This document shows positions 1-64,000 of a DNA stretch of 64,000 nt, piece by piece. How positions within the stretch are numbered: position 1 is the stretch's first letter; every line of letters begins with the position of its first letter. Under the pieces are notes generated by a model. It searched no databases. It had not been told where the DNA came from and saw only the letters and a list, made by a program, of their open reading frames with translations. A program made the translations under genes and the position numbers. The DNA is from a virus: positions 1 through 64,000 of the IMG/VR virus record IMGVR_UViG_3300047157_000126; one strand, 5' to 3'.

Positions 1-70
1 ATTCACACCCGCTACAGGAAATGGTGGTACATATGCATATGATATTGTTAACACAGTATTAGTAAAGTGA
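1..70 (+). CDS. C-terminal end of an upstream virion protein (partial)
   Basis: The reading frame enters from outside the window and ends at the TGA at 68-70, giving a Gly/Thr-rich tail that ends NTVLVK. Composition resembles the tail fibre that follows, so it is probably another tail or fibre component, but only about 22 residues are visible and no domain can be named. The next gene starts 27 nt downstream behind a GGTGATTAA ribosome-binding site. Confidence 0.5.
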   Translation, partial: FTPATGNGGTYAYDIVNTVLVK

Positions 71-97
71 TTGGATAGTGAAAATCATGGTGATTAA

Positions 98-2413
98 ATG
101 GCAGGAACAGAAAAAGATTTTAAGATAAAAAAAGGACTAATAGTAACAGAAGGTATAACCCTCGGTGGACATACTTTCGATGACATTGATATTACTTCGG
201 AGGCTTCTGATGCTGACGACCATTTAATGACGGCTCTTGCAATAAAGAATAGAATTGAGGATTATGGTTATTCCACTACTGCTGGAACTGTTACATCAGT
301 TACAGCCGGAACAGGAATGACTCAAAGCGGAACTAGCACAGTTAATCCAACTTTGACTGTGGGTGCAGGAAATGGTATAACAGTCAACACGAATGATGTC
401 GCAATAACCGCAGCACAAACTACAATTACATCGGTGTTGAACACAGGTTTGGTTATCGGAAGAGATTCAACAGACCAAATTAAGTTCAGTACAGATAATC
501 AAATCATATTCAGGGTTGGTAATGCCGATGGTGTCACATTCAAAGCATCAGGAGAAATAGAAGCGACAAAGTTTGATGGTGCTTTAGAGGGCAACGCTGA
601 TACTGCTAGTGTTGCTAGTAGAGTTGTCGTAGTTGCAAATGACGCTGCTGGTTCATTTGTAAATGAAAATAATCTAATCTTATTCTCACCTGACGGTACT
701 GCTTCTAATGATGGGGGTAATCTTACACCTGAATCTTCTACTGATTTCCATTACAATCCTTCTTCCACTGTGTTGACTGTTCCAAAAATAACAGGTGATG
801 TTACAGGTGATGTAACAGGTACTGCGACTAACGCTACCGCCATTACACTCGGTGGACATTTAATTAATGACGTTGATATAGGAACTGAGTTAGTAGATAC
901 TGACGACCACATAATGTCATCCGGTGCGATTAAGGCTTACGTTGACGCAAATGCAGGTGGTGGTGCTACTGCTCTCAATGGTTTAACAGATGTAATTTCT
1001 AATATTACTAACTTTACAGACAGTATTCTAATTTCTCCTGATGGTGCAGCCCCCCCACATGGAACTTTAAGTAATGCACATTCAAATGTTGGAATTGGAA
1101 AAGATGCTTTATCCGTAGTAGCAAGTGGTTCATCAAATGTCGCACTTGGATTTAATGCAATGAAATCTTTCACTACGGGCTACAAGTCTGTCGCTATTGG
1201 TTATCGTGCAATGGACAGCACAACAGCAGTAGCGCAAGGAGTTGCTATTGGTGCAGATGCGGGAAGAAACATGACCGCTACAAATGCTGTTGTTATTGGT
1301 GCGGTTGCCGGAACTAATCTAACATCCGGTGCAGGTTCAGTATTCATTGGTGAAGGGGCGGGTTATGGGGTTACAACAGAAGCACACAACATTGCGATAG
1401 GCTCTATGGCTTTATCAAGTAGTAATCTTAGTGGTGCAACATACAACATCGGCATAGGAAGTTTCGTTGGATATGATATAACGTCAGGAGACTACAACAT
1501 CGGAATGGGTGCTTTTTCATTAAGGGAGTTGGAGAGTGGTTCTTCAAACTTAATGTTTGGTAAAAATTCAGGGATGAACATTACCACAGGAAATAGAAAT
1601 ATTGGTATTGGAGGTCAGTCTTATGATGGTGCTACATCAGAATCAGATAACATAGCAATCGGATATGATGCTTTAGGTGGTTCAGTAGCAGGTGCAGAAT
1701 ACACAGTAGCAATTGGGAATTACACGCTTGATGCTTTAACATCGGGAGATAACAACACAGCAGTAGGCCATAATTCTGCAACAGCATTAATCGAAGGAAA
1801 TCATAACACGGCAATAGGTTCTTACTCTTACTTTAGAGCAACAGATGGAACATATAATTGTGTTATAGGACAAAACTCAGGTGGAGGTTTAAGGTCGGGT
1901 AGTTATAACATAGCAATGGGCTTTAATACAATGGGTCAAGTGAATAATGACGGAGACTACAACGTAGCAATAGGCACACACTCTATGAATGCCGCAACAG
2001 GTAATGACGTTAATTATAACACAGCAATAGGCACAAGTTCATTACAAAGTATTACATCAGGCGCGAAGAACATAGCATTAGGACAAACTGCCGGAAATAA
2101 TATCACTAGCGGAGATTTTAACGTAGTAATTGGTGCGGCTGATGTAGCAAGTGCAACAGGTGATAGTCAGTTATCAATAAGTTCTGGTGATGGTGGTGTT
2201 ACTTGGATAACAGGTGCTTCAACAGGTGCAGTAGATATTCCCACAGCATTAGAAGTTGGTACAGGTACTCAACCATTACCTGCAAACGGTGTAGTTACAA
2301 TAATTAATGACGATTCAGACACCACTAAAACATTGTTACTTGTGGATAATGAATCAGATGCTACTAATGGCCCTGTTTTAACTTTGTATAGAAATACTGC
2401 TTCCCTCTGCTAA
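98..2413 (+). CDS. Tail fibre with YadA-like beta-roll repeats (N-terminal part)
   Basis: This 771-residue product is predicted to be a receptor-binding tail fibre. Residues about 1-310 carry two copies of a fibre-type segment containing 'TLGGHTFDDIDI' or 'TLGGHLINDVDI', followed by a stretch that includes 'ASDADDHLMT' or 'LVDTDDHIMS'. Residues about 325-700 form some twenty short repeats of the type 'N-x-A-I-G', characteristic of trimeric YadA/Hia head beta-rolls, which bind surfaces. The start is preceded by GGTGATTAA. The frame closes at TAA 2411-2413 after 'RNTASLC', in the middle of a typical fibre motif that continues in the +1 frame. The family role is well known; the receptor is unknown. 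Confidence 0.8.
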   Translation: MAGTEKDFKIKKGLIVTEGITLGGHTFDDIDITSEASDADDHLMTALAIKNRIEDYGYSTTAGTVTSVTAGTGMTQSGTSTVNPTLTVGAGNGITVNTNDVAITAAQTTITSVLNTGLVIGRDSTDQIKFSTDNQIIFRVGNADGVTFKASGEIEATKFDGALEGNADTASVASRVVVVANDAAGSFVNENNLILFSPDGTASNDGGNLTPESSTDFHYNPSSTVLTVPKITGDVTGDVTGTATNATAITLGGHLINDVDIGTELVDTDDHIMSSGAIKAYVDANAGGGATALNGLTDVISNITNFTDSILISPDGAAPPHGTLSNAHSNVGIGKDALSVVASGSSNVALGFNAMKSFTTGYKSVAIGYRAMDSTTAVAQGVAIGADAGRNMTATNAVVIGAVAGTNLTSGAGSVFIGEGAGYGVTTEAHNIAIGSMALSSSNLSGATYNIGIGSFVGYDITSGDYNIGMGAFSLRELESGSSNLMFGKNSGMNITTGNRNIGIGGQSYDGATSESDNIAIGYDALGGSVAGAEYTVAIGNYTLDALTSGDNNTAVGHNSATALIEGNHNTAIGSYSYFRATDGTYNCVIGQNSGGGLRSGSYNIAMGFNTMGQVNNDGDYNVAIGTHSMNAATGNDVNYNTAIGTSSLQSITSGAKNIALGQTAGNNITSGDFNVVIGAADVASATGDSQLSISSGDGGVTWITGASTGAVDIPTALEVGTGTQPLPANGVVTIINDDSDTTKTLLLVDNESDATNGPVLTLYRNTASLC

Positions 2414-2960
2414 TGATATATTAGGTAAAATAGAATTAAATGGTGAAGATAATGCAGGTAATCCTAGAGCATACGGAAGCATAAGACAAGAATCCACAAC
2501 CGTTGGTAATGGTTCACACGATGGTACTATGTTCTTGAATGTCGCTATTAATGGTACACAAACTGATGTAGTATCAGTAGATGGTACAGGCGGTTACGGT
2601 GGTTTAACTCATAATCCTAGCGGAATTAAAACATTAGGTAATGTAGTGGGTGCAACAAGTACTGCTAATAATAACTATATTACATTACTAGCAGTTCCCC
2701 ATGCTAACTTTAAGGCAATCAAAGCATCAGTTCATATTACAGATTCTTCGTCTAATGAAGTGCAGACAATGGATGTGATGTGTCATTATGATGGTTCAGC
2801 CGCTAACTTTACAGAATACGGTATTATTTATGATGGTGCTGCGCCAATAGGAGAAATAGAAGTTGATATTAATAGTAATAATATCCGCATAAGATTTAAG
2901 AATACACAAGGAGCAACAAGAACATTAGCAGGTAGCATACACGCAGTATGCCATCCATGA
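2403..2960 (+). CDS. Continuation of the tail fibre in the +1 frame
   Basis: From about 2403 the +1 frame reads 'PSANDILGKIEFNGED', the expected continuation of the fibre motif interrupted at 2411. It then runs without a stop to 2960. The first in-frame ATG is at 2529, so an independent product would be 143 residues and would lack its natural N-terminus. The C-terminal part (residues about 40-140 of that product) looks like a beta-rich tip domain. I read this as one about 950-residue fibre broken by a one-base shift at the run CCCTC (2403-2407). It could be a sequencing or assembly error, a true mutation or phase-variable slippage, or programmed frameshifting. Confidence 0.7.
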   Translation, partial: PSANDILGKIELNGEDNAGNPRAYGSIRQESTTVGNGSHDGTMFLNVAINGTQTDVVSVDGTGGYGGLTHNPSGIKTLGNVVGATSTANNNYITLLAVPHANFKAIKASVHITDSSSNEVQTMDVMCHYDGSAANFTEYGIIYDGAAPIGEIEVDINSNNIRIRFKNTQGATRTLAGSIHAVCHP

Positions 2961-2971
2961 GGTGATTAAAT

Positions 2972-3661
2972 ATGGGTAGACAAGCATTCAGAAGAAGAAA
3001 GAGTGATGGAACAGTAGATGATGGAACAGGCGGTGGTGCAAATACAGATGGTGCAGGTTTTAAGTTTCCAACTTCAAATAGAGTTCCAATGATGAATGGT
3101 GCTGCTAGCAATATTACAACTGCCCCAAGCATGAATGCTTATTGGGCTTATGGTAATTTAGTAAGTTTCTTAGAAAATAAAACTTTAGATAAGGCATGGA
3201 TATATATTAATACATTAGCATCCGGTAGTGCGGGAACAGGACTTACTGCCGCACTGTATGAATTAGCAGATAGTGTGTTGACAGATAGTAGTCCTAATGG
3301 AACACTAATTGCTACGGCTACTTGGGCGGCATCAAAGTTTGTTACATCATCGGGTTCAACAGGCTACAATTCAGAAGATTGGACAGTAGCGAGTGGACAA
3401 TCATTAACACTAGATAGTTCAAAATATTATGCTATTCTAACATCTAATTGGGCTAATAATCAAAACTCCGGTAGTACTAATTTTCAAGTTTTAGGGTGGA
3501 CTGGAACAGGAATACCTAACATTACAGGTTCGGGTGGAAACGTAGGTGTTAGTAATGGGTTTGCTATGTGGGTTAATGGTTCAACTTCTCCGGCAACATC
3601 TGTAAGTTTTTCAGGTTCGGGTTCGGGAAACAAAACAGCAGTATGGAGTACATTAACATGA
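2972..3661 (+). CDS. Putative fibre or tail tip protein
   Basis: Product of 229 residues, rich in Ser, Gly, Thr and Asn. A short basic N-terminus is followed by a Gly linker (residues about 12-25) and a probable beta-sandwich (about 40-225) of the kind found in phage fibre and carbohydrate-binding modules. No catalytic motif is visible. The gene follows the fibre by 11 nt with GGTGATTAAAT before its ATG, and its stop overlaps the next start (ATGA). Context supports a virion adhesin accessory; the exact role is unknown. Confidence 0.6.
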   Translation: MGRQAFRRRKSDGTVDDGTGGGANTDGAGFKFPTSNRVPMMNGAASNITTAPSMNAYWAYGNLVSFLENKTLDKAWIYINTLASGSAGTGLTAALYELADSVLTDSSPNGTLIATATWAASKFVTSSGSTGYNSEDWTVASGQSLTLDSSKYYAILTSNWANNQNSGSTNFQVLGWTGTGIPNITGSGGNVGVSNGFAMWVNGSTSPATSVSFSGSGSGNKTAVWSTLT

Positions 3662-3915
3662 TTAGATTAACACAATTATACAGAACAGAAGATGGTGTAC
3701 CCTATGATGTTTCATGGGAACAGTTTAGAGAATCAAGAAACCTTGCACTTTTAGCAACAGATTTTCATATGTTAACAGATAAATATAATTCTTTAACAGA
3801 AGAAGAACAAAATGCTATTACTACTTTTAGACAATGGTTAAGAGATGCACCAGAAAATTATGAGACAGCAAATGATGCTGTTGATAATTGGCCTCAAACG
3901 GAAAGTTGGTTTTAA
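3658..3915 (+). CDS. Small protein, possibly tail assembly chaperone-like
   Basis: I chose the ATG at 3658 because it overlaps the preceding TGA, which is the common arrangement in this genome. An upstream in-frame ATG at 3643 would lie inside the fibre gene. The product is 85 residues and contains 'FRQWLRDAP' and a conserved-looking 'W' terminal region 'NWPQTESWF'. Short phage tail proteins with a 'FRQ-x-LRD' helix occur next to fibre genes and are often annotated as assembly chaperones; the resemblance here is weak and I only suggest it. Confidence 0.5.
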   Translation: MIRLTQLYRTEDGVPYDVSWEQFRESRNLALLATDFHMLTDKYNSLTEEEQNAITTFRQWLRDAPENYETANDAVDNWPQTESWF

Positions 3916-3954
3916 GGAATAATTATAAAAAGAAAACAACACGGAGAAATTAAT

Positions 3955-4260
3955 ATGGCACTAAAAATTGAATACGAAACAAACTACGGAATAACTTGTG
4001 ATTATGCTCATTGTGTAATAGTTGATACTAGATGTCACAAAGAAGTAGATGATGAAGGAAATAAAACATTCCCCGTTCAATACAATGGAAAAATATACGC
4101 ATCGGATGATGCCTATGCTGATGGTGCATCTCCTATTGGTGGTTTTAATGGTAATTTTTTAATGAGTGAGTCTACCGCTAAAACTCAATACAATATAATT
4201 AAACAATGCTACATTGACTTAAAGACAAAAGATGGGTTTACAGAAGGCGAAGATTGTTAA
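3955..4260 (+). CDS. Hypothetical virion-associated protein
   Basis: Product of 101 residues with four cysteines and no recognisable domain. It closes the plus-strand structural module. A GGAG sequence lies about 10 nt upstream of the ATG. Its stop overlaps, tail to tail, the stop of a tiny gene on the other strand. Confidence 0.6.
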   Translation: MALKIEYETNYGITCDYAHCVIVDTRCHKEVDDEGNKTFPVQYNGKIYASDDAYADGASPIGGFNGNFLMSESTAKTQYNIIKQCYIDLKTKDGFTEGEDC

Positions 4261-4337
4261 TCCCAATCTTCAAATGATTCTGCCATAAATGCTTGCCACA
4301 TTTTACAAGCACCATTGTGGTGTTTTCTATTTTTCAT
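4257..4337 (-). CDS. Tiny 26-residue ORF at the convergent junction
   Basis: A 26-codon frame starts at 4337 behind GGGGGGTT (a plausible ribosome-binding site) and ends within the stop codon of the plus-strand gene. It encodes a Trp/Phe-containing peptide, 'CKMWQAFMAESFEDW' near its end. It is too short for a family call. It may be a real microprotein or a chance frame. Confidence 0.35.
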   Translation of the reverse strand: MKNRKHHNGACKMWQAFMAESFEDWD

Positions 4338-4751
4338 TGTAACCCCCCTTTTTTCGCTACCCAAAACCAAAAGTCATTAGAAACAGACCAAAACCATTTA
4401 TCTATTCTGTTTATATTCTCACCTCAGTTTTTAGAGTGTAGAATAAATGTATAAATTGCGTAGTAACAATTGCAAAAAAAATCTTAACTTGAACAATAGC
4501 AGTTTTTATTTCAATGGGTTGTGAGGTAATGCTTTCTAGCATCACCATTTCTAACATAGTGTAAAAAGTAAAGTGCTACTATATTGTCTTTTTTATTACC
4601 CGCATCAGGTATAGGTATTTATTGAGGGTACACCATTGGCGCGAATGAAACTAATTGAGAAAAGAAAACGCCATACTATTTGGAAAATACACAATTGAAG
4701 AGGTTATTTTTTATGGTGTTTAATATAGTAAACCCTCATGTAATCGGAACA
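4338..4751. other. Convergent intergenic region
   Basis: About 410 AT-rich bases separate the ends of the plus-strand fibre module and the minus-strand chaperonin operon, so transcription converges here. I see no convincing gene, tRNA or strong hairpin. T-rich tracts (for example around 4588 and 4708) could serve as archaeal-type terminators in either direction. Confidence 0.5.
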
Positions 4752-4937
4752 CTATCTTTTGAATAAACCCTTCGCTTTAAATGCTGTATCTACCCAAATA
4801 TGTTTACATTGTTTACATTCCCATAAATGAATTCTTTTCCCTCTAGTGTCATGGTATCTTGCAGATAATCTTCTAGGTATATGTTTGTACCCACATGCTC
4901 TACATGTGACATTTAGTTTATCCATCAATCTTCCCAT
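4752..4937 (-). CDS. Zinc-ribbon protein
   Basis: Product of 61 residues when started at the ATG at 4937, 1 nt after the chaperonin stop; a longer frame to 4964 would overlap that gene. Two CxxC knuckles, 'CRACGYKH' and 'CKQCKHIW', about 30 residues apart make a single zinc ribbon. Such short ribbons act as nucleic-acid or protein adaptors in archaeal viruses. It is the last gene of the chaperonin unit. Confidence 0.7.
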   Translation of the reverse strand: MGRLMDKLNVTCRACGYKHIPRRLSARYHDTRGKRIHLWECKQCKHIWVDTAFKAKGLFKR

Positions 4938-4938
4938 A

Positions 4939-6441
4939 TCACTCAACTGGCCTTCGGCTGACAATATCGTCTATTCTTAATATAGATGTCGTTACTTCTG
5001 TTGCCGAAAGCATTGCTTGTTTTATCAATTGCATAGGTTCTATAACATTCTCTTTTTCCATACTATGAATACCACCATTTGTCACATCTGGCCCGAATTC
5101 TAGATTCCCTTGCTGTACAGCGTGTCTCATAGAAAGTACTGTATCAAGTGGGTCATGTCCTGCGTTTTCAGCAATAGTGGCTGGTATAATCTCTAGAGCG
5201 TCAGCATAGGCTTCAATAGCCATTTGCGCTCTACCACCTATAGAAGCGGCATGATTTCTTAGATGTGAGGCCATTGCAACAAAAGAAGAGCCACCACCGT
5301 AAACAATACGATTTACATCTTTTACCATACCAACAACACCTAATGCATCATCAAATCCTCTTTCTACTTCATCAAGTGTGGATTGAGTAGCACCCCTAAG
5401 AATTAGAGTAGATTGGTCTGAAGATTCTGCTCCCTGAATAAATAAATAGTATACGTCATTATGTTTTTGTCTAATTATTTTAGCGTCTGAAGAATCTTCT
5501 AAATCATTTACTGTTTGTGCGACATTTAAGTTTAAAGTATTACTTAGGGCTTTCATCATACTTTCTGGTAATCTTCTTACCACACCTATATTATTTTTCT
5601 TTAGATATGCACAAATATTGTCGTGTACACCATCTCTAACGAATACTATACCTTCATCACCGATACTTTGAACAATCTTTTTTGCTTTATCTAAAAGACT
5701 ATCTTGGTTTCCTTGTTTAAATTGTGAATAAGATTCAGCATCCATTTGAATAGAAATATTTTCTTCAGTCTTTTCATTTTCAAGACCCGTATTAACTAAA
5801 ACTACTTTGGTATTCTTTTTGAAGTCAACATCTAAAACTAGATTCTTACTTAACACCACACCGTTAAAAAGATATGAATCTTCAATACTACCTCCCGGTA
5901 AACTAACAACTCTAACTTTATCTGATTCACCCGCTTTAACTACAGAATCTACACACAACTGACTGACAATATCAGTCGCTGTTTCTAGAGTTTTTCCTGT
6001 TATTGCTGTTTTTGCTATATTTTTTAGAACATCTTCATTTCCCTCAAAAGCAACATCACTTTCAAGATATTTTGAAGCCATTCTTGCTGCTTCATGATAA
6101 CCTCTACAAATTACATTTGGGTGTAGCCCTTTTTTGTACAAACTTTCGCTGTTAGTAAGTAATTGTCCGGCAAGTACTACTGTGGTGGTTGTTCCATCAT
6201 AGCACAGAGATTCTTGGGTCTTGGATATTTCTACCATCATTTTAGCACCCGGATGTGCAACATCTAGTTCTCGTAAAATTGTAGCACCATCATTTGTGAC
6301 TATAACGTTACCAGCACCATCTACCATCATTTTGTCCATACCCATTGGGCCCAGAGTACTCTTACAAGTCTCTACGATGGCTTTTGCTGCGTTTATATTC
6401 AATGCTTGCGCGTTTGCTTTTCTTGTTTCTTGTTTTTCCAT
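4939..6441 (-). CDS. Group II chaperonin (thermosome-like) subunit
   Basis: This 500-residue protein is a group II chaperonin subunit: ATP-driven folding of virion or host proteins in a double-ring cage. Visible are the nucleotide-binding 'TLGPMGMDKMM' (residues about 29-39), 'NDGATIL' (about 50), 'DGTTTTVVLAG' (about 82-92), 'GGGSS' (about 370), 'AENAGHDPLD' and the C-terminal 'EPMQLIKQA...ILRIDDI' signature. It is about 40-50 residues shorter than typical archaeal thermosomes, apparently with a reduced C-terminal tail. It lies at the end of the replication module, with a GAGGAATAA site upstream. Chaperonins occur in some marine archaeal viruses; dependence of this virus's capsid folding on it is inference. 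Confidence 0.93.
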   Translation of the reverse strand: MEKQETRKANAQALNINAAKAIVETCKSTLGPMGMDKMMVDGAGNVIVTNDGATILRELDVAHPGAKMMVEISKTQESLCYDGTTTTVVLAGQLLTNSESLYKKGLHPNVICRGYHEAARMASKYLESDVAFEGNEDVLKNIAKTAITGKTLETATDIVSQLCVDSVVKAGESDKVRVVSLPGGSIEDSYLFNGVVLSKNLVLDVDFKKNTKVVLVNTGLENEKTEENISIQMDAESYSQFKQGNQDSLLDKAKKIVQSIGDEGIVFVRDGVHDNICAYLKKNNIGVVRRLPESMMKALSNTLNLNVAQTVNDLEDSSDAKIIRQKHNDVYYLFIQGAESSDQSTLILRGATQSTLDEVERGFDDALGVVGMVKDVNRIVYGGGSSFVAMASHLRNHAASIGGRAQMAIEAYADALEIIPATIAENAGHDPLDTVLSMRHAVQQGNLEFGPDVTNGGIHSMEKENVIEPMQLIKQAMLSATEVTTSILRIDDIVSRRPVE

Positions 6442-6443
6442 TT

Positions 6444-6602
6444 TTATTCCTCCTCATTATTTTCTGGAGTAAAAGGCCAATTTACTTCATTCGCTATTCT
6501 ACTCGCCATTCTTTGTATATCTGACAATGCCCCACCTTGTGATATTGCTCGTAACAAAGTATCTATTCCAACTTTTAATTTTATTTCTTCTTCAATTTTC
6601 AT
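6444..6602 (-). CDS. Small acidic protein upstream of the chaperonin
   Basis: A 52-residue frame fills the gap between the exonuclease and chaperonin genes. It starts at 6602 behind GGTGAAAAA and ends 3 nt before the chaperonin start. The sequence is mostly helical, with an acidic tail 'NNEEE' whose codons also supply the GAGGAATAA ribosome-binding site of the chaperonin gene. No family recognised. Confidence 0.6.
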   Translation of the reverse strand: MKIEEEIKLKVGIDTLLRAISQGGALSDIQRMASRIANEVNWPFTPENNEEE

Positions 6603-6607
6603 TTTTT

Positions 6608-7219
6608 TCACCATTCTATTTCTATTTCAATCACTTCTCCTGTTTCCAGAGAACGGGATTTGACTATGTTATGTTCTTGCATATGTTTGTACAAATCATA
6701 TGTTAGTTTCGTATCTTTTAAACAATACTCAGCGACTTCTGTGTAACGCCCTTTACCCCACGCTTTAGGCGCTTCTATGCTAGACATAGACTTAAAATTA
6801 TCAATGGTATTTTTTACTAACATATCCAATGTAGTTGTAATTCTACCATGTTTTAAGGAGGATTTTTGAATTATCTTTTTAGTATCAATAATACTGTCTT
6901 GGTTTTTATACATTATATCCCCTGCTGCAAAACAATCTAGTGATTCTTTAATTACAGGTAAGTCAAAATTAAGTATATTGTGACCTAATATTTTTCCACC
7001 TTTCTCTATATGTGCGGTGAGGTGATTACCTATATCTTTAGCATGTAAAGGTAAGATTGTAGCATCTTTAATTGTGACTTCCTTCTTAGTAAATACTGTT
7101 GCATTAGAGCCATCCCAAGTTGCAATAACGCTGGGTTCAAAGAGTGTTCTATTATTCCATCCTCCAATATCATAAGAGTAATTCGCTGTTTCAATATCTA
7201 AAGATAGAATATCTGTCAT
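6608..7219 (-). CDS. DEDD-family 3'-5' exonuclease (DnaQ-like)
   Basis: Product of 203 residues with the RNase H-like exonuclease signature: 'LSLDIETA' near the start (Exo I, D-x-E), 'GHNILNFDLPVI' (Exo II, about residues 87-98) and 'YCLKDTKLTY' (Exo III, Y-x-x-x-D, about 168-177). These supply the four acidic residues of the DEDDy class. It probably trims DNA or RNA ends during replication or host-DNA scavenging. The gene lies directly downstream of the P-loop ATPase gene, in the same direction as primase and polymerase. Confidence 0.8.
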   Translation of the reverse strand: MTDILSLDIETANYSYDIGGWNNRTLFEPSVIATWDGSNATVFTKKEVTIKDATILPLHAKDIGNHLTAHIEKGGKILGHNILNFDLPVIKESLDCFAAGDIMYKNQDSIIDTKKIIQKSSLKHGRITTTLDMLVKNTIDNFKSMSSIEAPKAWGKGRYTEVAEYCLKDTKLTYDLYKHMQEHNIVKSRSLETGEVIEIEIEW

Positions 7220-7231
7220 GCTCTCACCAAC

Positions 7232-8650
7232 CTATCTTTGTACAAAAGTTATTCGTTTTTTATCCTTTTTTAATCTAAGGAATACTAACTTTCCAGATTT
7301 TGTGGATTCAAACATGTCTTTAGCATATTTTGTGAAGTGATTCCAAGCGGTACCTCTAGTCACATTTGCTCTATCTTCATAGACTCTTAACATTGCTTCT
7401 TTTCTTACCCAACCATTTCCTCGATTATCATCAAAGTCCATTTTTTCAGTGTTTTGGAATGATAGTGTAAACTTAGTTCTGTATTCAGCAACCTCTGTTT
7501 TCTTAAACCCAACTTCAACTTCGTCCTCTAACCATAGAATTAGATTTCTTGTTAAATCATAAAGAATATCTTTTGCCATATCTACGTGTTCACCTGTGAC
7601 TGTCCATACTCCTTCAATCATAGCCATGTGTGTAGCAAAAATAACTGTGTAATTTTCTACTGCTGGCATAAAAGACGCAACAACCTCACCTATACCGGGG
7701 GCTAAACCGTTTAGTAGGTCATAATAATCATCAATAGCATCATAACAAGCAGCGTAAAATGTTTCATCTGCCTTGAACATTTCATGCATTACACTTTCTA
7801 AAATTAATTCTTGTTCTTCCCTATCCATTCCATCCCACTCAATGAATGTGGTTTCTGACAAATTTAGAACTCTATCTCTAAGATTTTTTTGTAAATTGTT
7901 AAAGTAATCTGTAATTTCTTTGTAGTCTACAGCCATCTTTGGTAATTTTTTGAATGCGCTACTCATTCTTTTAATACTAACATCTTGCCTTTTTGCAGTG
8001 TCCCATTCACCCCAGTAAAGTAAAACTCTCTGGAAAATACCTTTTGTGAGCACGTAATCTTTTACTCCCTTTGGAGGGAAAGTAGTAATCCACATAGAAA
8101 CTAAAGATTCTGCTTCTATTCTTCCAGCCTTTGTATGTTTTACCATTTTATTCCCATGAGTTCCAACAGGGTTACATGCTGATTGGAGATATAGAACAGT
8201 TTCTTGACTGTGTTTGTTAGGGCTTAGGATAATACTACCCTCGTCAAAGTTAAGTCCCTTTCTCCCATTCAACAGTCCCTCTTTCATATCCTTTTGTCTA
8301 TTACCATCTTCGTCTACATATTCTTCCCAACCACCGATTAAAGCAGCGTCAGTCCCAGTAGTGTAATTATCTGTAGGGATTTCTGAATCTTTTGCGACAT
8401 CTCCAATAAATTCCCAAGAAACGGACTTACCAGTACGAGAAGGTTGTACCCAGAAAACGTGAACTCTAGGGTCTAAGTGGCTTGGACCCCAAGGAATCCT
8501 AACATAAGGTACTGCTGCTTGACCATTCAAAAAGAAAAAAGAAAGCATACCCGGAATATCATTATCCATTGATGTTTCTCTAAAATGTTCTATGTACCCT
8601 TTGAATATAGGGTATTTCTTTACCGCTTCATAATCTGCATAATCTCTCAT
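7232..8650 (-). CDS. P-loop ATPase, candidate replicative helicase
   Basis: Product of 472 residues with a Walker A motif 'QPSRTGKS' (residues about 68-75) and an acidic 'NFDEGSIIL' strand that fits Walker B (about 137). The C-terminal 170 residues, ending in a winged-helix-like basic segment, suggest a DNA-binding extension. No full MCM or DnaB signature is evident, but position next to primase, nuclease and exonuclease fits the otherwise missing replicative helicase or primase-associated ATPase (compare the DUF3987-type ATPases of other viruses). A terminase or partition role is less likely. Confidence 0.6.
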   Translation of the reverse strand: MRDYADYEAVKKYPIFKGYIEHFRETSMDNDIPGMLSFFFLNGQAAVPYVRIPWGPSHLDPRVHVFWVQPSRTGKSVSWEFIGDVAKDSEIPTDNYTTGTDAALIGGWEEYVDEDGNRQKDMKEGLLNGRKGLNFDEGSIILSPNKHSQETVLYLQSACNPVGTHGNKMVKHTKAGRIEAESLVSMWITTFPPKGVKDYVLTKGIFQRVLLYWGEWDTAKRQDVSIKRMSSAFKKLPKMAVDYKEITDYFNNLQKNLRDRVLNLSETTFIEWDGMDREEQELILESVMHEMFKADETFYAACYDAIDDYYDLLNGLAPGIGEVVASFMPAVENYTVIFATHMAMIEGVWTVTGEHVDMAKDILYDLTRNLILWLEDEVEVGFKKTEVAEYRTKFTLSFQNTEKMDFDDNRGNGWVRKEAMLRVYEDRANVTRGTAWNHFTKYAKDMFESTKSGKLVFLRLKKDKKRITFVQR

Positions 8651-8715
8651 AATTTGACCCCTCTAAAGGTCAGTATATAGTCTTATGTGTGATTATGTGT
8701 CTAGACATAAGATTT
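8651..8715 (-). promoter_or_regulatory. Promoter-like spacer with small inverted repeat
   Basis: This 65-nt gap carries, on the minus strand, a TATA-like CTATATACTG centred about 26 nt before the ATG at 8650, a usual archaeal spacing, then GAGGGGTC near the start. An inverted repeat, cttatgt (8682-8688) and acataag (8705-8711), lies just after the stop of the upstream nuclease gene and could attenuate read-through. Confidence 0.4.
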
Positions 8716-9414
8716 TCACCTCTTTACTTTTCTTTCAACAACCATTGCTTCTTCACTTGTAATGGCTTGAACTATTCTAGACCTAAGCACAGGTCCTAAC
8801 CCTTTTACTTGTTTAAGTGCTTCTGGGTAAGCCATTTCTTCTATACTACCACACTTCTCGAATATTCTATCTATTATTTCTTTTCCAAGACCGGGTATCG
8901 TGGCTAACATATCTTTTCTAATATCATTACTAGCCACTCTTTTGATTGTTCTAGCACCATGTGAACTAGCAGGTTTGTGTAATTTATCATGTAATTTAGT
9001 GATAAAAAGTGCGGCTTCACTTGTATTTGGTGTATAGAAAACTTGACACTCGAAATCTGCCATAACTCTAGCGATAGTACCTGTTAATTCATTTTGAACT
9101 CTACTGTAAGTAATACGCCTTCCGTTTTTCTTTGCAATGGCTACATATTTGTCAATAGTTCCATGAATGACTATGAAAAAACGAACATAGTTTTTATCCA
9201 TGTTTTCTAGTTGTCTCCAGAGATGACCATTATGACTTGATTGGAAGAAATCTGCAATACTTTTTGCTTCTACACACGCTTCTCCAAGAAGATAGTCTCC
9301 TACGACTAATGGTTGTCTCACTACTGTTAAGTGGGCTTTTTCGGCTTTCCTTATAACAGAATCACAAAGTAACCCTCTTTCATTAGAATCTATAATCAAA
9401 TTAGGTTTAGGCAT
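8716..9414 (-). CDS. XPF/ERCC4-type structure-specific endonuclease
   Basis: Product of 232 residues. Residues 1-125 form an ERCC4 nuclease domain: 'IIDSNERG' at the start, 'VVGDYLLGEACVEAKSIADF' with the catalytic acidic and lysine residues (motif E-x-K in place of the usual ERK), and 'RFFIVIHG'. Residues about 165-225 hold two helix-hairpin-helix motifs, 'TIPGLGKEIIDRI' and 'QVKGLGPVLRSRI', for duplex DNA binding. This is the minimal archaeal XPF layout without helicase. It would process forks, flaps or recombination intermediates. The adjoining zinc protein gene overlaps it by 8 nt. Confidence 0.88.
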   Translation of the reverse strand: MPKPNLIIDSNERGLLCDSVIRKAEKAHLTVVRQPLVVGDYLLGEACVEAKSIADFFQSSHNGHLWRQLENMDKNYVRFFIVIHGTIDKYVAIAKKNGRRITYSRVQNELTGTIARVMADFECQVFYTPNTSEAALFITKLHDKLHKPASSHGARTIKRVASNDIRKDMLATIPGLGKEIIDRIFEKCGSIEEMAYPEALKQVKGLGPVLRSRIVQAITSEEAMVVERKVKR

Positions 9415-9631
9415 TTTCTGACCTCTCCATGTATTTATGTACTTTACAATAATTACTATCTCGGTATTTAATAATTTTACATTTTTGACCTTTAGATGTT
9501 ATACCTATACATTGTTCTTCAATTGGTGGATGTCTAATACAAGAAAAACAAAGATTGGTTGTAGTATTCTTTCTTGCTGTGTGGTTTCTTCTACCAAGTT
9601 TTTCACCACATATTCTACAATTTTTAATCAT
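9407..9631 (-). CDS. Multi-zinc-binding small protein
   Basis: Product of 74 residues with two metal sites: 'CRICGEKLG...CFSCIR' (residues about 5-32), and 'CIGITSKGQKCK...YCKVH' (about 41-65), a Cys/His arrangement seen in many small viral proteins. It lies between primase and nuclease genes and overlaps both, so it is co-expressed with the replisome. Function unknown, likely an adaptor. Confidence 0.7.
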   Translation of the reverse strand: MIKNCRICGEKLGRRNHTARKNTTTNLCFSCIRHPPIEEQCIGITSKGQKCKIIKYRDSNYCKVHKYMERSENA

Positions 9632-10737
9632 ATCATCCCTTCCGCAGTACCATCATAAAATTTACACATCCCTGTGCAAAGCCCATCTGATATGATAGTA
9701 CGACACATTCCGGCGTTATATCCGTTATTACCACTACCACCCATCACAATATTTTCTACTTGGAATCTAGTTACATTTTCATCCCAATCAGCCCAACCTT
9801 GTTTAGAAATTACATCTACAATGAAATTAATGTGTTTTTCTTTTTCTTCTAACTTAACTTGGTCTGGAGGAAAAAACCACCTTAGTCTACTAGCGAGATA
9901 AGAAGCGAATTGAAATCTAGCCCTATGAGTAGGATTACCTTCACCCATGGCTGCTTGTGCTAAACAAGGAAGAATTGTTAATCCATCAATAGATAAGTCT
10001 GGAAGATTCACAATTTCAGTTCTCTTGGATTTAAACAACTGCTTTCTTTCTTTTAATTTTAAGACTAAGCCTTTATTTCCGTGTTTTATATAACCAGAAG
10101 ATGGCTCTTGCGATATCGCTTCCAATTCATTATGTGATAAATTATTCAGCATATCAGTATTAACAGGTAATCCCCAGCAACCTCTTTTACTATTATATGA
10201 ATTAGGAATTCTAATCATACCTGCTGTATCGAAAGCCACAGTCGGGTCATTAGATGGTAAGTTTAATTTTTTATGCCAAGAAGAAAGTACAAGTCTACCT
10301 GCATCTTTTATTCTAGTAACGTCTAACCCAGTGGAAGGAGTAAAGGTTTTTTCCAATGTTATCCAAACATGGAATCCTCCACCACTAAACCATATGTAAT
10401 GTAAGATGTCTTCTTCTAAGAGGTGTTTATGTAACCTTTGAACTTGTTCTTGCATAAAATTAAATGGGACTTCAATACCTTTATCATGAAAGTTCTTACA
10501 ATCAAAATCACATACAAAATGCCTAATGATTGGGGTGTTATAATCAACTCTATGGTTTCTTGGTGGGGTTAGTGCTCTGTAACCATAGGATGTAAAATAT
10601 ACATCACCACTACCACTTTTACCTTTCCAATAATTTTCTAATTCATCCCAATTTTTAACCAATCTTCTGTAACCCTTTTTTCCATTAGCGGCCACTTCGA
10701 GAACTTCTCTTGGGAAATCAAGAGTAATAAAACTCAT
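9628..10737 (-). CDS. Archaeo-eukaryotic primase, small catalytic subunit type
   Basis: Product of 369 residues. The AEP catalytic core is visible: 'HFVCDFDCKNF' with the D-x-D metal ligands (about residues 77-87) and 'WFSGGGFHVWI' (about 117-127), the variant of S-G-x-x-G-x-H that contacts nucleotide. A C-terminal Cys-containing helical domain (about 290-365) may bind metal or template. It makes replication primers for the family B polymerase encoded downstream. It is longer than PriS but has no obvious helicase part, in keeping with a separate ATPase gene nearby. Confidence 0.85.
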   Translation of the reverse strand: MSFITLDFPREVLEVAANGKKGYRRLVKNWDELENYWKGKSGSGDVYFTSYGYRALTPPRNHRVDYNTPIIRHFVCDFDCKNFHDKGIEVPFNFMQEQVQRLHKHLLEEDILHYIWFSGGGFHVWITLEKTFTPSTGLDVTRIKDAGRLVLSSWHKKLNLPSNDPTVAFDTAGMIRIPNSYNSKRGCWGLPVNTDMLNNLSHNELEAISQEPSSGYIKHGNKGLVLKLKERKQLFKSKRTEIVNLPDLSIDGLTILPCLAQAAMGEGNPTHRARFQFASYLASRLRWFFPPDQVKLEEKEKHINFIVDVISKQGWADWDENVTRFQVENIVMGGSGNNGYNAGMCRTIISDGLCTGMCKFYDGTAEGMI

Positions 10738-10748
10738 TCAATCAAACC

Positions 10749-11027
10749 CTATTGTCTAATTTCTTGTAACAATTCTACAACAGTATTACCGAAAGAATCA
10801 TCTATACACTTTCTGTTAAAAGTAACATCAAATGTTTTGAAAGAAGGTATTTTATCTAAACCAGTATCAACATAATCATCTAATGTTGTTTGTGTTGTGG
10901 TTTTTATATTGTAACACGATTCTGAACTTAAATAACCGAAACTTACAGTTATTTGGTCACCATAGTGCTTACCCATTTCTTCAATTATATTCTTTATTAT
11001 TAGTTCTGTTTTTCTCATTTCACTCAT
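10749..11027 (-). CDS. Hypothetical protein in the replication operon
   Basis: I start this gene at the ATG at 11027, which overlaps the previous stop (TAATATG) and follows GGAGG at good distance; a longer frame would lie inside the nuclease gene. The product is 92 residues, with an N-terminal helix 'RKTELIIKNIIEEMGKHYG' and a mixed remainder. No family recognised. Its place between Cas4-like nuclease and primase suggests a replication accessory. Confidence 0.6.
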   Translation of the reverse strand: MSEMRKTELIIKNIIEEMGKHYGDQITVSFGYLSSESCYNIKTTTQTTLDDYVDTGLDKIPSFKTFDVTFNRKCIDDSFGNTVVELLQEIRQ

Positions 11028-11028
11028 A

Positions 11029-11976
11029 TTATACATCCTCCAGTGTCCATGCGGGGCAAAGGTGCATAAAATCACACCACTGACATTTGAAGTCATTTCG
11101 CTCTGCTGGAAAGTCATTATCTAAATGCGCTTTTACTAATTTTTTCATGCGCTTTTCTATTGTTTTAGTGGCATATGTGGCTTTTCTATCACTAGTTGGT
11201 TCATATTCCCAATTAGCACCATCACCTTTGTTTATACCACCGCCGGGGAATTCCCACCCCCAGTATTGAATAGGTAGAAATTCTTTGTGAGGACTACAAT
11301 TTAACATCATTCTGTAGAATTGCATTTCTGCTCTTAACTTAGTAGCGGTTTTTCCCTTTTTCCACTTTCCGGTTTTCAACTCCATTAGAATAAAACCTTC
11401 TTCGTTTTCAAATATCCTATCAATAAATCCACGCATGTGAATTGGTACTATTATATCATCAACCTCTACATTTCTAGTTGCGTGAACTTCTGCTTCATTT
11501 CCAACAGGAAACCAATCTACACCTTTGGTAATAACTAATCTCTCAAATTGCCAATCTACCCATGTAGATATCTGCTCATCTTCACCGTACAAATAAGGTG
11601 AAGGTGGTTTTGGAATTATGTCATGTGTCATCTGTCTAGCAAGATGTGAGTTATCGTTTTCTATTTCTTCTAATATCTCATCAATATGATTTACTGCTTC
11701 TTTAAAGAAAAACTCTGTCATATCATGGACATTGTTACCTCTGATATGGTGGTCTTTTTCTTCTTGTTGTAACTTCATAATGTTTTGAAAATAATATTGC
11801 TTAGGACAGAAATCGAAAGTCCCCAAACTACTCTTTGTTATTCTCAATTTTTTATCTTCCATTTCTGGAAGCCAAGCATATGTGCTTACAGCATATGATT
11901 CTAATAATTCTTTATGAGGGTAATTAGACTCGTTATTTCGAGCCACCTTATCTTCTCCGTTAGGATTCCATCTCAT
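11029..11976 (-). CDS. Cas4/RecB-like PD-(D/E)XK nuclease with Fe-S cluster
   Basis: Product of 315 residues. 'SSLGTFDFCPKQYYF' (residues about 49-63) gives the first cysteine and the QxxxY-type start of the family. 'GFIDRIF' and 'ELKTGK' (about 180-205) are the D and E-x-K catalytic motifs. 'CQWCDFMHLC' near the C-terminus completes a four-cysteine iron-sulphur site. This is the Cas4/AddB/Dna2 nuclease type, which resects DNA ends, and is common in archaeal virus replication modules. No CRISPR genes are near, so a replication or recombination role is favoured. Confidence 0.85.
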   Translation of the reverse strand: MRWNPNGEDKVARNNESNYPHKELLESYAVSTYAWLPEMEDKKLRITKSSLGTFDFCPKQYYFQNIMKLQQEEKDHHIRGNNVHDMTEFFFKEAVNHIDEILEEIENDNSHLARQMTHDIIPKPPSPYLYGEDEQISTWVDWQFERLVITKGVDWFPVGNEAEVHATRNVEVDDIIVPIHMRGFIDRIFENEEGFILMELKTGKWKKGKTATKLRAEMQFYRMMLNCSPHKEFLPIQYWGWEFPGGGINKGDGANWEYEPTSDRKATYATKTIEKRMKKLVKAHLDNDFPAERNDFKCQWCDFMHLCPAWTLEDV

Positions 11977-12347
11977 TCTTCTTCCTCCTGTGAAATATAC
12001 TCAACTGATGCATTACAGGAAGAACAATGTAAGTGTGTCACTATACCTTCTTCACCCATCAAATCTTCTTTATCGTGGTCTGCTTGCCAAATCAATTGAC
12101 CTCCACACCACCAGCAAACATCTCTTTTATTTTTGTCCATTATTGATGTGACAATAAGACTACTTTTTTCATGTTTAGATATCAGTTTCTGTAAGTAGAC
12201 TGTCAAATCCATAGCCTCTTCTTGAGCGTGTGTTAACCATTCTGGTATAGTCAAGTCCTCTCTTTCCATAGTAGTACCATATTTGTTTTTCCCAACTTCT
12301 GCTCTTTTCATTATTTTTTTACATACTTCATCTTCTATTTTACTCAT
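11973..12347 (-). CDS. MazG-like helical domain fused to a zinc ribbon
   Basis: Start taken at 12347, where ATG overlaps the polymerase stop (TGATG). Residues 1-60 ('TIPEWLTHAQEEAMDLTVYLQKL') resemble the metal-binding helices of MazG-type nucleotide pyrophosphohydrolases found in marine viruses. Residues 70-124 are a zinc ribbon, 'CWWCGG...HCSSCNASVEY', that occurs elsewhere as a separate small phage protein; an internal ATG at its start could allow separate expression. The acidic tail EEEE overlaps the next ribosome-binding site. Likely nucleotide-pool control; moderate certainty. Confidence 0.6.
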   Translation of the reverse strand: MSKIEDEVCKKIMKRAEVGKNKYGTTMEREDLTIPEWLTHAQEEAMDLTVYLQKLISKHEKSSLIVTSIMDKNKRDVCWWCGGQLIWQADHDKEDLMGEEGIVTHLHCSSCNASVEYISQEEEE

Positions 12348-14749
12348 CACCAATACACCTCCGGCACTGCTATACTAGCATCAACTTTATCTAAATCCCA
12401 TCCTAATGTTTGATAGACAGGCTTGATTTTAGCCATTATGAATTTTTGTACTATTGTTTCATAGTCAACAGAATAATCAGATATCTCATCTGGTTTTCTA
12501 AACGCTATTACATTTGCTTTAATTTCCTTATGGAACTTTACAAAGTGTGACTTTCCTTCTGGTATTTCTTTGATGAATATCCATTGTGCACCATCTCCGG
12601 GTTTAAATGGGTCTATTGTAGTAATGTTTTCATTGTAATTCTTAGCGGCTCTAACTTGCATAGGTATGTTAGATTTATATTCACTAAATGGTCTTTTTAT
12701 TCTTCCGTAAGGGCTTAATTTTTGAACAGGATATTCACCATTTAATACCGCTTTGGTAATTGGTCTAAGAGCATTGGTTACTTCATCTTCTTCTGCACCA
12801 TTACCTACTAGATTGAATAGAACTGATTGGACTTCTTTTGTTATTGGTGCAGCGTTAGCCGCTTTTAGTTCAAAACCTGTTACTTTCATTTTACCCTTAT
12901 CTGATTCAGGATAGGTTTTAATTCCGAAATATCTATTCTTTGTTTGGGCGCTTATCCAATAGTCAAAATACGCCTCTAGTTCCACATCCATGTATGGCAT
13001 ATCTAGTTGCTTTTGTGCCTCTTTTGTTAGATGCTCCGCTAGTGCTTCTGCTTCCTCTAAAGGGACTTGTATAAAGGCTGAATCGGTGTGACCGTACAAC
13101 CCCTTGTAACCTTGCTTTTCACTTTCAGCAAGTAGGAATCTAATACTATCTCTACCCATGTGGGTAATTGTTTTTCCAATATCTAAATCGGACCACATAC
13201 CACCAATCTTACCCATGGAAACCATTCCGTATAGAGCGTTGACTGCAACTTTAGTAGCAGTCTGTAGCATATCGTACCCAAGTTTTTCATCGGGATTTGT
13301 AGCAGCATACATTTTCTTTTTGTATTCTTTTCTTAGAGCAAGCATTTCAGACACAACGCTTGGGAATAACCCTTGTTCTGACTGGTCCCAGTGTGTCCCA
13401 TTACCGGGTGATTTGATATTTTCACCCGGACCATCTCTTTTAGTAGTCCAACATAAGTTTAAACTGAGAATTATATTTGGATATAGAGAAGCGTAATCAA
13501 ATAACCCAACACCTATATGTCTACCAGAAATAGGGTCAGGAATATATGCCGCTTGTAAGTCTTCTCTATTCTGAGCCTTTGAACTAGGTGCTTTCAACTC
13601 GGTCCTACGAGCGATTAAGCCTCTAAAATATCTAGTAACTTTATTTGTACTAGGGAAAGAAACACCACATAGTTTCATCATGGCGACATGAAATTCTACA
13701 GCATGTAGTTTCTCATCTACATCTCTTAACAAAGTGGTATCAACTAAACAATAGTCTACGAAGTCATCAAAATATTCATACCAACCATTGAAAACAGTCA
13801 TACCTTCTATTCTATCTGTAAGTTTTTCACCTAACTCAAGACTTTGTGCTACCCAATTTAATGAGCGACTAGACATCTGTCCTCTACCTGATTTTTGCCA
13901 TATAGACTCAAAACCACTACCAGACATACCTCTAGCGGCACTGTCAAAAACTAGTCTCCCTTTGATGGGTTGAGCAGTTTCTTTGTACCCCGATTCTTTC
14001 TTTGGGACTAATACTTGGTTAATAGGACTCATACGATTCGGGTCTGCTAATCTCCTGTGTAGATGAGGGAAATCTGCCCAATTACCTGCATGAGCGACTA
14101 ATATGTCAGGATTTCTTTCATCCATATAATTAAGGAAACCTTCGTGCATATCGCTTTCATTATCATATAAATGTAGTAAATATCCACCTTCTCTATCTAC
14201 CAGTGTGGTTTTTATTTCCGCTTCGGGTTTCCAAGCAAATACCATAGGGGTTTCATCTTGATTATCAACTACAGCCATGACTGTTGTGAAATCTTCTTTT
14301 GGGTCCCACTCTAAATCGAAATACCATATTCTAGGATTAAAATCAGGAATACCATCGGGGTATTTTTGTATAATATATTGGTCTACAAAACTTAAATCTG
14401 CTTCGTAAGTGTAAGGGTATTCTTCTTTTATATCCCATAAATTACCGGGGTGGTTTACTGTCAACTTGATTAGTGGATAGCCATCTAATCCTACTGCTGT
14501 TTTAGATTTATCAAATTTAGCACCGGGATATCTGCTAACAATTTTATTCATTTGCCACTGTGGTATATCTGCTCTTACCCAACATGAAGGAAATATGTAA
14601 TCATCATCTTCAGAAGTGATTATTCTTTCTTTTAAAACCCCATCTAGACCTCTTGTTCTCTCATAAAGGAACGGTGCCTCATCATTATGTACTAGACCCT
14701 TGTGAGTCTTTAGATACGCACCACTAGGGTAAAAGTAGTCTACTATCAT
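12347..14749 (-). CDS. polB: Family B DNA polymerase
   Basis: This 800-residue protein is the replicative polymerase. The exonuclease domain has 'FDLEWD' (Exo I, about residue 142), 'HAGNWADFPHLHRR' (Exo II variant) and 'YCLVDTTLL' (Exo III). The polymerase domain has motif A 'DYASLYPNI' (about 417), motif B 'KVAVNALYG' (about 503) and motif C 'YGHTDS' (about 552). In motif C the usual first aspartate (YGDTDS) is histidine; the second, which is the metal ligand in this family, is kept, so activity is expected. It would work with the adjoining clamp gene. Confidence 0.95.
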   Translation of the reverse strand: MIVDYFYPSGAYLKTHKGLVHNDEAPFLYERTRGLDGVLKERIITSEDDDYIFPSCWVRADIPQWQMNKIVSRYPGAKFDKSKTAVGLDGYPLIKLTVNHPGNLWDIKEEYPYTYEADLSFVDQYIIQKYPDGIPDFNPRIWYFDLEWDPKEDFTTVMAVVDNQDETPMVFAWKPEAEIKTTLVDREGGYLLHLYDNESDMHEGFLNYMDERNPDILVAHAGNWADFPHLHRRLADPNRMSPINQVLVPKKESGYKETAQPIKGRLVFDSAARGMSGSGFESIWQKSGRGQMSSRSLNWVAQSLELGEKLTDRIEGMTVFNGWYEYFDDFVDYCLVDTTLLRDVDEKLHAVEFHVAMMKLCGVSFPSTNKVTRYFRGLIARRTELKAPSSKAQNREDLQAAYIPDPISGRHIGVGLFDYASLYPNIILSLNLCWTTKRDGPGENIKSPGNGTHWDQSEQGLFPSVVSEMLALRKEYKKKMYAATNPDEKLGYDMLQTATKVAVNALYGMVSMGKIGGMWSDLDIGKTITHMGRDSIRFLLAESEKQGYKGLYGHTDSAFIQVPLEEAEALAEHLTKEAQKQLDMPYMDVELEAYFDYWISAQTKNRYFGIKTYPESDKGKMKVTGFELKAANAAPITKEVQSVLFNLVGNGAEEDEVTNALRPITKAVLNGEYPVQKLSPYGRIKRPFSEYKSNIPMQVRAAKNYNENITTIDPFKPGDGAQWIFIKEIPEGKSHFVKFHKEIKANVIAFRKPDEISDYSVDYETIVQKFIMAKIKPVYQTLGWDLDKVDASIAVPEVYW

Positions 14750-15507
14750 CAGTTCACCTTCTGATTTATTATTACCAAAAGGGTGTTACTTTGTTCTATG
14801 AATAATGGAAGTTGTTCTCCCATATGGAAAGTAGCCGCTTCATTGTCTAAGAAGTTTATACAGTCACCAAACCAATGTCCGAAATGACTCTCGATATTAC
14901 TGTGAGGACCTTGTGCATTTGTAACCGGAGTGGTAATAAATAATCTTGGTGTGTGCTTTTTACCTAAGTGTATTGAAAATTCCTTTTCTTCAGCATTCAC
15001 GGTTACTTTAGCACCATGCTTACCTGTAATATCATTCATTTTTGAAGCATTTTTTATATCTTTTACAGTAATATCGCCATGAACTTCCAATGGTGTTTTC
15101 TTTCTTGTCCAAGTACTCCACATACTAGCAATGGTTTCATCCAATAATTTGTTTATCATGGGTGTCCTTGAGTGACTAGTAATAATATCAGTAGTAGGTA
15201 ATTGTAGTTTGGTTTTTTCTATACGAAGATACAACGTTTTGCCGCTACCACTTTGTCTAACAATTATTTCTTCACCTTTTATTTTTTTACAAAAAGAAAC
15301 TACTTTCTTCAAATCAGAAATATCTAATTTACCTTCGGTTTTTATTTCACTTGGGTCTACTATCAAAGATTTTCTCAGATAATGTGTAGCAAAACCGATT
15401 TCACCAGTGAGGCGAGAACCCGCGACATCTAATCGCAGGTCCTCTACATCACCGAAAGATGTTAAAAATCTCAAGAACTCAGTTCTTTTTATTTGTATTT
15501 CAGCCAT
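14749..15507 (-). CDS. PCNA-like sliding clamp
   Basis: Product of 252 residues, the usual PCNA size, lying directly upstream of the polymerase gene with a 1-nt overlap. Similarity is to fold and pattern rather than to strong motifs: beta-alternating N-terminal segment, central linker, and a C-terminal 'HMGEQLPLFIEQ...LLVIINQ' that matches the clamp's last strands (L-G-x-D-x-P-L). With an RFC subunit also encoded, a clamp is expected. I did not see any other candidate in the window. Confidence 0.7.
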   Translation of the reverse strand: MAEIQIKRTEFLRFLTSFGDVEDLRLDVAGSRLTGEIGFATHYLRKSLIVDPSEIKTEGKLDISDLKKVVSFCKKIKGEEIIVRQSGSGKTLYLRIEKTKLQLPTTDIITSHSRTPMINKLLDETIASMWSTWTRKKTPLEVHGDITVKDIKNASKMNDITGKHGAKVTVNAEEKEFSIHLGKKHTPRLFITTPVTNAQGPHSNIESHFGHWFGDCINFLDNEAATFHMGEQLPLFIEQSNTLLVIINQKVN

Positions 15508-15511
15508 TTAA

Positions 15512-16552
15512 TCACAGGCTTCCATCACTTAATTCAGGTAAACCTATCCATCTAGCAGGTTTACCTGCTTCTGTAACTAGGATTGTTCTTTTCTGGCCCT
15601 GTAAATCCGCATTGGTTTTACTCTTCTCAAAGGTTACACTAAACTCGCTTCTAATTACACCTTTACGTTCATCATCATATGTATCTGTCCTCTCACAGAT
15701 AAGGATTTGATACACATAATTATTGGTAGCCTTCTCACAATCAGGTCGCCATTTCGCTGCCTCTTCATTCTTACCAAAGGAGTAATTAGTCATTCTAAGA
15801 TGTGTTTCCCAAAAGACATTCACACCAGCACTAACCAATCCTCTTGATAGAGCGGTCAGTTGATGGAATCTAGTCTTACGGATAGCCCAATCCCATTGAT
15901 GTCCTACCTTGACGTTCCAGTCAGCCGCTTCGATACCATCAGAGGCTAAATTTAGGTCAATTATTCTCATGTTGTTTATACATATAGAATCCCAAAGGTC
16001 TATTCCAGTCACAATTACACCCCACAATCTATCACCATCGTAGTTTTCTTCTTCTTGTTTACGAGCGATATCTACAGCAAACTGCATTATCTTCATTACT
16101 CTATCATGAGTGGCAGGATAATCGTATGCTGTTCTATCTCCTTTCTGCATAACCCAAGGGTCCCAACATCTAATACTAGTGCTGTTTTTGTAGAATGCTG
16201 CTGCTGAAGCCGCACCCCCACCATCGAAATCTAAAATCCATAAGTCACCAACAACTTCTGTTTCTTTCTTGACTTTATCATAAGCATCTAAAACTATTGC
16301 AGTTTTACCTGTATTCTCATGTCCTGCTACAAGAGCGAACAATGTACTTTTAGGACTCTTCTTATGTAGAGATTGTAGTTCATTTCTCAAATCAGCAAAA
16401 GGGTCATTAGAAGCATCGTATGCTTTTTCTATAAAATTAGACTGACTCTCTTTAGGATTATTACTAGTTTTCTTTTTCTTTTGTTTCAAAGGTGTAAAGG
16501 GTACTGCTTCTTTAGCATCCTTAGCCTCTTTAGCCGCACCAAATCCTGCCAT
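15512..16552 (-). CDS. RecA/RadA-superfamily ATPase (Sak4-like)
   Basis: Product of 346 residues with Walker A 'GHENTGKTA' (residues about 76-84), an aromatic/acidic strand 'LWILDFDGGG' and 'WGVIVTGIDLWDSI' that fits Walker B. There is no N-terminal helix-hairpin-helix of host RadA, so it fits the shorter viral Sak4/RecA-core group, which anneals or exchanges strands together with an ssDNA-binding protein. A Lys-rich N-terminus (residues 9-35) is probably flexible. It sits between the clamp and the coiled-coil and ssDNA-binding-protein candidates. Confidence 0.72.
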   Translation of the reverse strand: MAGFGAAKEAKDAKEAVPFTPLKQKKKKTSNNPKESQSNFIEKAYDASNDPFADLRNELQSLHKKSPKSTLFALVAGHENTGKTAIVLDAYDKVKKETEVVGDLWILDFDGGGAASAAAFYKNSTSIRCWDPWVMQKGDRTAYDYPATHDRVMKIMQFAVDIARKQEEENYDGDRLWGVIVTGIDLWDSICINNMRIIDLNLASDGIEAADWNVKVGHQWDWAIRKTRFHQLTALSRGLVSAGVNVFWETHLRMTNYSFGKNEEAAKWRPDCEKATNNYVYQILICERTDTYDDERKGVIRSEFSVTFEKSKTNADLQGQKRTILVTEAGKPARWIGLPELSDGSL

Positions 16553-16803
16553 TATTTTTCCTCCTCGTTACCTGTATCTACACCTGCTTGTGCAAGTTGA
16601 TTCAGTTGGTTTTGTAGATTATTTGTTGCACCAAGAACGTTGTTAGCATAGGCGACTAAAAACTCAATCTGTAGTTTTTGTGCAGCGCTTCTCTTCATTT
16701 CCTCTTTCAAAGCACCATCTAGATTCACGGCGGTCATTCTTAATTTCTCAAATTCTTCTTTCAAAGTCTTGTTTTCTTCTTCTATTTCTTTCTTTGTACT
16801 CAT
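16552..16803 (-). CDS. Coiled-coil protein
   Basis: The ATG at 16803 follows AGGTGAAAAAA and lies just after the preceding gene, so I prefer it to the longer frame that runs into that gene. The 83-residue product is nearly all heptad helix, rich in Glu, Lys, Leu and Gln. It could tether the recombinase to the ssDNA-binding protein, or act as a mediator; no specific family. Confidence 0.6.
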   Translation of the reverse strand: MSTKKEIEEENKTLKEEFEKLRMTAVNLDGALKEEMKRSAAQKLQIEFLVAYANNVLGATNNLQNQLNQLAQAGVDTGNEEEK

Positions 16804-16813
16804 TTTTTTCACC

Positions 16814-18151
16814 TCAGTTAAATTGGTCCTGTCCAGTATTTCCTCCACCGATTCTAGGGCGGATTCTTCTTGGGTCTGCATAGACGCCAAAGACATTTAG
16901 TTTAGCAACTCTTTCATTATCTTTTACAGATACTCCAACTCTTCCAATCACATAGACTGTAGACTTTTCAGCCCACTCTATTTCAGAAGTGTCATCTCTG
17001 GCTACGAAAGGTGATGTTGAATCGTGACAAGCACCACTAACCCAACAACCTACTTCCGCTGCCCTGCCTTCACCGTATTGGCTTTGTAGAGCCACGGATG
17101 TTAAATTGAAAACATAGTTCTTACCACTTTGGTCGTATTGTGTTTCTCTAGCCTCAGTAGATAGCCTATTTACTGTGCCCTTGGTAATAACCACAGGCCC
17201 TGAACGACCCTGTTCACCATTGATTTCAAAAGTTCTGCTTCCAGATTCATAGGCTTCATCTAAATCTTCTAAAGGTACAAAGAAATTATGCATGTCTCTA
17301 CTTGTAAGATATCTTGAAGGGTGTAAGAACTTTCTCTCACTTTCACCAACGAATTTATCTGTATATTCTATCTTTTCACTAAATCCATAACTAGTACCAA
17401 GAATATCTCTGTAAGCCTCTGGTGCATTAGCATTAGGAGGTCTAACGTAGATTTTACAAGGTTCTCCTACTTTGACTTCCATATCAACATCATCACCAGT
17501 GGCATCTACTCTCCACATAAGAATCTCTGACTCGAACTTATTTTCTTCATTACCTAAGAAGAAATAATGCCTTCCCATTAATTCTTTAATCATTGGTCTA
17601 CCAGTGGTTGAACCTAACAAACAAATGTATTGTCCATCTGCTAAGAACCCCATACTTGGTGGGGTATCAACAGGCTCAACAGTCTCTATACTTCCATTAG
17701 AAGTTACTATCTTCCAAAAGTCCCCTTCTTTTTCATAGACTCCTACCTTACCACTATCAATAGCAGCATTTGGGTCCATTGTAAAGTCTCTCGATGCCCT
17801 TCTTACCATGTTAGCCCTACGGTCTCTTTTGTTTCCATCTACTCCTATGAAACAACCAACGAAAGTAGTGCTATTAGAACCACCACTAACTGTCGCTCTT
17901 CTAAGTTGAACATAACACTGTTCAAACCAATCAATCAAAAGGTCTTCATCTTCTTCTTGAGGATTGTCACAGCCGTAGTCTTTCTTTATAGACTCCAAAA
18001 AGAAATCTAAAACTACATCAACTTTTTCATTAGTTCTTTCCGCGTGTTTTTCCACTCTTGTCATTACAGATTCAGGTAAATTACCATTGGCCCTGTTAAA
18101 TCCGGCCACATTCTTTTGCTCTACGTCATCATATTCATATTCATTGTCCAT
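16814..18151 (-). CDS. Putative RPA-like single-stranded DNA-binding protein
   Basis: Start at 18151, overlapping the clamp-loader stop (TAATG). The product has 445 residues. An N-terminal helical segment is followed by at least two regions with OB-fold-like beta patterns (residues about 95-230 and 300-430), including 'VVITKGTVNRLSTEARE' and 'STVYVIGRVGVSVKDNE'. The gene lies between clamp loader and recombinase, where an ssDNA-binding protein is expected and otherwise missing. No zinc knuckle of the classical RPA type is seen. Functional call is inference from context and strand pattern. Confidence 0.5.
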   Translation of the reverse strand: MDNEYEYDDVEQKNVAGFNRANGNLPESVMTRVEKHAERTNEKVDVVLDFFLESIKKDYGCDNPQEEDEDLLIDWFEQCYVQLRRATVSGGSNSTTFVGCFIGVDGNKRDRRANMVRRASRDFTMDPNAAIDSGKVGVYEKEGDFWKIVTSNGSIETVEPVDTPPSMGFLADGQYICLLGSTTGRPMIKELMGRHYFFLGNEENKFESEILMWRVDATGDDVDMEVKVGEPCKIYVRPPNANAPEAYRDILGTSYGFSEKIEYTDKFVGESERKFLHPSRYLTSRDMHNFFVPLEDLDEAYESGSRTFEINGEQGRSGPVVITKGTVNRLSTEARETQYDQSGKNYVFNLTSVALQSQYGEGRAAEVGCWVSGACHDSTSPFVARDDTSEIEWAEKSTVYVIGRVGVSVKDNERVAKLNVFGVYADPRRIRPRIGGGNTGQDQFN

Positions 18152-19131
18152 TAGTTCTTCAACTCCTTTCTTAATTTTGCAATAAAACAATCCATGAATG
18201 CGGCATCACTGTCCGGCCACTCATAAATTGAATTCATCATATCACCGTATACGGCTATTATATCCCATAGTTTGGGGTTACTGTCTGTCACATCAAAGAA
18301 ACTTGATATGTTCTGGTAGAAAGAGCGCATGATAAATATCCTATCTCTACCTTGGTTAATCGCTTTGTGGAATGCAACACGCATTTCCATCCATTCATTA
18401 TCTAGACCAGCAACTGCTGAATCTGATATAACATCTATATCTCTAATTTTTTCAACTAACGCCTTTGGTGTTTTGTTTGTGCTTTCTAACACATTCACAC
18501 AACTTCTCAAATCTCCACCCATTGTGGTCACTAAACGTGGGAAATGCTCTTTCCAGTCTGAAAGTAAATCAAACCCGTTTACGTTACTCATTCCTAATGT
18601 TTCACAAACATTAGTTAAATGGATTGCACCTTCTTCTGCTGTTAGTGGTTTGAATTGATATACACTACATCTACTTCTTATTGCAGTTGTAATTTTATCT
18701 AGATTGTTTGCTGTCATAATAATCAAACAATTACTAGCGTAGTTTTCTATAATTTGTCTAGCAGCATCTTGAGCAGCCTTAGTCAACCCATCTGCTTCAT
18801 CCAAAAGTACTACTCTTCTTTCTGCGCCTATTGGTTTTGTGCTTGCTAATATTTTTAATTCACTTCTGATAAAATCAATACCTCGGTCATCGGAAGCATT
18901 CGACTCCACATAATTAACAGGGTCGTAATAATCTCCTAACACATTCCTAGAGATTATTCTTGCAGCAGTAGTTTTTCCAACTCCCGGTCTACCATGTAGT
19001 AAAATAGCGGCGGGCCATGATTCATTTTTTCTCCATTCTTTTGCATCGTCTATGAAATCCTTCTGTCCTACTATTTTCTCAAGAGTCATAGGTCTAGCAA
19101 TTTCATTCCAGTTACTTTGTGTATATCTCAT
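18151..19131 (-). CDS. Replication factor C small subunit (clamp loader)
   Basis: Product of 326 residues, full family length. Walker A 'GRPGVGKTTAAR' (about 45-56), 'VNYVESNASDDRGI' (about 79-92), Walker B 'VVLLDEADGL' (about 106-115), sensor 1 'LIIMTAN' and the arginine finger 'SRC' (about 153) are all present. It would load the PCNA-like clamp on primed DNA. Only the small subunit is seen; the large subunit is absent from this window, so the loader is either homomeric or borrows host RfcL. A GGTGATTAA site precedes the ATG. Confidence 0.94.
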   Translation of the reverse strand: MRYTQSNWNEIARPMTLEKIVGQKDFIDDAKEWRKNESWPAAILLHGRPGVGKTTAARIISRNVLGDYYDPVNYVESNASDDRGIDFIRSELKILASTKPIGAERRVVLLDEADGLTKAAQDAARQIIENYASNCLIIMTANNLDKITTAIRSRCSVYQFKPLTAEEGAIHLTNVCETLGMSNVNGFDLLSDWKEHFPRLVTTMGGDLRSCVNVLESTNKTPKALVEKIRDIDVISDSAVAGLDNEWMEMRVAFHKAINQGRDRIFIMRSFYQNISSFFDVTDSNPKLWDIIAVYGDMMNSIYEWPDSDAAFMDCFIAKLRKELKN

Positions 19132-19144
19132 TTAATCACCTCGA

Positions 19145-19248
19145 TGTATGAGAAGGAGTAGTGAAGTAACTTGTAGCCCAGCAAGGTTACAAGATAAAGG
19201 ATTTACACACAATGAACGAAAATTTATTTTTTTACTCCTTCTCATACA
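19145..19248. promoter_or_regulatory. Long inverted repeat in the clamp-loader leader
   Basis: Two arms of 16 bases, tgtatgagaaggagta (19145-19160) and tactccttctcataca (19233-19248), are perfect inverted complements separated by 72 nt. The loop holds a weaker inner pairing (cttgta..cc with gg..tacaag, about 19171-19193). On the minus strand the arm nearest the conserved promoter includes both an AAGGAG-like site and an ATG, so folding would hide them. A 37-codon frame (19132-19245) runs through this leader and ends at the clamp-loader start; I do not regard it as a secure gene. Structured leader or operator is the likeliest reading. Confidence 0.55.
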
Positions 19249-19249
19249 A

Positions 19250-19708
19250 TTACCCCTTATTCATTTCTTTATATAGAATCTTATATTCTTGCTCTTTAAG
19301 ACCATCAAAATCTGACATCCATTTTACAGTTTCTTCAAAATCTACTGGTACATGCATACCCATTCTTCTGTTTGTCCTTGTAGGTAAAGGGTTTTCAAAA
19401 ACCCACTCCATCAATTCTATCTTAGGTGCTTGTGAGAAATAGGGAATTAGTTTCGCTTGTTTAAGGAAATGAAACCATTTTTTAATATCAGACTCGCTGT
19501 AATAAAACTGCTTTAGTTCTATTCCTATATTTTCTAATTCCTCTTCTACTTTTTCAAGTAATTCATTTCTAGGATATACAAACAAGGTTTTCCAAGAAAC
19601 CCATTTTCTTAACTTAAAACCACCATCGTATCTATCATCTCTTGATACTCCTGTGTATATATCTAAATCAGCACAAATGAAACCTAAAGTAAAACTCCAA
19701 TCATCCAT
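19250..19708 (-). CDS. LAGLIDADG-like or unknown small protein
   Basis: Start taken at the second ATG (19708), 5 nt after GGTGA; ATG at 19711 is an alternative. The product has about 152 residues. 'FTLGFICADLDIYTG' early on recalls the 'G-F-I-x-A-[DE]-G' helix of LAGLIDADG enzymes, but the match is imperfect and no second copy is visible. The C-terminal 'YKILYKEMNKG' is encoded by the promoter cassette (19264-19281), so this tail is probably a by-product. The gene overlaps the end of the ligase-like gene. Confidence 0.45.
   Translation of the reverse strand: MDDWSFTLGFICADLDIYTGVSRDDRYDGGFKLRKWVSWKTLFVYPRNELLEKVEEELENIGIELKQFYYSESDIKKWFHFLKQAKLIPYFSQAPKIELMEWVFENPLPTRTNRRMGMHVPVDFEETVKWMSDFDGLKEQEYKILYKEMNKG
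19264..19281 (-). promoter_or_regulatory. Conserved TATA cassette, copy 1
   Basis: The 18-base block TTTCTTTATATAGAATCT, as read on the plus strand, gives AGATTCTATATAAAGAAA on the coding strand, with TATATAAAG as the TATA box. This copy lies within the end of the upstream gene and faces the structured leader of the clamp-loader gene. It is the only copy without the usual GGAGATGA and ATG at fixed distance. Confidence 0.7.
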
Positions 19709-21104
19709 CATCTTCACCAAACATAACATCTACAACTTGTAATACATCATTCATCCCTAAGTCATCTCTGACTTCCACAAGCAGGGGGTCTACGATTGTA
19801 AGTGGGCTCTTTATGATAGTGGGAGTTACTACTTCAACCACTATGCAATATTCACTAGATACTTCTTGCCATTGATTTTGTAAAACCATTCCTGTTCTTC
19901 TATTGATTGTGAATAACAATTGTCCTGTTAAATCCCCAAAAGTTTCCATTTCGCCCACTACAACAAAATCATCTATACCATCTAAAGCACAAACTTTGAT
20001 AGAAATACTATCTTCGTTTTTCTTTACGGAATGAATTCTAAACGGTTTTCTCGCTAATGATTTCATCAATGTATAACCACCTTCTTCTGTCGGGTTATAT
20101 GGGTTATTATTAGGGAATCTAATCATATCATCATCGTGGGTTAAACTACCCCAGTGGTCTATTAACACAGGATGGTGGACTATTATTGGTTCATCTGAAA
20201 GAGACTCTTGAAATCGTTTTAATCTTTCATCTAATTTGAGGTGTGCGTATCTTGGATAGATAGCATCATACACATGAAGAGTATCATTTACTGGTACGGT
20301 TTCTAATATCACAGGACCATTAATAGACCACGATAGTTTTGGGGCTATACCTCTTGGAATCAATCTACCACTCCTATCTCTCCATACAAATCTAGAACCA
20401 GTAGGTTCGTTGATTATGTGGAGCATCTTGGTGCTTCCTTTATCTAAAACTCTCTGATAAAAACCACTGTTGTAATTAATAATTTTGTTCTGTCCTTCAG
20501 TAGATATATGAGGGTAAAACCGTCTTGGTGTTAATGCTAAATCTATGTCCTGATACCACAATTCCCCAGCATCTAAACTTAGAGGGTCAGTAAATAACAC
20601 CTCTAGTAATTCGTAGGTCGGTTTTCTTTTAATGTGTCTATTCAATACCTGTGGTGATATCTTATTCCCACTTACTGATAATAAAAATGCAGTTTCAGTC
20701 ATTACTTTCTCACCCATAATGAATCGCCAGAATAATTTTGCTTCTACTTCATCCATAGTATGAGCCGCTTCTAGAATTGAAATAGCACCCTCTGCTACAC
20801 TTTCAGCATACATTATCATTTCATTTACTGAGCGATTTCTAGGAGAGCCTTCGTTGCTCTCTCCTGCTAATGCTTTCCACACTTTTCTTTCACCAAGAAC
20901 ATCCATTACCACATCAATGTAAGTACCAACTTCTTCTGCAAATCTATTTACCAGTGTGGTTTTATTTAAAAGGGGTTTGCTTGGTATGAATAGTTGATAC
21001 AATTCCGTAGCGTCTTTGAAAGAATCCACATCAGAGAACACTTGGTTTTTATTTACACCTAAGATAATATTCTCATGTAATCTAGCAGCATGAGTAAATC
21101 TCAT
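19701..21104 (-). CDS. Putative ATP-dependent DNA ligase-like protein
   Basis: Product of 467 residues. The arrangement resembles archaeal ATP-dependent ligases: helical N-terminal domain (1-200), then 'RRFYPHIS', a stretch 'EPTGSRFVWRDRSGRLIPRG' that fits the nucleotide-binding K-x-D-G-x-R...S-R-x-G region, 'ILETVPV...VYDAIYP' and 'LDERLKRFQESL', and a beta-rich OB-like C-terminus. However, the catalytic lysine motif K-x-D-G is not visible. It could be a degenerate ligase, or an unrelated replication protein. Position in the replisome block and presence of ligases in related viruses favour the first view. Confidence 0.4.
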   Translation of the reverse strand: MRFTHAARLHENIILGVNKNQVFSDVDSFKDATELYQLFIPSKPLLNKTTLVNRFAEEVGTYIDVVMDVLGERKVWKALAGESNEGSPRNRSVNEMIMYAESVAEGAISILEAAHTMDEVEAKLFWRFIMGEKVMTETAFLLSVSGNKISPQVLNRHIKRKPTYELLEVLFTDPLSLDAGELWYQDIDLALTPRRFYPHISTEGQNKIINYNSGFYQRVLDKGSTKMLHIINEPTGSRFVWRDRSGRLIPRGIAPKLSWSINGPVILETVPVNDTLHVYDAIYPRYAHLKLDERLKRFQESLSDEPIIVHHPVLIDHWGSLTHDDDMIRFPNNNPYNPTEEGGYTLMKSLARKPFRIHSVKKNEDSISIKVCALDGIDDFVVVGEMETFGDLTGQLLFTINRRTGMVLQNQWQEVSSEYCIVVEVVTPTIIKSPLTIVDPLLVEVRDDLGMNDVLQVVDVMFGEDDG

Positions 21105-21130
21105 GGTATCACCTAAATACGAAGATAGTT

Positions 21131-21442
21131 TTATTCTTGGTGGCTGTTATGCCCTTCTGAATAAGTCTCTTCTTCTTCCCATCCTGCTCTTTTCGCTGCT
21201 TCTCTCTCATCTTCTACATCGTTTACAAAATCTACCAGTCTAGGAATTAATTCTTTCAGTTGTTCTACTGTAAGTCTAACTCCGTGTCTAGTAGGTTGAT
21301 TCTTACCATCTTGGATATTATTTATTCTCAAGTCTAACCAAGTCTTTTGATAGTATTCTATTCTTCTGGCGACTACATCACCTTTCCCATTCATCCATTT
21401 TCCTTCTAAACTAGAAGTTCTCCATAATGTCTCATTACTCAT
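21131..21442 (-). CDS. PC4-like single-stranded DNA-binding transcription cofactor
   Basis: Product of 103 residues. The central part 'YYQKTWLDLRINNIQDG...HGVRLTVEQLKELIPRL' (residues about 30-72) fits the PC4/Sub1 fold: strand, strand, 'G-[IV]-x-L-T' and a closing helix. In archaea and viruses such proteins bind ssDNA and melted promoter DNA. The C-terminal 30 residues are acidic. It could coat replication intermediates or control early transcription. Good pattern match, but short. Confidence 0.62.
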   Translation of the reverse strand: MSNETLWRTSSLEGKWMNGKGDVVARRIEYYQKTWLDLRINNIQDGKNQPTRHGVRLTVEQLKELIPRLVDFVNDVEDEREAAKRAGWEEEETYSEGHNSHQE

Positions 21443-21591
21443 TCAATCACCTCTCTATATACTCTACTTAACCACGCAATTTCTTGTCTGTACCATTTAT
21501 CCCAACAATATTGACATAAACCTTCTATTCTTGCTAATCCTTTAGCCTTCATTTCAGAACCACATTTACCACAGTAACAATAATCACCCAT
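21439..21591 (-). CDS. Zinc-ribbon microprotein (50 residues)
   Basis: ATG at 21591 follows AGGTGATTAA. The product has two CxxC pairs, 'CGKCG' (after 'CYC') and 'CQYCW', 20 residues apart, and a basic-aromatic tail. The end 'EVIE' is written by the ribosome-binding site AGGTGATTGA of the next gene, with an ATGA overlap. Likely metal-stabilised adaptor; function unknown. Confidence 0.7.
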   Translation of the reverse strand: MGDYCYCGKCGSEMKAKGLARIEGLCQYCWDKWYRQEIAWLSRVYREVIE

Positions 21592-21705
21592 TTAATCACC
21601 TCTCTTATCAAAACAAACTTTACAAATTGGTTTATTACCATACTGGTTTGTCCATATTCTCCCCTTAGTATTACATGAGTAACAAAAATCAATAACGTAA
21701 TTCAT
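21592..21705 (-). CDS. Zinc-knuckle microprotein (37 residues)
   Basis: A 37-residue frame with 'CYSCN' and 'CKVCF' making a treble-clef-like or ribbon site. It starts at 21705, overlapping the previous stop (ATGA), and its last codons encode RGD while forming the AGGTGATTAA site of the following gene. No function can be assigned. Confidence 0.65.
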   Translation of the reverse strand: MNYVIDFCYSCNTKGRIWTNQYGNKPICKVCFDKRGD

Positions 21706-21884
21706 TTTTTCAAACTCCTGAATCCTATGGGAAGAGGTAATGTTTCTAATGCTCTACCTACCCCTTTTCTTCTGTAACAACCAGCACAGATAGTTTTCCC
21801 TTTTGATTTAGCAGATGCTGAAATTTTTATTTTATGACACTTGATACAAAGAATGCGTGGTGAAGAACTTACAGGTCTAGACAT
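21702..21884 (-). CDS. Zinc-ribbon small basic protein
   Basis: Product of 60 residues with 'CIKCHKI' (about 13-19) and 'CAGCYRR' (about 33-39) and a basic C-terminus. Such a single ribbon with positive charge suggests nucleic-acid contact. It continues the run of consecutive zinc microproteins on this strand. Confidence 0.65.
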   Translation of the reverse strand: MSRPVSSSPRILCIKCHKIKISASAKSKGKTICAGCYRRKGVGRALETLPLPIGFRSLKK

Positions 21885-22583
21885 TTACTCCTCCTCGTCT
21901 GAATTAACAACAAAGCAGTAAGTCCCCCATAACCAAGTTGGTACTTTCCCACCAGTAATTGGACAAGCATCACCGACAAGAACACCAGTCTGGTCTTTTG
22001 CTGCTTGAATCATTTCTCTTCTTGTCATTGCTTGCATAACTCTTTTATCATCTATTTTATACCTCATAAACAATTTATCTCCCGCCATCAAATGATAATC
22101 ATCAGGGTCTACATTGAATGCTTTATCGCAATTTGGACACTCATACAAGTAGCCCCAAATTTCTACTACATCTGTATCTCCGTTTTCCAATAATACTTCT
22201 TCGCTAGATAAAAATCTAGGAGTGAAAGTTTCATGTGGCATTTCTATTAATTTACTACCACACTCACATTTCCATCCATGTGCAATATCTATCTTGTGTT
22301 GTTGTTCTAACATGTAAGCCTCTTCAGGATTAGCGGGAGCATCGAAGAGAACCTCTTCATTTTCAGCCATGTTAATTCCAATAGCCATCATTATAGTAGT
22401 AAAACGGGCGTGGTTTTCTAACACATCGGGATGATTCATCATCTTTGTTAACAACAAAGTATCATCTGACATTTTCTTATATGTTAACCCAGAACCTTCG
22501 GGCGCCCATATAGCACCTATCCCTAATCCACTCATCAAATCTTTAGCCCATTTTTTCATATCATCATTCATTTCAAAACTCAT
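21885..22583 (-). CDS. Zinc-ribbon protein of unknown function
   Basis: I start at 22583, where ATG overlaps the preceding stop (ATGA) and follows AGAGGAATTA. The product has about 232 residues: an N-terminal helical region, a central four-cysteine ribbon 'CECGSKL...CPNCDKAF' (about residues 98-145), and a C-terminal half containing 'RREMIQAAKDQTGV' and 'CPITGG'. No enzyme motif. The tail DEEE overlaps the ribosome-binding site of the next gene. Confidence 0.6.
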   Translation of the reverse strand: MSFEMNDDMKKWAKDLMSGLGIGAIWAPEGSGLTYKKMSDDTLLLTKMMNHPDVLENHARFTTIMMAIGINMAENEEVLFDAPANPEEAYMLEQQHKIDIAHGWKCECGSKLIEMPHETFTPRFLSSEEVLLENGDTDVVEIWGYLYECPNCDKAFNVDPDDYHLMAGDKLFMRYKIDDKRVMQAMTRREMIQAAKDQTGVLVGDACPITGGKVPTWLWGTYCFVVNSDEEE

Positions 22584-22897
22584 ATTAATTCCTCTTTCCA
22601 TTTTTCATCAACTTTTACAAAGTCGAATGAATTACATTTTGGACAAGGGTAAAGGATGAAACCATCAAAAACCATGACGGTTTCTTTTCCTGTTACTTCT
22701 TCCCCACACATTGTACATGCCTCGATGCACTCCGCCGAAGTACATACCATAAGTAGTCTTTGGAGTTCTCCATTTACTTCTATGTGAATATCTATATCAT
22801 GAATTGGTGCAGTAATACCATCGGGGTATTTCACCTTACCACCTTCTATAAAATTAGAAACAGAAAACTCTATTTTTTCGTATTCATCTTCATTCAT
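22580..22897 (-). CDS. Zinc-ribbon protein
   Basis: Product of 105 residues: a beta-like N-terminal half and a C-terminal four-cysteine ribbon 'CTMCGEE...CPKCNSF' (about 63-93). It starts after AGGTGATTGA and overlaps both neighbours by 4 nt. Unknown function. Confidence 0.65.
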   Translation of the reverse strand: MNEDEYEKIEFSVSNFIEGGKVKYPDGITAPIHDIDIHIEVNGELQRLLMVCTSAECIEACTMCGEEVTGKETVMVFDGFILYPCPKCNSFDFVKVDEKWKEELI

Positions 22898-23052
22898 TCA
22901 ATCACCTTTTCTCCACAGAACTCACACCTCTTAGGAATGTTTTGCTTTGTTGTCTTTGTTGCATAACAATGTTTGCATTCAAAAATACGATGACCTAATC
23001 TCGTTGGGGAACGATGGACTTCACGCCATACACTATTCCAAGTTTTATTCAT
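22894..23052 (-). CDS. Zinc-ribbon microprotein (52 residues)
   Basis: Short frame starting at 23052 after GGGGTGGTTGA. It has 'CKHCYA' and 'CEFCGE' 17 residues apart, preceded by a basic helix with 'VWREVHRSPTRLGHR'. ATGA overlaps at both ends mark it as part of the operon. Confidence 0.68.
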   Translation of the reverse strand: MNKTWNSVWREVHRSPTRLGHRIFECKHCYATKTTKQNIPKRCEFCGEKVIE

Positions 23053-23198
23053 TCAACCACCCCTTCTAATTCTTCAATGTGATTTAGAAGCAAAGAAACG
23101 TACTCTATTAGTTCTAATCTATCCATTTCATCGACTTTTTTAATTGCATCTTGAATTATACTCGTTTTAACCCATGCTGTTGTTGTATTAAACTTCAT
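23049..23198 (-). CDS. Small helical protein (49 residues)
   Basis: Starts at 23198 after TAGGTGATTAA. Mostly two amphipathic helices, 'IIQDAIKKVDEMDRLELIEYV'-like in pattern (quoted region within residues 14-34). No cysteines. The terminal VVE is encoded by the next gene's GGTGGTTGA site. Unknown function. Confidence 0.6.
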   Translation of the reverse strand: MKFNTTTAWVKTSIIQDAIKKVDEMDRLELIEYVSLLLNHIEELEGVVE

Positions 23199-23206
23199 TT
23201 AATCAC

Positions 23207-23503
23207 CTACGCTCCTATTTCTTGAGAACTCTTTCTTCTTCCTCTCATGGTACTCAACACAATCAAACTAATTGTATGTTCATCTTCCATACCGATGTTG
23301 AAGTTCATGGTTTCGGTAACTGTTTTCGCGTCGCTTTTTGATAAGTTCTCAAGTAAGTCTGATTTTACTGGTCTGAAACCATTTTGGTCTTCAATACACA
23401 TAACTATCCTATATGAATCTCCATCACGTAAAGGATAGTAGACATACCTGTTTCCTTTTTTATGGTTATTTAATTCAATATTATTACTAACATATTTAAT
23501 CAT
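23207..23503 (-). CDS. Hypothetical protein (98 residues)
   Basis: A beta-alpha mixed protein with 'YVYYPLRDGDSYRIVMCI' and a C-terminal basic patch 'RGRRKSS'. No family recognised. Overlaps the preceding small gene by 4 nt, so it is a real operon member. Confidence 0.55.
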   Translation of the reverse strand: MIKYVSNNIELNNHKKGNRYVYYPLRDGDSYRIVMCIEDQNGFRPVKSDLLENLSKSDAKTVTETMNFNIGMEDEHTISLIVLSTMRGRRKSSQEIGA

Positions 23504-23643
23504 TCAACCACCTTACTCTTAATATGAATAGTAGGATAATCACTATTAATATGTAAAATAAAACCAATAGTTCTATTTCCCTCTTCAATATAATAACTAT
23601 TATTATCCGTTTTAAATTGAACCAATTTTAATTCATCACTCAT
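23500..23643 (-). CDS. Hypothetical small protein (47 residues)
   Basis: ATG at 23643, ATGA overlap at the end. The peptide is strand-rich ('NSYYIEEGNRTIGFILHI') and ends KVVE through the embedded GGTGGTTGA site. Nothing further can be said. Confidence 0.55.
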   Translation of the reverse strand: MSDELKLVQFKTDNNSYYIEEGNRTIGFILHINSDYPTIHIKSKVVE

Positions 23644-23644
23644 T

Positions 23645-23878
23645 TTATTCAAACCCCATTTGTTCAAACTTTCTTAATAAAAACTCAAAAGACTTCTTAG
23701 CACCATCAAGTTGGTTTTTTCCGGGTTTTCTGAAAGATTGTGTAGACCCATGTATATTATCCCATTTCTCTTTACCCAACCTTTCGGGGAATAATTTCCG
23801 TAAGGTATAATTATCTTCTCTTTCAATACTTTCAATAAAATGAATTAAGTGTCTTTTAGTTAATTTAGTATCACTCAT
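23645..23878 (-). CDS. Hypothetical helical protein (77 residues)
   Basis: Charged helical protein with 'LTKRHLIHFIESIEREDNY' near its start and 'FEFLLRKFEQMGFE' at its end. It overlaps the preceding 45-residue gene by ATGA. No family recognised. Confidence 0.55.
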   Translation of the reverse strand: MSDTKLTKRHLIHFIESIEREDNYTLRKLFPERLGKEKWDNIHGSTQSFRKPGKNQLDGAKKSFEFLLRKFEQMGFE

Positions 23879-24012
23879 TGAACCACTCTCCCTTTAGGTG
23901 CGACAGTAGAGAAACTTGCAGCCATGCCTATGAAGCAGTTGTTCTCCCAACCCTGTCGCCAGTCGAGAGATGAACTCAAGAAAAGAACTAGGTTAGTAAT
24001 TCTTTCTATCAT
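23875..24012 (-). CDS. Small protein (45 residues)
   Basis: Frame starting at 24012, right after the stop of the upstream gene, with GAGGAGTGA as ribosome-binding site. A hydrophobic first helix ('ITNLVLFLSSSL') could sit in a membrane. Overlaps the next gene by ATGA. Confidence 0.5.
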   Translation of the reverse strand: MIERITNLVLFLSSSLDWRQGWENNCFIGMAASFSTVAPKGRVVQ

Positions 24013-24013
24013 T

Positions 24014-24601
24014 TCACTCCTCTCCTATCAAATATACATCATTTCCTTGAGTCGTCAAATCTTCTAATTCATCGGGGTCTACTCCAAGATATTTAGCCAT
24101 TGCATTTTTTTTGCTATCTTTATCTAGAATAGGTATCACACTAGACTTTGTTACTAATCTTGCTTCCTCTTCAGTCCACCACCCCATGTCTACACCATGA
24201 AAAGCCGCCATCACATACTCAGATGTTACTAAATCGGTATCTTCATGGAATACTGGTCTAATTGCATCAACCGTGATGTTTCTATTCATAGGGTCTACAT
24301 CTAGTGTTATAACTAAATTCTTTAGTAGAGGAATACCAACTTGGTATTCTTCAGATAAATCCTCCAGTAACATTTGCCATATGAAATAGTCAACCAAATC
24401 AGTTTTTAGTATATCTCTTCTTACAAAAGCCCAAGCGCTGTGTTGAGTAGATGTATCATCTACTAGATTCATTACATTAGCAATAGTCTTTTGTCGTTCA
24501 GATATTCTATTCCAAGTCCTGTCAGGAATTAAAACCCCATCTATTTTTTCTTTCGCTTCCAATATTTTATCATACATTTTTCCATCTTTTATTTCATTCA
24601 T
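24014..24601 (-). CDS. Hypothetical protein led by the conserved promoter
   Basis: Product of 195 residues, acidic, helical N-terminal half and a C-terminal 'KYLGVDPDELEDL'. No domain recognised. Its ATG is exactly 25 nt from the conserved TATA block at 24626-24643 with GGAGATGA between, so it is the first gene of a transcription unit that includes the run of small genes down to 21439 or beyond. Confidence 0.6.
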   Translation of the reverse strand: MNEIKDGKMYDKILEAKEKIDGVLIPDRTWNRISERQKTIANVMNLVDDTSTQHSAWAFVRRDILKTDLVDYFIWQMLLEDLSEEYQVGIPLLKNLVITLDVDPMNRNITVDAIRPVFHEDTDLVTSEYVMAAFHGVDMGWWTEEEARLVTKSSVIPILDKDSKKNAMAKYLGVDPDELEDLTTQGNDVYLIGEE

Positions 24602-24625
24602 TTTTATTCATCTCCTTCTTTTTCA

Positions 24626-24643
24626 TTTCTTTATATAGAATCT
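24626..24643 (-). promoter_or_regulatory. Conserved TATA cassette, copy 2
   Basis: Same 18-base block as the other copies, TATATAAAG on the coding strand, 25 nt before the ATG at 24601, with AAGGAGATGA between. It shares an almost unbroken stretch of about 48 nt with copy 3, including the spacer. Confidence 0.75.
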
Positions 24644-24731
24644 AACTGTTGTATTCATAACCACAAATCCTACACTTAGTTTCTCCTTTTACTCTTGGGT
24701 GCGATGTTTTGCACTTGCTTTTTTTATTCAT
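24642..24731 (-). CDS. Zinc microprotein (29 residues)
   Basis: A 29-residue frame with 'CKTSH' and 'CRICGYE', two half-sites of a zinc ribbon, and many lysines. It overlaps the previous gene by ATGA, and its stop lies at the edge of TATA cassette copy 2. The same Cys pattern and operon overlap support it in spite of its size. Confidence 0.55.
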   Translation of the reverse strand: MNKKSKCKTSHPRVKGETKCRICGYEYNS

Positions 24732-25009
24732 GCTTCTTCCTTTACTATCTTCTTTATTTCTTTTATGTCTAATCCGTATTCAATATGTTCTTCTGGGATA
24801 TACTTACTCCTTTTCTCTAACATATTAAAAATCACTTTGGTAATATTACTGGCTGCTTTATTGAACCTTTGTTCAGCCACTTTATCTCCATTTGGTATTC
24901 CAATCATCTTTATTTCATTAACAGACTCATGGAAAGTTTGCTCTACTTTTGTAACTAATAACGCCTTTAGTATTTCATACTCAGCGTGTTTTACACTCTT
25001 GAATCTCAT
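24728..25009 (-). CDS. Hypothetical helical protein (93 residues)
   Basis: Helical, charged product with 'NKAASNITKVIFNMLEKRSK'. No known domain. Lies between two other small genes in an operon with ATGA overlap downstream. Confidence 0.55.
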   Translation of the reverse strand: MRFKSVKHAEYEILKALLVTKVEQTFHESVNEIKMIGIPNGDKVAEQRFNKAASNITKVIFNMLEKRSKYIPEEHIEYGLDIKEIKKIVKEEA

Positions 25010-25013
25010 GCTT

Positions 25014-25319
25014 TCACCCTCGTTTCTTCTTCAAATCATCAATTGTGTCTCTCATGTTAAGGACATCTAAATGTTCATAAGTATGGAAATCGTCATTTTG
25101 CTTGTTTTGTCTAAACTCTAACTCTCCAATTAAAATATTCAAACCTCTCTTGGAATCTCCGTTCCTACTTTGTTCTTTGTAATAATTATAAGCCCATTCA
25201 ATAAACTGTTCTCTATTCTTGTGATATGAAGACACTTTGAAATCTTCCACATCTTCTAAAATCACTTTAACTCTTTCATCTAGTTCGTTATCTTCCTTTA
25301 ATATACTTTTCCAACTCAT
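25014..25319 (-). CDS. Hypothetical coiled-coil-like protein (101 residues)
   Basis: Strongly charged helical protein ('VILEDVEDF', 'RDTIDDLKKKRG'). Its last codons belong to a 29-nt segment that is repeated exactly at 25646-25674, where it codes in another frame. No family recognised. Confidence 0.55.
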   Translation of the reverse strand: MSWKSILKEDNELDERVKVILEDVEDFKVSSYHKNREQFIEWAYNYYKEQSRNGDSKRGLNILIGELEFRQNKQNDDFHTYEHLDVLNMRDTIDDLKKKRG

Positions 25320-25480
25320 TCTACTATCTCTCCTTCTAAGGTTACTTTCTGTTTACAAGAAAAACAAATAGGTATCATCAACTCTCCACCTTGACTATAA
25401 TCGGTGTAAATCCATACTGTTGCGCCACAACATTGAGTGAGATGTATATCTAAACCATTACTCGGTTTATCATCACTCAT
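25316..25480 (-). CDS. Zinc-ribbon microprotein (54 residues)
   Basis: Start at 25480 overlaps the previous stop (ATGA). 'CCGATVWIY' and 'CFSCKQK' form a ribbon. The end 'GEIVE' overlaps the next gene. Function unknown. Confidence 0.6.
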   Translation of the reverse strand: MSDDKPSNGLDIHLTQCCGATVWIYTDYSQGGELMIPICFSCKQKVTLEGEIVE

Positions 25481-25650
25481 TCTTGCATCACCCCTGTCCA
25501 ATACACAAGCCACTCTAATTTCTCAATCAACTCATCTTGGTCTATCTCATCTAACTCATACTTAATCCACATCTCTTGGAGATAGTATGCAAGGCTATGT
25601 TTTGAGTTGGATGACATGTTATCCACTTCATACCGTATTTTACCCCTCAT
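25477..25650 (-). CDS. Small acidic helical protein (57 residues)
   Basis: Frame from 25650 to 25477 with ATGA overlaps at both ends. Acidic helix-rich sequence 'YELDEIDQDELIEKLEWLVY'. No family recognised; too short for the usual length cut-offs but well placed. Confidence 0.58.
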   Translation of the reverse strand: MRGKIRYEVDNMSSNSKHSLAYYLQEMWIKYELDEIDQDELIEKLEWLVYWTGVMQE

Positions 25651-25793
25651 GCTTTCACCCTCGTTTCTTCTTCACATACATTACAGTAGGGATGTTCTTC
25701 ACAATCATCTGTAATCTTCATTTCCTGATTCACCCACATCTTAAACTCCAAATCAGTAGAGCCGCAGTGTGTACATTCAAACTTGTATGTCAT
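25647..25793 (-). CDS. Zinc-ribbon microprotein (48 residues)
   Basis: Start at 25793, ATGA overlaps on both sides. 'CTHCGSTD' and a distal 'CEEHPYCNVCEE' provide a four-cysteine site. Its last codons lie in the 29-nt repeat shared with 25005-25033. Confidence 0.62.
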   Translation of the reverse strand: MTYKFECTHCGSTDLEFKMWVNQEMKITDDCEEHPYCNVCEEETRVKA

Positions 25794-26299
25794 GCCGTCA
25801 CCCCCATCCACCAGTCAGGCGGGCTTGTGTGTCTGTAATGCACACCGCCTTTACTGTCTGCTTTGCTGTGGTAGTAGGCTCTGTACGCTTTGACTGCATC
25901 ATCATCTTTGTATTCATCAGGCATGGCCTGAGCAAATGGTGTAAGGTCACCTTCAGGGATGTATTCTATCCATTCTATCATGTGTATTATTGGCTGCTTA
26001 CATGCATGTTCTTTGAGGAAACGTTGTTCATACTCCCTGCACAAAGCCAAAGCGTGTGTCGCAAGCCATGAGAAGTTAGCACGTGTATCTCCCGCAAAAA
26101 TTGTGCATGGGTGATTTTTGTACCCGCCCTTGTATGGCCGCCCCGCCTTCGTCAACGGCATTCGTTCCTTTGGTGCTCCATGTCTACGCAAGGCTGATGC
26201 CATCATTTGCGCTGACTCAGTGACCATCTTAGGCACTCTAACACAGTCCATTGCTGCTGCTGCTTTTATTGGGTCATTATCTAATACAAATATATTCAT
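25790..26299 (-). CDS. Conserved phage protein of the MNIFVLDxDP type
   Basis: Start at 26299 after GGAGGAAGAAGA. The 169-residue product matches a family I know from many bacteriophages by its pattern: 'MNIFVLDNDPIKAA' at the start, 'HPCTIFAGDTRANFSWL' in the middle and 'TPFAQAMPDEYK...AYRAYY' near the end. The usual His/Asp-rich 'HCDKHVVKM' region is changed to 'MDCVRVPKMV'. The biochemical function is not established to my knowledge. Codon use is noticeably more GC-rich than that of its neighbours, which suggests recent transfer. Confidence 0.65.
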   Translation of the reverse strand: MNIFVLDNDPIKAAAAMDCVRVPKMVTESAQMMASALRRHGAPKERMPLTKAGRPYKGGYKNHPCTIFAGDTRANFSWLATHALALCREYEQRFLKEHACKQPIIHMIEWIEYIPEGDLTPFAQAMPDEYKDDDAVKAYRAYYHSKADSKGGVHYRHTSPPDWWMGVTA

Positions 26300-26625
26300 T
26301 CTTCTTCCTCCCTGAACCAACCATCCACTTTTATTTCTTCTTCATCATCTTCTTCATCGTCAAAGTAATCAACATAGTTTTCCGTTCTCCGAAAGGTTAT
26401 TTCTACGGTATCATCACGTGGTATTACACTACTTCCAACATGACCATAACGGTTTTCTCCCATATTCCATAGTCTGTTACCTTCTTTCTCAGCAATACGT
26501 TTTACTTCACTTTCAGTTAATTGTTTGCCGCATGACTGTACTTCCCATTGCTGTACTCTTACACTTTTACTTGTAATTGTGTAAGTGAAAGTTTTTTCCC
26601 ACTCCTCTCTTAAGGCCATCTTCAT
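26296..26625 (-). CDS. Hypothetical acidic protein (109 residues)
   Basis: Beta-rich N-terminal two thirds and an acidic end (DDEEDDEEE). The final EEEE tail is produced by the ribosome-binding site AGGAGGAAGAAG of the next gene. No domain recognised. Confidence 0.55.
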   Translation of the reverse strand: MKMALREEWEKTFTYTITSKSVRVQQWEVQSCGKQLTESEVKRIAEKEGNRLWNMGENRYGHVGSSVIPRDDTVEITFRRTENYVDYFDDEEDDEEEIKVDGWFREEEE

Positions 26626-26825
26626 TCAACCCACCCTAATTTTAAGTCTTCTAGTATTGATTCAAGACACAAAGTATGTTGTTGCGATTCACTACATTTT
26701 CCACATTGTATAGTTACAAGCACATCTTCACCACTATTAATTACCTCAAAATTACCTACATACACATAATCATGTAAACATATATGTTCGTCTAAATATT
26801 CTTGGCCTCTTCCATCTTCGCTCAT
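26622..26825 (-). CDS. Small zinc-binding protein (67 residues)
   Basis: Start at 26825, overlapping the previous stop. 'CLHDYVYVGN...CGKCSESQQHTLC' suggests a His/Cys metal site. No family recognised. Confidence 0.58.
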   Translation of the reverse strand: MSEDGRGQEYLDEHICLHDYVYVGNFEVINSGEDVLVTIQCGKCSESQQHTLCLESILEDLKLGWVE

Positions 26826-26986
26826 TCTTCTTCCTCCTTGATTACCCATCCTGTACTAAGAGAATATACCATACCTGCTTCGTGATTTTTCCTACATTCT
26901 TTTATTCCCGTACAAAACGCTTGAACATATCTTTGCCCTCTATCATATCTGATTAATTGGCAATAAGGGCATCTGTAACTACTCAT
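26822..26986 (-). CDS. Zinc-binding microprotein (54 residues)
   Basis: Frame starting at 26986 after GGAGGAAGAAGA. 'CPYCQL' with later C25 and C31 gives a four-cysteine site in a basic region. It ends EEEE over the next ribosome-binding site, with an ATGA overlap. Confidence 0.6.
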   Translation of the reverse strand: MSSYRCPYCQLIRYDRGQRYVQAFCTGIKECRKNHEAGMVYSLSTGWVIKEEEE

Positions 26987-27159
26987 TCTTCTTCCTCCGC
27001 AAAAATGCCTGTTGCTTTCTCATAAGCAGTATAGATGTCGTTGTCAGGATATAGATGTCGATGTGTCTCTTCTAACCAATCAATGTAAGTATGGTCTTCG
27101 TCATGTTGTTGCTGAATCCATTCAAGCGTCTGTCTAGCCTGTTGTATAATACTAGGCAT
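26983..27159 (-). CDS. Small helical protein (58 residues)
   Basis: Frame from 27159, adjacent to the previous stop (27160). It reads as two helices with many Gln, His and Glu residues and ends EEEE over the next site. No family recognised. Confidence 0.58.
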   Translation of the reverse strand: MPSIIQQARQTLEWIQQQHDEDHTYIDWLEETHRHLYPDNDIYTAYEKATGIFAEEEE

Positions 27160-27528
27160 TTATTCTTCCTCCATCATTATACCAGTCATATTATTTTGTG
27201 TTACAAAATCTATTACCATCTTAGCATTAGTATTTTCTGTCAATCCAATCAACGCACCATAAGGTGTATTCAATGATGGTACACCGTGTATCAATATCTT
27301 CCAACTATCATCAGTATATACTGGCTCTGCTTTGATGTAGTATATTCCATTAGTAGAAGCGCTCTTCAATATAGGCTCTTGCTTTGCTAACCATTCTACA
27401 ACACTATCGGGCGCTCTAAGTTTAATGGCAAAACCATAATCTCGATTTATACCAACATCACCTATACCCTGAATATGTATTCTGTTCGTTTCACTTTTCG
27501 TTCTTACTTGTATTCTTCCTTCATTCAT
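27160..27528 (-). CDS. Hypothetical protein led by the conserved promoter
   Basis: Product of 122 residues, mainly beta strands ('RIQVRTKSETNRIHIQGI'). No domain recognised. The ATG is exactly 25 nt from TATA cassette copy 3, so it opens a unit that reads through the microproteins to 24642. Confidence 0.58.
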   Translation of the reverse strand: MNEGRIQVRTKSETNRIHIQGIGDVGINRDYGFAIKLRAPDSVVEWLAKQEPILKSASTNGIYYIKAEPVYTDDSWKILIHGVPSLNTPYGALIGLTENTNAKMVIDFVTQNNMTGIMMEEE

Positions 27529-27549
27529 TTTTATTCATCTCCTTCTTTT

Positions 27550-28293
27550 TCATTTCTTTATATAGAATCCTTCTTCTTCTTCACACAAGAAGCAAAGGTA
27601 TTCTCCCTTGTCACTTATTGACACATAATCATTGCAACCTAAGCAAGTAAAGTAACCCTTACTTTTTTCTTCTTTATCCCATTTTGTTTCCTTGAAATCA
27701 TCAATCCAAAAACCAGCATTGTATTTCGATGCTGATACTGACGGGAATAATGATTCACCCAACGGTAAATCACACATGTCAGCAACATACTGTTGTTGTT
27801 TTTCTGTCTCTACTTCGTGTACACACATTCTCTCTCTTACCCACATGATGAGTTCGGCTGAATCCTTCCATTTCTTTTTATCATCAGGAATCAATAGATG
27901 AGCAAGGATTGCTAACTGTACCCCCGTTCTTCCATGTCCACCAACACATTGACAAGAAATAGTTTTTACATCATTATCATAGATATCCTGTATTAAATTA
28001 TACCAGTCTGTTTTATCAAAACTTGTTGGTATGTTATAGTCAGGCCAATTGATAGGAATTATTACCGTCTCTGTTTTTTCGTATCTGTCTGATGTAACCC
28101 AACCATCAGGTATGTTATGAGGTGCATATCTCAACACCACATCACTAGGCCCAATAGCAAGGTCAGGTTCGGGTGTCATTCTGTACCAACAACCATTCCT
28201 CGATGAACCCCCACCGTAGACTTTTATTCCATCTTCTGTTTCAAACACCAGTATATTACCAGTGTGGCAATTATTTTTACTCATATTGTACAT
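27550..28293 (-). CDS. Protein tyrosine/dual-specificity phosphatase-like with zinc ribbon
   Basis: Product of 247 residues. The PTP loop 'CVGGHGRTG' (residues about 114-122) matches C-x5-R-[ST], preceded by a hydrophobic strand ('KTISCQ'), and an aspartate-bearing loop lies upstream. Residues about 215-240 form a zinc ribbon, 'CLGCNDYV...CFLCEEE'. It could remove phosphate from host proteins, or act on nucleotides or RNA ends. It starts 1 nt after the PEP-swivel gene, so the two are translated together, which hints at phosphorylation-linked functions. Confidence 0.7.
   Translation of the reverse strand: MYNMSKNNCHTGNILVFETEDGIKVYGGGSSRNGCWYRMTPEPDLAIGPSDVVLRYAPHNIPDGWVTSDRYEKTETVIIPINWPDYNIPTSFDKTDWYNLIQDIYDNDVKTISCQCVGGHGRTGVQLAILAHLLIPDDKKKWKDSAELIMWVRERMCVHEVETEKQQQYVADMCDLPLGESLFPSVSASKYNAGFWIDDFKETKWDKEEKSKGYFTCLGCNDYVSISDKGEYLCFLCEEEEGFYIKK
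27553..27570 (-). promoter_or_regulatory. Conserved TATA cassette, copy 3
   Basis: As the other copies except for C in place of T at the last base. 25 nt before the ATG at 27528, with AAGGAGATGA between. It overlaps the end of the phosphatase-like gene, which reads it as 'GFYIKK'. Confidence 0.75.
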
Positions 28294-30339
28294 TCACTTT
28301 TCCTCCTTCTCAACAAGATATACATCATAATCCTCTTTCTTTTCAGGTTGAGGGGAAGGTATGTCTTTAGCCCAGTTTTCTTCAGACCAGTACATTTCAT
28401 GTTCTTTACAAGTGTGGCAATCAGATTCTCCACATTGAATAAAATCACTACTGTAAATACTTCCGTATTTCCCTTTTGGGTGTCTCCTATGGTCTACAAT
28501 ATTTAGACCGTAAAACAAATCTCTGAGTGAATCAGTTTCAGGCTCTTCAGTTTTATTTTTGTATAGGTTGTTTCTCAACCAAGTTGGTTTTGCTTCAATT
28601 ATTCTTACAGCGTTAGTTAAATCATGATGTTCTACTTTTGTATTGTGCTCTATTTTCTTTTTGTGTCTGATGTATCTGACTATTTCATACAACATAAAAG
28701 CGTCATCTATATTTGCAACACCCGTAGTCCCCATATCAAAAGACCTTTTGTTTGTGAACTTGTTGAAGAAATGACCAGTGTTGTGTTGTGCATTCTCTAA
28801 TTTGTTAATAGCCACTAGTAATGGTGATAACTTGTGATATTGTTGGTCATCATTATCAATCAGAACTTTCTCTAAGATGTTTAACCAAACAGCACACTCT
28901 TTACCAAGGTCACAAGTTTCTGCATATTTCGTACCACCATATGATGATTCCCATCCTACTCTAAAACTAATTCTACAAAAATCTAAAATATCAGCAACTT
29001 GACTCCAATCAAAAGTACCTATCTCTGCTGGAAGATAGTAATGCTTCCTAGTTTCTGTCACCCCGTTATCTGATGAATCCATCACAAACAAGTTATCTTT
29101 TCCAATTACATGATGGAGAAAAACAGAATGGGTAATTGTTGCATTATTTTTCCTACGATTTGCATGTCTCATCTCTCCAACAGATATTGAAAACGTAGCC
29201 TTGACAATCCAAGCAGCAAATATACCAGCAAAGAATGCAACTTCTTTTGGATTCTGTAAAGGTCTTGCCTGAAACTGATGAAAGTATGTAGCCAACCAAC
29301 TGAATTGTTTACAGTAGAACTTGTTACCAAAATCTACACCTTCCATAAACTCAGTAAAATAATCTGCTGGATTGTATGGATTGGGTTTGAAATTACCATC
29401 TTGGTCTTTTACAACCCAACCATTAGCGGGTTCTACCCAACGCTCACCAACTTCTACATTACCCACAATGTAAGGTACTTTAGCACCTCTACAATGTGCT
29501 GCTATGTGAGATAACAATGAGCCATTTGGTTCTGCTACAACGAAACCTTCAGGACATTTTTCAGGAGTTATGTTCTCTTCTAACCACTGCATATTTTCTA
29601 AACCGTTTGCTGTGTATAAATTGTTTACAACAACTACCCCATCAGTAATAAAACCGTTTATGTCTACACCCTTTGGTGGTGGTTCTATCTGAATATGTTC
29701 ACCCGCTTTTCTAACCTGAGTAAAAAATGTTTTACTAACACCATCGAAATCATTTGTGTGATGTAAAATAGGCACATCAATGACAGGTACATCTTTAGTA
29801 AATCGTGTTGAAACTAATTCAATCTCATAATTATCATTGTCATAAACAGCATTGGTGTTACCAAGTCTGTACATTAAATCTTTCACAAATGTGCTGTGTA
29901 AATCTAAAGTAATAGTTTCACCATGCCCTGCTGTGATACCATCTGTCCCTCTTCCAATAATAATGTACCTTTGGCTGGGGGAAAGAACCGCACTAGCATG
30001 AGCATCTAATAATTGTTGTATAACAAAACAACCATCAGGTTCATGTTCACGCATGATTCTCTGCATTTTCCAAGCCTCATTGAGAAAGTTGTGCATGTCA
30101 ATTTTTGTAGAATCTATCACACCGTGTCTAGGTGTAACTGGACAAGTCCTCACAAAAACCTCTCTGTCATTATATCCACTTTTCTTTCTCCATGTTGATA
30201 GAGCATGTGGTAATTCCTCGATAGTACTAACCATTGATGTTGGTGTTTTTCTACCTGCTGTCTGTAAATCCAAAATACCAATAGCCTTTTGACTTCTGAT
30301 ACTACTTTTTCTTATATTATTCCATTCTCTTATTGTCAT
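28294..30339 (-). CDS. PEP-utilising swivel-domain protein (PEP synthase/PPDK-like)
   Basis: Product of 681 residues. Residues about 60-170 contain 'CPVTPRHGVIDS' and later 'IIIGRGTDGITAGHGETITL', which fit the ATP-grasp (PPDK-type) pattern loosely. Residues about 262-290, 'GFVVAEPNGSLLSHIAAHCR' followed by 'GAKVPYIVG', are a good match to the swivelling phosphohistidine domain (S-H-x-A-x-x-[AS]-R-x-x-x-[IV]-P). The last 350 residues are unfamiliar and may bind the substrate. Likely a phosphotransferase; rifampin phosphotransferase and PEP synthase share this domain. The substrate is unknown. Confidence 0.6.
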   Translation of the reverse strand: MTIREWNNIRKSSIRSQKAIGILDLQTAGRKTPTSMVSTIEELPHALSTWRKKSGYNDREVFVRTCPVTPRHGVIDSTKIDMHNFLNEAWKMQRIMREHEPDGCFVIQQLLDAHASAVLSPSQRYIIIGRGTDGITAGHGETITLDLHSTFVKDLMYRLGNTNAVYDNDNYEIELVSTRFTKDVPVIDVPILHHTNDFDGVSKTFFTQVRKAGEHIQIEPPPKGVDINGFITDGVVVVNNLYTANGLENMQWLEENITPEKCPEGFVVAEPNGSLLSHIAAHCRGAKVPYIVGNVEVGERWVEPANGWVVKDQDGNFKPNPYNPADYFTEFMEGVDFGNKFYCKQFSWLATYFHQFQARPLQNPKEVAFFAGIFAAWIVKATFSISVGEMRHANRRKNNATITHSVFLHHVIGKDNLFVMDSSDNGVTETRKHYYLPAEIGTFDWSQVADILDFCRISFRVGWESSYGGTKYAETCDLGKECAVWLNILEKVLIDNDDQQYHKLSPLLVAINKLENAQHNTGHFFNKFTNKRSFDMGTTGVANIDDAFMLYEIVRYIRHKKKIEHNTKVEHHDLTNAVRIIEAKPTWLRNNLYKNKTEEPETDSLRDLFYGLNIVDHRRHPKGKYGSIYSSDFIQCGESDCHTCKEHEMYWSEENWAKDIPSPQPEKKEDYDVYLVEKEEK

Positions 30340-30630
30340 TCATAATTCCTCCCACCATTTACCTTCGAAATCTTCCTCTGTCCAACCTTTCCATATCATC
30401 AAAGGCGCTTTAATATCTATCTCGAATGTCTCATCACCCCTTTCAAAAGGCGCATCATCCCAATGTATAGCATGGAATAGTTGTTTTCTTTGTTTATGTA
30501 ACAACTTCAACTCTTCATAAAAGTTCATATTAGTAACTTCTAAAGTGGTAATTCTTTCTCTTAATTCTTCATTCTCTTCTTGTAGTCTTTCAAGCATTGT
30601 TATTGTATCTTCATTTGTTCCTTCTTTCAT
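30340..30630 (-). CDS. Coiled-coil protein (96 residues)
   Basis: Residues 8-52 form a strong heptad helix ('LERLQEENEELRERITTLEV'); the acidic C-terminus contains several Trp. It may be a dimeric adaptor. Lies directly upstream of the PEP-swivel gene. Confidence 0.58.
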   Translation of the reverse strand: MKEGTNEDTITMLERLQEENEELRERITTLEVTNMNFYEELKLLHKQRKQLFHAIHWDDAPFERGDETFEIDIKAPLMIWKGWTEEDFEGKWWEEL

Positions 30631-30801
30631 TCACTCTTCCTCCATTGTTGCCGGATATTTACTAAACAGTTCATTCCATAAACTGTGTACGTTATCAGGT
30701 GTCCAATTGTTGCACATAAACTCATCAAACTCACCTATAATTTTCTTGTATCTTTCATATCTAAATGCCATTTCTCTTACTGTTAATTTTTCTTCATTCA
30801 T
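30631..30801 (-). CDS. Small helical protein (56 residues) led by the conserved promoter
   Basis: The ATG at 30801 is 25 nt from TATA cassette copy 4 with GGAGATGA between. The peptide is charged and helical with two Trp ('NNWTPDNVHSLWNELF'). Ends MEEE over the next gene's site. Function unknown. Confidence 0.62.
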   Translation of the reverse strand: MNEEKLTVREMAFRYERYKKIIGEFDEFMCNNWTPDNVHSLWNELFSKYPATMEEE

Positions 30802-30825
30802 TTTGGTTCATCTCCTTATTCTTCA

Positions 30826-30843
30826 TTTCTTTATATAGAATCT
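30826..30843 (-). promoter_or_regulatory. Conserved TATA cassette, copy 4
   Basis: Same 18-base block, 25 nt before the ATG at 30801; the SNF2 gene's stop lies at its edge (30843). It opens the unit with the coiled-coil, PEP-swivel and phosphatase genes. Confidence 0.75.
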
Positions 30844-32894
30844 TAGTTTTTCCCTAATAATTCTAACATTTGAGCAGGTATCTCTCCCGCATCAATCATC
30901 TCATTTAGTATAGATGATGCAATACCCTTACGGGCTTCTATGTCCCCACCATCTAATACGCTCTTGGTAACTTCTCTTTTCTCTTCTATCAATCTGTGGA
31001 AGCGCTCATCAATTGTTCCTTTCACTGACAGATATACTGCATGAACTGTTTGTGCATCCTGTCCAATTCTATTGATTCTATCTTCTGCTTGTTCTTCCCA
31101 AGCACTCACCCATTGCCGTTCTACAAACACAACTGTGTCAGCAGCAGTCAATGTCAGACCTTCTTTCGCAGCCATACTACAAATCAAAATATCATACTGA
31201 TTGTCTTGGAATCCATCGGCTATCAGTTGCCTCTTTTTAGTTGGTGTGTCTCCCTTTATTGTGGCTACTCTTAATGAATTAAAACCGTCTTCTAAATTAG
31301 CAATGACATCCTTGTGGTGTGCGAAAATCAGAATTGGTTTTTCATTTTGTGATTTATAATTCAATACCCAATCAACAGTAGGTTTTACTTTCATAAGACC
31401 ACATTCGTGTCTCAAATCTGTAAGCATGTTCAACATGAATCCCGCAGGTAGTGAGCCTCCTCTACTCTTGATAGATTGGTATTCATCAACCCACCTTCTT
31501 TGATTATTCTTGTAGTGGTTGTATTCCTTATCAGTTGGTTTCACAAACAACGGTTGTCTTATCTTGTTAGGTAATTCATCCATAACTTCTTTCTTCAACC
31601 TACGGATTGTAAAGTCTCTAGTTATGTTGTGAAGTTCTTTTTCATTAGAAGACCCTCCTGTATTCCAACCAAAACCATCGTGGTAAGCATCAGCATATCT
31701 CTTTACAAACTTCATCCAACTAGAGAACTGTGCGCTTCTGATTAGATTTAGTGTAGTAAAATACTCCTCTGGTCTATTTGTAATCGCTGTACCACTCAAA
31801 CATATTACCCCTTCGGTTTCTTTTGCTATTTCCAATGTGGCTTTAGTTCTCTTGGTCCTTACATTCTTAAGGTAATGTGATTCATCAATGATTGAAAGAT
31901 TAAAACCAATCTTTTGTAATTGTTCCTTCCTCTTATACATCAAATCATAATTAATAACAACGAAGTCTGCTTCTTCAATATCTCCTTTCCAACCATTTAC
32001 CACAGTGGTTTTACAATTTGGAAGCCATCTTCTAATCTCATTGTACCAATTGTATTTCACTCCAGCAGGACATACAACTAGGACAGGCCATTGCTCTTGA
32101 TGAAGGGCAGCATAACCAATTGCTTGAACTGTTTTCCCAAGGCCCATATCATCACCAATCAAACATCTTCCTCCCGCCAATTCAGCAAATCTTACACCAA
32201 CATATTGAAAGGGAAACAACTCTAAACCGTCAGCAAACATACCATCGAGTCTTTCTTTCATTTCTTTTACAACTTCTTTGTCATCAAGTTCTGGTGCATC
32301 GGAAATAGCAATTCTCTTCGCTAGACCTTCCATCCACTCACTAACTTCAGGAAGTGTTTCAATTGCTTCTTTCAATGGGTCATAGACACCTTCTAGTTGG
32401 GCAACAAGTAAACCTGCTTCAGCAATAGGAATCCTCCAAACTTTCTTCTTTGCATCCCAAGCCCTATTAGGTATATTCTTGACTGTATTTCTAACAGTAT
32501 CACGAAGTTCAACATCAGAAAGCCAAGGCCAATTCAATTCAATTTCACCTTTGACAACTTCTGCTGATACAGTTTTATTACTGTTGTAGTTTTTAACTGG
32601 TATTGAAGAAATCATTGCTGATAATTGACTCACATCAAAGTGTGGCGCAAGAACTTCAATGGCTTTCAGTACAACGTTTTTGTCATATCTGATAGACCAT
32701 TTACCATCGGTGTATTTTAGATTATAATACCCATCAAGTAGTCTCATCTCACTCTTTAGTTCCGCTTGAACGTTAGGTAGGTAAGGCATATCTAACTGTA
32801 TACGTTTACTCGGTATTGGGTATTTTCTATTTGGGTCATCTTTCTTGTACCAATACTCAGTCATGATAGTGGTTTGTAGTATTCCTCGCATCAT
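30843..32894 (-). CDS. SNF2-family (SMARCAL1-like) DNA translocase
   Basis: Start taken at 32894, 3 nt after the upstream stop. The 683-residue product has an N-terminal region with two 'W-D-x-x-x-K-x-W-R-I-P'-type HARP-like repeats (residues about 100-185). The helicase core then shows motif I 'GDDMGLGKTVQAI' (about 246), motif II 'DESHYLKN' (about 334), 'LSGTAITN', and motif VI 'QAEDRINRIGQ' near 620. SMARCAL1-type enzymes anneal or remodel forks; viral copies may help replication or displace host proteins. Downstream of the zinc protein, upstream of TATA cassette copy 4. Confidence 0.9.
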   Translation of the reverse strand: MMRGILQTTIMTEYWYKKDDPNRKYPIPSKRIQLDMPYLPNVQAELKSEMRLLDGYYNLKYTDGKWSIRYDKNVVLKAIEVLAPHFDVSQLSAMISSIPVKNYNSNKTVSAEVVKGEIELNWPWLSDVELRDTVRNTVKNIPNRAWDAKKKVWRIPIAEAGLLVAQLEGVYDPLKEAIETLPEVSEWMEGLAKRIAISDAPELDDKEVVKEMKERLDGMFADGLELFPFQYVGVRFAELAGGRCLIGDDMGLGKTVQAIGYAALHQEQWPVLVVCPAGVKYNWYNEIRRWLPNCKTTVVNGWKGDIEEADFVVINYDLMYKRKEQLQKIGFNLSIIDESHYLKNVRTKRTKATLEIAKETEGVICLSGTAITNRPEEYFTTLNLIRSAQFSSWMKFVKRYADAYHDGFGWNTGGSSNEKELHNITRDFTIRRLKKEVMDELPNKIRQPLFVKPTDKEYNHYKNNQRRWVDEYQSIKSRGGSLPAGFMLNMLTDLRHECGLMKVKPTVDWVLNYKSQNEKPILIFAHHKDVIANLEDGFNSLRVATIKGDTPTKKRQLIADGFQDNQYDILICSMAAKEGLTLTAADTVVFVERQWVSAWEEQAEDRINRIGQDAQTVHAVYLSVKGTIDERFHRLIEEKREVTKSVLDGGDIEARKGIASSILNEMIDAGEIPAQMLELLGKN

Positions 32895-32896
32895 CT

Positions 32897-33550
32897 TTAC
32901 CACCCATCATCACAACATGAGTTACGACAATCAAGACAGACCATATTCCCACAACAGTCTGCTTCTTCGGCATTTCCAAAACCTTGATTTGGTGCGTCAT
33001 CTGATGCTGCCTCCATTTTGTAATCACCTTCAGTCCCACCACAATTGGTAAATGCTATCTTAATTTCCCACTCAGGAACTTCATAAAAAACGGTATATAT
33101 CTTATAGAAATCTTCCCTAGAAATATTTTGTCTGTGTTCTTCTGGTAATCTGTTACGGTTCTGATATACTTCTCCAGTTAATTTGTTACGGTATTTATCA
33201 GTCAGAAAAGCCTCAATCGCAAACATTCTCTCTTCACTAAACTCGCTATCTGTATTTCTAGTTGCTTCCCAAAAACTAGAAGGGTCTTTTTCCAAGTCTT
33301 GTCCTTCCATACTCTCACACTTCTCAGGAAAGTTAGCCCTTGCTTGCCACGCATACAAGTCTACTCCACCTATCTCACCATAGTCATCGTAAGTATCTAT
33401 GATGTGGTTACCGTCAGGCATGTAGGCTATTGCCTCTCCACCATCTTGTAATCTCTTGTTACAAGAATGACATTCACCTTCATAAGTGTTATATTGAGGG
33501 CTTACTTCTAAGCCACAACCACAATTACACATCCATGCAAAACTACCCAT
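32897..33550 (-). CDS. Multi-cysteine protein of unknown function
   Basis: Product of 217 residues. N-terminal 'CNCGCGLEV...CHSCNKR' (residues about 8-35) and C-terminal 'CCGNMVCLDCRNSCCDDGW' are two dense metal sites flanking a helical middle. The overall plan, zinc site at each end, suggests an adaptor. Not recognised. Confidence 0.58.
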   Translation of the reverse strand: MGSFAWMCNCGCGLEVSPQYNTYEGECHSCNKRLQDGGEAIAYMPDGNHIIDTYDDYGEIGGVDLYAWQARANFPEKCESMEGQDLEKDPSSFWEATRNTDSEFSEERMFAIEAFLTDKYRNKLTGEVYQNRNRLPEEHRQNISREDFYKIYTVFYEVPEWEIKIAFTNCGGTEGDYKMEAASDDAPNQGFGNAEEADCCGNMVCLDCRNSCCDDGW

Positions 33551-33769
33551 TCACTCATCACCTCTACTGTATTCCAATAGTGCATCACCGTCATCACCAG
33601 CATACTCCATGAGTATTTTGTATGAACAATTTAATTTGTGATACGCTTCTAACGCCTTGTCTTTATCGTCAAACTTTTCAAAGTCATCAAAGACACCCAA
33701 TGGTGGTTCTGTTTTTTCATACCAAATGTGTAATTCATACACAGTTTTTGTTTCACTTAAGTCAATCAT
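33551..33769 (-). CDS. Small hypothetical protein (72 residues)
   Basis: Mixed alpha/beta peptide with 'ELHIWYEKTEPPLGVF' at its start. Overlaps the upstream gene by ATGA. The end 'SRGDE' is written by the GAGGTGATGAGTGA start region of the following gene. No family recognised. Confidence 0.55.
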   Translation of the reverse strand: MIDLSETKTVYELHIWYEKTEPPLGVFDDFEKFDDKDKALEAYHKLNCSYKILMEYAGDDGDALLEYSRGDE

Positions 33770-34059
33770 TCGTAAATCATCTCCTTGACTTCATCCTCAT
33801 CCTTGTCCAAGTGATACATCACCCAGTGCAATAGAGCAGTGTGGTAGTCCTGCAACTCCTTGTATGCTTCAAGGAGAAGTGGTGCGTCTTGAATCAGATT
33901 CGTGGTAGCATTTGCTCGCTCTGTGTCTGCATTCAGTTGATTGGAATCAGTTACCCAAAACATATCATAGTCACTAGGAACTGCATCATCAGTATTCCAC
34001 AATTCAACTGACGACTCATGGTAAGTATAGTGTCCTTCGTATTTGTCTGTGTCAATCAT
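33766..34059 (-). CDS. Hypothetical acidic helical protein (97 residues)
   Basis: N-terminal 35 residues acidic, C-terminal 60 residues helical ('LEAYKELQDYHTALLHWVMY'). Start overlaps the DUF932 stop by ATGA. More GC-rich than its neighbours. No family recognised. Confidence 0.55.
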   Translation of the reverse strand: MIDTDKYEGHYTYHESSVELWNTDDAVPSDYDMFWVTDSNQLNADTERANATTNLIQDAPLLLEAYKELQDYHTALLHWVMYHLDKDEDEVKEMIYE

Positions 34060-35126
34060 TCAAAATCACTCGCTGGTACTAAATATTCTTCAAACACTTC
34101 ACTATCTTCTTCGTCTTTCATTTCCATGAATTGCTCTGCAAGTCTCCAAGCATCTTTCTTACGCCTTGCTAATTCACCAAACAGAACTGACTCTTGTCTC
34201 TTGAGAGACTTCTTACCATCTTTGAGTGTAGTAAATCGGTGGTCAATTGCTTCTGTAATAATATTGTATGCTTGCCAAAGAGTACCGGACATTCTACCAA
34301 CATTGTTGGAAGCCTCGTAAAGTAACTCTTCAACTTCTTTCAGTTTGTTTTCACCACGTGTATGTAATTTACCATCTTCATCTCTCTTTAGTTTGAGAGT
34401 GTCAGCCCAGTAAAGCCTCATGTCCTCTATTTCCATTGGGGTATTTAGCATGTCATCAGCCATCTCGCCCCACTCAAAGAACTCTTGGTTAATCATACCA
34501 AGTGTCTCACGAACTTCATCTACATGGTCAAACATTTTTCCTGTGTGTCTAATGTTGTGTCCAACCCCACCTCTGTTCAAAGCCCAAGTCAAAGTGTTGT
34601 TACAAACCACACGAACTGGAGTTTGTAAAATCTTAACTGCTCCAGTTCCGTCATGTGTATTACTAATTAGAATGAACTGCTGAACTTCATCAACACCGTC
34701 AAGAATAATACTATTCGGCATCTTTGCTAGAATCCATACACGTTCCCCATTACCTAGTGCCCCACACACTTCTATCTTCGCTTCTTGGTTTTGGAATATC
34801 TCATCCATAAGAGCAAAAGCGTCTACATTTTGAAGCGCTGTCCATACTCTACCAACTGCTTTACCTTTGCGAGTTAATGGAATCATGTTACCTTCCAAGT
34901 CATCTCTGAATACACCAAATGTATCAGGTACTCTAACTGGGTTACCTTCTTCATCCATTGCATACAATGGTTCTTTTCGTACTGTCCAATCTAGGTGTGC
35001 CATTTCCAAGGCTTCGACTGAAGTCATCAGACCAGAAGCCTGTTGTCCCAACCCATGCCAAGGAGTATCACCACTCCATGCTGTCATATAATTTCCTGTC
35101 GTCGTTTGTGCTATTTCGTGTGCCAT
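34056..35126 (-). CDS. DUF932 family protein
   Basis: Product of 356 residues matching the phage/plasmid DUF932 family: 'WHGLGQQAS' (about residues 23-31), 'YRV'-type middle replaced by 'VRVPDTFGVFRDD', 'AVGRVWTALQNVDAF', 'GERVWILAKMP', and 'VRVVCNNTLTWAL' (about 166-178). The family is widespread on viruses and plasmids, with no settled function; some plasmid members are needed for maintenance. The start follows CAGGAGATGAATAA, the same ribosome-binding half of the conserved cassette but without the TATA box. Confidence 0.85.
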   Translation of the reverse strand: MAHEIAQTTTGNYMTAWSGDTPWHGLGQQASGLMTSVEALEMAHLDWTVRKEPLYAMDEEGNPVRVPDTFGVFRDDLEGNMIPLTRKGKAVGRVWTALQNVDAFALMDEIFQNQEAKIEVCGALGNGERVWILAKMPNSIILDGVDEVQQFILISNTHDGTGAVKILQTPVRVVCNNTLTWALNRGGVGHNIRHTGKMFDHVDEVRETLGMINQEFFEWGEMADDMLNTPMEIEDMRLYWADTLKLKRDEDGKLHTRGENKLKEVEELLYEASNNVGRMSGTLWQAYNIITEAIDHRFTTLKDGKKSLKRQESVLFGELARRKKDAWRLAEQFMEMKDEEDSEVFEEYLVPASDFE

Positions 35127-35128
35127 AT

Positions 35129-35323
35129 TTATTCATCTCCTGTTGTTTTTATTTTTCCTGTTATTTCATCTAAGTACAGTTTACCAATTGTTGTGGTAAA
35201 AATTGTACCGTTCATCATGTGAATGTCCATTGTTTCGTTATCATAGTTATATGTAAACGCCACAATAGCATCCAAATCCATCGTTGTTATTCCTGTTTTT
35301 GTATTTACTTTTTCATATCTCAT
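35129..35323 (-). CDS. Small beta-rich protein (64 residues) led by the conserved promoter
   Basis: The ATG at 35323 is 25 nt from TATA cassette copy 5. The peptide is a run of short strands ('VAFTYNYDNETMDIHMMNG'). It heads the unit with DUF932 and SNF2 genes. Function unknown. Confidence 0.58.
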   Translation of the reverse strand: MRYEKVNTKTGITTMDLDAIVAFTYNYDNETMDIHMMNGTIFTTTIGKLYLDEITGKIKTTGDE

Positions 35324-35615
35324 TTTGGCTCATCTCCTTATTCTTCATTTCTTTATATAGAATCTTCATTCTTGGTTCTCCATCAACGGATAGAAGGAGA
35401 AGGAGATACACACCATACTCATAGCCATCTTGGTAGTATTTCCAAAGATACTCACTTCCATCACCTAATTCATCTGCTATAATAGCAGACTGTAAATATT
35501 CATCAGCATGAACCATTCCTTGTTCTATAAGACCATCCTCTACACCGCGTTTGAATGCTTGAATGATGTCCTTTCTACTTTGTATAATTGAGTCAATCAT
35601 TCTTGAGTCAATCAT
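35313..35615 (-). CDS. Hypothetical protein whose end reads through a promoter
   Basis: Product of up to 100 residues; main body 'SRKDIIQAFKRGVEDGLIEQ' is helical. From residue about 84 the frame passes through TATA cassette copy 5 and past the next start, giving the tail 'KILYKEMKNKEM'. The start at 35615 follows GGAGGAAGAAG; a second ATG lies at 35600. No family recognised. Confidence 0.5.
   Translation of the reverse strand: MIDSRMIDSIIQSRKDIIQAFKRGVEDGLIEQGMVHADEYLQSAIIADELGDGSEYLWKYYQDGYEYGVYLLLLLSVDGEPRMKILYKEMKNKEMSQNEI
35348..35365 (-). promoter_or_regulatory. Conserved TATA cassette, copy 5
   Basis: Same block, 25 nt before the ATG at 35323, GGAGATGA between. It lies wholly inside the 3' end of the upstream gene, which reads it as 'KILYKEM'. 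Confidence 0.75.
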
Positions 35616-35890
35616 TCTTCTTCCTCCTTTTCATATCCCACAATCTTACTATTCATGTCTATAACCACATCTAACAATGAGATTTTTTTGTCGCTACCTC
35701 TTTCATAATTACCCGACAAAAGGAATAGTTCTCTTCTCGCTTGTTCGAGGTCAATATTTACGCTGTCACTACCGTAAATAATCACATTCTTTAGTGCTTT
35801 AATGTAACCATTATACCACTCTATCTGTTCTTTCTCTGTTAGTTCCTTCCACCATGTAGGTTTAGGGCCGGGTTCATATGCATAACTCAT
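35612..35890 (-). CDS. Hypothetical protein (92 residues)
   Basis: Pro/Trp-rich start 'EPGPKPTWWKELTEKEQIEW', then helices. The EEEE tail lies over the next gene's GGAGGAAGAAG site. ATGA overlaps on both sides. Confidence 0.55.
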   Translation of the reverse strand: MSYAYEPGPKPTWWKELTEKEQIEWYNGYIKALKNVIIYGSDSVNIDLEQARRELFLLSGNYERGSDKKISLLDVVIDMNSKIVGYEKEEEE

Positions 35891-36468
35891 TCTTCCATCT
35901 CCTCTTCGGTTTTGAAAACAAGTTGAACTGTTTTATCTGTTTCTTTAATGTCTAAATATTTGTCTGCTATAATGTAACCTTCACCATAGAAATGGTCTGG
36001 TATGTAATTGAAAACCCAAGAGTACGGTAGTCTAGCACCTTGAGCACGGCTCAAGTAATCATTACCATGGTGTTGTTCAATCATTTGTACAAACTTATCT
36101 TCAGCAAAGAAAGCATTCTTCACTACATCGTATTCAATCTTATCATCTATATCTTGTAGTCGCCCAACTAAATCTCTAGTTTTCAACGCTGCCTGTCTTG
36201 CAATAAACTCTCTTGTTGTTTCGTTAGCAACATTGCTACTCCATCCAGTATCGGCCATTTTCTGCACAAACTCTTCAGAAATCTTCCAACCAACTTCGTT
36301 GAAACGCAGGGTTGCTTCCTTTACTGAAATAAAACGGGAGTAGTTTTTATTTGCTATTCTGCCTACACCACTAGCCATTGAAACCACTGCTACATTCCAA
36401 CTGTGTATCTGTTGCCATTCATCTTCTGTCCATTCATCTTTATTTTTTACTGTTATATTCAAACTCAT
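35887..36468 (-). CDS. Hypothetical protein (193 residues)
   Basis: Mostly helical, with 'EWQQIHSWNVAVVSMASGVG' near the start and 'FYGEGYIIADKYLDIKETD' near the end. No known domain. Ends EEMEE over the next site. Confidence 0.55.
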   Translation of the reverse strand: MSLNITVKNKDEWTEDEWQQIHSWNVAVVSMASGVGRIANKNYSRFISVKEATLRFNEVGWKISEEFVQKMADTGWSSNVANETTREFIARQAALKTRDLVGRLQDIDDKIEYDVVKNAFFAEDKFVQMIEQHHGNDYLSRAQGARLPYSWVFNYIPDHFYGEGYIIADKYLDIKETDKTVQLVFKTEEEMEE

Positions 36469-36668
36469 TCTTCTTCATCTCCATAATTTTCTTTCATCCA
36501 TGCCGCCTCAAGTTTCCGCAACCGCTTGACTTCTGCGAGCAGGTCATTCAATCCCTTTTTCTGTTCGCTCCAATCATCGCCGTATTGCTCATTATTTTCT
36601 AAGAACGCTACTACTTCCCCTACTACATGCCAATTGAGAAACTTATCGTGGCTGTCTGTGTCAATCAT
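36465..36668 (-). CDS. Small acidic helical protein (67 residues)
   Basis: Contains 'GEVVAFLENNEQYGDDWSEQ' and a coiled-coil-like second half. Ends DEEE. Overlaps both neighbours by 4 nt. Unknown function. Confidence 0.55.
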   Translation of the reverse strand: MIDTDSHDKFLNWHVVGEVVAFLENNEQYGDDWSEQKKGLNDLLAEVKRLRKLEAAWMKENYGDEEE

Positions 36669-36844
36669 TCCTCTTCCACCTCTTCAATTTCTACGTGTTC
36701 AGCATTGAATAAAGCGTCGTTGTATGGCTTCCCAAACAATTCATGTGTTACCCATAGTTGTTCTTCAAGTTCTTCAGCGTCTTCTGCCAAACACGTTATC
36801 GTTCCTTCGTATGTTACTCTTACCTCATATGTTTTTTCTTTCAT
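36665..36844 (-). CDS. Small acidic protein (59 residues)
   Basis: Frame from 36844 with ATGA overlaps at both ends. Beta start ('YEVRVTYEGTITCLA') then an acidic helix and a tail EEVEEE. Function unknown. Confidence 0.58.
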   Translation of the reverse strand: MKEKTYEVRVTYEGTITCLAEDAEELEEQLWVTHELFGKPYNDALFNAEHVEIEEVEEE

Positions 36845-36951
36845 TCTTCTTCCTCCTGTGTTCTGTTTGTTTTGTTTTCATTCATTCTTCGTGCTTTATA
36901 TTTCATATTATATCTCGCTTTTCTTGCTGCATTTTGTCTTTTATTCGGCAT
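36841..36951 (-). CDS. Very basic microprotein (36 residues)
   Basis: The first 30 residues are rich in Arg, Lys and Asn ('NKRQNAARKARYNMKYKARR'), then an EEEE tail over the next ribosome-binding site. Ribosomal-protein-like or nucleic-acid-binding composition; could bind RNA. Overlaps the upstream gene by 11 nt. Confidence 0.5.
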   Translation of the reverse strand: MPNKRQNAARKARYNMKYKARRMNENKTNRTQEEEE

Positions 36952-37132
36952 AGCCTTCACCTCTCTCTTCTTCATCTAAATAATACATAGCATACTCTGG
37001 GTACTCTCTCAGTATCTCAACAACAGTATCGTGGTTGGAATTATATTCTTCACCATCAGTATATCTCGCTGTAAAATACGCCCGTATTATTGTGTCCATT
37101 TCATCATTAGTCATCATTTCTGCATCTCTCAT
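36941..37132 (-). CDS. Small acidic protein (63 residues)
   Basis: Helical with many Asp, Glu and Tyr ('YPEYAMYYLDEEERGEGYAE' as its end). Starts by ATGA overlap. No family recognised. Confidence 0.55.
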   Translation of the reverse strand: MRDAEMMTNDEMDTIIRAYFTARYTDGEEYNSNHDTVVEILREYPEYAMYYLDEEERGEGYAE

Positions 37133-37458
37133 TCTTCTTCATCTCCTTCGTTAAAGTACCAACTAAAGTTGGTTTGTCTTTTTTTACTCTTACCTAATGC
37201 CTGTAAGTGGTGTAAAACCGAAGCAATTCTTTCAAACTCTTTAGCAAGACACGCAATCCTCATACCTCTTGTGTGTTGGTGGTAACTACTATTTTGGTAT
37301 GTATCAGTATTCCAAGTAGCGCTGAGTAATTCAATTAACTCATTTTTCTTATCCATATGTGCTATTTGAGCCATTAATAATAATTCATCATAATCCATTT
37401 GCATTCTGTTTCCATCTATGTAATTTCCTTTTCTTTCAATCATTTTTCTTTCATTCAT
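37129..37458 (-). CDS. Hypothetical protein (109 residues) led by the conserved promoter
   Basis: The ATG at 37458 is 25 nt from TATA cassette copy 6, with AAGGAGATGAATTAAG between. Helical product with 'MDYDELLLMAQIAHMDKKNE'. It heads the unit of small genes down to about 35313. No family recognised. Confidence 0.58.
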   Translation of the reverse strand: MNERKMIERKGNYIDGNRMQMDYDELLLMAQIAHMDKKNELIELLSATWNTDTYQNSSYHQHTRGMRIACLAKEFERIASVLHHLQALGKSKKRQTNFSWYFNEGDEEE

Positions 37459-37482
37459 CTTAATTCATCTCCTTATTCTTCA

Positions 37483-37500
37483 TTTCTTTATATAGAATCT
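37483..37500 (-). promoter_or_regulatory. Conserved TATA cassette, copy 6
   Basis: Same 18-base block, 25 nt before the ATG at 37458, followed on the upstream side by AACTAAG as in copies 4 and 8. This copy lies in non-coding DNA, so its conservation cannot be due to coding. Confidence 0.78.
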
Positions 37501-37706
37501 TAGTTCTTAAGACCCCGTTGGTATTAATTCATTTATATAATGTACTCGACAGTATATAAATAAAGCAATCAAATATCATGTATTACCACCATAATCTTTC
37601 ACTATCATCTTTCTACCACTCATACCAAAGCGGTAGTTATCATGTGTAGCATTCGCTATCTAGGTTCAGTCATTCCTCTGTTCAACATCCCATCGTCGCG
37701 CTCCAT
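37501..37706. other. Intergenic region between two minus-strand units
   Basis: About 205 nt with no credible gene. On the minus strand a second TATA-like stretch, TTTATTTATATAC (about 37547-37559), lies upstream of cassette copy 6. The rest is unremarkable; I saw no tRNA and no strong terminator. Confidence 0.45.
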
Positions 37707-38261
37707 TTAGCACCACGACCCCCACAAGTATATTCCCTTCTTAGTCTCTATCTTGGTATAGTTATACATTTGGTCGCGAGCATAATGTTCCCAATTAACG
37801 TAACCAACAAGTGGGTTATCATCAGTAGCAATACCAATATCATGTGCTTCGTTCATAAAGTAATCTTTGAGTTCAAACTCATACTCACATGCATAGAATA
37901 AGTTTTCTTTGACGTGTTCAACATTGTCTGACATTTCTTGAGTAGTGCTGTAGTTATTTTTACAGGCTATTAGTATAGCATCTCTGTCATCATCACCATC
38001 TAAGTATTCAAAGAGAGAATACAAGTGTTGTATGTCTGGGTTCTCTCCTAAGTTAATACCATCGTAGTCTTGAATATGACATTCATCATGGTGTTCGTGG
38101 GTGCAACCTGCAAGTTTACAAAGTCCACGACCTGTGTGTATGACACCATCTTCATCTACTAGTTGTTCATATGAAATCCACTTGAATACTAAACGACCTT
38201 CCGCATAACATCCAAGGCATCCCATTGCTATATTTTTATCACTATTTATTTGTTCATTCAT
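37707..38261 (-). CDS. Hypothetical Cys/His-rich protein (184 residues)
   Basis: N-terminal 'CLGCYAEGR' and 'CKLAGCTHEHHDECHIQDYD' (residues about 16-68) are probable metal sites; the remainder is acidic and helical. It starts right after the preceding stop (TAAATG). No family recognised. Confidence 0.55.
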   Translation of the reverse strand: MNEQINSDKNIAMGCLGCYAEGRLVFKWISYEQLVDEDGVIHTGRGLCKLAGCTHEHHDECHIQDYDGINLGENPDIQHLYSLFEYLDGDDDRDAILIACKNNYSTTQEMSDNVEHVKENLFYACEYEFELKDYFMNEAHDIGIATDDNPLVGYVNWEHYARDQMYNYTKIETKKGIYLWGSWC

Positions 38262-38438
38262 TTAACATCCCTCCGGTACAAAATCAAAACCATGGTCCAT
38301 CAGTAAGTAACTAGCATATGCAAGCATGTCGGCATAGTAATAAGAACCATCCTCCATGTTTATTACCACTCTAATAGTTTCATGCTCTTCATCATGCCAT
38401 GCTTCTATGTTTTTTATTTCTGTTAATTTATCTGTCAT
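38262..38438 (-). CDS. Small protein (58 residues)
   Basis: Frame starting at 38438 after AGGAGATGAATTAAG, the ribosome-binding half of the conserved cassette but without TATA. Beta start with 'HETIRVVINMEDGSYYYAD'. Function unknown. Confidence 0.58.
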   Translation of the reverse strand: MTDKLTEIKNIEAWHDEEHETIRVVINMEDGSYYYADMLAYASYLLMDHGFDFVPEGC

Positions 38439-38444
38439 CTTAAT

Positions 38445-38648
38445 TCATCTCCTGTACCTTAGTTCTGCATAACTTTTCCATAGTATGTTGTACTGTTTTC
38501 TCATACTTTTTACTTCTCCAAACAGTATGTTGTAATTCCTTAAACTTGTTCGCACCACTTCATCTATGTCCGTTTCATCTACTTCAATCAAACTGTGTAA
38601 TTCCTCTAACATATCTCTTTCTAGTTCTTTCCAATTTTGTTTGTTCAT
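38445..38648 (-). CDS. Small coiled-coil-like protein (67 residues)
   Basis: Helical charged protein ('ELERDMLEELHSLIEVDETD'). ATG at 38648 lies 1 nt after the previous stop with GGGGGG upstream. Its last codons include the AGGAGATGA site of the next gene. Confidence 0.55.
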   Translation of the reverse strand: MNKQNWKELERDMLEELHSLIEVDETDIDEVVRTSLRNYNILFGEVKSMRKQYNILWKSYAELRYRR

Positions 38649-38649
38649 C

Positions 38650-38829
38650 TTAATTTTCCCCCCGTCTAATCTGGCTAAAAGTTAAGCCATATATTTCCTC
38701 AATAATATCAGTAGGAATCATTACATACGGTGCATTCCTTTCAGCATCGCATGTAATTTTACCATACCCATATATGTCATCTGCATTCTTTCTTATAAAA
38801 TCCAATAATAATTCATTTCCTTTGTTCAT
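38650..38829 (-). CDS. Small protein (59 residues) led by the conserved promoter
   Basis: The ATG at 38829 is 25 nt from TATA cassette copy 7. The peptide has 'ELLLDFIRKNADDIYGYG' and 'MIPTDIIEEIYGLTFSQI'. The constant promoter spacing and tight fit to the next gene support it. Function unknown. Confidence 0.62.
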   Translation of the reverse strand: MNKGNELLLDFIRKNADDIYGYGKITCDAERNAPYVMIPTDIIEEIYGLTFSQIRRGEN

Positions 38830-38853
38830 CTTAATTCATCTCCTTGTTATTCA

Positions 38854-38871
38854 TTTCTTTATATAGAATCT
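38854..38871 (-). promoter_or_regulatory. Conserved TATA cassette, copy 7
   Basis: Same block, 25 nt before the ATG at 38829, with AAGGAGATGAATTAAG between; it begins just after the stop of the upstream gene. Confidence 0.77.
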
Positions 38872-38874
38872 CTT

Positions 38875-39348
38875 TCAGTTCTCCCACACAGTTCCATACC
38901 AACTACTACCATGCTCAAAGTAACAGTCATGCTTTGCTAGTAACGCCTGTATCTTTTGTTCGTATTCCCAATGAGTTTTGGAATCCATGTATGCTAAGTC
39001 ACCATCTGTTGAAAGCCTGTCGTAAAAGAAACCACCGTCGTATATAATTCTAAACAGACCACCATTATCTGGCGCACCAAAGACATCACACCCACCAATT
39101 TCACAAAAAGAAGTTGTAGGTTCATTCGCTTCTTCAAGAGTCACAGGTTCTAGTCCTTCACTAGCAAATGTATTGTTGAGCAATACTAAACTATCTTTGT
39201 CATACTCACCGTATATTGTCCTCTCTCTTATGTGAAACATATCATCAAAGAGTTCTCTAAGTTCTAAGGCAATCTTTCGAGCCTTACCACTTAGCATATA
39301 TACGTTCATTTCTGCGGGCCATTCTTCGTTTGTTATTTCTGTCTTCAT
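38875..39348 (-). CDS. Hypothetical protein (157 residues)
   Basis: I start at 39348, because the frame's upstream ATG at 39372 lies within the conserved promoter block. The product is mixed alpha/beta with 'MLSGKARKIALELRELFDDM' and a C-terminal 'HDCYFEHGSSWYGTVWEN'. No known domain. Confidence 0.6.
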   Translation of the reverse strand: MKTEITNEEWPAEMNVYMLSGKARKIALELRELFDDMFHIRERTIYGEYDKDSLVLLNNTFASEGLEPVTLEEANEPTTSFCEIGGCDVFGAPDNGGLFRIIYDGGFFYDRLSTDGDLAYMDSKTHWEYEQKIQALLAKHDCYFEHGSSWYGTVWEN

Positions 39349-39371
39349 TTTTCTCATTCCTTTGTTATTCA

Positions 39372-39389
39372 TTTCTTTATATAGAATCT
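39372..39389 (-). promoter_or_regulatory. Conserved TATA cassette, copy 8
   Basis: Same block, 24 nt before the chosen ATG at 39348; the intervening site is AAAGGAATGAG. Flanked upstream by AACTAAG as in copies 4 and 6. Confidence 0.75.
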
Positions 39390-39745
39390 TAGTTTCTTTA
39401 TATGTGAGTGTGGATTTTGTGCTTTGTACGATTATTAATATGGACTTTAGACATATGTGTCATGTTTCATCTAGTTCTCTATGTATATATTATAATATAT
39501 ATGTATAAGTAAGTAATAATAAAGATAAGTAAGTGTACTTGTATAGTGTCTATACTAATCATCGGATTGATAGGATATGAGAGAGCATTCCCTCATGTAT
39601 GTATATGTGTATAGTAGATAGCCCTACCAAGACATACCCCCGACATAACACCGAGGCTGTTTTCTTTATGTACTGAAACCTATCAGGTAGGACAGCACGC
39701 TGTCTAGGGTAGGATTAGGGGTGAACTTTTGCGCTAATCAAAAGT
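39390..39745. other. AT-rich intergenic region with inverted repeats
   Basis: No gene is visible. A very AT-rich stretch (about 39478-39545, with overlapping palindromes of TATATA) is followed by a less AT-rich part holding gacagc-ac-gctgtc (about 39690-39703) and a perfect 8-bp hairpin aacttttg / caaaagtt (39724-39746) whose loop contains gcgctaa, the complement of the TTAGCGC element found at the strand switch. Could be a secondary replication or regulatory site. Confidence 0.45.
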
Positions 39746-39752
39746 TGGATAT

Positions 39753-39790
39753 AAAAAAAGGCCACCCCCCATTTAGAGGGGTGGGTTTTT
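39753..39790. terminator. Bidirectional hairpin terminator
   Basis: A stem of ccacccc (39762-39768) and ggggtgg (39778-39784) is flanked by a run of seven A (39753-39759) and of five T (39786-39790). Read on the minus strand it lies just after the stop of the zinc-ribbon gene and ends in seven U, the layout of an intrinsic terminator. Confidence 0.6.
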
Positions 39791-39796
39791 GGTTAT

Positions 39797-39985
39797 TCAT
39801 TCCGCTATTACCGGCATCCATGGGTGACCGGAATCAGTAGCGCAATCTCTGCAATAGAAATCTATTATCTCTAGTCTCTCTGCGTGCCAGAGTATGGCAG
39901 CGTCAGCAACTTGAACTTTACATTCAGGGCAGTTTTCTATTTGTATTGCGGGCATTCTTAATATTTGGTTTTCCATATTTTTCAA
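39797..39985 (-). CDS. Zinc-ribbon microprotein (62 residues)
   Basis: 'CPECKVQV' (about residues 19-26) and 'CRDCATDSGHPW' (about 46-57) form one zinc ribbon. It is the second and last gene of the unit driven by cassette copy 9 and is followed by the hairpin terminator. Confidence 0.68.
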   Translation of the reverse strand: MKNMENQILRMPAIQIENCPECKVQVADAAILWHAERLEIIDFYCRDCATDSGHPWMPVIAE

Positions 39986-39990
39986 CTCCT

Positions 39991-40027
39991 GTTGGATAGA
40001 AGGGGGAGGCCGAAGCCCCGTCCCAAC
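39991..40027 (-). promoter_or_regulatory. Intercistronic hairpin with UUCG loop
   Basis: On the minus strand GTTGG...CCAAC encloses GGGGC-TTCG-GCCTC, a GC-rich stem with the stable TTCG tetraloop, exactly between two genes of one unit. It may stabilise or process the upstream message, or partly terminate. No U run follows. Confidence 0.5.
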
Positions 40028-40771
40028 TTATTCGACAACTCCTTGTTCTTGTAGAGCGGCAAAAATCTCGTTTATCTTTGCTTTCAATTGTATGTTCTCA
40101 AGTCTCAAGTTTTCAACTGCTTTGTCTTTAGCAATCAGTTTTGCTGACTTTGCTTGACCTTTTACAGTCTTAACAGACTTGGAAGTTTTCTTTCCATTGC
40201 GTACAGTTTTCTTAACTTTCTTTGTAGTAACTCCATCTTGAGTTCCTTGCCAGACATATTTGCTGTATACTTTAGCAATCGCTTCTTGTCTTGGTGGGCC
40301 TTTTAGTCCATCGAAAGCCTTATGCCAATCACCATTTTCTTTTCTTGCATATGCTTTCATTGCTGCTTTCTTGGTTGTGAAAGGGACTGTAATTCCTTCA
40401 GCCCACCAAGCCACACCATCAGCAGCCTTGACATTTGCTGCTTTCTGAGTCATCAATTTCTTTACTGCTTTACATGCTGCTTGAAGTGGCTTAGCATTAT
40501 CAAGAGCAGTTGCTCTTTTAGCATCAGACTTACGACCTTCAATTGTATAAATCCTGTCAACCATTGCTCTTATTTCTGTGCGGCTAAAGTCAATATTATT
40601 ATTATCAAATGACTTGCGTCCTACTCTAATAGTTACTCTCTGCAAAGTTTCAGGGTTCAAAGGTATAGCGCAACGGGTTGCTTTACTTCGTAAGAAGGTA
40701 GCACATCTTGCTGCTATTTCTTTATTGCTTATTGTTTGCGGGGCATCATTGTTTGGTTTGTTTGTTTTCAT
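40028..40771 (-). CDS. Basic, Lys-rich DNA-binding-like protein
   Basis: Product of 247 residues. Residues 15-75 are a helical domain ('ISNKEIAARCATFLRSKATR'); residues about 120-165 contain a compact segment 'WHKAFDGLKGPPRQEAIAKV'; residues 175-210 are an extended Lys/Thr/Val linker like a histone tail; the end is a leucine-zipper-like coiled coil ('AVENLRLENIQLKAKINEIF'). It is the first gene on the minus strand from the strand switch, so it may be an early nucleoid-type or origin-binding protein. No exact family recognised. Confidence 0.6.
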   Translation of the reverse strand: MKTNKPNNDAPQTISNKEIAARCATFLRSKATRCAIPLNPETLQRVTIRVGRKSFDNNNIDFSRTEIRAMVDRIYTIEGRKSDAKRATALDNAKPLQAACKAVKKLMTQKAANVKAADGVAWWAEGITVPFTTKKAAMKAYARKENGDWHKAFDGLKGPPRQEAIAKVYSKYVWQGTQDGVTTKKVKKTVRNGKKTSKSVKTVKGQAKSAKLIAKDKAVENLRLENIQLKAKINEIFAALQEQGVVE

Positions 40772-40799
40772 TCTTAAAACCTCGACAATATGTTCTTCG

Positions 40800-40817
40800 T
40801 TTCTTTATATAGAATCT
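40800..40817 (-). promoter_or_regulatory. Conserved TATA cassette, copy 9
   Basis: Same 18-base block, 29 nt before the ATG at 40771, here with GAGGTTTTAAGA rather than GGAGATGA as intervening site. It is the first promoter on the minus strand next to the putative origin. Confidence 0.72.
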
Positions 40818-40819
40818 CT

Positions 40820-41359
40820 GTTTTTTGGCTGGAATCAAATCTTTTCTTCTCTTCTATTCCTGTATTATCCTAGATGTAAATACAATAGCGCATAGCGCTG
40901 CAACTCTATAAGAAGGTAGCAAAATGCTACCCATATGGATGGGAGGGTCAAGGAGGCGTAGTGGCTTGGTAACGTTTTGTGTTAAACACATTGGTGTTGG
41001 TACACATACTACCGCATTGGTGTGGTCTGGTGGGGGTAGGGCGTGGTGCATAAACGCTGTACTGCGCCCCTGTTTGTACCTACGCACCCACCCCCACATA
41101 CGTTAGGATTAGCGGGGCTTTAGCGGGGACTTTAGCGCCAAACCCTACCCCCCAAAACAGCCCAGAAACCGCTTTAGCGCACCCCATTAGCGCACCTTAG
41201 CCGGAGGCATTACATTAGCGCAACCTTTAGCGCCTTCTTTAGTCCCACACAGCGCTCGACAAAATTTTCCATAGAATGGCTTTTTTTGGGTTTTAGGGGG
41301 TACGCCTCAAAAAAAATTTTAGAAAAAATTTCATAACATAAACCACCCTCCCACTTATC
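40820..41359. other. Divergent strand-switch region, candidate origin
   Basis: About 540 nt without a convincing gene separate the minus-strand and plus-strand modules. It is clearly more GC-rich than its surroundings. It holds a perfect hairpin ggtagca-aaa-tgctacc (40915-40931), a G-rich stretch (41027-41045), the TTAGCG iteron cluster, and then an AT-rich run (41308-41342) before the first plus-strand gene. Short frames on both strands here look accidental. Best candidate for replication start or packaging signal. Confidence 0.55.
41109..41245 (+). repeat. TTAGCG iteron cluster
   Basis: The element TTAGCG(C/G) occurs seven times: 41109, 41120, 41132, 41174, 41187, 41215 and 41227, all in the same orientation, with near-matches TTAGCC at 41197 and TTAGTC at 41239. 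Several are followed by ACC or CC. Intervals are about 11-13 nt within pairs. Arrays of this kind bind replication initiators or other oligomeric proteins. Confidence 0.68.
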
Positions 41360-41866
41360 GTGTCTGCATTCAACAAAGCATGGTCTGTTCTCAAAATGAC
41401 CGAAATGCCGATGGGAGGAGATGTACCGCCACAAGAGTCTTATTCCCACAAAGATTTGGATGCTGAGGCACTCATAGATTTCTTAATCCAAAATCTGGGA
41501 ATGGATTATCAAGAGGCGAAAACCCTTGTTACACACCACAAAACCAAGGAAATGGGTGAAAAATCTCGTAAAAAGCCTCCGAAAGACAATGGTGGTGATA
41601 TGTCCATGTCCCCTATGATGCCTATGGCTAAGGCAATGGATTTTCTCAAGGGTCGTGGGGATTTTAGAATGCGGAATGTGAAAAAGCCGCAAGTTCAAAC
41701 AAGAACTCCTGCTGATGTAAATCAGATGGATTACAATGAACTAACGCCAGATGAACAATTAGAAAGGCGCAGAAACAAAGTTAATTCTTATGAATCTGAA
41801 TACGCTAGAAAAAATCGAGAAGAAAAAGAAAGGCTTGCTCGTGAAATGGGAGAGGGTCAACAATGA
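41360..41866 (+). CDS. Tagged protein with FNxAWxxLK leader (first late gene)
   Basis: Starts at GTG 41360. The leader 'MSAFNKAWSVLKM' is followed by an acidic segment and a UBA-like helical patch 'LIDFLIQNLGMDYQEAKTLV' (residues about 36-55), then a long Lys/Arg/Pro/Met-rich disordered tail. It opens the plus-strand module and overlaps the 14-residue ORF downstream by ATGA. Function unknown; the leader suggests the same destination as the other tagged proteins. Confidence 0.62.
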   Translation: MSAFNKAWSVLKMTEMPMGGDVPPQESYSHKDLDAEALIDFLIQNLGMDYQEAKTLVTHHKTKEMGEKSRKKPPKDNGGDMSMSPMMPMAKAMDFLKGRGDFRMRNVKKPQVQTRTPADVNQMDYNELTPDEQLERRRNKVNSYESEYARKNREEKERLAREMGEGQQ

Positions 41867-41907
41867 CAGCGTTTGAAACAGCATGGCCTCTTTTAAAAGC
41901 CTACTAA
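41863..41907 (+). CDS. 14-residue ORF consisting only of the leader motif
   Basis: ATG 41863 overlaps the previous stop (ATGA). The frame encodes MTAFETAWPLLKAY and stops at 41907. It contains nothing beyond the shared motif. It may be a free peptide made for its own sake, the remains of a deleted tagged gene, or an acceptor for new payloads. Confidence 0.55.
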   Translation: MTAFETAWPLLKAY

Positions 41908-41940
41908 AATAAGATAAAATAAACAAGGACATTGATTAAA

Positions 41941-42396
41941 ATGACAGCATTTGAAGCAGCATGGGATATATTAAAAAGCAATACACTAGAAAAACAATCA
42001 TATCATCCAGCAATTCATGGTTTGATGAATAGAAAAAGACTTGCTGATGCTTTTAATGTTGATATGGATGAAGATTTTGAAGGTCAACATTACGGTTCAG
42101 TTGAAGAGCCTTATACAATGTATGATGATGAAGTACCAACTATGCCTAATTACGAAGATGTAAAACACTTAGCAAATAAACCCTCATATTTCCAACCTAG
42201 TGATTTTGTAGATGAAGCACAAGGTATGGGTTATGAGCCGAAAGGTGCTAGTGGGCCTAATTCACTTAGAGCCGCAGAACAATCAGGTGAATTAAAAAGA
42301 CAATCTAGAGGTTTAGCGACTAGAGATGCGGAAGCAAGAAGAAGGCAAGGAGATTTTAGAAATTATCCTAAGTTTGATTACGGGGCAAATATTTAA
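41941..42396 (+). CDS. Tagged hypothetical protein
   Basis: Leader 'MTAFEAAWDILKSN' (start at ATG 41941; an in-frame TTG at 41932 adds three residues). The remaining 138 residues are acidic then basic and largely disordered ('ESPYTMYDDE'-type middle, 'RGLATRDAEARRRQGDF' near the end). No domain recognised. TAATG overlap with the next gene. Confidence 0.62.
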   Translation: MTAFEAAWDILKSNTLEKQSYHPAIHGLMNRKRLADAFNVDMDEDFEGQHYGSVEEPYTMYDDEVPTMPNYEDVKHLANKPSYFQPSDFVDEAQGMGYEPKGASGPNSLRAAEQSGELKRQSRGLATRDAEARRRQGDFRNYPKFDYGANI

Positions 42397-42605
42397 TGAC
42401 AGCATTCAATGAAGCGTGGGATTTTCTCAAAGCAGACCCCATTGATATGCACGAATATCCCCCCGGTTCAGGTAATTTTATGTCTTTACAAGACATGATA
42501 ATGGCTAGAAACGCAGATGCTCGCAAAAATATGCAAAATATGACTCCAAAACCTAGACCAACAGGAGGTAACACGTATGACAAAAGACCTTCAGGTTGGC
42601 AATAG
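42396..42605 (+). CDS. Tagged small protein
   Basis: Product of 69 residues: leader 'MTAFNEAWDFLKAD', then Pro/Met/Asn-rich disordered sequence. Its 3' end overlaps the next gene by 29 nt and contains that gene's AGGAGGT ribosome-binding site. Confidence 0.6.
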   Translation: MTAFNEAWDFLKADPIDMHEYPPGSGNFMSLQDMIMARNADARKNMQNMTPKPRPTGGNTYDKRPSGWQ

Positions 42606-43107
42606 ACCCTTCGACCAAGCGTGGATTGTACTCAAAGCGCCAATTTATGAGACACCAATATCTAATATTAATTTTCTAACTGGGAATCGAGAAGATTATG
42701 ATAATAATGAAGAGATTTTTGGTGGAATGTACCCCGAAGATAAAAGAAGAGACCACATACAGCAAATGACACCTAACGAGTATCTTAGTCGAACGCCCAA
42801 AACTTCACACCCTAATCTTGGAGGATGGTTTGAAGAAAAAATAAAACAGGCTATTGAAAATAATCAAAAATTAAGATTAGGTATGCCATGGGTTCAATAT
42901 GACCCAAACATTACAGACCCGAAAGACCGTGATTATAGACTAAACTCACATGATGGAAGAAATAGAATGGCCGCTATGCAAAAACTTGGGCATGGAGATA
43001 CTGAGTTTCCTGTAAGAGTTACACACTGGCCCCCTAAAAGGCAATTAACAATGCGAGAACAATTAGAAGAAGCAAAAAGAAGAGTAAAGGGTGGGGGGTT
43101 TTTATGA
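42577..43107 (+). CDS. Tagged protein with ParB-like HDGR motif
   Basis: AGGAGGT precedes ATG 42577. The leader is shifted inward: 'RPFDQAWIVLKAP' at residues 10-22. Residues about 85-160 resemble the ParB/sulfiredoxin-like fold: 'NSHDGRNRMAAMQKLG' (about 122-137), then 'FPVRV'. In such proteins this motif binds nucleotide or acts as a nuclease or kinase. Enzymatic activity here is unproven. ATGA overlap with the next gene. Confidence 0.6.
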   Translation: MTKDLQVGNRPFDQAWIVLKAPIYETPISNINFLTGNREDYDNNEEIFGGMYPEDKRRDHIQQMTPNEYLSRTPKTSHPNLGGWFEEKIKQAIENNQKLRLGMPWVQYDPNITDPKDRDYRLNSHDGRNRMAAMQKLGHGDTEFPVRVTHWPPKRQLTMREQLEEAKRRVKGGGFL

Positions 43108-43841
43108 ATCCCTTCGACCAAGCATGGCTCTTACTCAAGGAAGAAGAGGTTAGATATCATCCACAAGATGAACCTATGAGTGTTGAAGATATGGAATCAT
43201 ATTATGATGTAACTGAACTTGGACAAATCGCAGGTGAAAAACCGATGGCAGGGGATATATCAACGGGCGACACAAGAGAAGATAGAAAGAAACAAACAAA
43301 GGTTTTTGGACAAACATTTCGTGGTAAGCCTACATTCAATCTGATGCCTTTGGCTGGTGAAAACCGGGCTATGGTGAATCCAAATGCTGAAATCTTTAGG
43401 CGTAGTGAGATGAACCCCTTAGACCAAGCATGGGCTTTGCTCAAGAATGATGACGATGAGTTCAAACAAGCGGCTTACGGAACTTGGTATGAAGATGACT
43501 GGGCAGATAAAATGCCGGAGGATTTCGACTTTGATGCTTTTGATGCTGAAGATTATGATGAGGAGATACATAGAGAATATCCGACTGGACAAGTAGGTTA
43601 TAATCCGGGTATGAAGGATTTGCGGAGGTCGCAATACAATCCTTGGGAAAGTTCCGAAGAGAATGAGAAGCGATTTAATGATTTGATAAATAATCCTACC
43701 CGCAACCCTATTATTATTGTGAGAGATAAAAACGGAGAAGAGCACATTATCTCCGGTCATCATAGGATGGCGGCAAACATTGAAGCCGGAAGGCCACATC
43801 TCCCCGCTTTAGTTTTGAATATGATGAGGAATCAACAATGA
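43104..43841 (+). CDS. Doubly tagged protein with ParB-like GHHR motif
   Basis: Product of 245 residues. The leader occurs twice: 'MNPFDQAWLLLKEE' at residues 1-14 and 'MNPLDQAWALLKND' at 103-116, so it looks like two tagged genes fused in frame; the internal ATG at 43410 could be a start. Residues about 195-240 contain 'PIIIVRDKNGEEHIISGHHR' followed by 'MAANIEAGRPHLPALV', the ParB-like signature. The region between is acidic and disordered. ATGA overlaps on both sides. Confidence 0.65.
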   Translation: MNPFDQAWLLLKEEEVRYHPQDEPMSVEDMESYYDVTELGQIAGEKPMAGDISTGDTREDRKKQTKVFGQTFRGKPTFNLMPLAGENRAMVNPNAEIFRRSEMNPLDQAWALLKNDDDEFKQAAYGTWYEDDWADKMPEDFDFDAFDAEDYDEEIHREYPTGQVGYNPGMKDLRRSQYNPWESSEENEKRFNDLINNPTRNPIIIVRDKNGEEHIISGHHRMAANIEAGRPHLPALVLNMMRNQQ

Positions 43842-44770
43842 ACCCCTTCGACCAAGCATGGTCTCTGCTGAAGGCTCCGATTTATGAAGCACCTTCCACA
43901 TTTGAAGAAGGTGATTGGCCTAATTATTCTGATTCACTAGGGCAAGATGATAGATTTACAATGTTGCCTAACCTAGAAGAAATGGGAAAACCGTACATGT
44001 GGGAATCTGAAGATGGTAATGCAAGGGGCACAATATATCCTGATGATTTTAGAAACTCGATAAAAATAGATAATTTTGAATTAAATAGTGATGTTAAAGG
44101 TCAAGGTAAAGCAAGAAAATATCTTGAAGATTTTATTGAAGAAGGTCAAGATTATTTTATTGATAATGATGGTTTTCTTCTTGACGGAGTACATGTTACA
44201 AATGTAGAACATGGTGCGACGGGTTTTTGGGATAAAATGGTTGATGCGGGTGTGATTGATGGAGCACATTCAACAGGCTACATTAGAACTAATATCGCTG
44301 GTGATGAACATTACACTCACGCTTATGACGATAAAAAGCAACCTTGGTCACATGAATTAAATCCTGAATACGCTGAATATCATGGTTTACCAACAGATGC
44401 TATTTATGACCAATTCGTAGAAAAAGCGTATGAATATCACGGAACCGTAGATTTACCTAGCGTTTTACAACACGGAATAAGAGGTGGAAGTCCTAAAACT
44501 CGTTCAAAACGTTATGTGCCAGAATCTCTAAGAGCAGCAGATTTAGTGAATTATACAACTACAGACCCAGAAGCGGCACTAAGATTTGCACAAGAAAGGG
44601 CAAGAAGAACAAAGCAAGACCCTTCAAAAGTAGGAGTTGTGCGAATGAAAACAGCAGATTTACCTGAATATGTAGAGCATCAAGAGCCAGATTATGGTGA
44701 TTTACAAGGTGGTATGAGTAGAGTTCGTCAAGGTTCAATACCCCCAGAAGTATTACAGCAGTGGTCTTAA
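43838..44770 (+). CDS. Tagged GNAT-like plus ADP-ribosyltransferase-like protein
   Basis: Leader 'MNPFDQAWSLLKAP' at residues 1-14. Residues about 65-145 look like a GNAT acetyltransferase: 'FELNSDVKGQGKARKYLEDF' with a Q/R-x-x-G-x-[GA]-type acetyl-CoA loop (about 84-92) and 'VHVTNVEHGATGFWDKM'. Residues about 198-310 resemble ADP-ribosyltransferases: 'YHGTVDLPSVLQHGIRGG', 'YTTTDPEAALRFAQERA', 'VGVVRMKTADL' and 'RQGSIPPEVL'. Both are fold-level assignments from motifs. Such enzymes modify host proteins or RNA polymerase in other viruses (T4 Alt is injected with DNA). Confidence 0.6.
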   Translation: MNPFDQAWSLLKAPIYEAPSTFEEGDWPNYSDSLGQDDRFTMLPNLEEMGKPYMWESEDGNARGTIYPDDFRNSIKIDNFELNSDVKGQGKARKYLEDFIEEGQDYFIDNDGFLLDGVHVTNVEHGATGFWDKMVDAGVIDGAHSTGYIRTNIAGDEHYTHAYDDKKQPWSHELNPEYAEYHGLPTDAIYDQFVEKAYEYHGTVDLPSVLQHGIRGGSPKTRSKRYVPESLRAADLVNYTTTDPEAALRFAQERARRTKQDPSKVGVVRMKTADLPEYVEHQEPDYGDLQGGMSRVRQGSIPPEVLQQWS

Positions 44771-44878
44771 TACAAATATACCTACTATTATCAGCCCTAC
44801 CATAAGTGAAATAACTGATTTTCGAATTGTTTTGCGTATTTGTCCCCGTAAAAGGTCATTAAAAGCCTCATGAACCAT
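44753..44878 (-). CDS. Antisense small membrane protein (41 residues)
   Basis: On the minus strand a 41-residue frame starts at 44878. It has an amphipathic N-terminus ('VHEAFNDLLRGQIRKTIRKS') and one transmembrane helix ('VISLMVGLIIVGIFVL'). A TATA box lies 22-34 nt upstream, shared with the divergent plus-strand gene. Its end overlaps the ADP-ribosyltransferase-like gene by 18 nt. The protein pattern is convincing for its size. Confidence 0.5.
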   Translation of the reverse strand: MVHEAFNDLLRGQIRKTIRKSVISLMVGLIIVGIFVLRPLL

Positions 44879-44899
44879 GTAAAACGCGACTACGACGGG

Positions 44900-44912
44900 T
44901 TTATTTATAAAG
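44900..44912. promoter_or_regulatory. Bidirectional TATA element
   Basis: TTTATTTATAAAG reads as a TATA box on both strands. It lies about 27 nt from the ATG at 44933 (plus) and about 28 nt from the ATG at 44878 (minus), which are archaeal distances for leaderless messages. Neither start has a good ribosome-binding site, in agreement with leaderless transcription. Confidence 0.55.
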
Positions 44913-44932
44913 CATACCTGCGATTACTACTG

Positions 44933-45124
44933 ATGAGTACCACTCCTGAACCTTTTACTGAGGCTTGGCAAGTGCTAAAAGCGTACCCGCCGGAATCAAA
45001 TTTTACTGTTGAAGAAAAACAAATTGTTATGTCAACAATTTTGAAGATGATGATGAGTGGTAATACTCGTCTAGAAGAGGAGGCTGGATTGCTTTTCCAG
45101 CGATATGCTAATTTACGACAGTGA
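44933..45124 (+). CDS. Tagged small protein
   Basis: Start at 44933, giving 'MSTTPEPFTEAWQVLKAYPP' with the leader motif at residues 8-17. The remaining residues form a helical hairpin ('FTVEEKQIVMSTILKMMMSG', 'LEEEAGLLFQRYANL') like those of small viral regulators. 63 residues. Own TATA box, probably leaderless. Confidence 0.62.
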   Translation: MSTTPEPFTEAWQVLKAYPPESNFTVEEKQIVMSTILKMMMSGNTRLEEEAGLLFQRYANLRQ

Positions 45125-45137
45125 GTTCGCACACCCC

Positions 45138-46058
45138 ATGAGTGACCCAGTAACAATTTATGAAGTGGGTCCAAGAGACGGTTTACAGTCTATTTCTAAA
45201 GAAGTTCCTACTGAGCAAAAAGCGTATTTAATTGATATGTTAATTGCAGCGGGATTGGATAAAATAGAAGTTGGAAGTTTTGTGAATCCCGCTTTGGTAC
45301 CTCAAATGAAAGATACCGCACTGGTTTTAAAGGGAATAAATCAAGAAGATAATCAAATTTCAGCATTAGTCCCAAACGCAAAAGGTTTAGAATTAGCAAA
45401 AGAAGCGGGTGTGAATCTCTTCAATATCTATCTTTCACCTTCTCCAGAGTTCAATACCCGCAATTTAGGTACTCCAAGTATTGATAGAATACTAGAAAGA
45501 TATGAAGTTGCTCTAGAGGAGGTTTTTCCTGAACAAGTGAGGTTATACATTTCTTGTGCTTTTGGTTCCGCTTTCGATGATTATGATGAGTCTCTTTTTA
45601 TTCAAATCTTAAAATGGGGGGCTGAAAACTCTTCCACAATAGTTTTAGCAGACACTACAGGAATAGCAACTCCAAAAGAAATTACCACCGTGGTAAAAAT
45701 TGCCCGCGAAATTATGCCAAATTTAGCCATTCACCTTCACAAGCCTAGTAGTAGGAAGGTTGAATTTTCGCATTTACTGGATGCTGCCTACTTATCCGGT
45801 ATTAGGGAGTTCGATACTTCTTTGGGTGGTTTAGGTGGTTGTCCTTTTGTTCCGGGTAGTTTTGGTAATTTACCAACTCGGTATTTAATTGACTGGGCTT
45901 CGGATTACGGAATTGAAATTGAACAATCTGTAGATATTGCAAAATTAGAGGCTGCTGAAATGTACCTAAAAGGAATTGTTAATATTCCGATGGCTGAAAG
46001 AGCCTATATTTATGTTTCAGGAAAACTGAGTGGTATTCGTAGAAGCCTTATCTCTTAA
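45138..46058 (+). CDS. Hydroxymethylglutaryl-CoA lyase homologue
   Basis: A TIM-barrel lyase of the HMG-CoA lyase/DRE-TIM family, 306 residues from ATG 45138 (an in-frame ATG at 45105 would overlap the previous gene). Residues seen: 'EVGPRDGLQS' (about 9-18) with the catalytic Arg and metal-binding Asp; 'LADTTGIATP' (about 170); the H-x-H metal ligands in 'HLHKPSSRK' (about 198-206), where the usual D-T-x-G after them is lost; 'GGLGGCPFVPGSFGN' (about 230-244) with the catalytic Cys and metal-binding Asn. Family role: cleavage of HMG-CoA to acetyl-CoA and acetoacetate. As a viral gene it would be an auxiliary metabolic gene; the changed loop may mean another acyl-CoA substrate. Confidence 0.88.
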   Translation: MSDPVTIYEVGPRDGLQSISKEVPTEQKAYLIDMLIAAGLDKIEVGSFVNPALVPQMKDTALVLKGINQEDNQISALVPNAKGLELAKEAGVNLFNIYLSPSPEFNTRNLGTPSIDRILERYEVALEEVFPEQVRLYISCAFGSAFDDYDESLFIQILKWGAENSSTIVLADTTGIATPKEITTVVKIAREIMPNLAIHLHKPSSRKVEFSHLLDAAYLSGIREFDTSLGGLGGCPFVPGSFGNLPTRYLIDWASDYGIEIEQSVDIAKLEAAEMYLKGIVNIPMAERAYIYVSGKLSGIRRSLIS

Positions 46059-46403
46059 CATCTGACGAGTTTCAGCCGCTAACTGTCCGTACCTTTCATC
46101 TTTTTCTGTCAATTTGGTTTTTTGATTGCCAATTTCTCCTGACATTCTCCCTAACCCGAAAGACGGTACCCCAAATGTCGCTCCGGTTTTTGCTGCGCCT
46201 GAAACCCCAACTTTACCTGCTCCTGATGCAATTGATGGCACACTACTAGCGGCAGTTGTTGTCATAGCACCTCCACCAATTGTTCTTGCTGCGCCACCTG
46301 CTACGTGTTTTCCACCTTGTCCAAGAACCATAGGAATAAATCTACTTCCTGCTGCCGCAACAAAAGGTATAGCAGGTGCAGCCTTGACTAGAACATAGCC
46401 CAT
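46017..46403 (-). CDS. Gly/Ala-rich antisense protein, possibly membrane-associated
   Basis: Start at ATG 46403, behind GGTGGT. The 128-residue product has a hydrophobic N-terminus ('MGYVLVKAAPAIPFVAAAG'), a Gly/Ala/Ser/Thr-rich middle, and a charged helix 'KLTEKDERYGQLAAETRQML' at the end. Its composition is unlike a random antisense frame. A frame on the opposite strand (46126-46398, Pro/Ala-rich) is its shadow. It converges on the lyase gene, overlapping its last 42 nt. Confidence 0.5.
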   Translation of the reverse strand: MGYVLVKAAPAIPFVAAAGSRFIPMVLGQGGKHVAGGAARTIGGGAMTTTAASSVPSIASGAGKVGVSGAAKTGATFGVPSFGLGRMSGEIGNQKTKLTEKDERYGQLAAETRQMLRDKASTNTTQFS

Positions 46404-46456
46404 TGAAACCACCCAATCAGCGAAATGGTAAAAGTGTTCTGCTTGTCTCGAATACT

Positions 46457-46693
46457 GTGATTGAACCAGCCGACATCATAGATGACCTCTTAAAAGGTCA
46501 ATTCGGATATGCTGGTAAAAGTTACATTTCTGACCGACCAAAAAAGCAAGCAAAGGCTAAAGTTCAACGATTAGCCCGGAAGGTTAAAACCCGAAAAACC
46601 AAAGCGAAGTACGCAAGACAGGTATCGCGAGGAGTACAAAGACCAAAAATGCGTAAACAAACTGGTTTAGTTAGAGTATCAAGGAGTAGATAA
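46457..46693 (+). CDS. Very basic small protein
   Basis: The start is uncertain: GTG 46457 gives 78 residues; TTG 46403 would add 18. After a short acidic helix ('EPADIIDDLLKGQFGYAGKS') the rest is packed with Lys and Arg ('KVQRLARKVKTRKTKAKYAR'). DNA- or RNA-binding by composition; could condense DNA in the capsid. Followed 1 nt later by a tagged gene. Confidence 0.5.
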   Translation: MIEPADIIDDLLKGQFGYAGKSYISDRPKKQAKAKVQRLARKVKTRKTKAKYARQVSRGVQRPKMRKQTGLVRVSRSR

Positions 46694-46694
46694 A

Positions 46695-46988
46695 ATGGAC
46701 GCATTTGAAATGTCATGGAACTTATTAAGAAAAGCATGGTATGATTCTGTAGATGATAGACATAGAGAGCAACCTTTTGATAGAAATGATGATTTTGCAC
46801 CTTTTACAACTAGAGCAGAAAAAATGGCCGCTGCGAGGTTACACTCACAAGCAATGCGCCAAGATAATGAGCCAACAGGTACACCGCTAGATGATTATGA
46901 TGAAGTTCCACAAGATGAATTTGCTAATATGTCTAAAGATAAATTAGTGGCTATGGTTAGAAGAATGATGCAAGAAAAGGAGATGTAA
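46695..46988 (+). CDS. Tagged hypothetical protein
   Basis: Leader variant 'MDAFEMSWNLLRKAW' (Ala to Ser and Lys to Arg). 97 residues, acidic and helical, ending 'LVAMVRRMMQEKEM'. AGGAGTAG precedes the ATG; its end carries the AAGGAGATG site of the next gene. Confidence 0.6.
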   Translation: MDAFEMSWNLLRKAWYDSVDDRHREQPFDRNDDFAPFTTRAEKMAAARLHSQAMRQDNEPTGTPLDDYDEVPQDEFANMSKDKLVAMVRRMMQEKEM

Positions 46989-46990
46989 GT

Positions 46991-47326
46991 ATGCGTGAAG
47001 AAAAAATGGACGGAAAAAAGAAAAAGAAAGGAATGAGTTTAGTAATTGCTGTTACTCCACCTTCTCCTAAATCACCACAAGACACAGCGACACCCGAAGC
47101 AATGAAAAAAGCCTTTGAGTTTTTGAAAGATTACAACCAAATGGGAGTTGGTGCTGGTGCTGCTCAAGGAATGAATCTACAGGCTATACGTCAAAAAGTT
47201 CACGAAATGGACGCAAGAGCGCAACAAATGATGGCTACTGACCCACACGGTGCTTCACAAATGCGAGCAGAAGCGGATTATTTAGCAAACCAACTTCAAG
47301 AAATGATGAATGCTCGAAGACAATGA
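46991..47326 (+). CDS. Helical hypothetical protein (111 residues)
   Basis: A short Lys-rich start (residues 1-14), then two long helices with 'PEAMKKAFEFLKDYNQMGVG' and 'QAIRQKVHEMDARAQQMM'. 'KAFEFLKDY' only faintly recalls the leader motif. AAGGAGATGTAAGT provides the ribosome-binding site. No family. Confidence 0.55.
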   Translation: MREEKMDGKKKKKGMSLVIAVTPPSPKSPQDTATPEAMKKAFEFLKDYNQMGVGAGAAQGMNLQAIRQKVHEMDARAQQMMATDPHGASQMRAEADYLANQLQEMMNARRQ

Positions 47327-47335
47327 GGGGGTTAC

Positions 47336-48223
47336 ATGTTTTCCGATATAATGGTGAATTATATCTTAAAAGATGAAAATACCCTTTTAGAGCCTCCAGA
47401 AGTAAATACTTCAAAATTACCACCAGAGTTTTTTGCAGGGCACGCTTCTGAAAGATTGAGTGACCCTCTTCGTATGCATGATGAAAATGAAAGTGCAGAA
47501 GTAAAAACTAGAACTATACAAGGTTTAGTTGATGCTGGAATTATGGGACCTTTAGGTAATTATACAAAAGATGCACCTAGACATGTAGCAGTTAGAACAC
47601 ATTTTCTAGATTCTTTTAGAAATCCCATTGGGGTTAATGAAAAAGGACAACGACATTCAACTGGTAATACTATTGTAAGTATTGTAAGACCTCATAAAAA
47701 ACATAGAACCCCTCAAGTAAAAACTGTAATGCTTAGAGGTAATCATCAAAAATTTGGAAGAGGTGCTGGTCCGGGTACGATGAATGTAGACCAAGTTATA
47801 GACGCCTCACCTGAAAAAATAAATACAAATAATCCGCAAGTCGCAATAAGAAGAGCGAGAAAAGCAAAAAAGAAAAAAGCAGCAAGAGTAAGAATCCTAC
47901 CACCTGTACTACCCGGTCCGGGTTCAACTAGACCATTGGTTAAAAAAATGGTTCTAATTAAAGCACCAAAAAGAAAAATGTCTGAAGCGGCCAGACAACA
48001 TAAGTTGGCCTATGATAAAAAATACGAGTCTAGTCCTGAAAGAGTGAAATATCGAGTAGATTTGAATCGTGAGCGTAGACGCAGGGGTATTTATGGTTCG
48101 AATAATAAAAAAGATATTAGTCATACTCAAGGTGGAAAGTTTACTTTAGAAAACCAAAGTAGTAATAGGGCTAGGCATTTTAAAAATCGAGGCACACTTC
48201 GCAAGGTTAAGGTGAAGAAATGA
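47336..48223 (+). CDS. Basic protein of unknown function (295 residues)
   Basis: Residues 1-160 are mixed; residues about 165-235 are Lys/Arg/Pro-rich; the C-terminus has a compact motif 'YESSPERVKYRVDLNRERRR' followed by 'RGIYGSNNKKDISHTQGG', which I have seen in short marine phage proteins, without known function, and which suggests nucleic-acid or ribosome contact. ATGA overlap with the next gene. Confidence 0.55.
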   Translation: MFSDIMVNYILKDENTLLEPPEVNTSKLPPEFFAGHASERLSDPLRMHDENESAEVKTRTIQGLVDAGIMGPLGNYTKDAPRHVAVRTHFLDSFRNPIGVNEKGQRHSTGNTIVSIVRPHKKHRTPQVKTVMLRGNHQKFGRGAGPGTMNVDQVIDASPEKINTNNPQVAIRRARKAKKKKAARVRILPPVLPGPGSTRPLVKKMVLIKAPKRKMSEAARQHKLAYDKKYESSPERVKYRVDLNRERRRRGIYGSNNKKDISHTQGGKFTLENQSSNRARHFKNRGTLRKVKVKK

Positions 48224-48390
48224 ATAGTTGCGATTGTGGTCATTGTGTGGGTATGGACACTGTTTGGAAGAAACTCTGTCCTGAAGGAAAAGCGGCAGCA
48301 AAAAGAAAGTTCAAAGTTTATCCATCCGCTTATGCTAATGGGTGGGCTGTACAATATTGTCGTGGTAAGTTTAGGGGGAAGAAAAAATGA
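48220..48390 (+). CDS. Small protein with YPSAYANG motif
   Basis: 56 residues. The second half 'KVYPSAYANGWAVQYCRGK' is a motif common in marine viral proteins (DUF5872-like); 'CDCGHC' at the start and a later Cys may bind zinc. ATGA overlaps at both ends. Function unknown. Confidence 0.65.
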   Translation: MNSCDCGHCVGMDTVWKKLCPEGKAAAKRKFKVYPSAYANGWAVQYCRGKFRGKKK

Positions 48391-48548
48391 AACTTAAGAA
48401 AGATAAATGTTGTTGCGGTGGTACTAAAAAAACACCTTGTGTTTGTATGATTGAGGGTAATCAATGTTCAGTATCTTCTCCTAAGTGTCCTTGTTATGCT
48501 TTGATAGACAAGCAAAAGAACATTAAGAAAATGGTAGGCATTCTATGA
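48387..48548 (+). CDS. Cys-rich microprotein (53 residues)
   Basis: Eight cysteines in 'CCCGG...CVCMIEGNQC...CPCYAL' form a compact metal-binding or disulphide core, followed by a Lys-rich tail. ATGA overlaps on both sides. Function unknown. Confidence 0.62.
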   Translation: MKLKKDKCCCGGTKKTPCVCMIEGNQCSVSSPKCPCYALIDKQKNIKKMVGIL

Positions 48549-49261
48549 CACGATGTACCTGTCATGATGTACTCATTGTAAAAAACTTAAACCGTTGGTT
48601 TAAGGAAAAATGGGTAGATGTGTCACGTACTAAAGACGGAAAGCACCCACCGTGTGGTAGAAGCAAGGGAAAACTTTCAGGTAAAGGTTATCCTAAATGC
48701 AGACCTTCAATCAAAGTTTCAAGTAAAACACCTAAAACATCAGTTTCTATGTCATCAGGTGAGAAACAAGCAGCGACAAAAAGAAAACGTGCGAAAAAGC
48801 AAGGTGTGGATGGAAAACCAACAATAGTTAAGACAGACTACGCTATGCGAAGCAACATGAGTGCTTTTGATGCAGCGTGGAGTGTGTTGAAATCAAATAC
48901 TCTTCCTATTAGACCTAAAGTTATGCAATACGCAACCGACCAAAAGAAAACCATGAGATTAGAGCAGCCGGGTGGTGTCGCTCGAAGTGCTAGAAGAAAA
49001 CTAATGGATGAAACTCAGGCTAGAAAAAATGATAAATTTACAGATGAACCCGACATAATGAATCAGGAAGGGGATGTTCAAACTGAGTCATATGGACTGT
49101 CCCGACATGAATTGGAGGATTTACACGATGCGAGAATGACTCACGAACCTGTTTATCGTAATATGTTTTGGAACACTTTAATGAATAGGAAAGAATACGA
49201 GGCAGGTGATTTGGGACACTTTAATGAATATGATAGATTATATGAACGTGATTATGAATGA
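48545..49261 (+). CDS. DUF5872-like domain fused to a tagged protein
   Basis: Product of 238 residues. Residues 1-85, 'WFKEKWVDVSRTKDGKHPPC' followed by 'GRSKGKLSGKGYPKCRPS', are a basic domain seen in many marine viruses. At residue 105 (ATG 48857) the shared leader reappears, 'MSAFDAAWSVLKSN', with an acidic disordered payload behind it. I take this as a tagged gene captured in frame behind the basic domain. The internal ATG might be used separately. ATGA overlap downstream. Confidence 0.65.
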   Translation: MTRCTCHDVLIVKNLNRWFKEKWVDVSRTKDGKHPPCGRSKGKLSGKGYPKCRPSIKVSSKTPKTSVSMSSGEKQAATKRKRAKKQGVDGKPTIVKTDYAMRSNMSAFDAAWSVLKSNTLPIRPKVMQYATDQKKTMRLEQPGGVARSARRKLMDETQARKNDKFTDEPDIMNQEGDVQTESYGLSRHELEDLHDARMTHEPVYRNMFWNTLMNRKEYEAGDLGHFNEYDRLYERDYE

Positions 49262-49614
49262 GTTGGTTTGACACATGCGACTGTTGTACACCGATGCAAC
49301 AAGCGTCAGCAGCATTGTTAGATTCTGTTTTTGAGAAAGCAAAAAAGAAATCAAAACCATTTCACGGTTACAATCCAAACAGACATAGTAGAAGCGGTGG
49401 ACTAAATGCAAAAGGTCGAGCCAAAGCAAAAAGAGAAACAGGTGCAAACCTGAAAAGACCAGTTACTAAAAAACCAAGTTCACTAAAACCCGGTAGTAAA
49501 GCAGCAAACAGAAGAAAGTCTTTCTGTGCAAGAATGGGTGGAAGTAAAGGACCGACTAGTAAAGGCGGAAAACTAACACCGAAGGGCGCAGCGCTCAAAC
49601 GGTGGAACTGTTAA
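49258..49614 (+). CDS. Basic DUF6321-like protein
   Basis: Product of 118 residues. After 'CDCCTPMQQAS', the segment 'SGGLNAKGRAKAKRETGANL' and the end 'RRKSFCARMGG...KLTPKGAALKRWNC' match a conserved short basic domain found across phages and giant viruses (DUF6321, as I recall). Probably nucleic-acid-binding. It ends the tagged-gene region and is followed by a long hairpin. Confidence 0.65.
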   Translation: MSWFDTCDCCTPMQQASAALLDSVFEKAKKKSKPFHGYNPNRHSRSGGLNAKGRAKAKRETGANLKRPVTKKPSSLKPGSKAANRRKSFCARMGGSKGPTSKGGKLTPKGAALKRWNC

Positions 49615-49617
49615 TCT

Positions 49618-49701
49618 CATTTGTCTTATTATTAATATAGACTCTATACATATATATTAATTATTATATATATACTAATAATAAGATAAATAAGACAAAT
49701 G
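49618..49701. terminator. Long AT-rich hairpin, terminator or regulatory cruciform
   Basis: Perfect 13-bp arms, catttgtcttatt (49618-49630) and aataagacaaatg (49689-49701), enclose 58 nt that is itself nearly palindromic (tatatattaa / ttattatatata). It separates the tagged-gene region from the GTPase cluster. It could end transcription, extrude as a cruciform, or hold the TATA box for the next unit. Confidence 0.58.
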
Positions 49702-49773
49702 GATAAAAACCTCGGATTTTTACTCAGAAGGGTTTAAGGTGACCCCATCCGTGGCCTTTCACAAGGTGTGTAT

Positions 49774-50433
49774 ATGTCTGATACAACAGATTCCGAAATT
49801 AGATTGATGGGATTAATAATAAGTCAGTCTGCATTGATTGGGGTTGCAGTTGCTATTTTTGATTCAAAATTATGGCTAGTGAATGACGAAACATGGATGA
49901 ATGGGCTAAATTACTCAATGGGCGCTTTCGCCTTACAAGGTTTAGCATATTATCTATTCAAAATGTTCTTTGAAAGAAATCTTAGAGAACGTGCTAGGAT
50001 GACCGAGTTTCAAAGACAACATCAATCTAGGTTCAGGAATATGCAAGTTAACTTTGACCAAAGAAGGTCTGATATGGAATTAAGAAGACAAGAAATGGAA
50101 TTAGAAAAAGAATTAAGATGGATGCATGAGAATCCTGATAAGGTTATGTCACCACCTTCATTTTTAACAGAAAATAGAGATGTTAATAATATGGCTAATT
50201 TAGGATTAGATTATCATTCTACTTTTAATCCCGGCATTCCTACACACAATACTAATATACAACAACCATTAGGTTTAGGAGTCGAATCCGCTAATATGAG
50301 AGAAATTTATCAAATGACTGATTCTATGGTAAAAGATTTACCAACTCCTCCTAAAGATGGAAAGCCAACTCAAAACGCATCTGGCATGAGGTTAAAAAAG
50401 GATGGAACACCTGACCTTAGATATAAGAGTTGA
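49774..50433 (+). CDS. Two-helix membrane protein with coiled coil
   Basis: ATG 49774 (a GTG at 49768 is in frame). 219 residues. Two transmembrane helices (about residues 12-30 and 48-66, 'LNYSMGAFALQGLAYYLFKM'), then a charged coiled coil (about 70-120) and a Pro/Asn-rich tail. It lies directly upstream of another membrane protein and the Arf-like GTPase, so it may be its membrane receptor. No family recognised. Confidence 0.6.
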   Translation: MSDTTDSEIRLMGLIISQSALIGVAVAIFDSKLWLVNDETWMNGLNYSMGAFALQGLAYYLFKMFFERNLRERARMTEFQRQHQSRFRNMQVNFDQRRSDMELRRQEMELEKELRWMHENPDKVMSPPSFLTENRDVNNMANLGLDYHSTFNPGIPTHNTNIQQPLGLGVESANMREIYQMTDSMVKDLPTPPKDGKPTQNASGMRLKKDGTPDLRYKS

Positions 50434-50438
50434 ACTAG

Positions 50439-50696
50439 ATGGGTAAGATATTCAAAACTCCAAAAGATGATTCAGTAGAAGAAACGCTTAGAGCCATGCA
50501 TTTGGCTAATACAGTTGATAACGTATATGAATGGGGATATGGTTGGATTAGAACTGTTGTGGTAGCAGTTGCTTCGGTTTTTATTATTAGTGCTCTTGAA
50601 GCGAATAGTGACTTTTCTTTATGGGAATCAACAGTAGAATGGGGTTATCAGCAAATAGCAGATTTTGGCTCTTGGTTAACAAATAAATTTAGTTGA
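50439..50696 (+). CDS. Single-pass membrane protein (85 residues)
   Basis: One predicted transmembrane segment, 'WIRTVVVAVASVFIISALEA' (residues about 36-55), flanked by amphipathic helices. Lies between the two-helix membrane protein and the GTPase with only short gaps. Function unknown. Confidence 0.6.
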   Translation: MGKIFKTPKDDSVEETLRAMHLANTVDNVYEWGYGWIRTVVVAVASVFIISALEANSDFSLWESTVEWGYQQIADFGSWLTNKFS

Positions 50697-50715
50697 TTTA
50701 AGGTAGGTGATTACT

Positions 50716-51429
50716 TTGAGTATGACTGGTAGTGTTTTAGTAGGCGCTGCGCTATGGGGTCAAAATATTTACAATGCTTGGCGCCCACGTAGTGTTGGTA
50801 TTTATGGAACAGCAATGGTAGGAAAAACCACTTTGGATTCTTATATGACAACACCGGGAGAGATGTATGATATCCCTATTGATGAAAGAACTGAACATTA
50901 TAAAATATTAACAAGATATATTTTACCTAAATCGACTAAAAAAAGAGTATCTTGGAAGGGTGAAAAGCGAGTTGTGAACTCTGCTGATATAGGTGGACAA
51001 GAAAGATATTGGAATCTTTGGATAGAAGATATGGTATATCGACAAGCGGAAGCGATAATCTATATGTTCGATGAAAGGGCTTTGAAGGGTGGTGCTGAAG
51101 GTATGGAGCAAGTTGCAGGATTCAAATATTTATGTGATGTTTTAATTTCTCGTAATTATCGTTATAGAAGCATAAAAAGTAGAATAAAAGGTAGAAAATA
51201 TTCACCTAAACTGATAATGTTAGTCGCAAACAAAGCAGATAGATTTTTTGATGACAACGCCGCTTTACTTTGGCAACAAGGTAGAATAGGAGAACATAAG
51301 GTATTTGACCCCTTTAGAGATGATTTAATTCGTTTACAAAAATCAGGAATCAGAACAAAAAGAAGTTTTATGGCTACTAGGATAGGATGGAATGTTGAAA
51401 TTACAATGTTAGATTTATTAACAATGTAG
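50716..51429 (+). CDS. Arf/Ras-like small GTPase
   Basis: Start at TTG 50716, 5 nt after AGGTGA; ATG 50722 is the alternative. 237 residues. G1 'GTAMVGKTT' (31-39), G3 'DIGGQERYW' (91-99) with the Arf/SR-beta/Rag-type D-x-G-G-Q, G4 'NKAD' (173-176) and a G5-like 'MATRIG' near the end. A hydrophobic N-terminus ('GSVLVGAALWG') may contact membrane. The switch I region is long, and an insert of about 25 residues precedes G4. The catalytic Gln is kept, so GTP hydrolysis is expected. A virus-encoded Arf-like GTPase next to membrane proteins is highly unusual; role unknown. Confidence 0.85.
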   Translation: MSMTGSVLVGAALWGQNIYNAWRPRSVGIYGTAMVGKTTLDSYMTTPGEMYDIPIDERTEHYKILTRYILPKSTKKRVSWKGEKRVVNSADIGGQERYWNLWIEDMVYRQAEAIIYMFDERALKGGAEGMEQVAGFKYLCDVLISRNYRYRSIKSRIKGRKYSPKLIMLVANKADRFFDDNAALLWQQGRIGEHKVFDPFRDDLIRLQKSGIRTKRSFMATRIGWNVEITMLDLLTM

Positions 51430-51491
51430 TGTGTACCTTTCAAGTGACCTCATCAGTAACCTTTTTGATATGGGTGGTGGTGCGCCAACTA

Positions 51492-51677
51492 ATGGCAAGA
51501 GTGAATAATGAGACCACTCTTGTGTCAACTGGAGGAGGCTCTAATAGTCTAAGAACAACTGTTCCGATGTGGATAATTGAACAATTTAAACTTACAGCAG
51601 GAGAAAAACTAAGTTGGAAGTTTGATGTTAATGAAGATGGAGAATTGTGTGTAAAGGTGACTCCTCAACAGAAGTGA
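51492..51677 (+). CDS. AbrB/SpoVT-like swapped-hairpin protein
   Basis: ATG 51492 behind GGTGGTG. 61 residues, one AbrB-like domain: 'SLRTTVPMWIIEQFKLTAGE' followed by 'KLSWKFD...LCVKVTP', the pattern T-[TV]-P-x-x-[IV]-x-x-x-x-x-L-x-x-G-D-x-[LI] of the fold. Such proteins bind DNA as dimers and act as regulators or antitoxins. Lies 62 nt after the GTPase; may control the cluster. Confidence 0.72.
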   Translation: MARVNNETTLVSTGGGSNSLRTTVPMWIIEQFKLTAGEKLSWKFDVNEDGELCVKVTPQQK

Positions 51678-51681
51678 TAAT

Positions 51682-52635
51682 ATGGTATCTAATTATATCC
51701 CCGGTTATAATAATCAACAACAAATTAATTCTTTAGGTCATTCTAACGAAACAGCATTAATGGCTCTTGCGGCACAAGGTAATCCTCAATTAAATAGAGC
51801 AGTTTTAATGGAACAAGCCGCCGCTCAACGTTCTATGCAAGAAATGGCTTCTCAAAAAAACCTAGAAGTCCCTAAAGTTAATTTTTATCCATCAACTCAT
51901 GGTAATTCTAGAAAAGCCAGAAAACAAGATATACGTCAAGCGTATAAATTATTAAGGCCAGCAAAAAGAAGTCTAATTTCTCCAGCAAGACTTTTTGGTA
52001 GTAAATATAGGTACAATAAGCAATCACATGTTTGTGTGGTAGATGGTTGTGATTGTAAAGAATTAATTCAATACGATAATCTTTACGAGAAAATATGTGA
52101 CGATGAAACTGGTAGAAGTCTCTGGGATATGTATTGGCAAAATCCAGTTACTGGACAGGCTGAAGCGTTTTTAGCGATGGATAAAGTAACTAGTGGTAGA
52201 AAAATGAGGGGTACTTATTGTCCTGAACATTTACATTTATTTCACCTTCTTTGTAAATGGGAAACTGAAGAAGAAAGAGAATATGAAATGAATCCTAATC
52301 GTTTACGTGATAAAGTAAAACAAGGTGTTTCTATTGTTACTGTTCCTGTTAGTGTAATGCAAAAAAATGATGCAGATACACCTTTGATGTTATCGAAGTA
52401 TGAGCCTTTTTTTGAATTGTTAGAAAAAGACGCTAGAGCCTATGAAGGAATAAATATCACTCATTATAAAAACCCAGAAACAGGAATAAACGATATTACT
52501 ACAGTAACATTTGATTTGCGAATATTCCAAAAAGAATTGTTGGAAATAAATCAACCAACACCTGCTTTTCAACAAATTATTAATCAGCAACCTAATAACA
52601 CGTCCCCCATACCGAATACACAAGGGGTGAATTAG
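51682..52635 (+). CDS. Zinc-binding protein of the GTPase cluster
   Basis: Product of 317 residues. Gln/Asn-rich start, basic stretch at about 73-110, then a metal site 'CVVDGCDCKEL...YCPEHLHLFHLLC' (about 117-195), and a beta-containing C-terminal part ending in a Pro/Asn/Gln tail. No family recognised. Tail spacing to the next gene is 2 nt. Because such Q/N tails recur in the neighbour, the two may form one complex. Confidence 0.55.
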   Translation: MVSNYIPGYNNQQQINSLGHSNETALMALAAQGNPQLNRAVLMEQAAAQRSMQEMASQKNLEVPKVNFYPSTHGNSRKARKQDIRQAYKLLRPAKRSLISPARLFGSKYRYNKQSHVCVVDGCDCKELIQYDNLYEKICDDETGRSLWDMYWQNPVTGQAEAFLAMDKVTSGRKMRGTYCPEHLHLFHLLCKWETEEEREYEMNPNRLRDKVKQGVSIVTVPVSVMQKNDADTPLMLSKYEPFFELLEKDARAYEGINITHYKNPETGINDITTVTFDLRIFQKELLEINQPTPAFQQIINQQPNNTSPIPNTQGVN

Positions 52636-52637
52636 TT

Positions 52638-53285
52638 ATGGTAGGAATATTTGGAAATCCACATCAAACTCCACAATCCACATCTTCTCTCAATTTATCA
52701 CAAACTGGGGCACCGTTTGGTCAACAACATCAGCAACAATTCGGTTTTGGACAACAACCAGTAGCACAGGGTTTTGTAGCGGGGCTTGGAATGCAAGACC
52801 AATATAATCAATTTAATCAATTTGCTCAACAACCTGTAGCCCCTCCTTCTGAAACAGAGATTTTGATGGCTATGCTTGAAACATTAAATCCTGTTGAAAA
52901 GTTTATTGTAAGCGCACAAATGCCTGTTATGATTGAAATGTTATCTAATATTTCTACATTCTCTTTCCTAAATGTATTAAAAAATGCTAAATTTAAACTA
53001 GACGAGGAAACTGGTACTCTTAGTTTAGACGTTACAACTCTTCCTTCTGATTTACAAACATTATCTGCTGAAAATATTGTCGCTCAATTAAGTAATTTAC
53101 AAAACCAATCAACAGCAATTATTCAACAAGCAGAGATGAGAAGACAACAAGTTTTGGCTATGTCACAACAATCTATGTTGCAGGGCGCGTTAGGTGCGGC
53201 GCTTGAAAATCCCGGTATGATGGAAAACGTTGGTAATGCTGTTGGTAGTACTGCTCGTAGTTTATTATTCGGAGGTAGAGCATAA
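52638..53285 (+). CDS. Gln-rich helical protein of the GTPase cluster
   Basis: Product of 215 residues. Residues 1-70 are low-complexity Gln/Phe/Gly ('FGQQHQQQFGFGQQPVAQGF'); the rest is helical with 'LETLNPVEKFIVSAQMPVMI' and Q-rich heptads, ending 'VGSTARSLLFGG'. Possibly a scaffolding or assembly factor. TAATG overlap with the next gene. Confidence 0.55.
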   Translation: MVGIFGNPHQTPQSTSSLNLSQTGAPFGQQHQQQFGFGQQPVAQGFVAGLGMQDQYNQFNQFAQQPVAPPSETEILMAMLETLNPVEKFIVSAQMPVMIEMLSNISTFSFLNVLKNAKFKLDEETGTLSLDVTTLPSDLQTLSAENIVAQLSNLQNQSTAIIQQAEMRRQQVLAMSQQSMLQGALGAALENPGMMENVGNAVGSTARSLLFGGRA

Positions 53286-53530
53286 TGATGTCAGGAATAC
53301 CAAACCCAATTAATCAAATGAATGAAATGGCATTAGGAATGTGGAGTCCACAACGCAGTGTAATAATTGATATGATAATGGTTCAATTAATTTCTTTGAT
53401 TGTGATGATGGTAGCAGTTTTATTATTTAGAGGTGGAGACTTATCAACTAACGAGGCTACATTTTTCGTCTTTGGATTATTCTCTTCGCTTGTGTTTTTA
53501 AGTGCGGTTTACGCAAGAATAACACAATAG
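53285..53530 (+). CDS. Two-helix membrane protein (81 residues)
   Basis: Transmembrane helices at about 27-47 ('IIDMIMVQLISLIVMMVAVL') and 58-77 ('FFVFGLFSSLVFLSAVYA'). Small hairpin membrane protein with holin-like size and shape; in an archaeal virus it may act in egress. Last gene of the GTPase cluster. Confidence 0.6.
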   Translation: MMSGIPNPINQMNEMALGMWSPQRSVIIDMIMVQLISLIVMMVAVLLFRGGDLSTNEATFFVFGLFSSLVFLSAVYARITQ

Positions 53531-53571
53531 TGGTAATAATATTGAATAACAAGGTTATCATACGATAATCA

Positions 53572-54258
53572 ATGGACGAAGAGGCGCGTATTACAAAACG
53601 CTCTTGTTCCTTTTGTCAACATCCAGATAGAGATGGACTCGAAGATGATTTACTTGCGGGTAATATAACTCCTAAACAAATGGACCAAGAGATGGGTTGG
53701 CGAGCGAATACTTCTGATAGACATTTTAGAAATCATATGGGAGAATACCACATGGGTGCTAATCCTAGATGTGTTATTTGCTCCCATGATGACAGGTCTG
53801 CTTTTGAGGCTAGATTTTTTACTGATGGGTCAGAATCGGAGGCTATTGCTCAGGAATTAGATATTGCTGAGAATACTGTGTATCATCACATGAAGCACCA
53901 CTTTCAACCGTTGGTTAAGAAATCAGCAGCAGTTGAGGTCGCAATTACAGTTGGTCAAGAACTTGGAATACTTAGAAACAATGTCGAAAAACTAAATGAT
54001 AAACTTTCAGAATTACTTTCTGAGGGTAGTGTTCATGAAGATGGTTTTGTTAGAGATGCTGTATCATTACATAAAGAAGTAAGAGAATCAATAAAAGACT
54101 TAGTAAAATTCAATGATACTTGGGGCAGTGATACTACAGAGACTACTGTAAATCAAACAATAAATATTTTAAAAGTAGAATTAGCCAAGGAATCTCCTGA
54201 ATCTTGGAAGAGAATTAAATCTCAATTAATCGAATCTGCTGGAGGAGATATAGCGTGA
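53572..54258 (+). CDS. Tandem zinc/HTH DNA-binding protein, possible small terminase
   Basis: Product of 228 residues. Two tandem copies of 'C-x-x-C-x-H-x-[DR]-R...H-x-x-x-H' (residues about 11-60 and 66-113; 'CSFCQHPDRDGLEDDLLAG', 'CVICSHDDRSAFEARFFTDG'), each a zinc site wrapped around a helix-turn-helix. Phages use this unit for DNA recognition. Residues 130-200 form a coiled coil. A small terminase subunit that finds the packaging site is plausible, as none other is visible before the large subunit. A transcription regulator is the alternative. Confidence 0.6.
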   Translation: MDEEARITKRSCSFCQHPDRDGLEDDLLAGNITPKQMDQEMGWRANTSDRHFRNHMGEYHMGANPRCVICSHDDRSAFEARFFTDGSESEAIAQELDIAENTVYHHMKHHFQPLVKKSAAVEVAITVGQELGILRNNVEKLNDKLSELLSEGSVHEDGFVRDAVSLHKEVRESIKDLVKFNDTWGSDTTETTVNQTINILKVELAKESPESWKRIKSQLIESAGGDIA

Positions 54259-54653
54259 TTATAATTGATGAGTTATTTGTTTCATCACATCCCGGTTACA
54301 GACTATTACATGATAACATAATCATTGATGAAAAAAGACTACCTGTGTTTTTAGATTATATTTCTTTAGTGTTCCAAAAGTTTAACTTTTATGTTGAAAA
54401 AGAGAATCTACAATTAGTTTTTGGTAGTGCTATTTTAGAAGTGATTAGGTATCTAAAAACTCTTTGTGAATCTGATGAACCTGAAATTGTTTTTGATACA
54501 AGAAGTAAGTTAAGAGAGATTTTACCAAGAATAAGAGGTGAATTAAAATTAATGGGAAGTTGTTTTCTTGACCCACCTAGCATCCAACAGTTCTATGAAG
54601 ACATAGCCTCTGCGTTACAGCGCTCTAGTGAGTATCTTATGGGGGATTATTGA
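54255..54653 (+). CDS. Hypothetical helical protein (132 residues)
   Basis: Starts GTG at 54255 with overlap of the previous stop. Helical with 'LEVIRYLKTLCESDEPEIVF'. No family recognised. Lies between the zinc/HTH and the basic low-complexity gene. Confidence 0.55.
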   Translation: MIIIDELFVSSHPGYRLLHDNIIIDEKRLPVFLDYISLVFQKFNFYVEKENLQLVFGSAILEVIRYLKTLCESDEPEIVFDTRSKLREILPRIRGELKLMGSCFLDPPSIQQFYEDIASALQRSSEYLMGDY

Positions 54654-55885
54654 TGACTGAAGGTATGATGGGTAGAGGTTCTGATACCAGAATGTACGCT
54701 CCTCGTTCAGAATCGTCTATTATGTTCAGAAATAATGACGGAGATGGAAGTTATAATCCCGGTGACCCTCGTTATGAAGATATGGAAAAAGAGAAGAAAA
54801 GAAAAGAAAAGGAGAAACACGATAAAAAACTTCGTAGAAGAAAACATATCAAAGTGAAACCGGGTATTTTAAGAAATGTTGGGGACGAAGAAGAAGATGA
54901 AGAAAGAGAAGATGACTCCGACAAATATGATGCAGACAGAGAGACTCACTTACAAACAGGTGCTGCGGGTAATTTTGGCTTTTTATCTAGTTTAGCAGGT
55001 GGAGCAAAAGGCCCCGGCGTTGGTAGAGGTGAACTAATTTCTACTGGCGAACCTATGGCTGCTGCTTGGTCTGAATTAAGGAAAGCAAAAACTAAGAAAC
55101 AGAGAGAAAAACAAAGTAAAAAAGAGTCTAGAAAAAAAGGTCGTCCAAGCACTGGTGAGTTCAAAAAACCAAAAGGTGGCTATTCCCCTAAGTCTGCAAC
55201 ATCTAGAAGAGCAAAAGCACTGTCAAGAAGTTTAGGTGGTTCTAAGAAAACTGGGTTAGGTAGAGCACACTTGGCAGTTGAGATGTCTCACCGTGGGCTG
55301 AAAACAAAACAACCTATGAGATTAGAAGACCCTAGAAAATATGCAAGTTTTATGGCAAGACAAGGTTCTATGGCACAACAAGGCCAAGTAAGAACCCCAG
55401 CATCACCTACACCAGCATCAGTAGTTGGCTTTTCAGGAAGAGTACCTAAACCTAAACTAAAACCAATGAGACCTCCACCAATTCAACCACCAAGAATCGC
55501 TGGTGCTCCACATTTGGCTATGGGTGGTGGGGCTTCTGGTATGCCAGCACCCCCACCACCAATGCCTGTTATGACAAGTGAAGATGTGTTTATTGGCTCA
55601 GAATTACAAAAAAGAAGAGGTGGTTTTGATTGGGCTACCGTACAAGAATTAAGACAATTACTCAATAGAACTAGAAGAATCCTTAGAGAAAAAGAAAGTA
55701 AGAAGAAAGGATATGGAAATGCTGATACAAGTGGTGCTGGGAGTAATCTACCAAAACACCCTAGTAATGCCCCTAAATCTACAAATAGAAATGAAGGGGC
55801 TACAGAAGACGCAAAGACAGACCCTCGCCACTTCGGAATTGATACAGTCGGTCATGATGTTGGGCGAGGGGGCGCGACACCATGA
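54653..55885 (+). CDS. Low-complexity basic protein with internal leader-like motif
   Basis: Product of 410 residues from ATG 54653. It alternates acidic (about 78-95) and Lys/Arg-rich stretches, then Pro-rich (about 270-310) and a helical C-terminal part with 'WATVQELRQLLNRTRRILRE'. At about residue 133 'EPMAAAWSELRKAK' resembles the shared leader (Phe to Met, Lys to Arg). Probably a scaffold or internal head protein. GC- and Pro-rich 3' half differs from its neighbours. Confidence 0.55.
   Translation: MTEGMMGRGSDTRMYAPRSESSIMFRNNDGDGSYNPGDPRYEDMEKEKKRKEKEKHDKKLRRRKHIKVKPGILRNVGDEEEDEEREDDSDKYDADRETHLQTGAAGNFGFLSSLAGGAKGPGVGRGELISTGEPMAAAWSELRKAKTKKQREKQSKKESRKKGRPSTGEFKKPKGGYSPKSATSRRAKALSRSLGGSKKTGLGRAHLAVEMSHRGLKTKQPMRLEDPRKYASFMARQGSMAQQGQVRTPASPTPASVVGFSGRVPKPKLKPMRPPPIQPPRIAGAPHLAMGGGASGMPAPPPPMPVMTSEDVFIGSELQKRRGGFDWATVQELRQLLNRTRRILREKESKKKGYGNADTSGAGSNLPKHPSNAPKSTNRNEGATEDAKTDPRHFGIDTVGHDVGRGGATP

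Positions 55886-64000: not shown

What the first reader, a model, noticed from the sequence alone, without database searches (positions are those of the whole stretch)
45138..46058. HMG-CoA lyase homologue as an auxiliary metabolic gene
Arg/Asp of GPRDGLQ, H-x-H, the GGCP cysteine and the Asn of FGN are all kept, so the enzyme should be active as a lyase, but the D-T-x-G that follows H-x-H in HMG-CoA lyases reads K-P-S-S. Archaea use HMG-CoA to make isoprenoid lipids; a viral lyase could divert HMG-CoA to acetyl-CoA and acetoacetate, stop lipid synthesis, or help leucine breakdown. Lies among tagged late genes with its own short gaps.
Basis: partly seen in the sequence, partly recalled or inferred. 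Interest (0 to 1): 0.78.

Follow-up and report, generated by a model that had tools for sequence, protein, structure and literature searches.

The report
Magrovirus HMG-CoA lyase, virus-only clade
A virus of ocean archaea carries an intact-looking enzyme that splits HMG-CoA, the building block of archaeal membrane lipids; such viruses were already known to carry it, but it turns out to be an old virus-only version, passed between viruses, with one reshaped loop.

Summary
ORF 45138-46058 (+) encodes a 306-aa HMG-CoA lyase homologue. HxH, R13-D14, C235 and N244 are kept, and the D/N-T-x-G after HxH is replaced by K-P-S-S. The window is a magrovirus (tailed virus of Poseidoniales). HMG-CoA lyase as an auxiliary gene of magroviruses is already published (PMC10160649; PMC10768690), so the headline is not new. 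New here: (1) 80 viral homologues keep the full catalytic set, but none has the D/N-T that 87 of 88 cellular lyases keep, and their loop is 14-20 residues long against a fixed 16. (2) The viral proteins form one clade (100/100), rooted inside classical HMG-CoA lyases, not with isopropylmalate synthases. (3) Half of 50 terminase-matched magrovirus contigs carry the gene, on the terminase strand in 44 of 45 contigs checked. (4) Lyase history disagrees with DNA polymerase and terminase, which agree with each other, so deep virus lineages seem to exchange the gene. (5) dN/dS of about 0.06-0.1 indicates a working protein. Most likely it cleaves host HMG-CoA late in infection to acetyl-CoA and acetoacetate. 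Whether this starves lipid synthesis or finishes leucine breakdown is open; Poseidoniales genomes could not be reached.

The parts
45138..46058 (+). HMG-CoA lyase homologue, 306 aa
   Evidence: ORF; Pfam PF00682; NCBIfam PRK05692; AlphaFold2 pLDDT 92; top PDB folds all HMG-CoA lyases; dN/dS 0.06-0.11
45162..45188 (+). EVGPRDGLQ motif (E9-Q17): catalytic Arg13 and metal-ligand Asp14
   Evidence: E9, R13, D14, Q17 invariant in 80/80 viral sequences
45732..45740 (+). H199-L-H201 (HxH metal/acid-base histidines)
   Evidence: invariant in 80/80 viral and 88/88 cellular sequences
45741..45764 (+). changed loop K202-E209 (KPSSRKVE) in place of the cellular D/N-T-x-G
   Evidence: D/N-T in 87/88 cellular, 0/80 viral; length to the next conserved Gly is 16 in all cellular, 14-20 in viral (19 here)
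45825..45845 (+). GGLGGCP loop with catalytic Cys235
   Evidence: C235 invariant in 80/80 viral
45867..45869 (+). Asn244 of FGN, metal ligand
   Evidence: invariant in 80/80 viral and 88/88 cellular
44870..45124 (+). preceding short ORF with the 'AWxxLK' tag, ends 13 bases before the lyase; kept next to the lyase in the nearest subclade
   Evidence: neighbour cluster 7 (window, L096, L098)

Best explanation
The gene encodes a working HMG-CoA lyase of a magrovirus. It belongs to an old virus-only branch of the classical (S)-HMG-CoA lyases that circulates among magroviruses of Poseidoniales. As a divalent-metal-dependent TIM-barrel retro-Claisen enzyme it would cleave host (S)-HMG-CoA to acetyl-CoA and acetoacetate. 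It lies on the structural-gene strand, so it is probably made late. The most likely purpose is to divert HMG-CoA, the precursor of archaeal isoprenoid membrane lipids, back to acetyl-CoA when the cell no longer needs new membrane and the virus needs carbon and energy. Shown: family, fold, intact catalytic residues, virus-only clade among the sequences sampled, changed loop, purifying selection, strand. Inferred: activity, substrate, timing, benefit. My estimates: HMG-CoA lyase chemistry about 0.8; lipid-precursor drain as the main role about 0.4.
For: Family models prefer HMG-CoA lyase by far (197.7 bits against at most 33 for synthases). The fold model (pLDDT 92.2) matches 14 HMG-CoA lyase chains first (E 1.9e-25 to 4e-22, TM 0.79-0.85 by query), then a gap of about eight orders of magnitude to synthases. 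E9, R13, D14, Q17, E44, N109, D172, T173, H199, H201, C235 and N244 are invariant in 80/80 viral sequences. In the tree rooted with isopropylmalate-type synthases, viral sequences form one clade (100/100) inside a group with classical lyases (97/99); a 110-row tree agrees. dN/dS is 0.06-0.11 between the window and its close relatives. The lyase is on the terminase strand in 44 of 45 contigs. No HMG-CoA reductase or enoyl-CoA hydratase was found in 28 magrovirus records, so HMG-CoA most likely comes from the host. P. aeruginosa PA2011 is (S)-HMG-CoA specific (PMC6689899); the viral protein is 31-34% identical to lyases of known structure.
Against: The score is below the NCBIfam cut-off. D/N-T after HxH is lost, and the positions of human Cys174 and Glu279 read Ser and Arg. 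No activity data exist for any viral member that I could find. HMG-CoA concentrations and lyases of Poseidoniales are unknown here. Half of comparable magrovirus contigs show no such gene, some of them nearly genome-sized, so it is not essential. Late timing is inferred from strand only.
Confidence: 0.6

Rival explanations
1. It completes host leucine breakdown: host enzymes turn leucine into HMG-CoA and the viral lyase finishes the route to acetyl-CoA and acetoacetate, feeding energy and carbon to the infected cell.
For: Cellular relatives include a lyase next to an acetyl/propionyl/methylcrotonyl-CoA carboxylase gene (L015), the leucine-pathway setting. Marine Group II archaea are thought to live on proteins and fatty acids (PMC6336850). 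Xu et al. 2023 filed the magroviral gene under leucine degradation.
Against: No other leucine-pathway enzyme was found with the one model tested (enoyl-CoA hydratase family, 0 of 28 records). Presence of the upstream steps in Poseidoniales was not testable here.
Confidence: 0.25
2. The enzyme has shifted to a different 3-hydroxy-3-methylacyl-CoA or related substrate; the remodelled loop after HxH marks the altered pocket mouth.
For: Loop sequence and length differ from cellular lyases and vary between viral subclades; positions of human Cys174 and Glu279 also vary. Lyases of this fold act on several 3-hydroxyacyl-CoAs (general knowledge).
Against: All inner catalytic positions and the GLGGCP loop, typical of HMG-CoA lyases among DRE-TIM enzymes (general knowledge), are kept. 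Loop diversity within the viral clade looks more like lost constraint than one new specificity.
Confidence: 0.2
3. Non-enzymatic or vestigial gene: passenger retained by chance or with a structural role.
For: Sits among late genes; absent from many relatives.
Against: Complete catalytic site in 80/80 and dN/dS 0.06-0.11 between the window and close relatives.
Confidence: 0.04

Closest known systems
HMG-CoA lyase reported in magroviruses (Aoguangviridae, Aobingvirus yangshanense; Xu et al. 2023 AMG survey)
   Same: Same virus order, same annotated enzyme, already interpreted as modulation of host metabolism / leucine degradation.
   Different: Those papers, in the text I could read, give no active-site, loop or phylogenetic analysis of the gene. 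Xu et al. call magroviral AMGs sporadic; here 25 of 50 terminase-selected contigs carry it. The window virus has an undivided PolB, unlike the split PolB listed for Aoguangviridae.
Cellular (S)-HMG-CoA lyases: human HMGCL (2cw6, 3mp5), P. aeruginosa PA2011, B. subtilis (1ydo)
   Same: Fold, catalytic residues, GLGGCP loop; 31-34% identity to those with solved structures.
   Different: D/N-T-x-G loop after HxH replaced and lengthened by three residues; Cys174 and Glu279 equivalents changed; separate long-stemmed virus clade.
2-isopropylmalate / homocitrate synthases (DRE-TIM)
   Same: Same superfamily fold and HxH metal site.
   Different: Weak model scores and outgroup position in the tree; the viral protein is too short for their C-terminal part.
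Lyases in phage records (Acinetobacter phage MD-2021a; fecal Bacteriophage sp.)
   Same: Similar HMGL family proteins in records labelled phage.
   Different: They group with bacterial lyases and carry the usual HFHNTRG loop, so they are unrelated acquisitions or bacterial DNA.

Membership tests
HMG-CoA lyase (EC 4.1.3.4, HMGL family) | HMGL-like TIM-barrel domain | tested here: met
   Pfam PF00682 1e-18; model matches HMG-CoA lyase structures, TM up to 0.85 by query length
HMG-CoA lyase (EC 4.1.3.4, HMGL family) | Catalytic Arg, metal-binding Asp/His/His/Asn, GLGGCP cysteine | tested here: met
   R13, D14, H199, H201, N244, C235 invariant in 80/80 viral
HMG-CoA lyase (EC 4.1.3.4, HMGL family) | D/N-T after HxH (in 87/88 cellular members sampled; a usual, not a defining, feature) | tested here: not met
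   K-P here; 0/80 viral. Not among the catalytic residues I know of, and two related bacterial lyases also lack it (L269, L270), so not treated as excluding
HMG-CoA lyase (EC 4.1.3.4, HMGL family) | Score over curated NCBIfam cut-off | tested here: not met
   197.7 against 246 bits; 15 of 44 aligned rows (viral and cellular) pass E 1e-73, about that level, the window does not
HMG-CoA lyase (EC 4.1.3.4, HMGL family) | Phylogenetic placement inside the family | tested here: met
   Nested among classical lyases, 97/99, outgroup isopropylmalate-type synthases
HMG-CoA lyase (EC 4.1.3.4, HMGL family) | Cleaves (S)-HMG-CoA to acetyl-CoA and acetoacetate | not testable with these tools
   needs enzyme assay
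2-isopropylmalate/homocitrate synthase | Closer to synthases than to lyases in models and tree | tested here: not met
   18-33 bits; separate from outgroup, 100/100
Auxiliary metabolic gene of magroviruses | Virus-encoded, on a virus genome | tested here: met
   Same contig as PolB, terminase, portal; many virus contigs
Auxiliary metabolic gene of magroviruses | Derived from the host lineage | not testable with these tools
   No Poseidoniales genome could be used as a search centre

The most novel reading that the evidence does not exclude
Magroviruses share a virus-evolved HMG-CoA lyase whose remodelled loop tunes it to drain the isoprenoid-lipid precursor of their archaeal hosts late in infection, a metabolic off-switch for membrane synthesis that moves between deep virus lineages independently of their replication and capsid genes.
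Probability: 0.25. Interest if true: 0.7.

Novelty: new variant of a known kind. Interest (0 to 1): 0.42.

Why it matters
HMG-CoA feeds archaeal membrane lipids, so a lyase kept in abundant ocean archaeal viruses is a concrete, assayable handle on how these uncultured viruses reprogram their hosts. The virus-only clade and its loop signature let such genes be recognised in metagenomes without confusion with bacterial lyases. Its exchange between virus lineages that otherwise stay separate suggests it is worth keeping. The basic fact that magroviruses encode the lyase is already in print, which limits the surprise.

Tried and rejected
Placement with isopropylmalate synthase or another Claisen enzyme: rejected. 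Recent pick-up from a bacterium or host: not supported, since all viral rows form one clade with a long stem (0.78-0.99) apart from every sampled cellular lyase; the Poseidoniales gene itself is unsampled. Pseudogene: rejected by dN/dS and the intact site. Longer start at 45105: less likely, because much of that stretch overlaps the preceding ORF in another frame and homologues begin at the MSDP-type start. MAFFT first aligned the wrong His pair; the local-pair alignment puts HxH on HxH. Searches that led nowhere: PHROGs, relatives of G000, a taxon centre, named magroviruses in the phage collection, papers on Marine Group II HMG-CoA metabolism, key papers not held.

Full report
What is there. 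The ORF at 45138-46058 (+) encodes 306 aa. It scores as HMGL-like in Pfam (1e-18). In NCBIfam it scores best as HMG-CoA lyase (197.7 bits, under the curated 246), far ahead of isopropylmalate or homocitrate synthases (33 bits at most). The AlphaFold2 model built from an alignment of viral and cellular relatives has mean pLDDT 92.2. Its first fourteen PDB matches are all HMG-CoA lyases, with a gap of about eight orders of magnitude in E-value to the next family.

Which virus. The window lies in an 81.7-kb virus record. One strand carries family B DNA polymerase, an RFC-type clamp-loader ATPase, an ERCC4 nuclease, a SNF2 helicase and a TCP-1/cpn60 chaperonin; the other carries terminase and portal. 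This is the two-strand plan described for Magrovirales. Terminase homologues occur in 45 of 50 further contigs that carry the lyase, at 37-80% identity where the match is long.

Already known. HMG-CoA lyase has been reported for magroviruses, as an AMG in a 2023 survey (PMC10160649) and in the ICTV profile of Aoguangviridae as a modulator of host metabolism (PMC10768690). The discovery of the gene is therefore not new. In the texts I could read no analysis of its active site, loop or ancestry is given; several papers were not held.

The viral family. A scan of IMG/VR with a mixed alignment gave 201 relatives. The 79 loci kept are 38-99% identical to the window protein, while the best cellular proteins reach 41%. 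In an alignment of 80 viral and 88 cellular or plasmid/phage-record sequences, twelve positions are invariant in all viral rows: E9, R13, D14, Q17, E44, N109, D172, T173, H199, H201, C235 and N244. By my recollection of human HMGCL these correspond to E37, R41, D42, Q45, E72, N138, D204, T205, H233, H235, C266 and N275. The two residues after HxH are D/N-T in 87 of 88 non-magroviral rows and in none of the viral rows. The stretch from HxH to the next conserved Gly is exactly 16 residues in every cellular row and 14 to 20 in viral rows, 19 here. Two related bacterial proteins also lack D/N-T but keep the standard spacing. Less conserved in the viral clade are the equivalents of human Cys174 (Ser here) and Glu279 (Arg here; Glu in 49 and Asn in 25 of 80).

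Ancestry. A 110-row tree puts all 46 non-redundant viral rows on one side of one branch (SH-aLRT 100). A careful tree rooted with isopropylmalate-type synthases puts the viral clade (100/100) inside the group of classical lyases (97/99), on a long stem. The cellular sample has no Poseidoniales and only one haloarchaeal plasmid protein, so the donor is unknown.

Movement between viruses. For 13 long genomes, polymerase and terminase distances agree (Spearman 0.89, 0 of 2000 permutations as high). Lyase distances agree with neither (-0.16 and -0.15). Close relatives keep their lyase (for instance G014 with G011, G026 with G044). However, the lyases of G043 and G050, which are sisters by polymerase and terminase, group with G013 (100/99) and with G026/G044 (99/99) respectively (an 18-genome set without polymerase, also shows no agreement). 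The gene seems to be inherited over short spans and exchanged over long ones. It also sits in different places: between terminase and portal in some viruses, about 14 kb upstream of terminase here.

Spread, strand and selection. Of 50 terminase-selected contigs over 29 kb, 25 carry a full or nearly full-length lyase (a 26th match is a fragment); of nine of at least 90 kb, seven do. These are lower bounds because records may be incomplete. The lyase lies on the terminase strand in 44 of 45 contigs; L114 is the exception. dN/dS is 0.06-0.11 between the window and its close relatives, against 0.02-0.04 for terminase.

How it most likely works. From established knowledge of HMG-CoA lyase: the metal held by Asp, two His and Asn binds the substrate; Arg, His and the GLGGCP Cys support retro-Claisen cleavage of (S)-HMG-CoA to acetyl-CoA and acetoacetate. 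All these groups are kept. 28 magrovirus records have no HMG-CoA reductase and no enoyl-CoA hydratase family member, so the enzyme looks like a single step working on host-made HMG-CoA. Archaea need HMG-CoA for mevalonate and hence for membrane lipids, and a tailed virus has no envelope to build. Draining HMG-CoA late in infection would release acetyl-CoA and slow lipid synthesis. Finishing leucine breakdown is the main rival. Nothing here separates the two. Timing, substrate and benefit are inferences.

Verdict. Observation confirmed; interpretation partly supported; headline already published.

Noticed in passing
window 41360-48892 (+): A short peptide of the form (A/P)F-D/N/E-x-A-W-x-x-L-K occurs 12 times in plus-strand reading frames between 41.4 and 48.9 kb, mostly at or near N termini of late ORFs; random sequence of the same dinucleotide make-up gave none. 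ORFs with variants such as MDLAWRLLK form the commonest neighbour cluster of the lyase, in 24 of 46 viral loci. It could be a sorting or packaging tag; the lyase itself lacks it.
   Followed up: partly
window 43838-44770 (+): Tagged ORF whose C-terminal part (YHGTVDLPSVLQHGI...YTTTDPEAALRFA) resembles ADP-ribosyltransferase-type sequences by eye; no Pfam hit. Relatives of it lie near the lyase in 10 viral loci.
   Followed up: no
window 46017-46412 (-): Small Ala/Gly-rich minus-strand ORF overlapping the 3' end of the lyase; an ORF with the same conserved C-terminal end is present in L002 and L004 although its middle varies.
   Followed up: no
window 4939-6441 (-): Chaperonin of the TCP-1/cpn60 family (425.7 bits) with thermosome-like sequence by eye, whereas the ICTV profile lists GroEL/GroES for Aoguangviridae.
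   Followed up: no
window 12347-14749 (-): DNA polymerase B is one chain here but is found as two or more separate matches in G043, G050, G042 and G049, as in the split PolB-NTD/CTD of Aoguangviridae; this may serve as a quick clade marker.
   Followed up: partly
L009 and L010 (phage collection): HMG-CoA lyase-like genes in records labelled Acinetobacter phage MD-2021a (328-379 kb) and a fecal Bacteriophage sp. have bacterial loops and group with bacterial lyases; these records may hold bacterial DNA.
   Followed up: partly
L031 / L269 (G101, G197): Two bacterial lyases with HYHKYHG and HYHQSKG after HxH: rare cellular cases without D/N-T but with standard loop length.
   Followed up: no
window 27550-28293 (-): Weak match to dual-specificity/tyrosine phosphatases with a CVGGHGRTG motif.
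   Followed up: no
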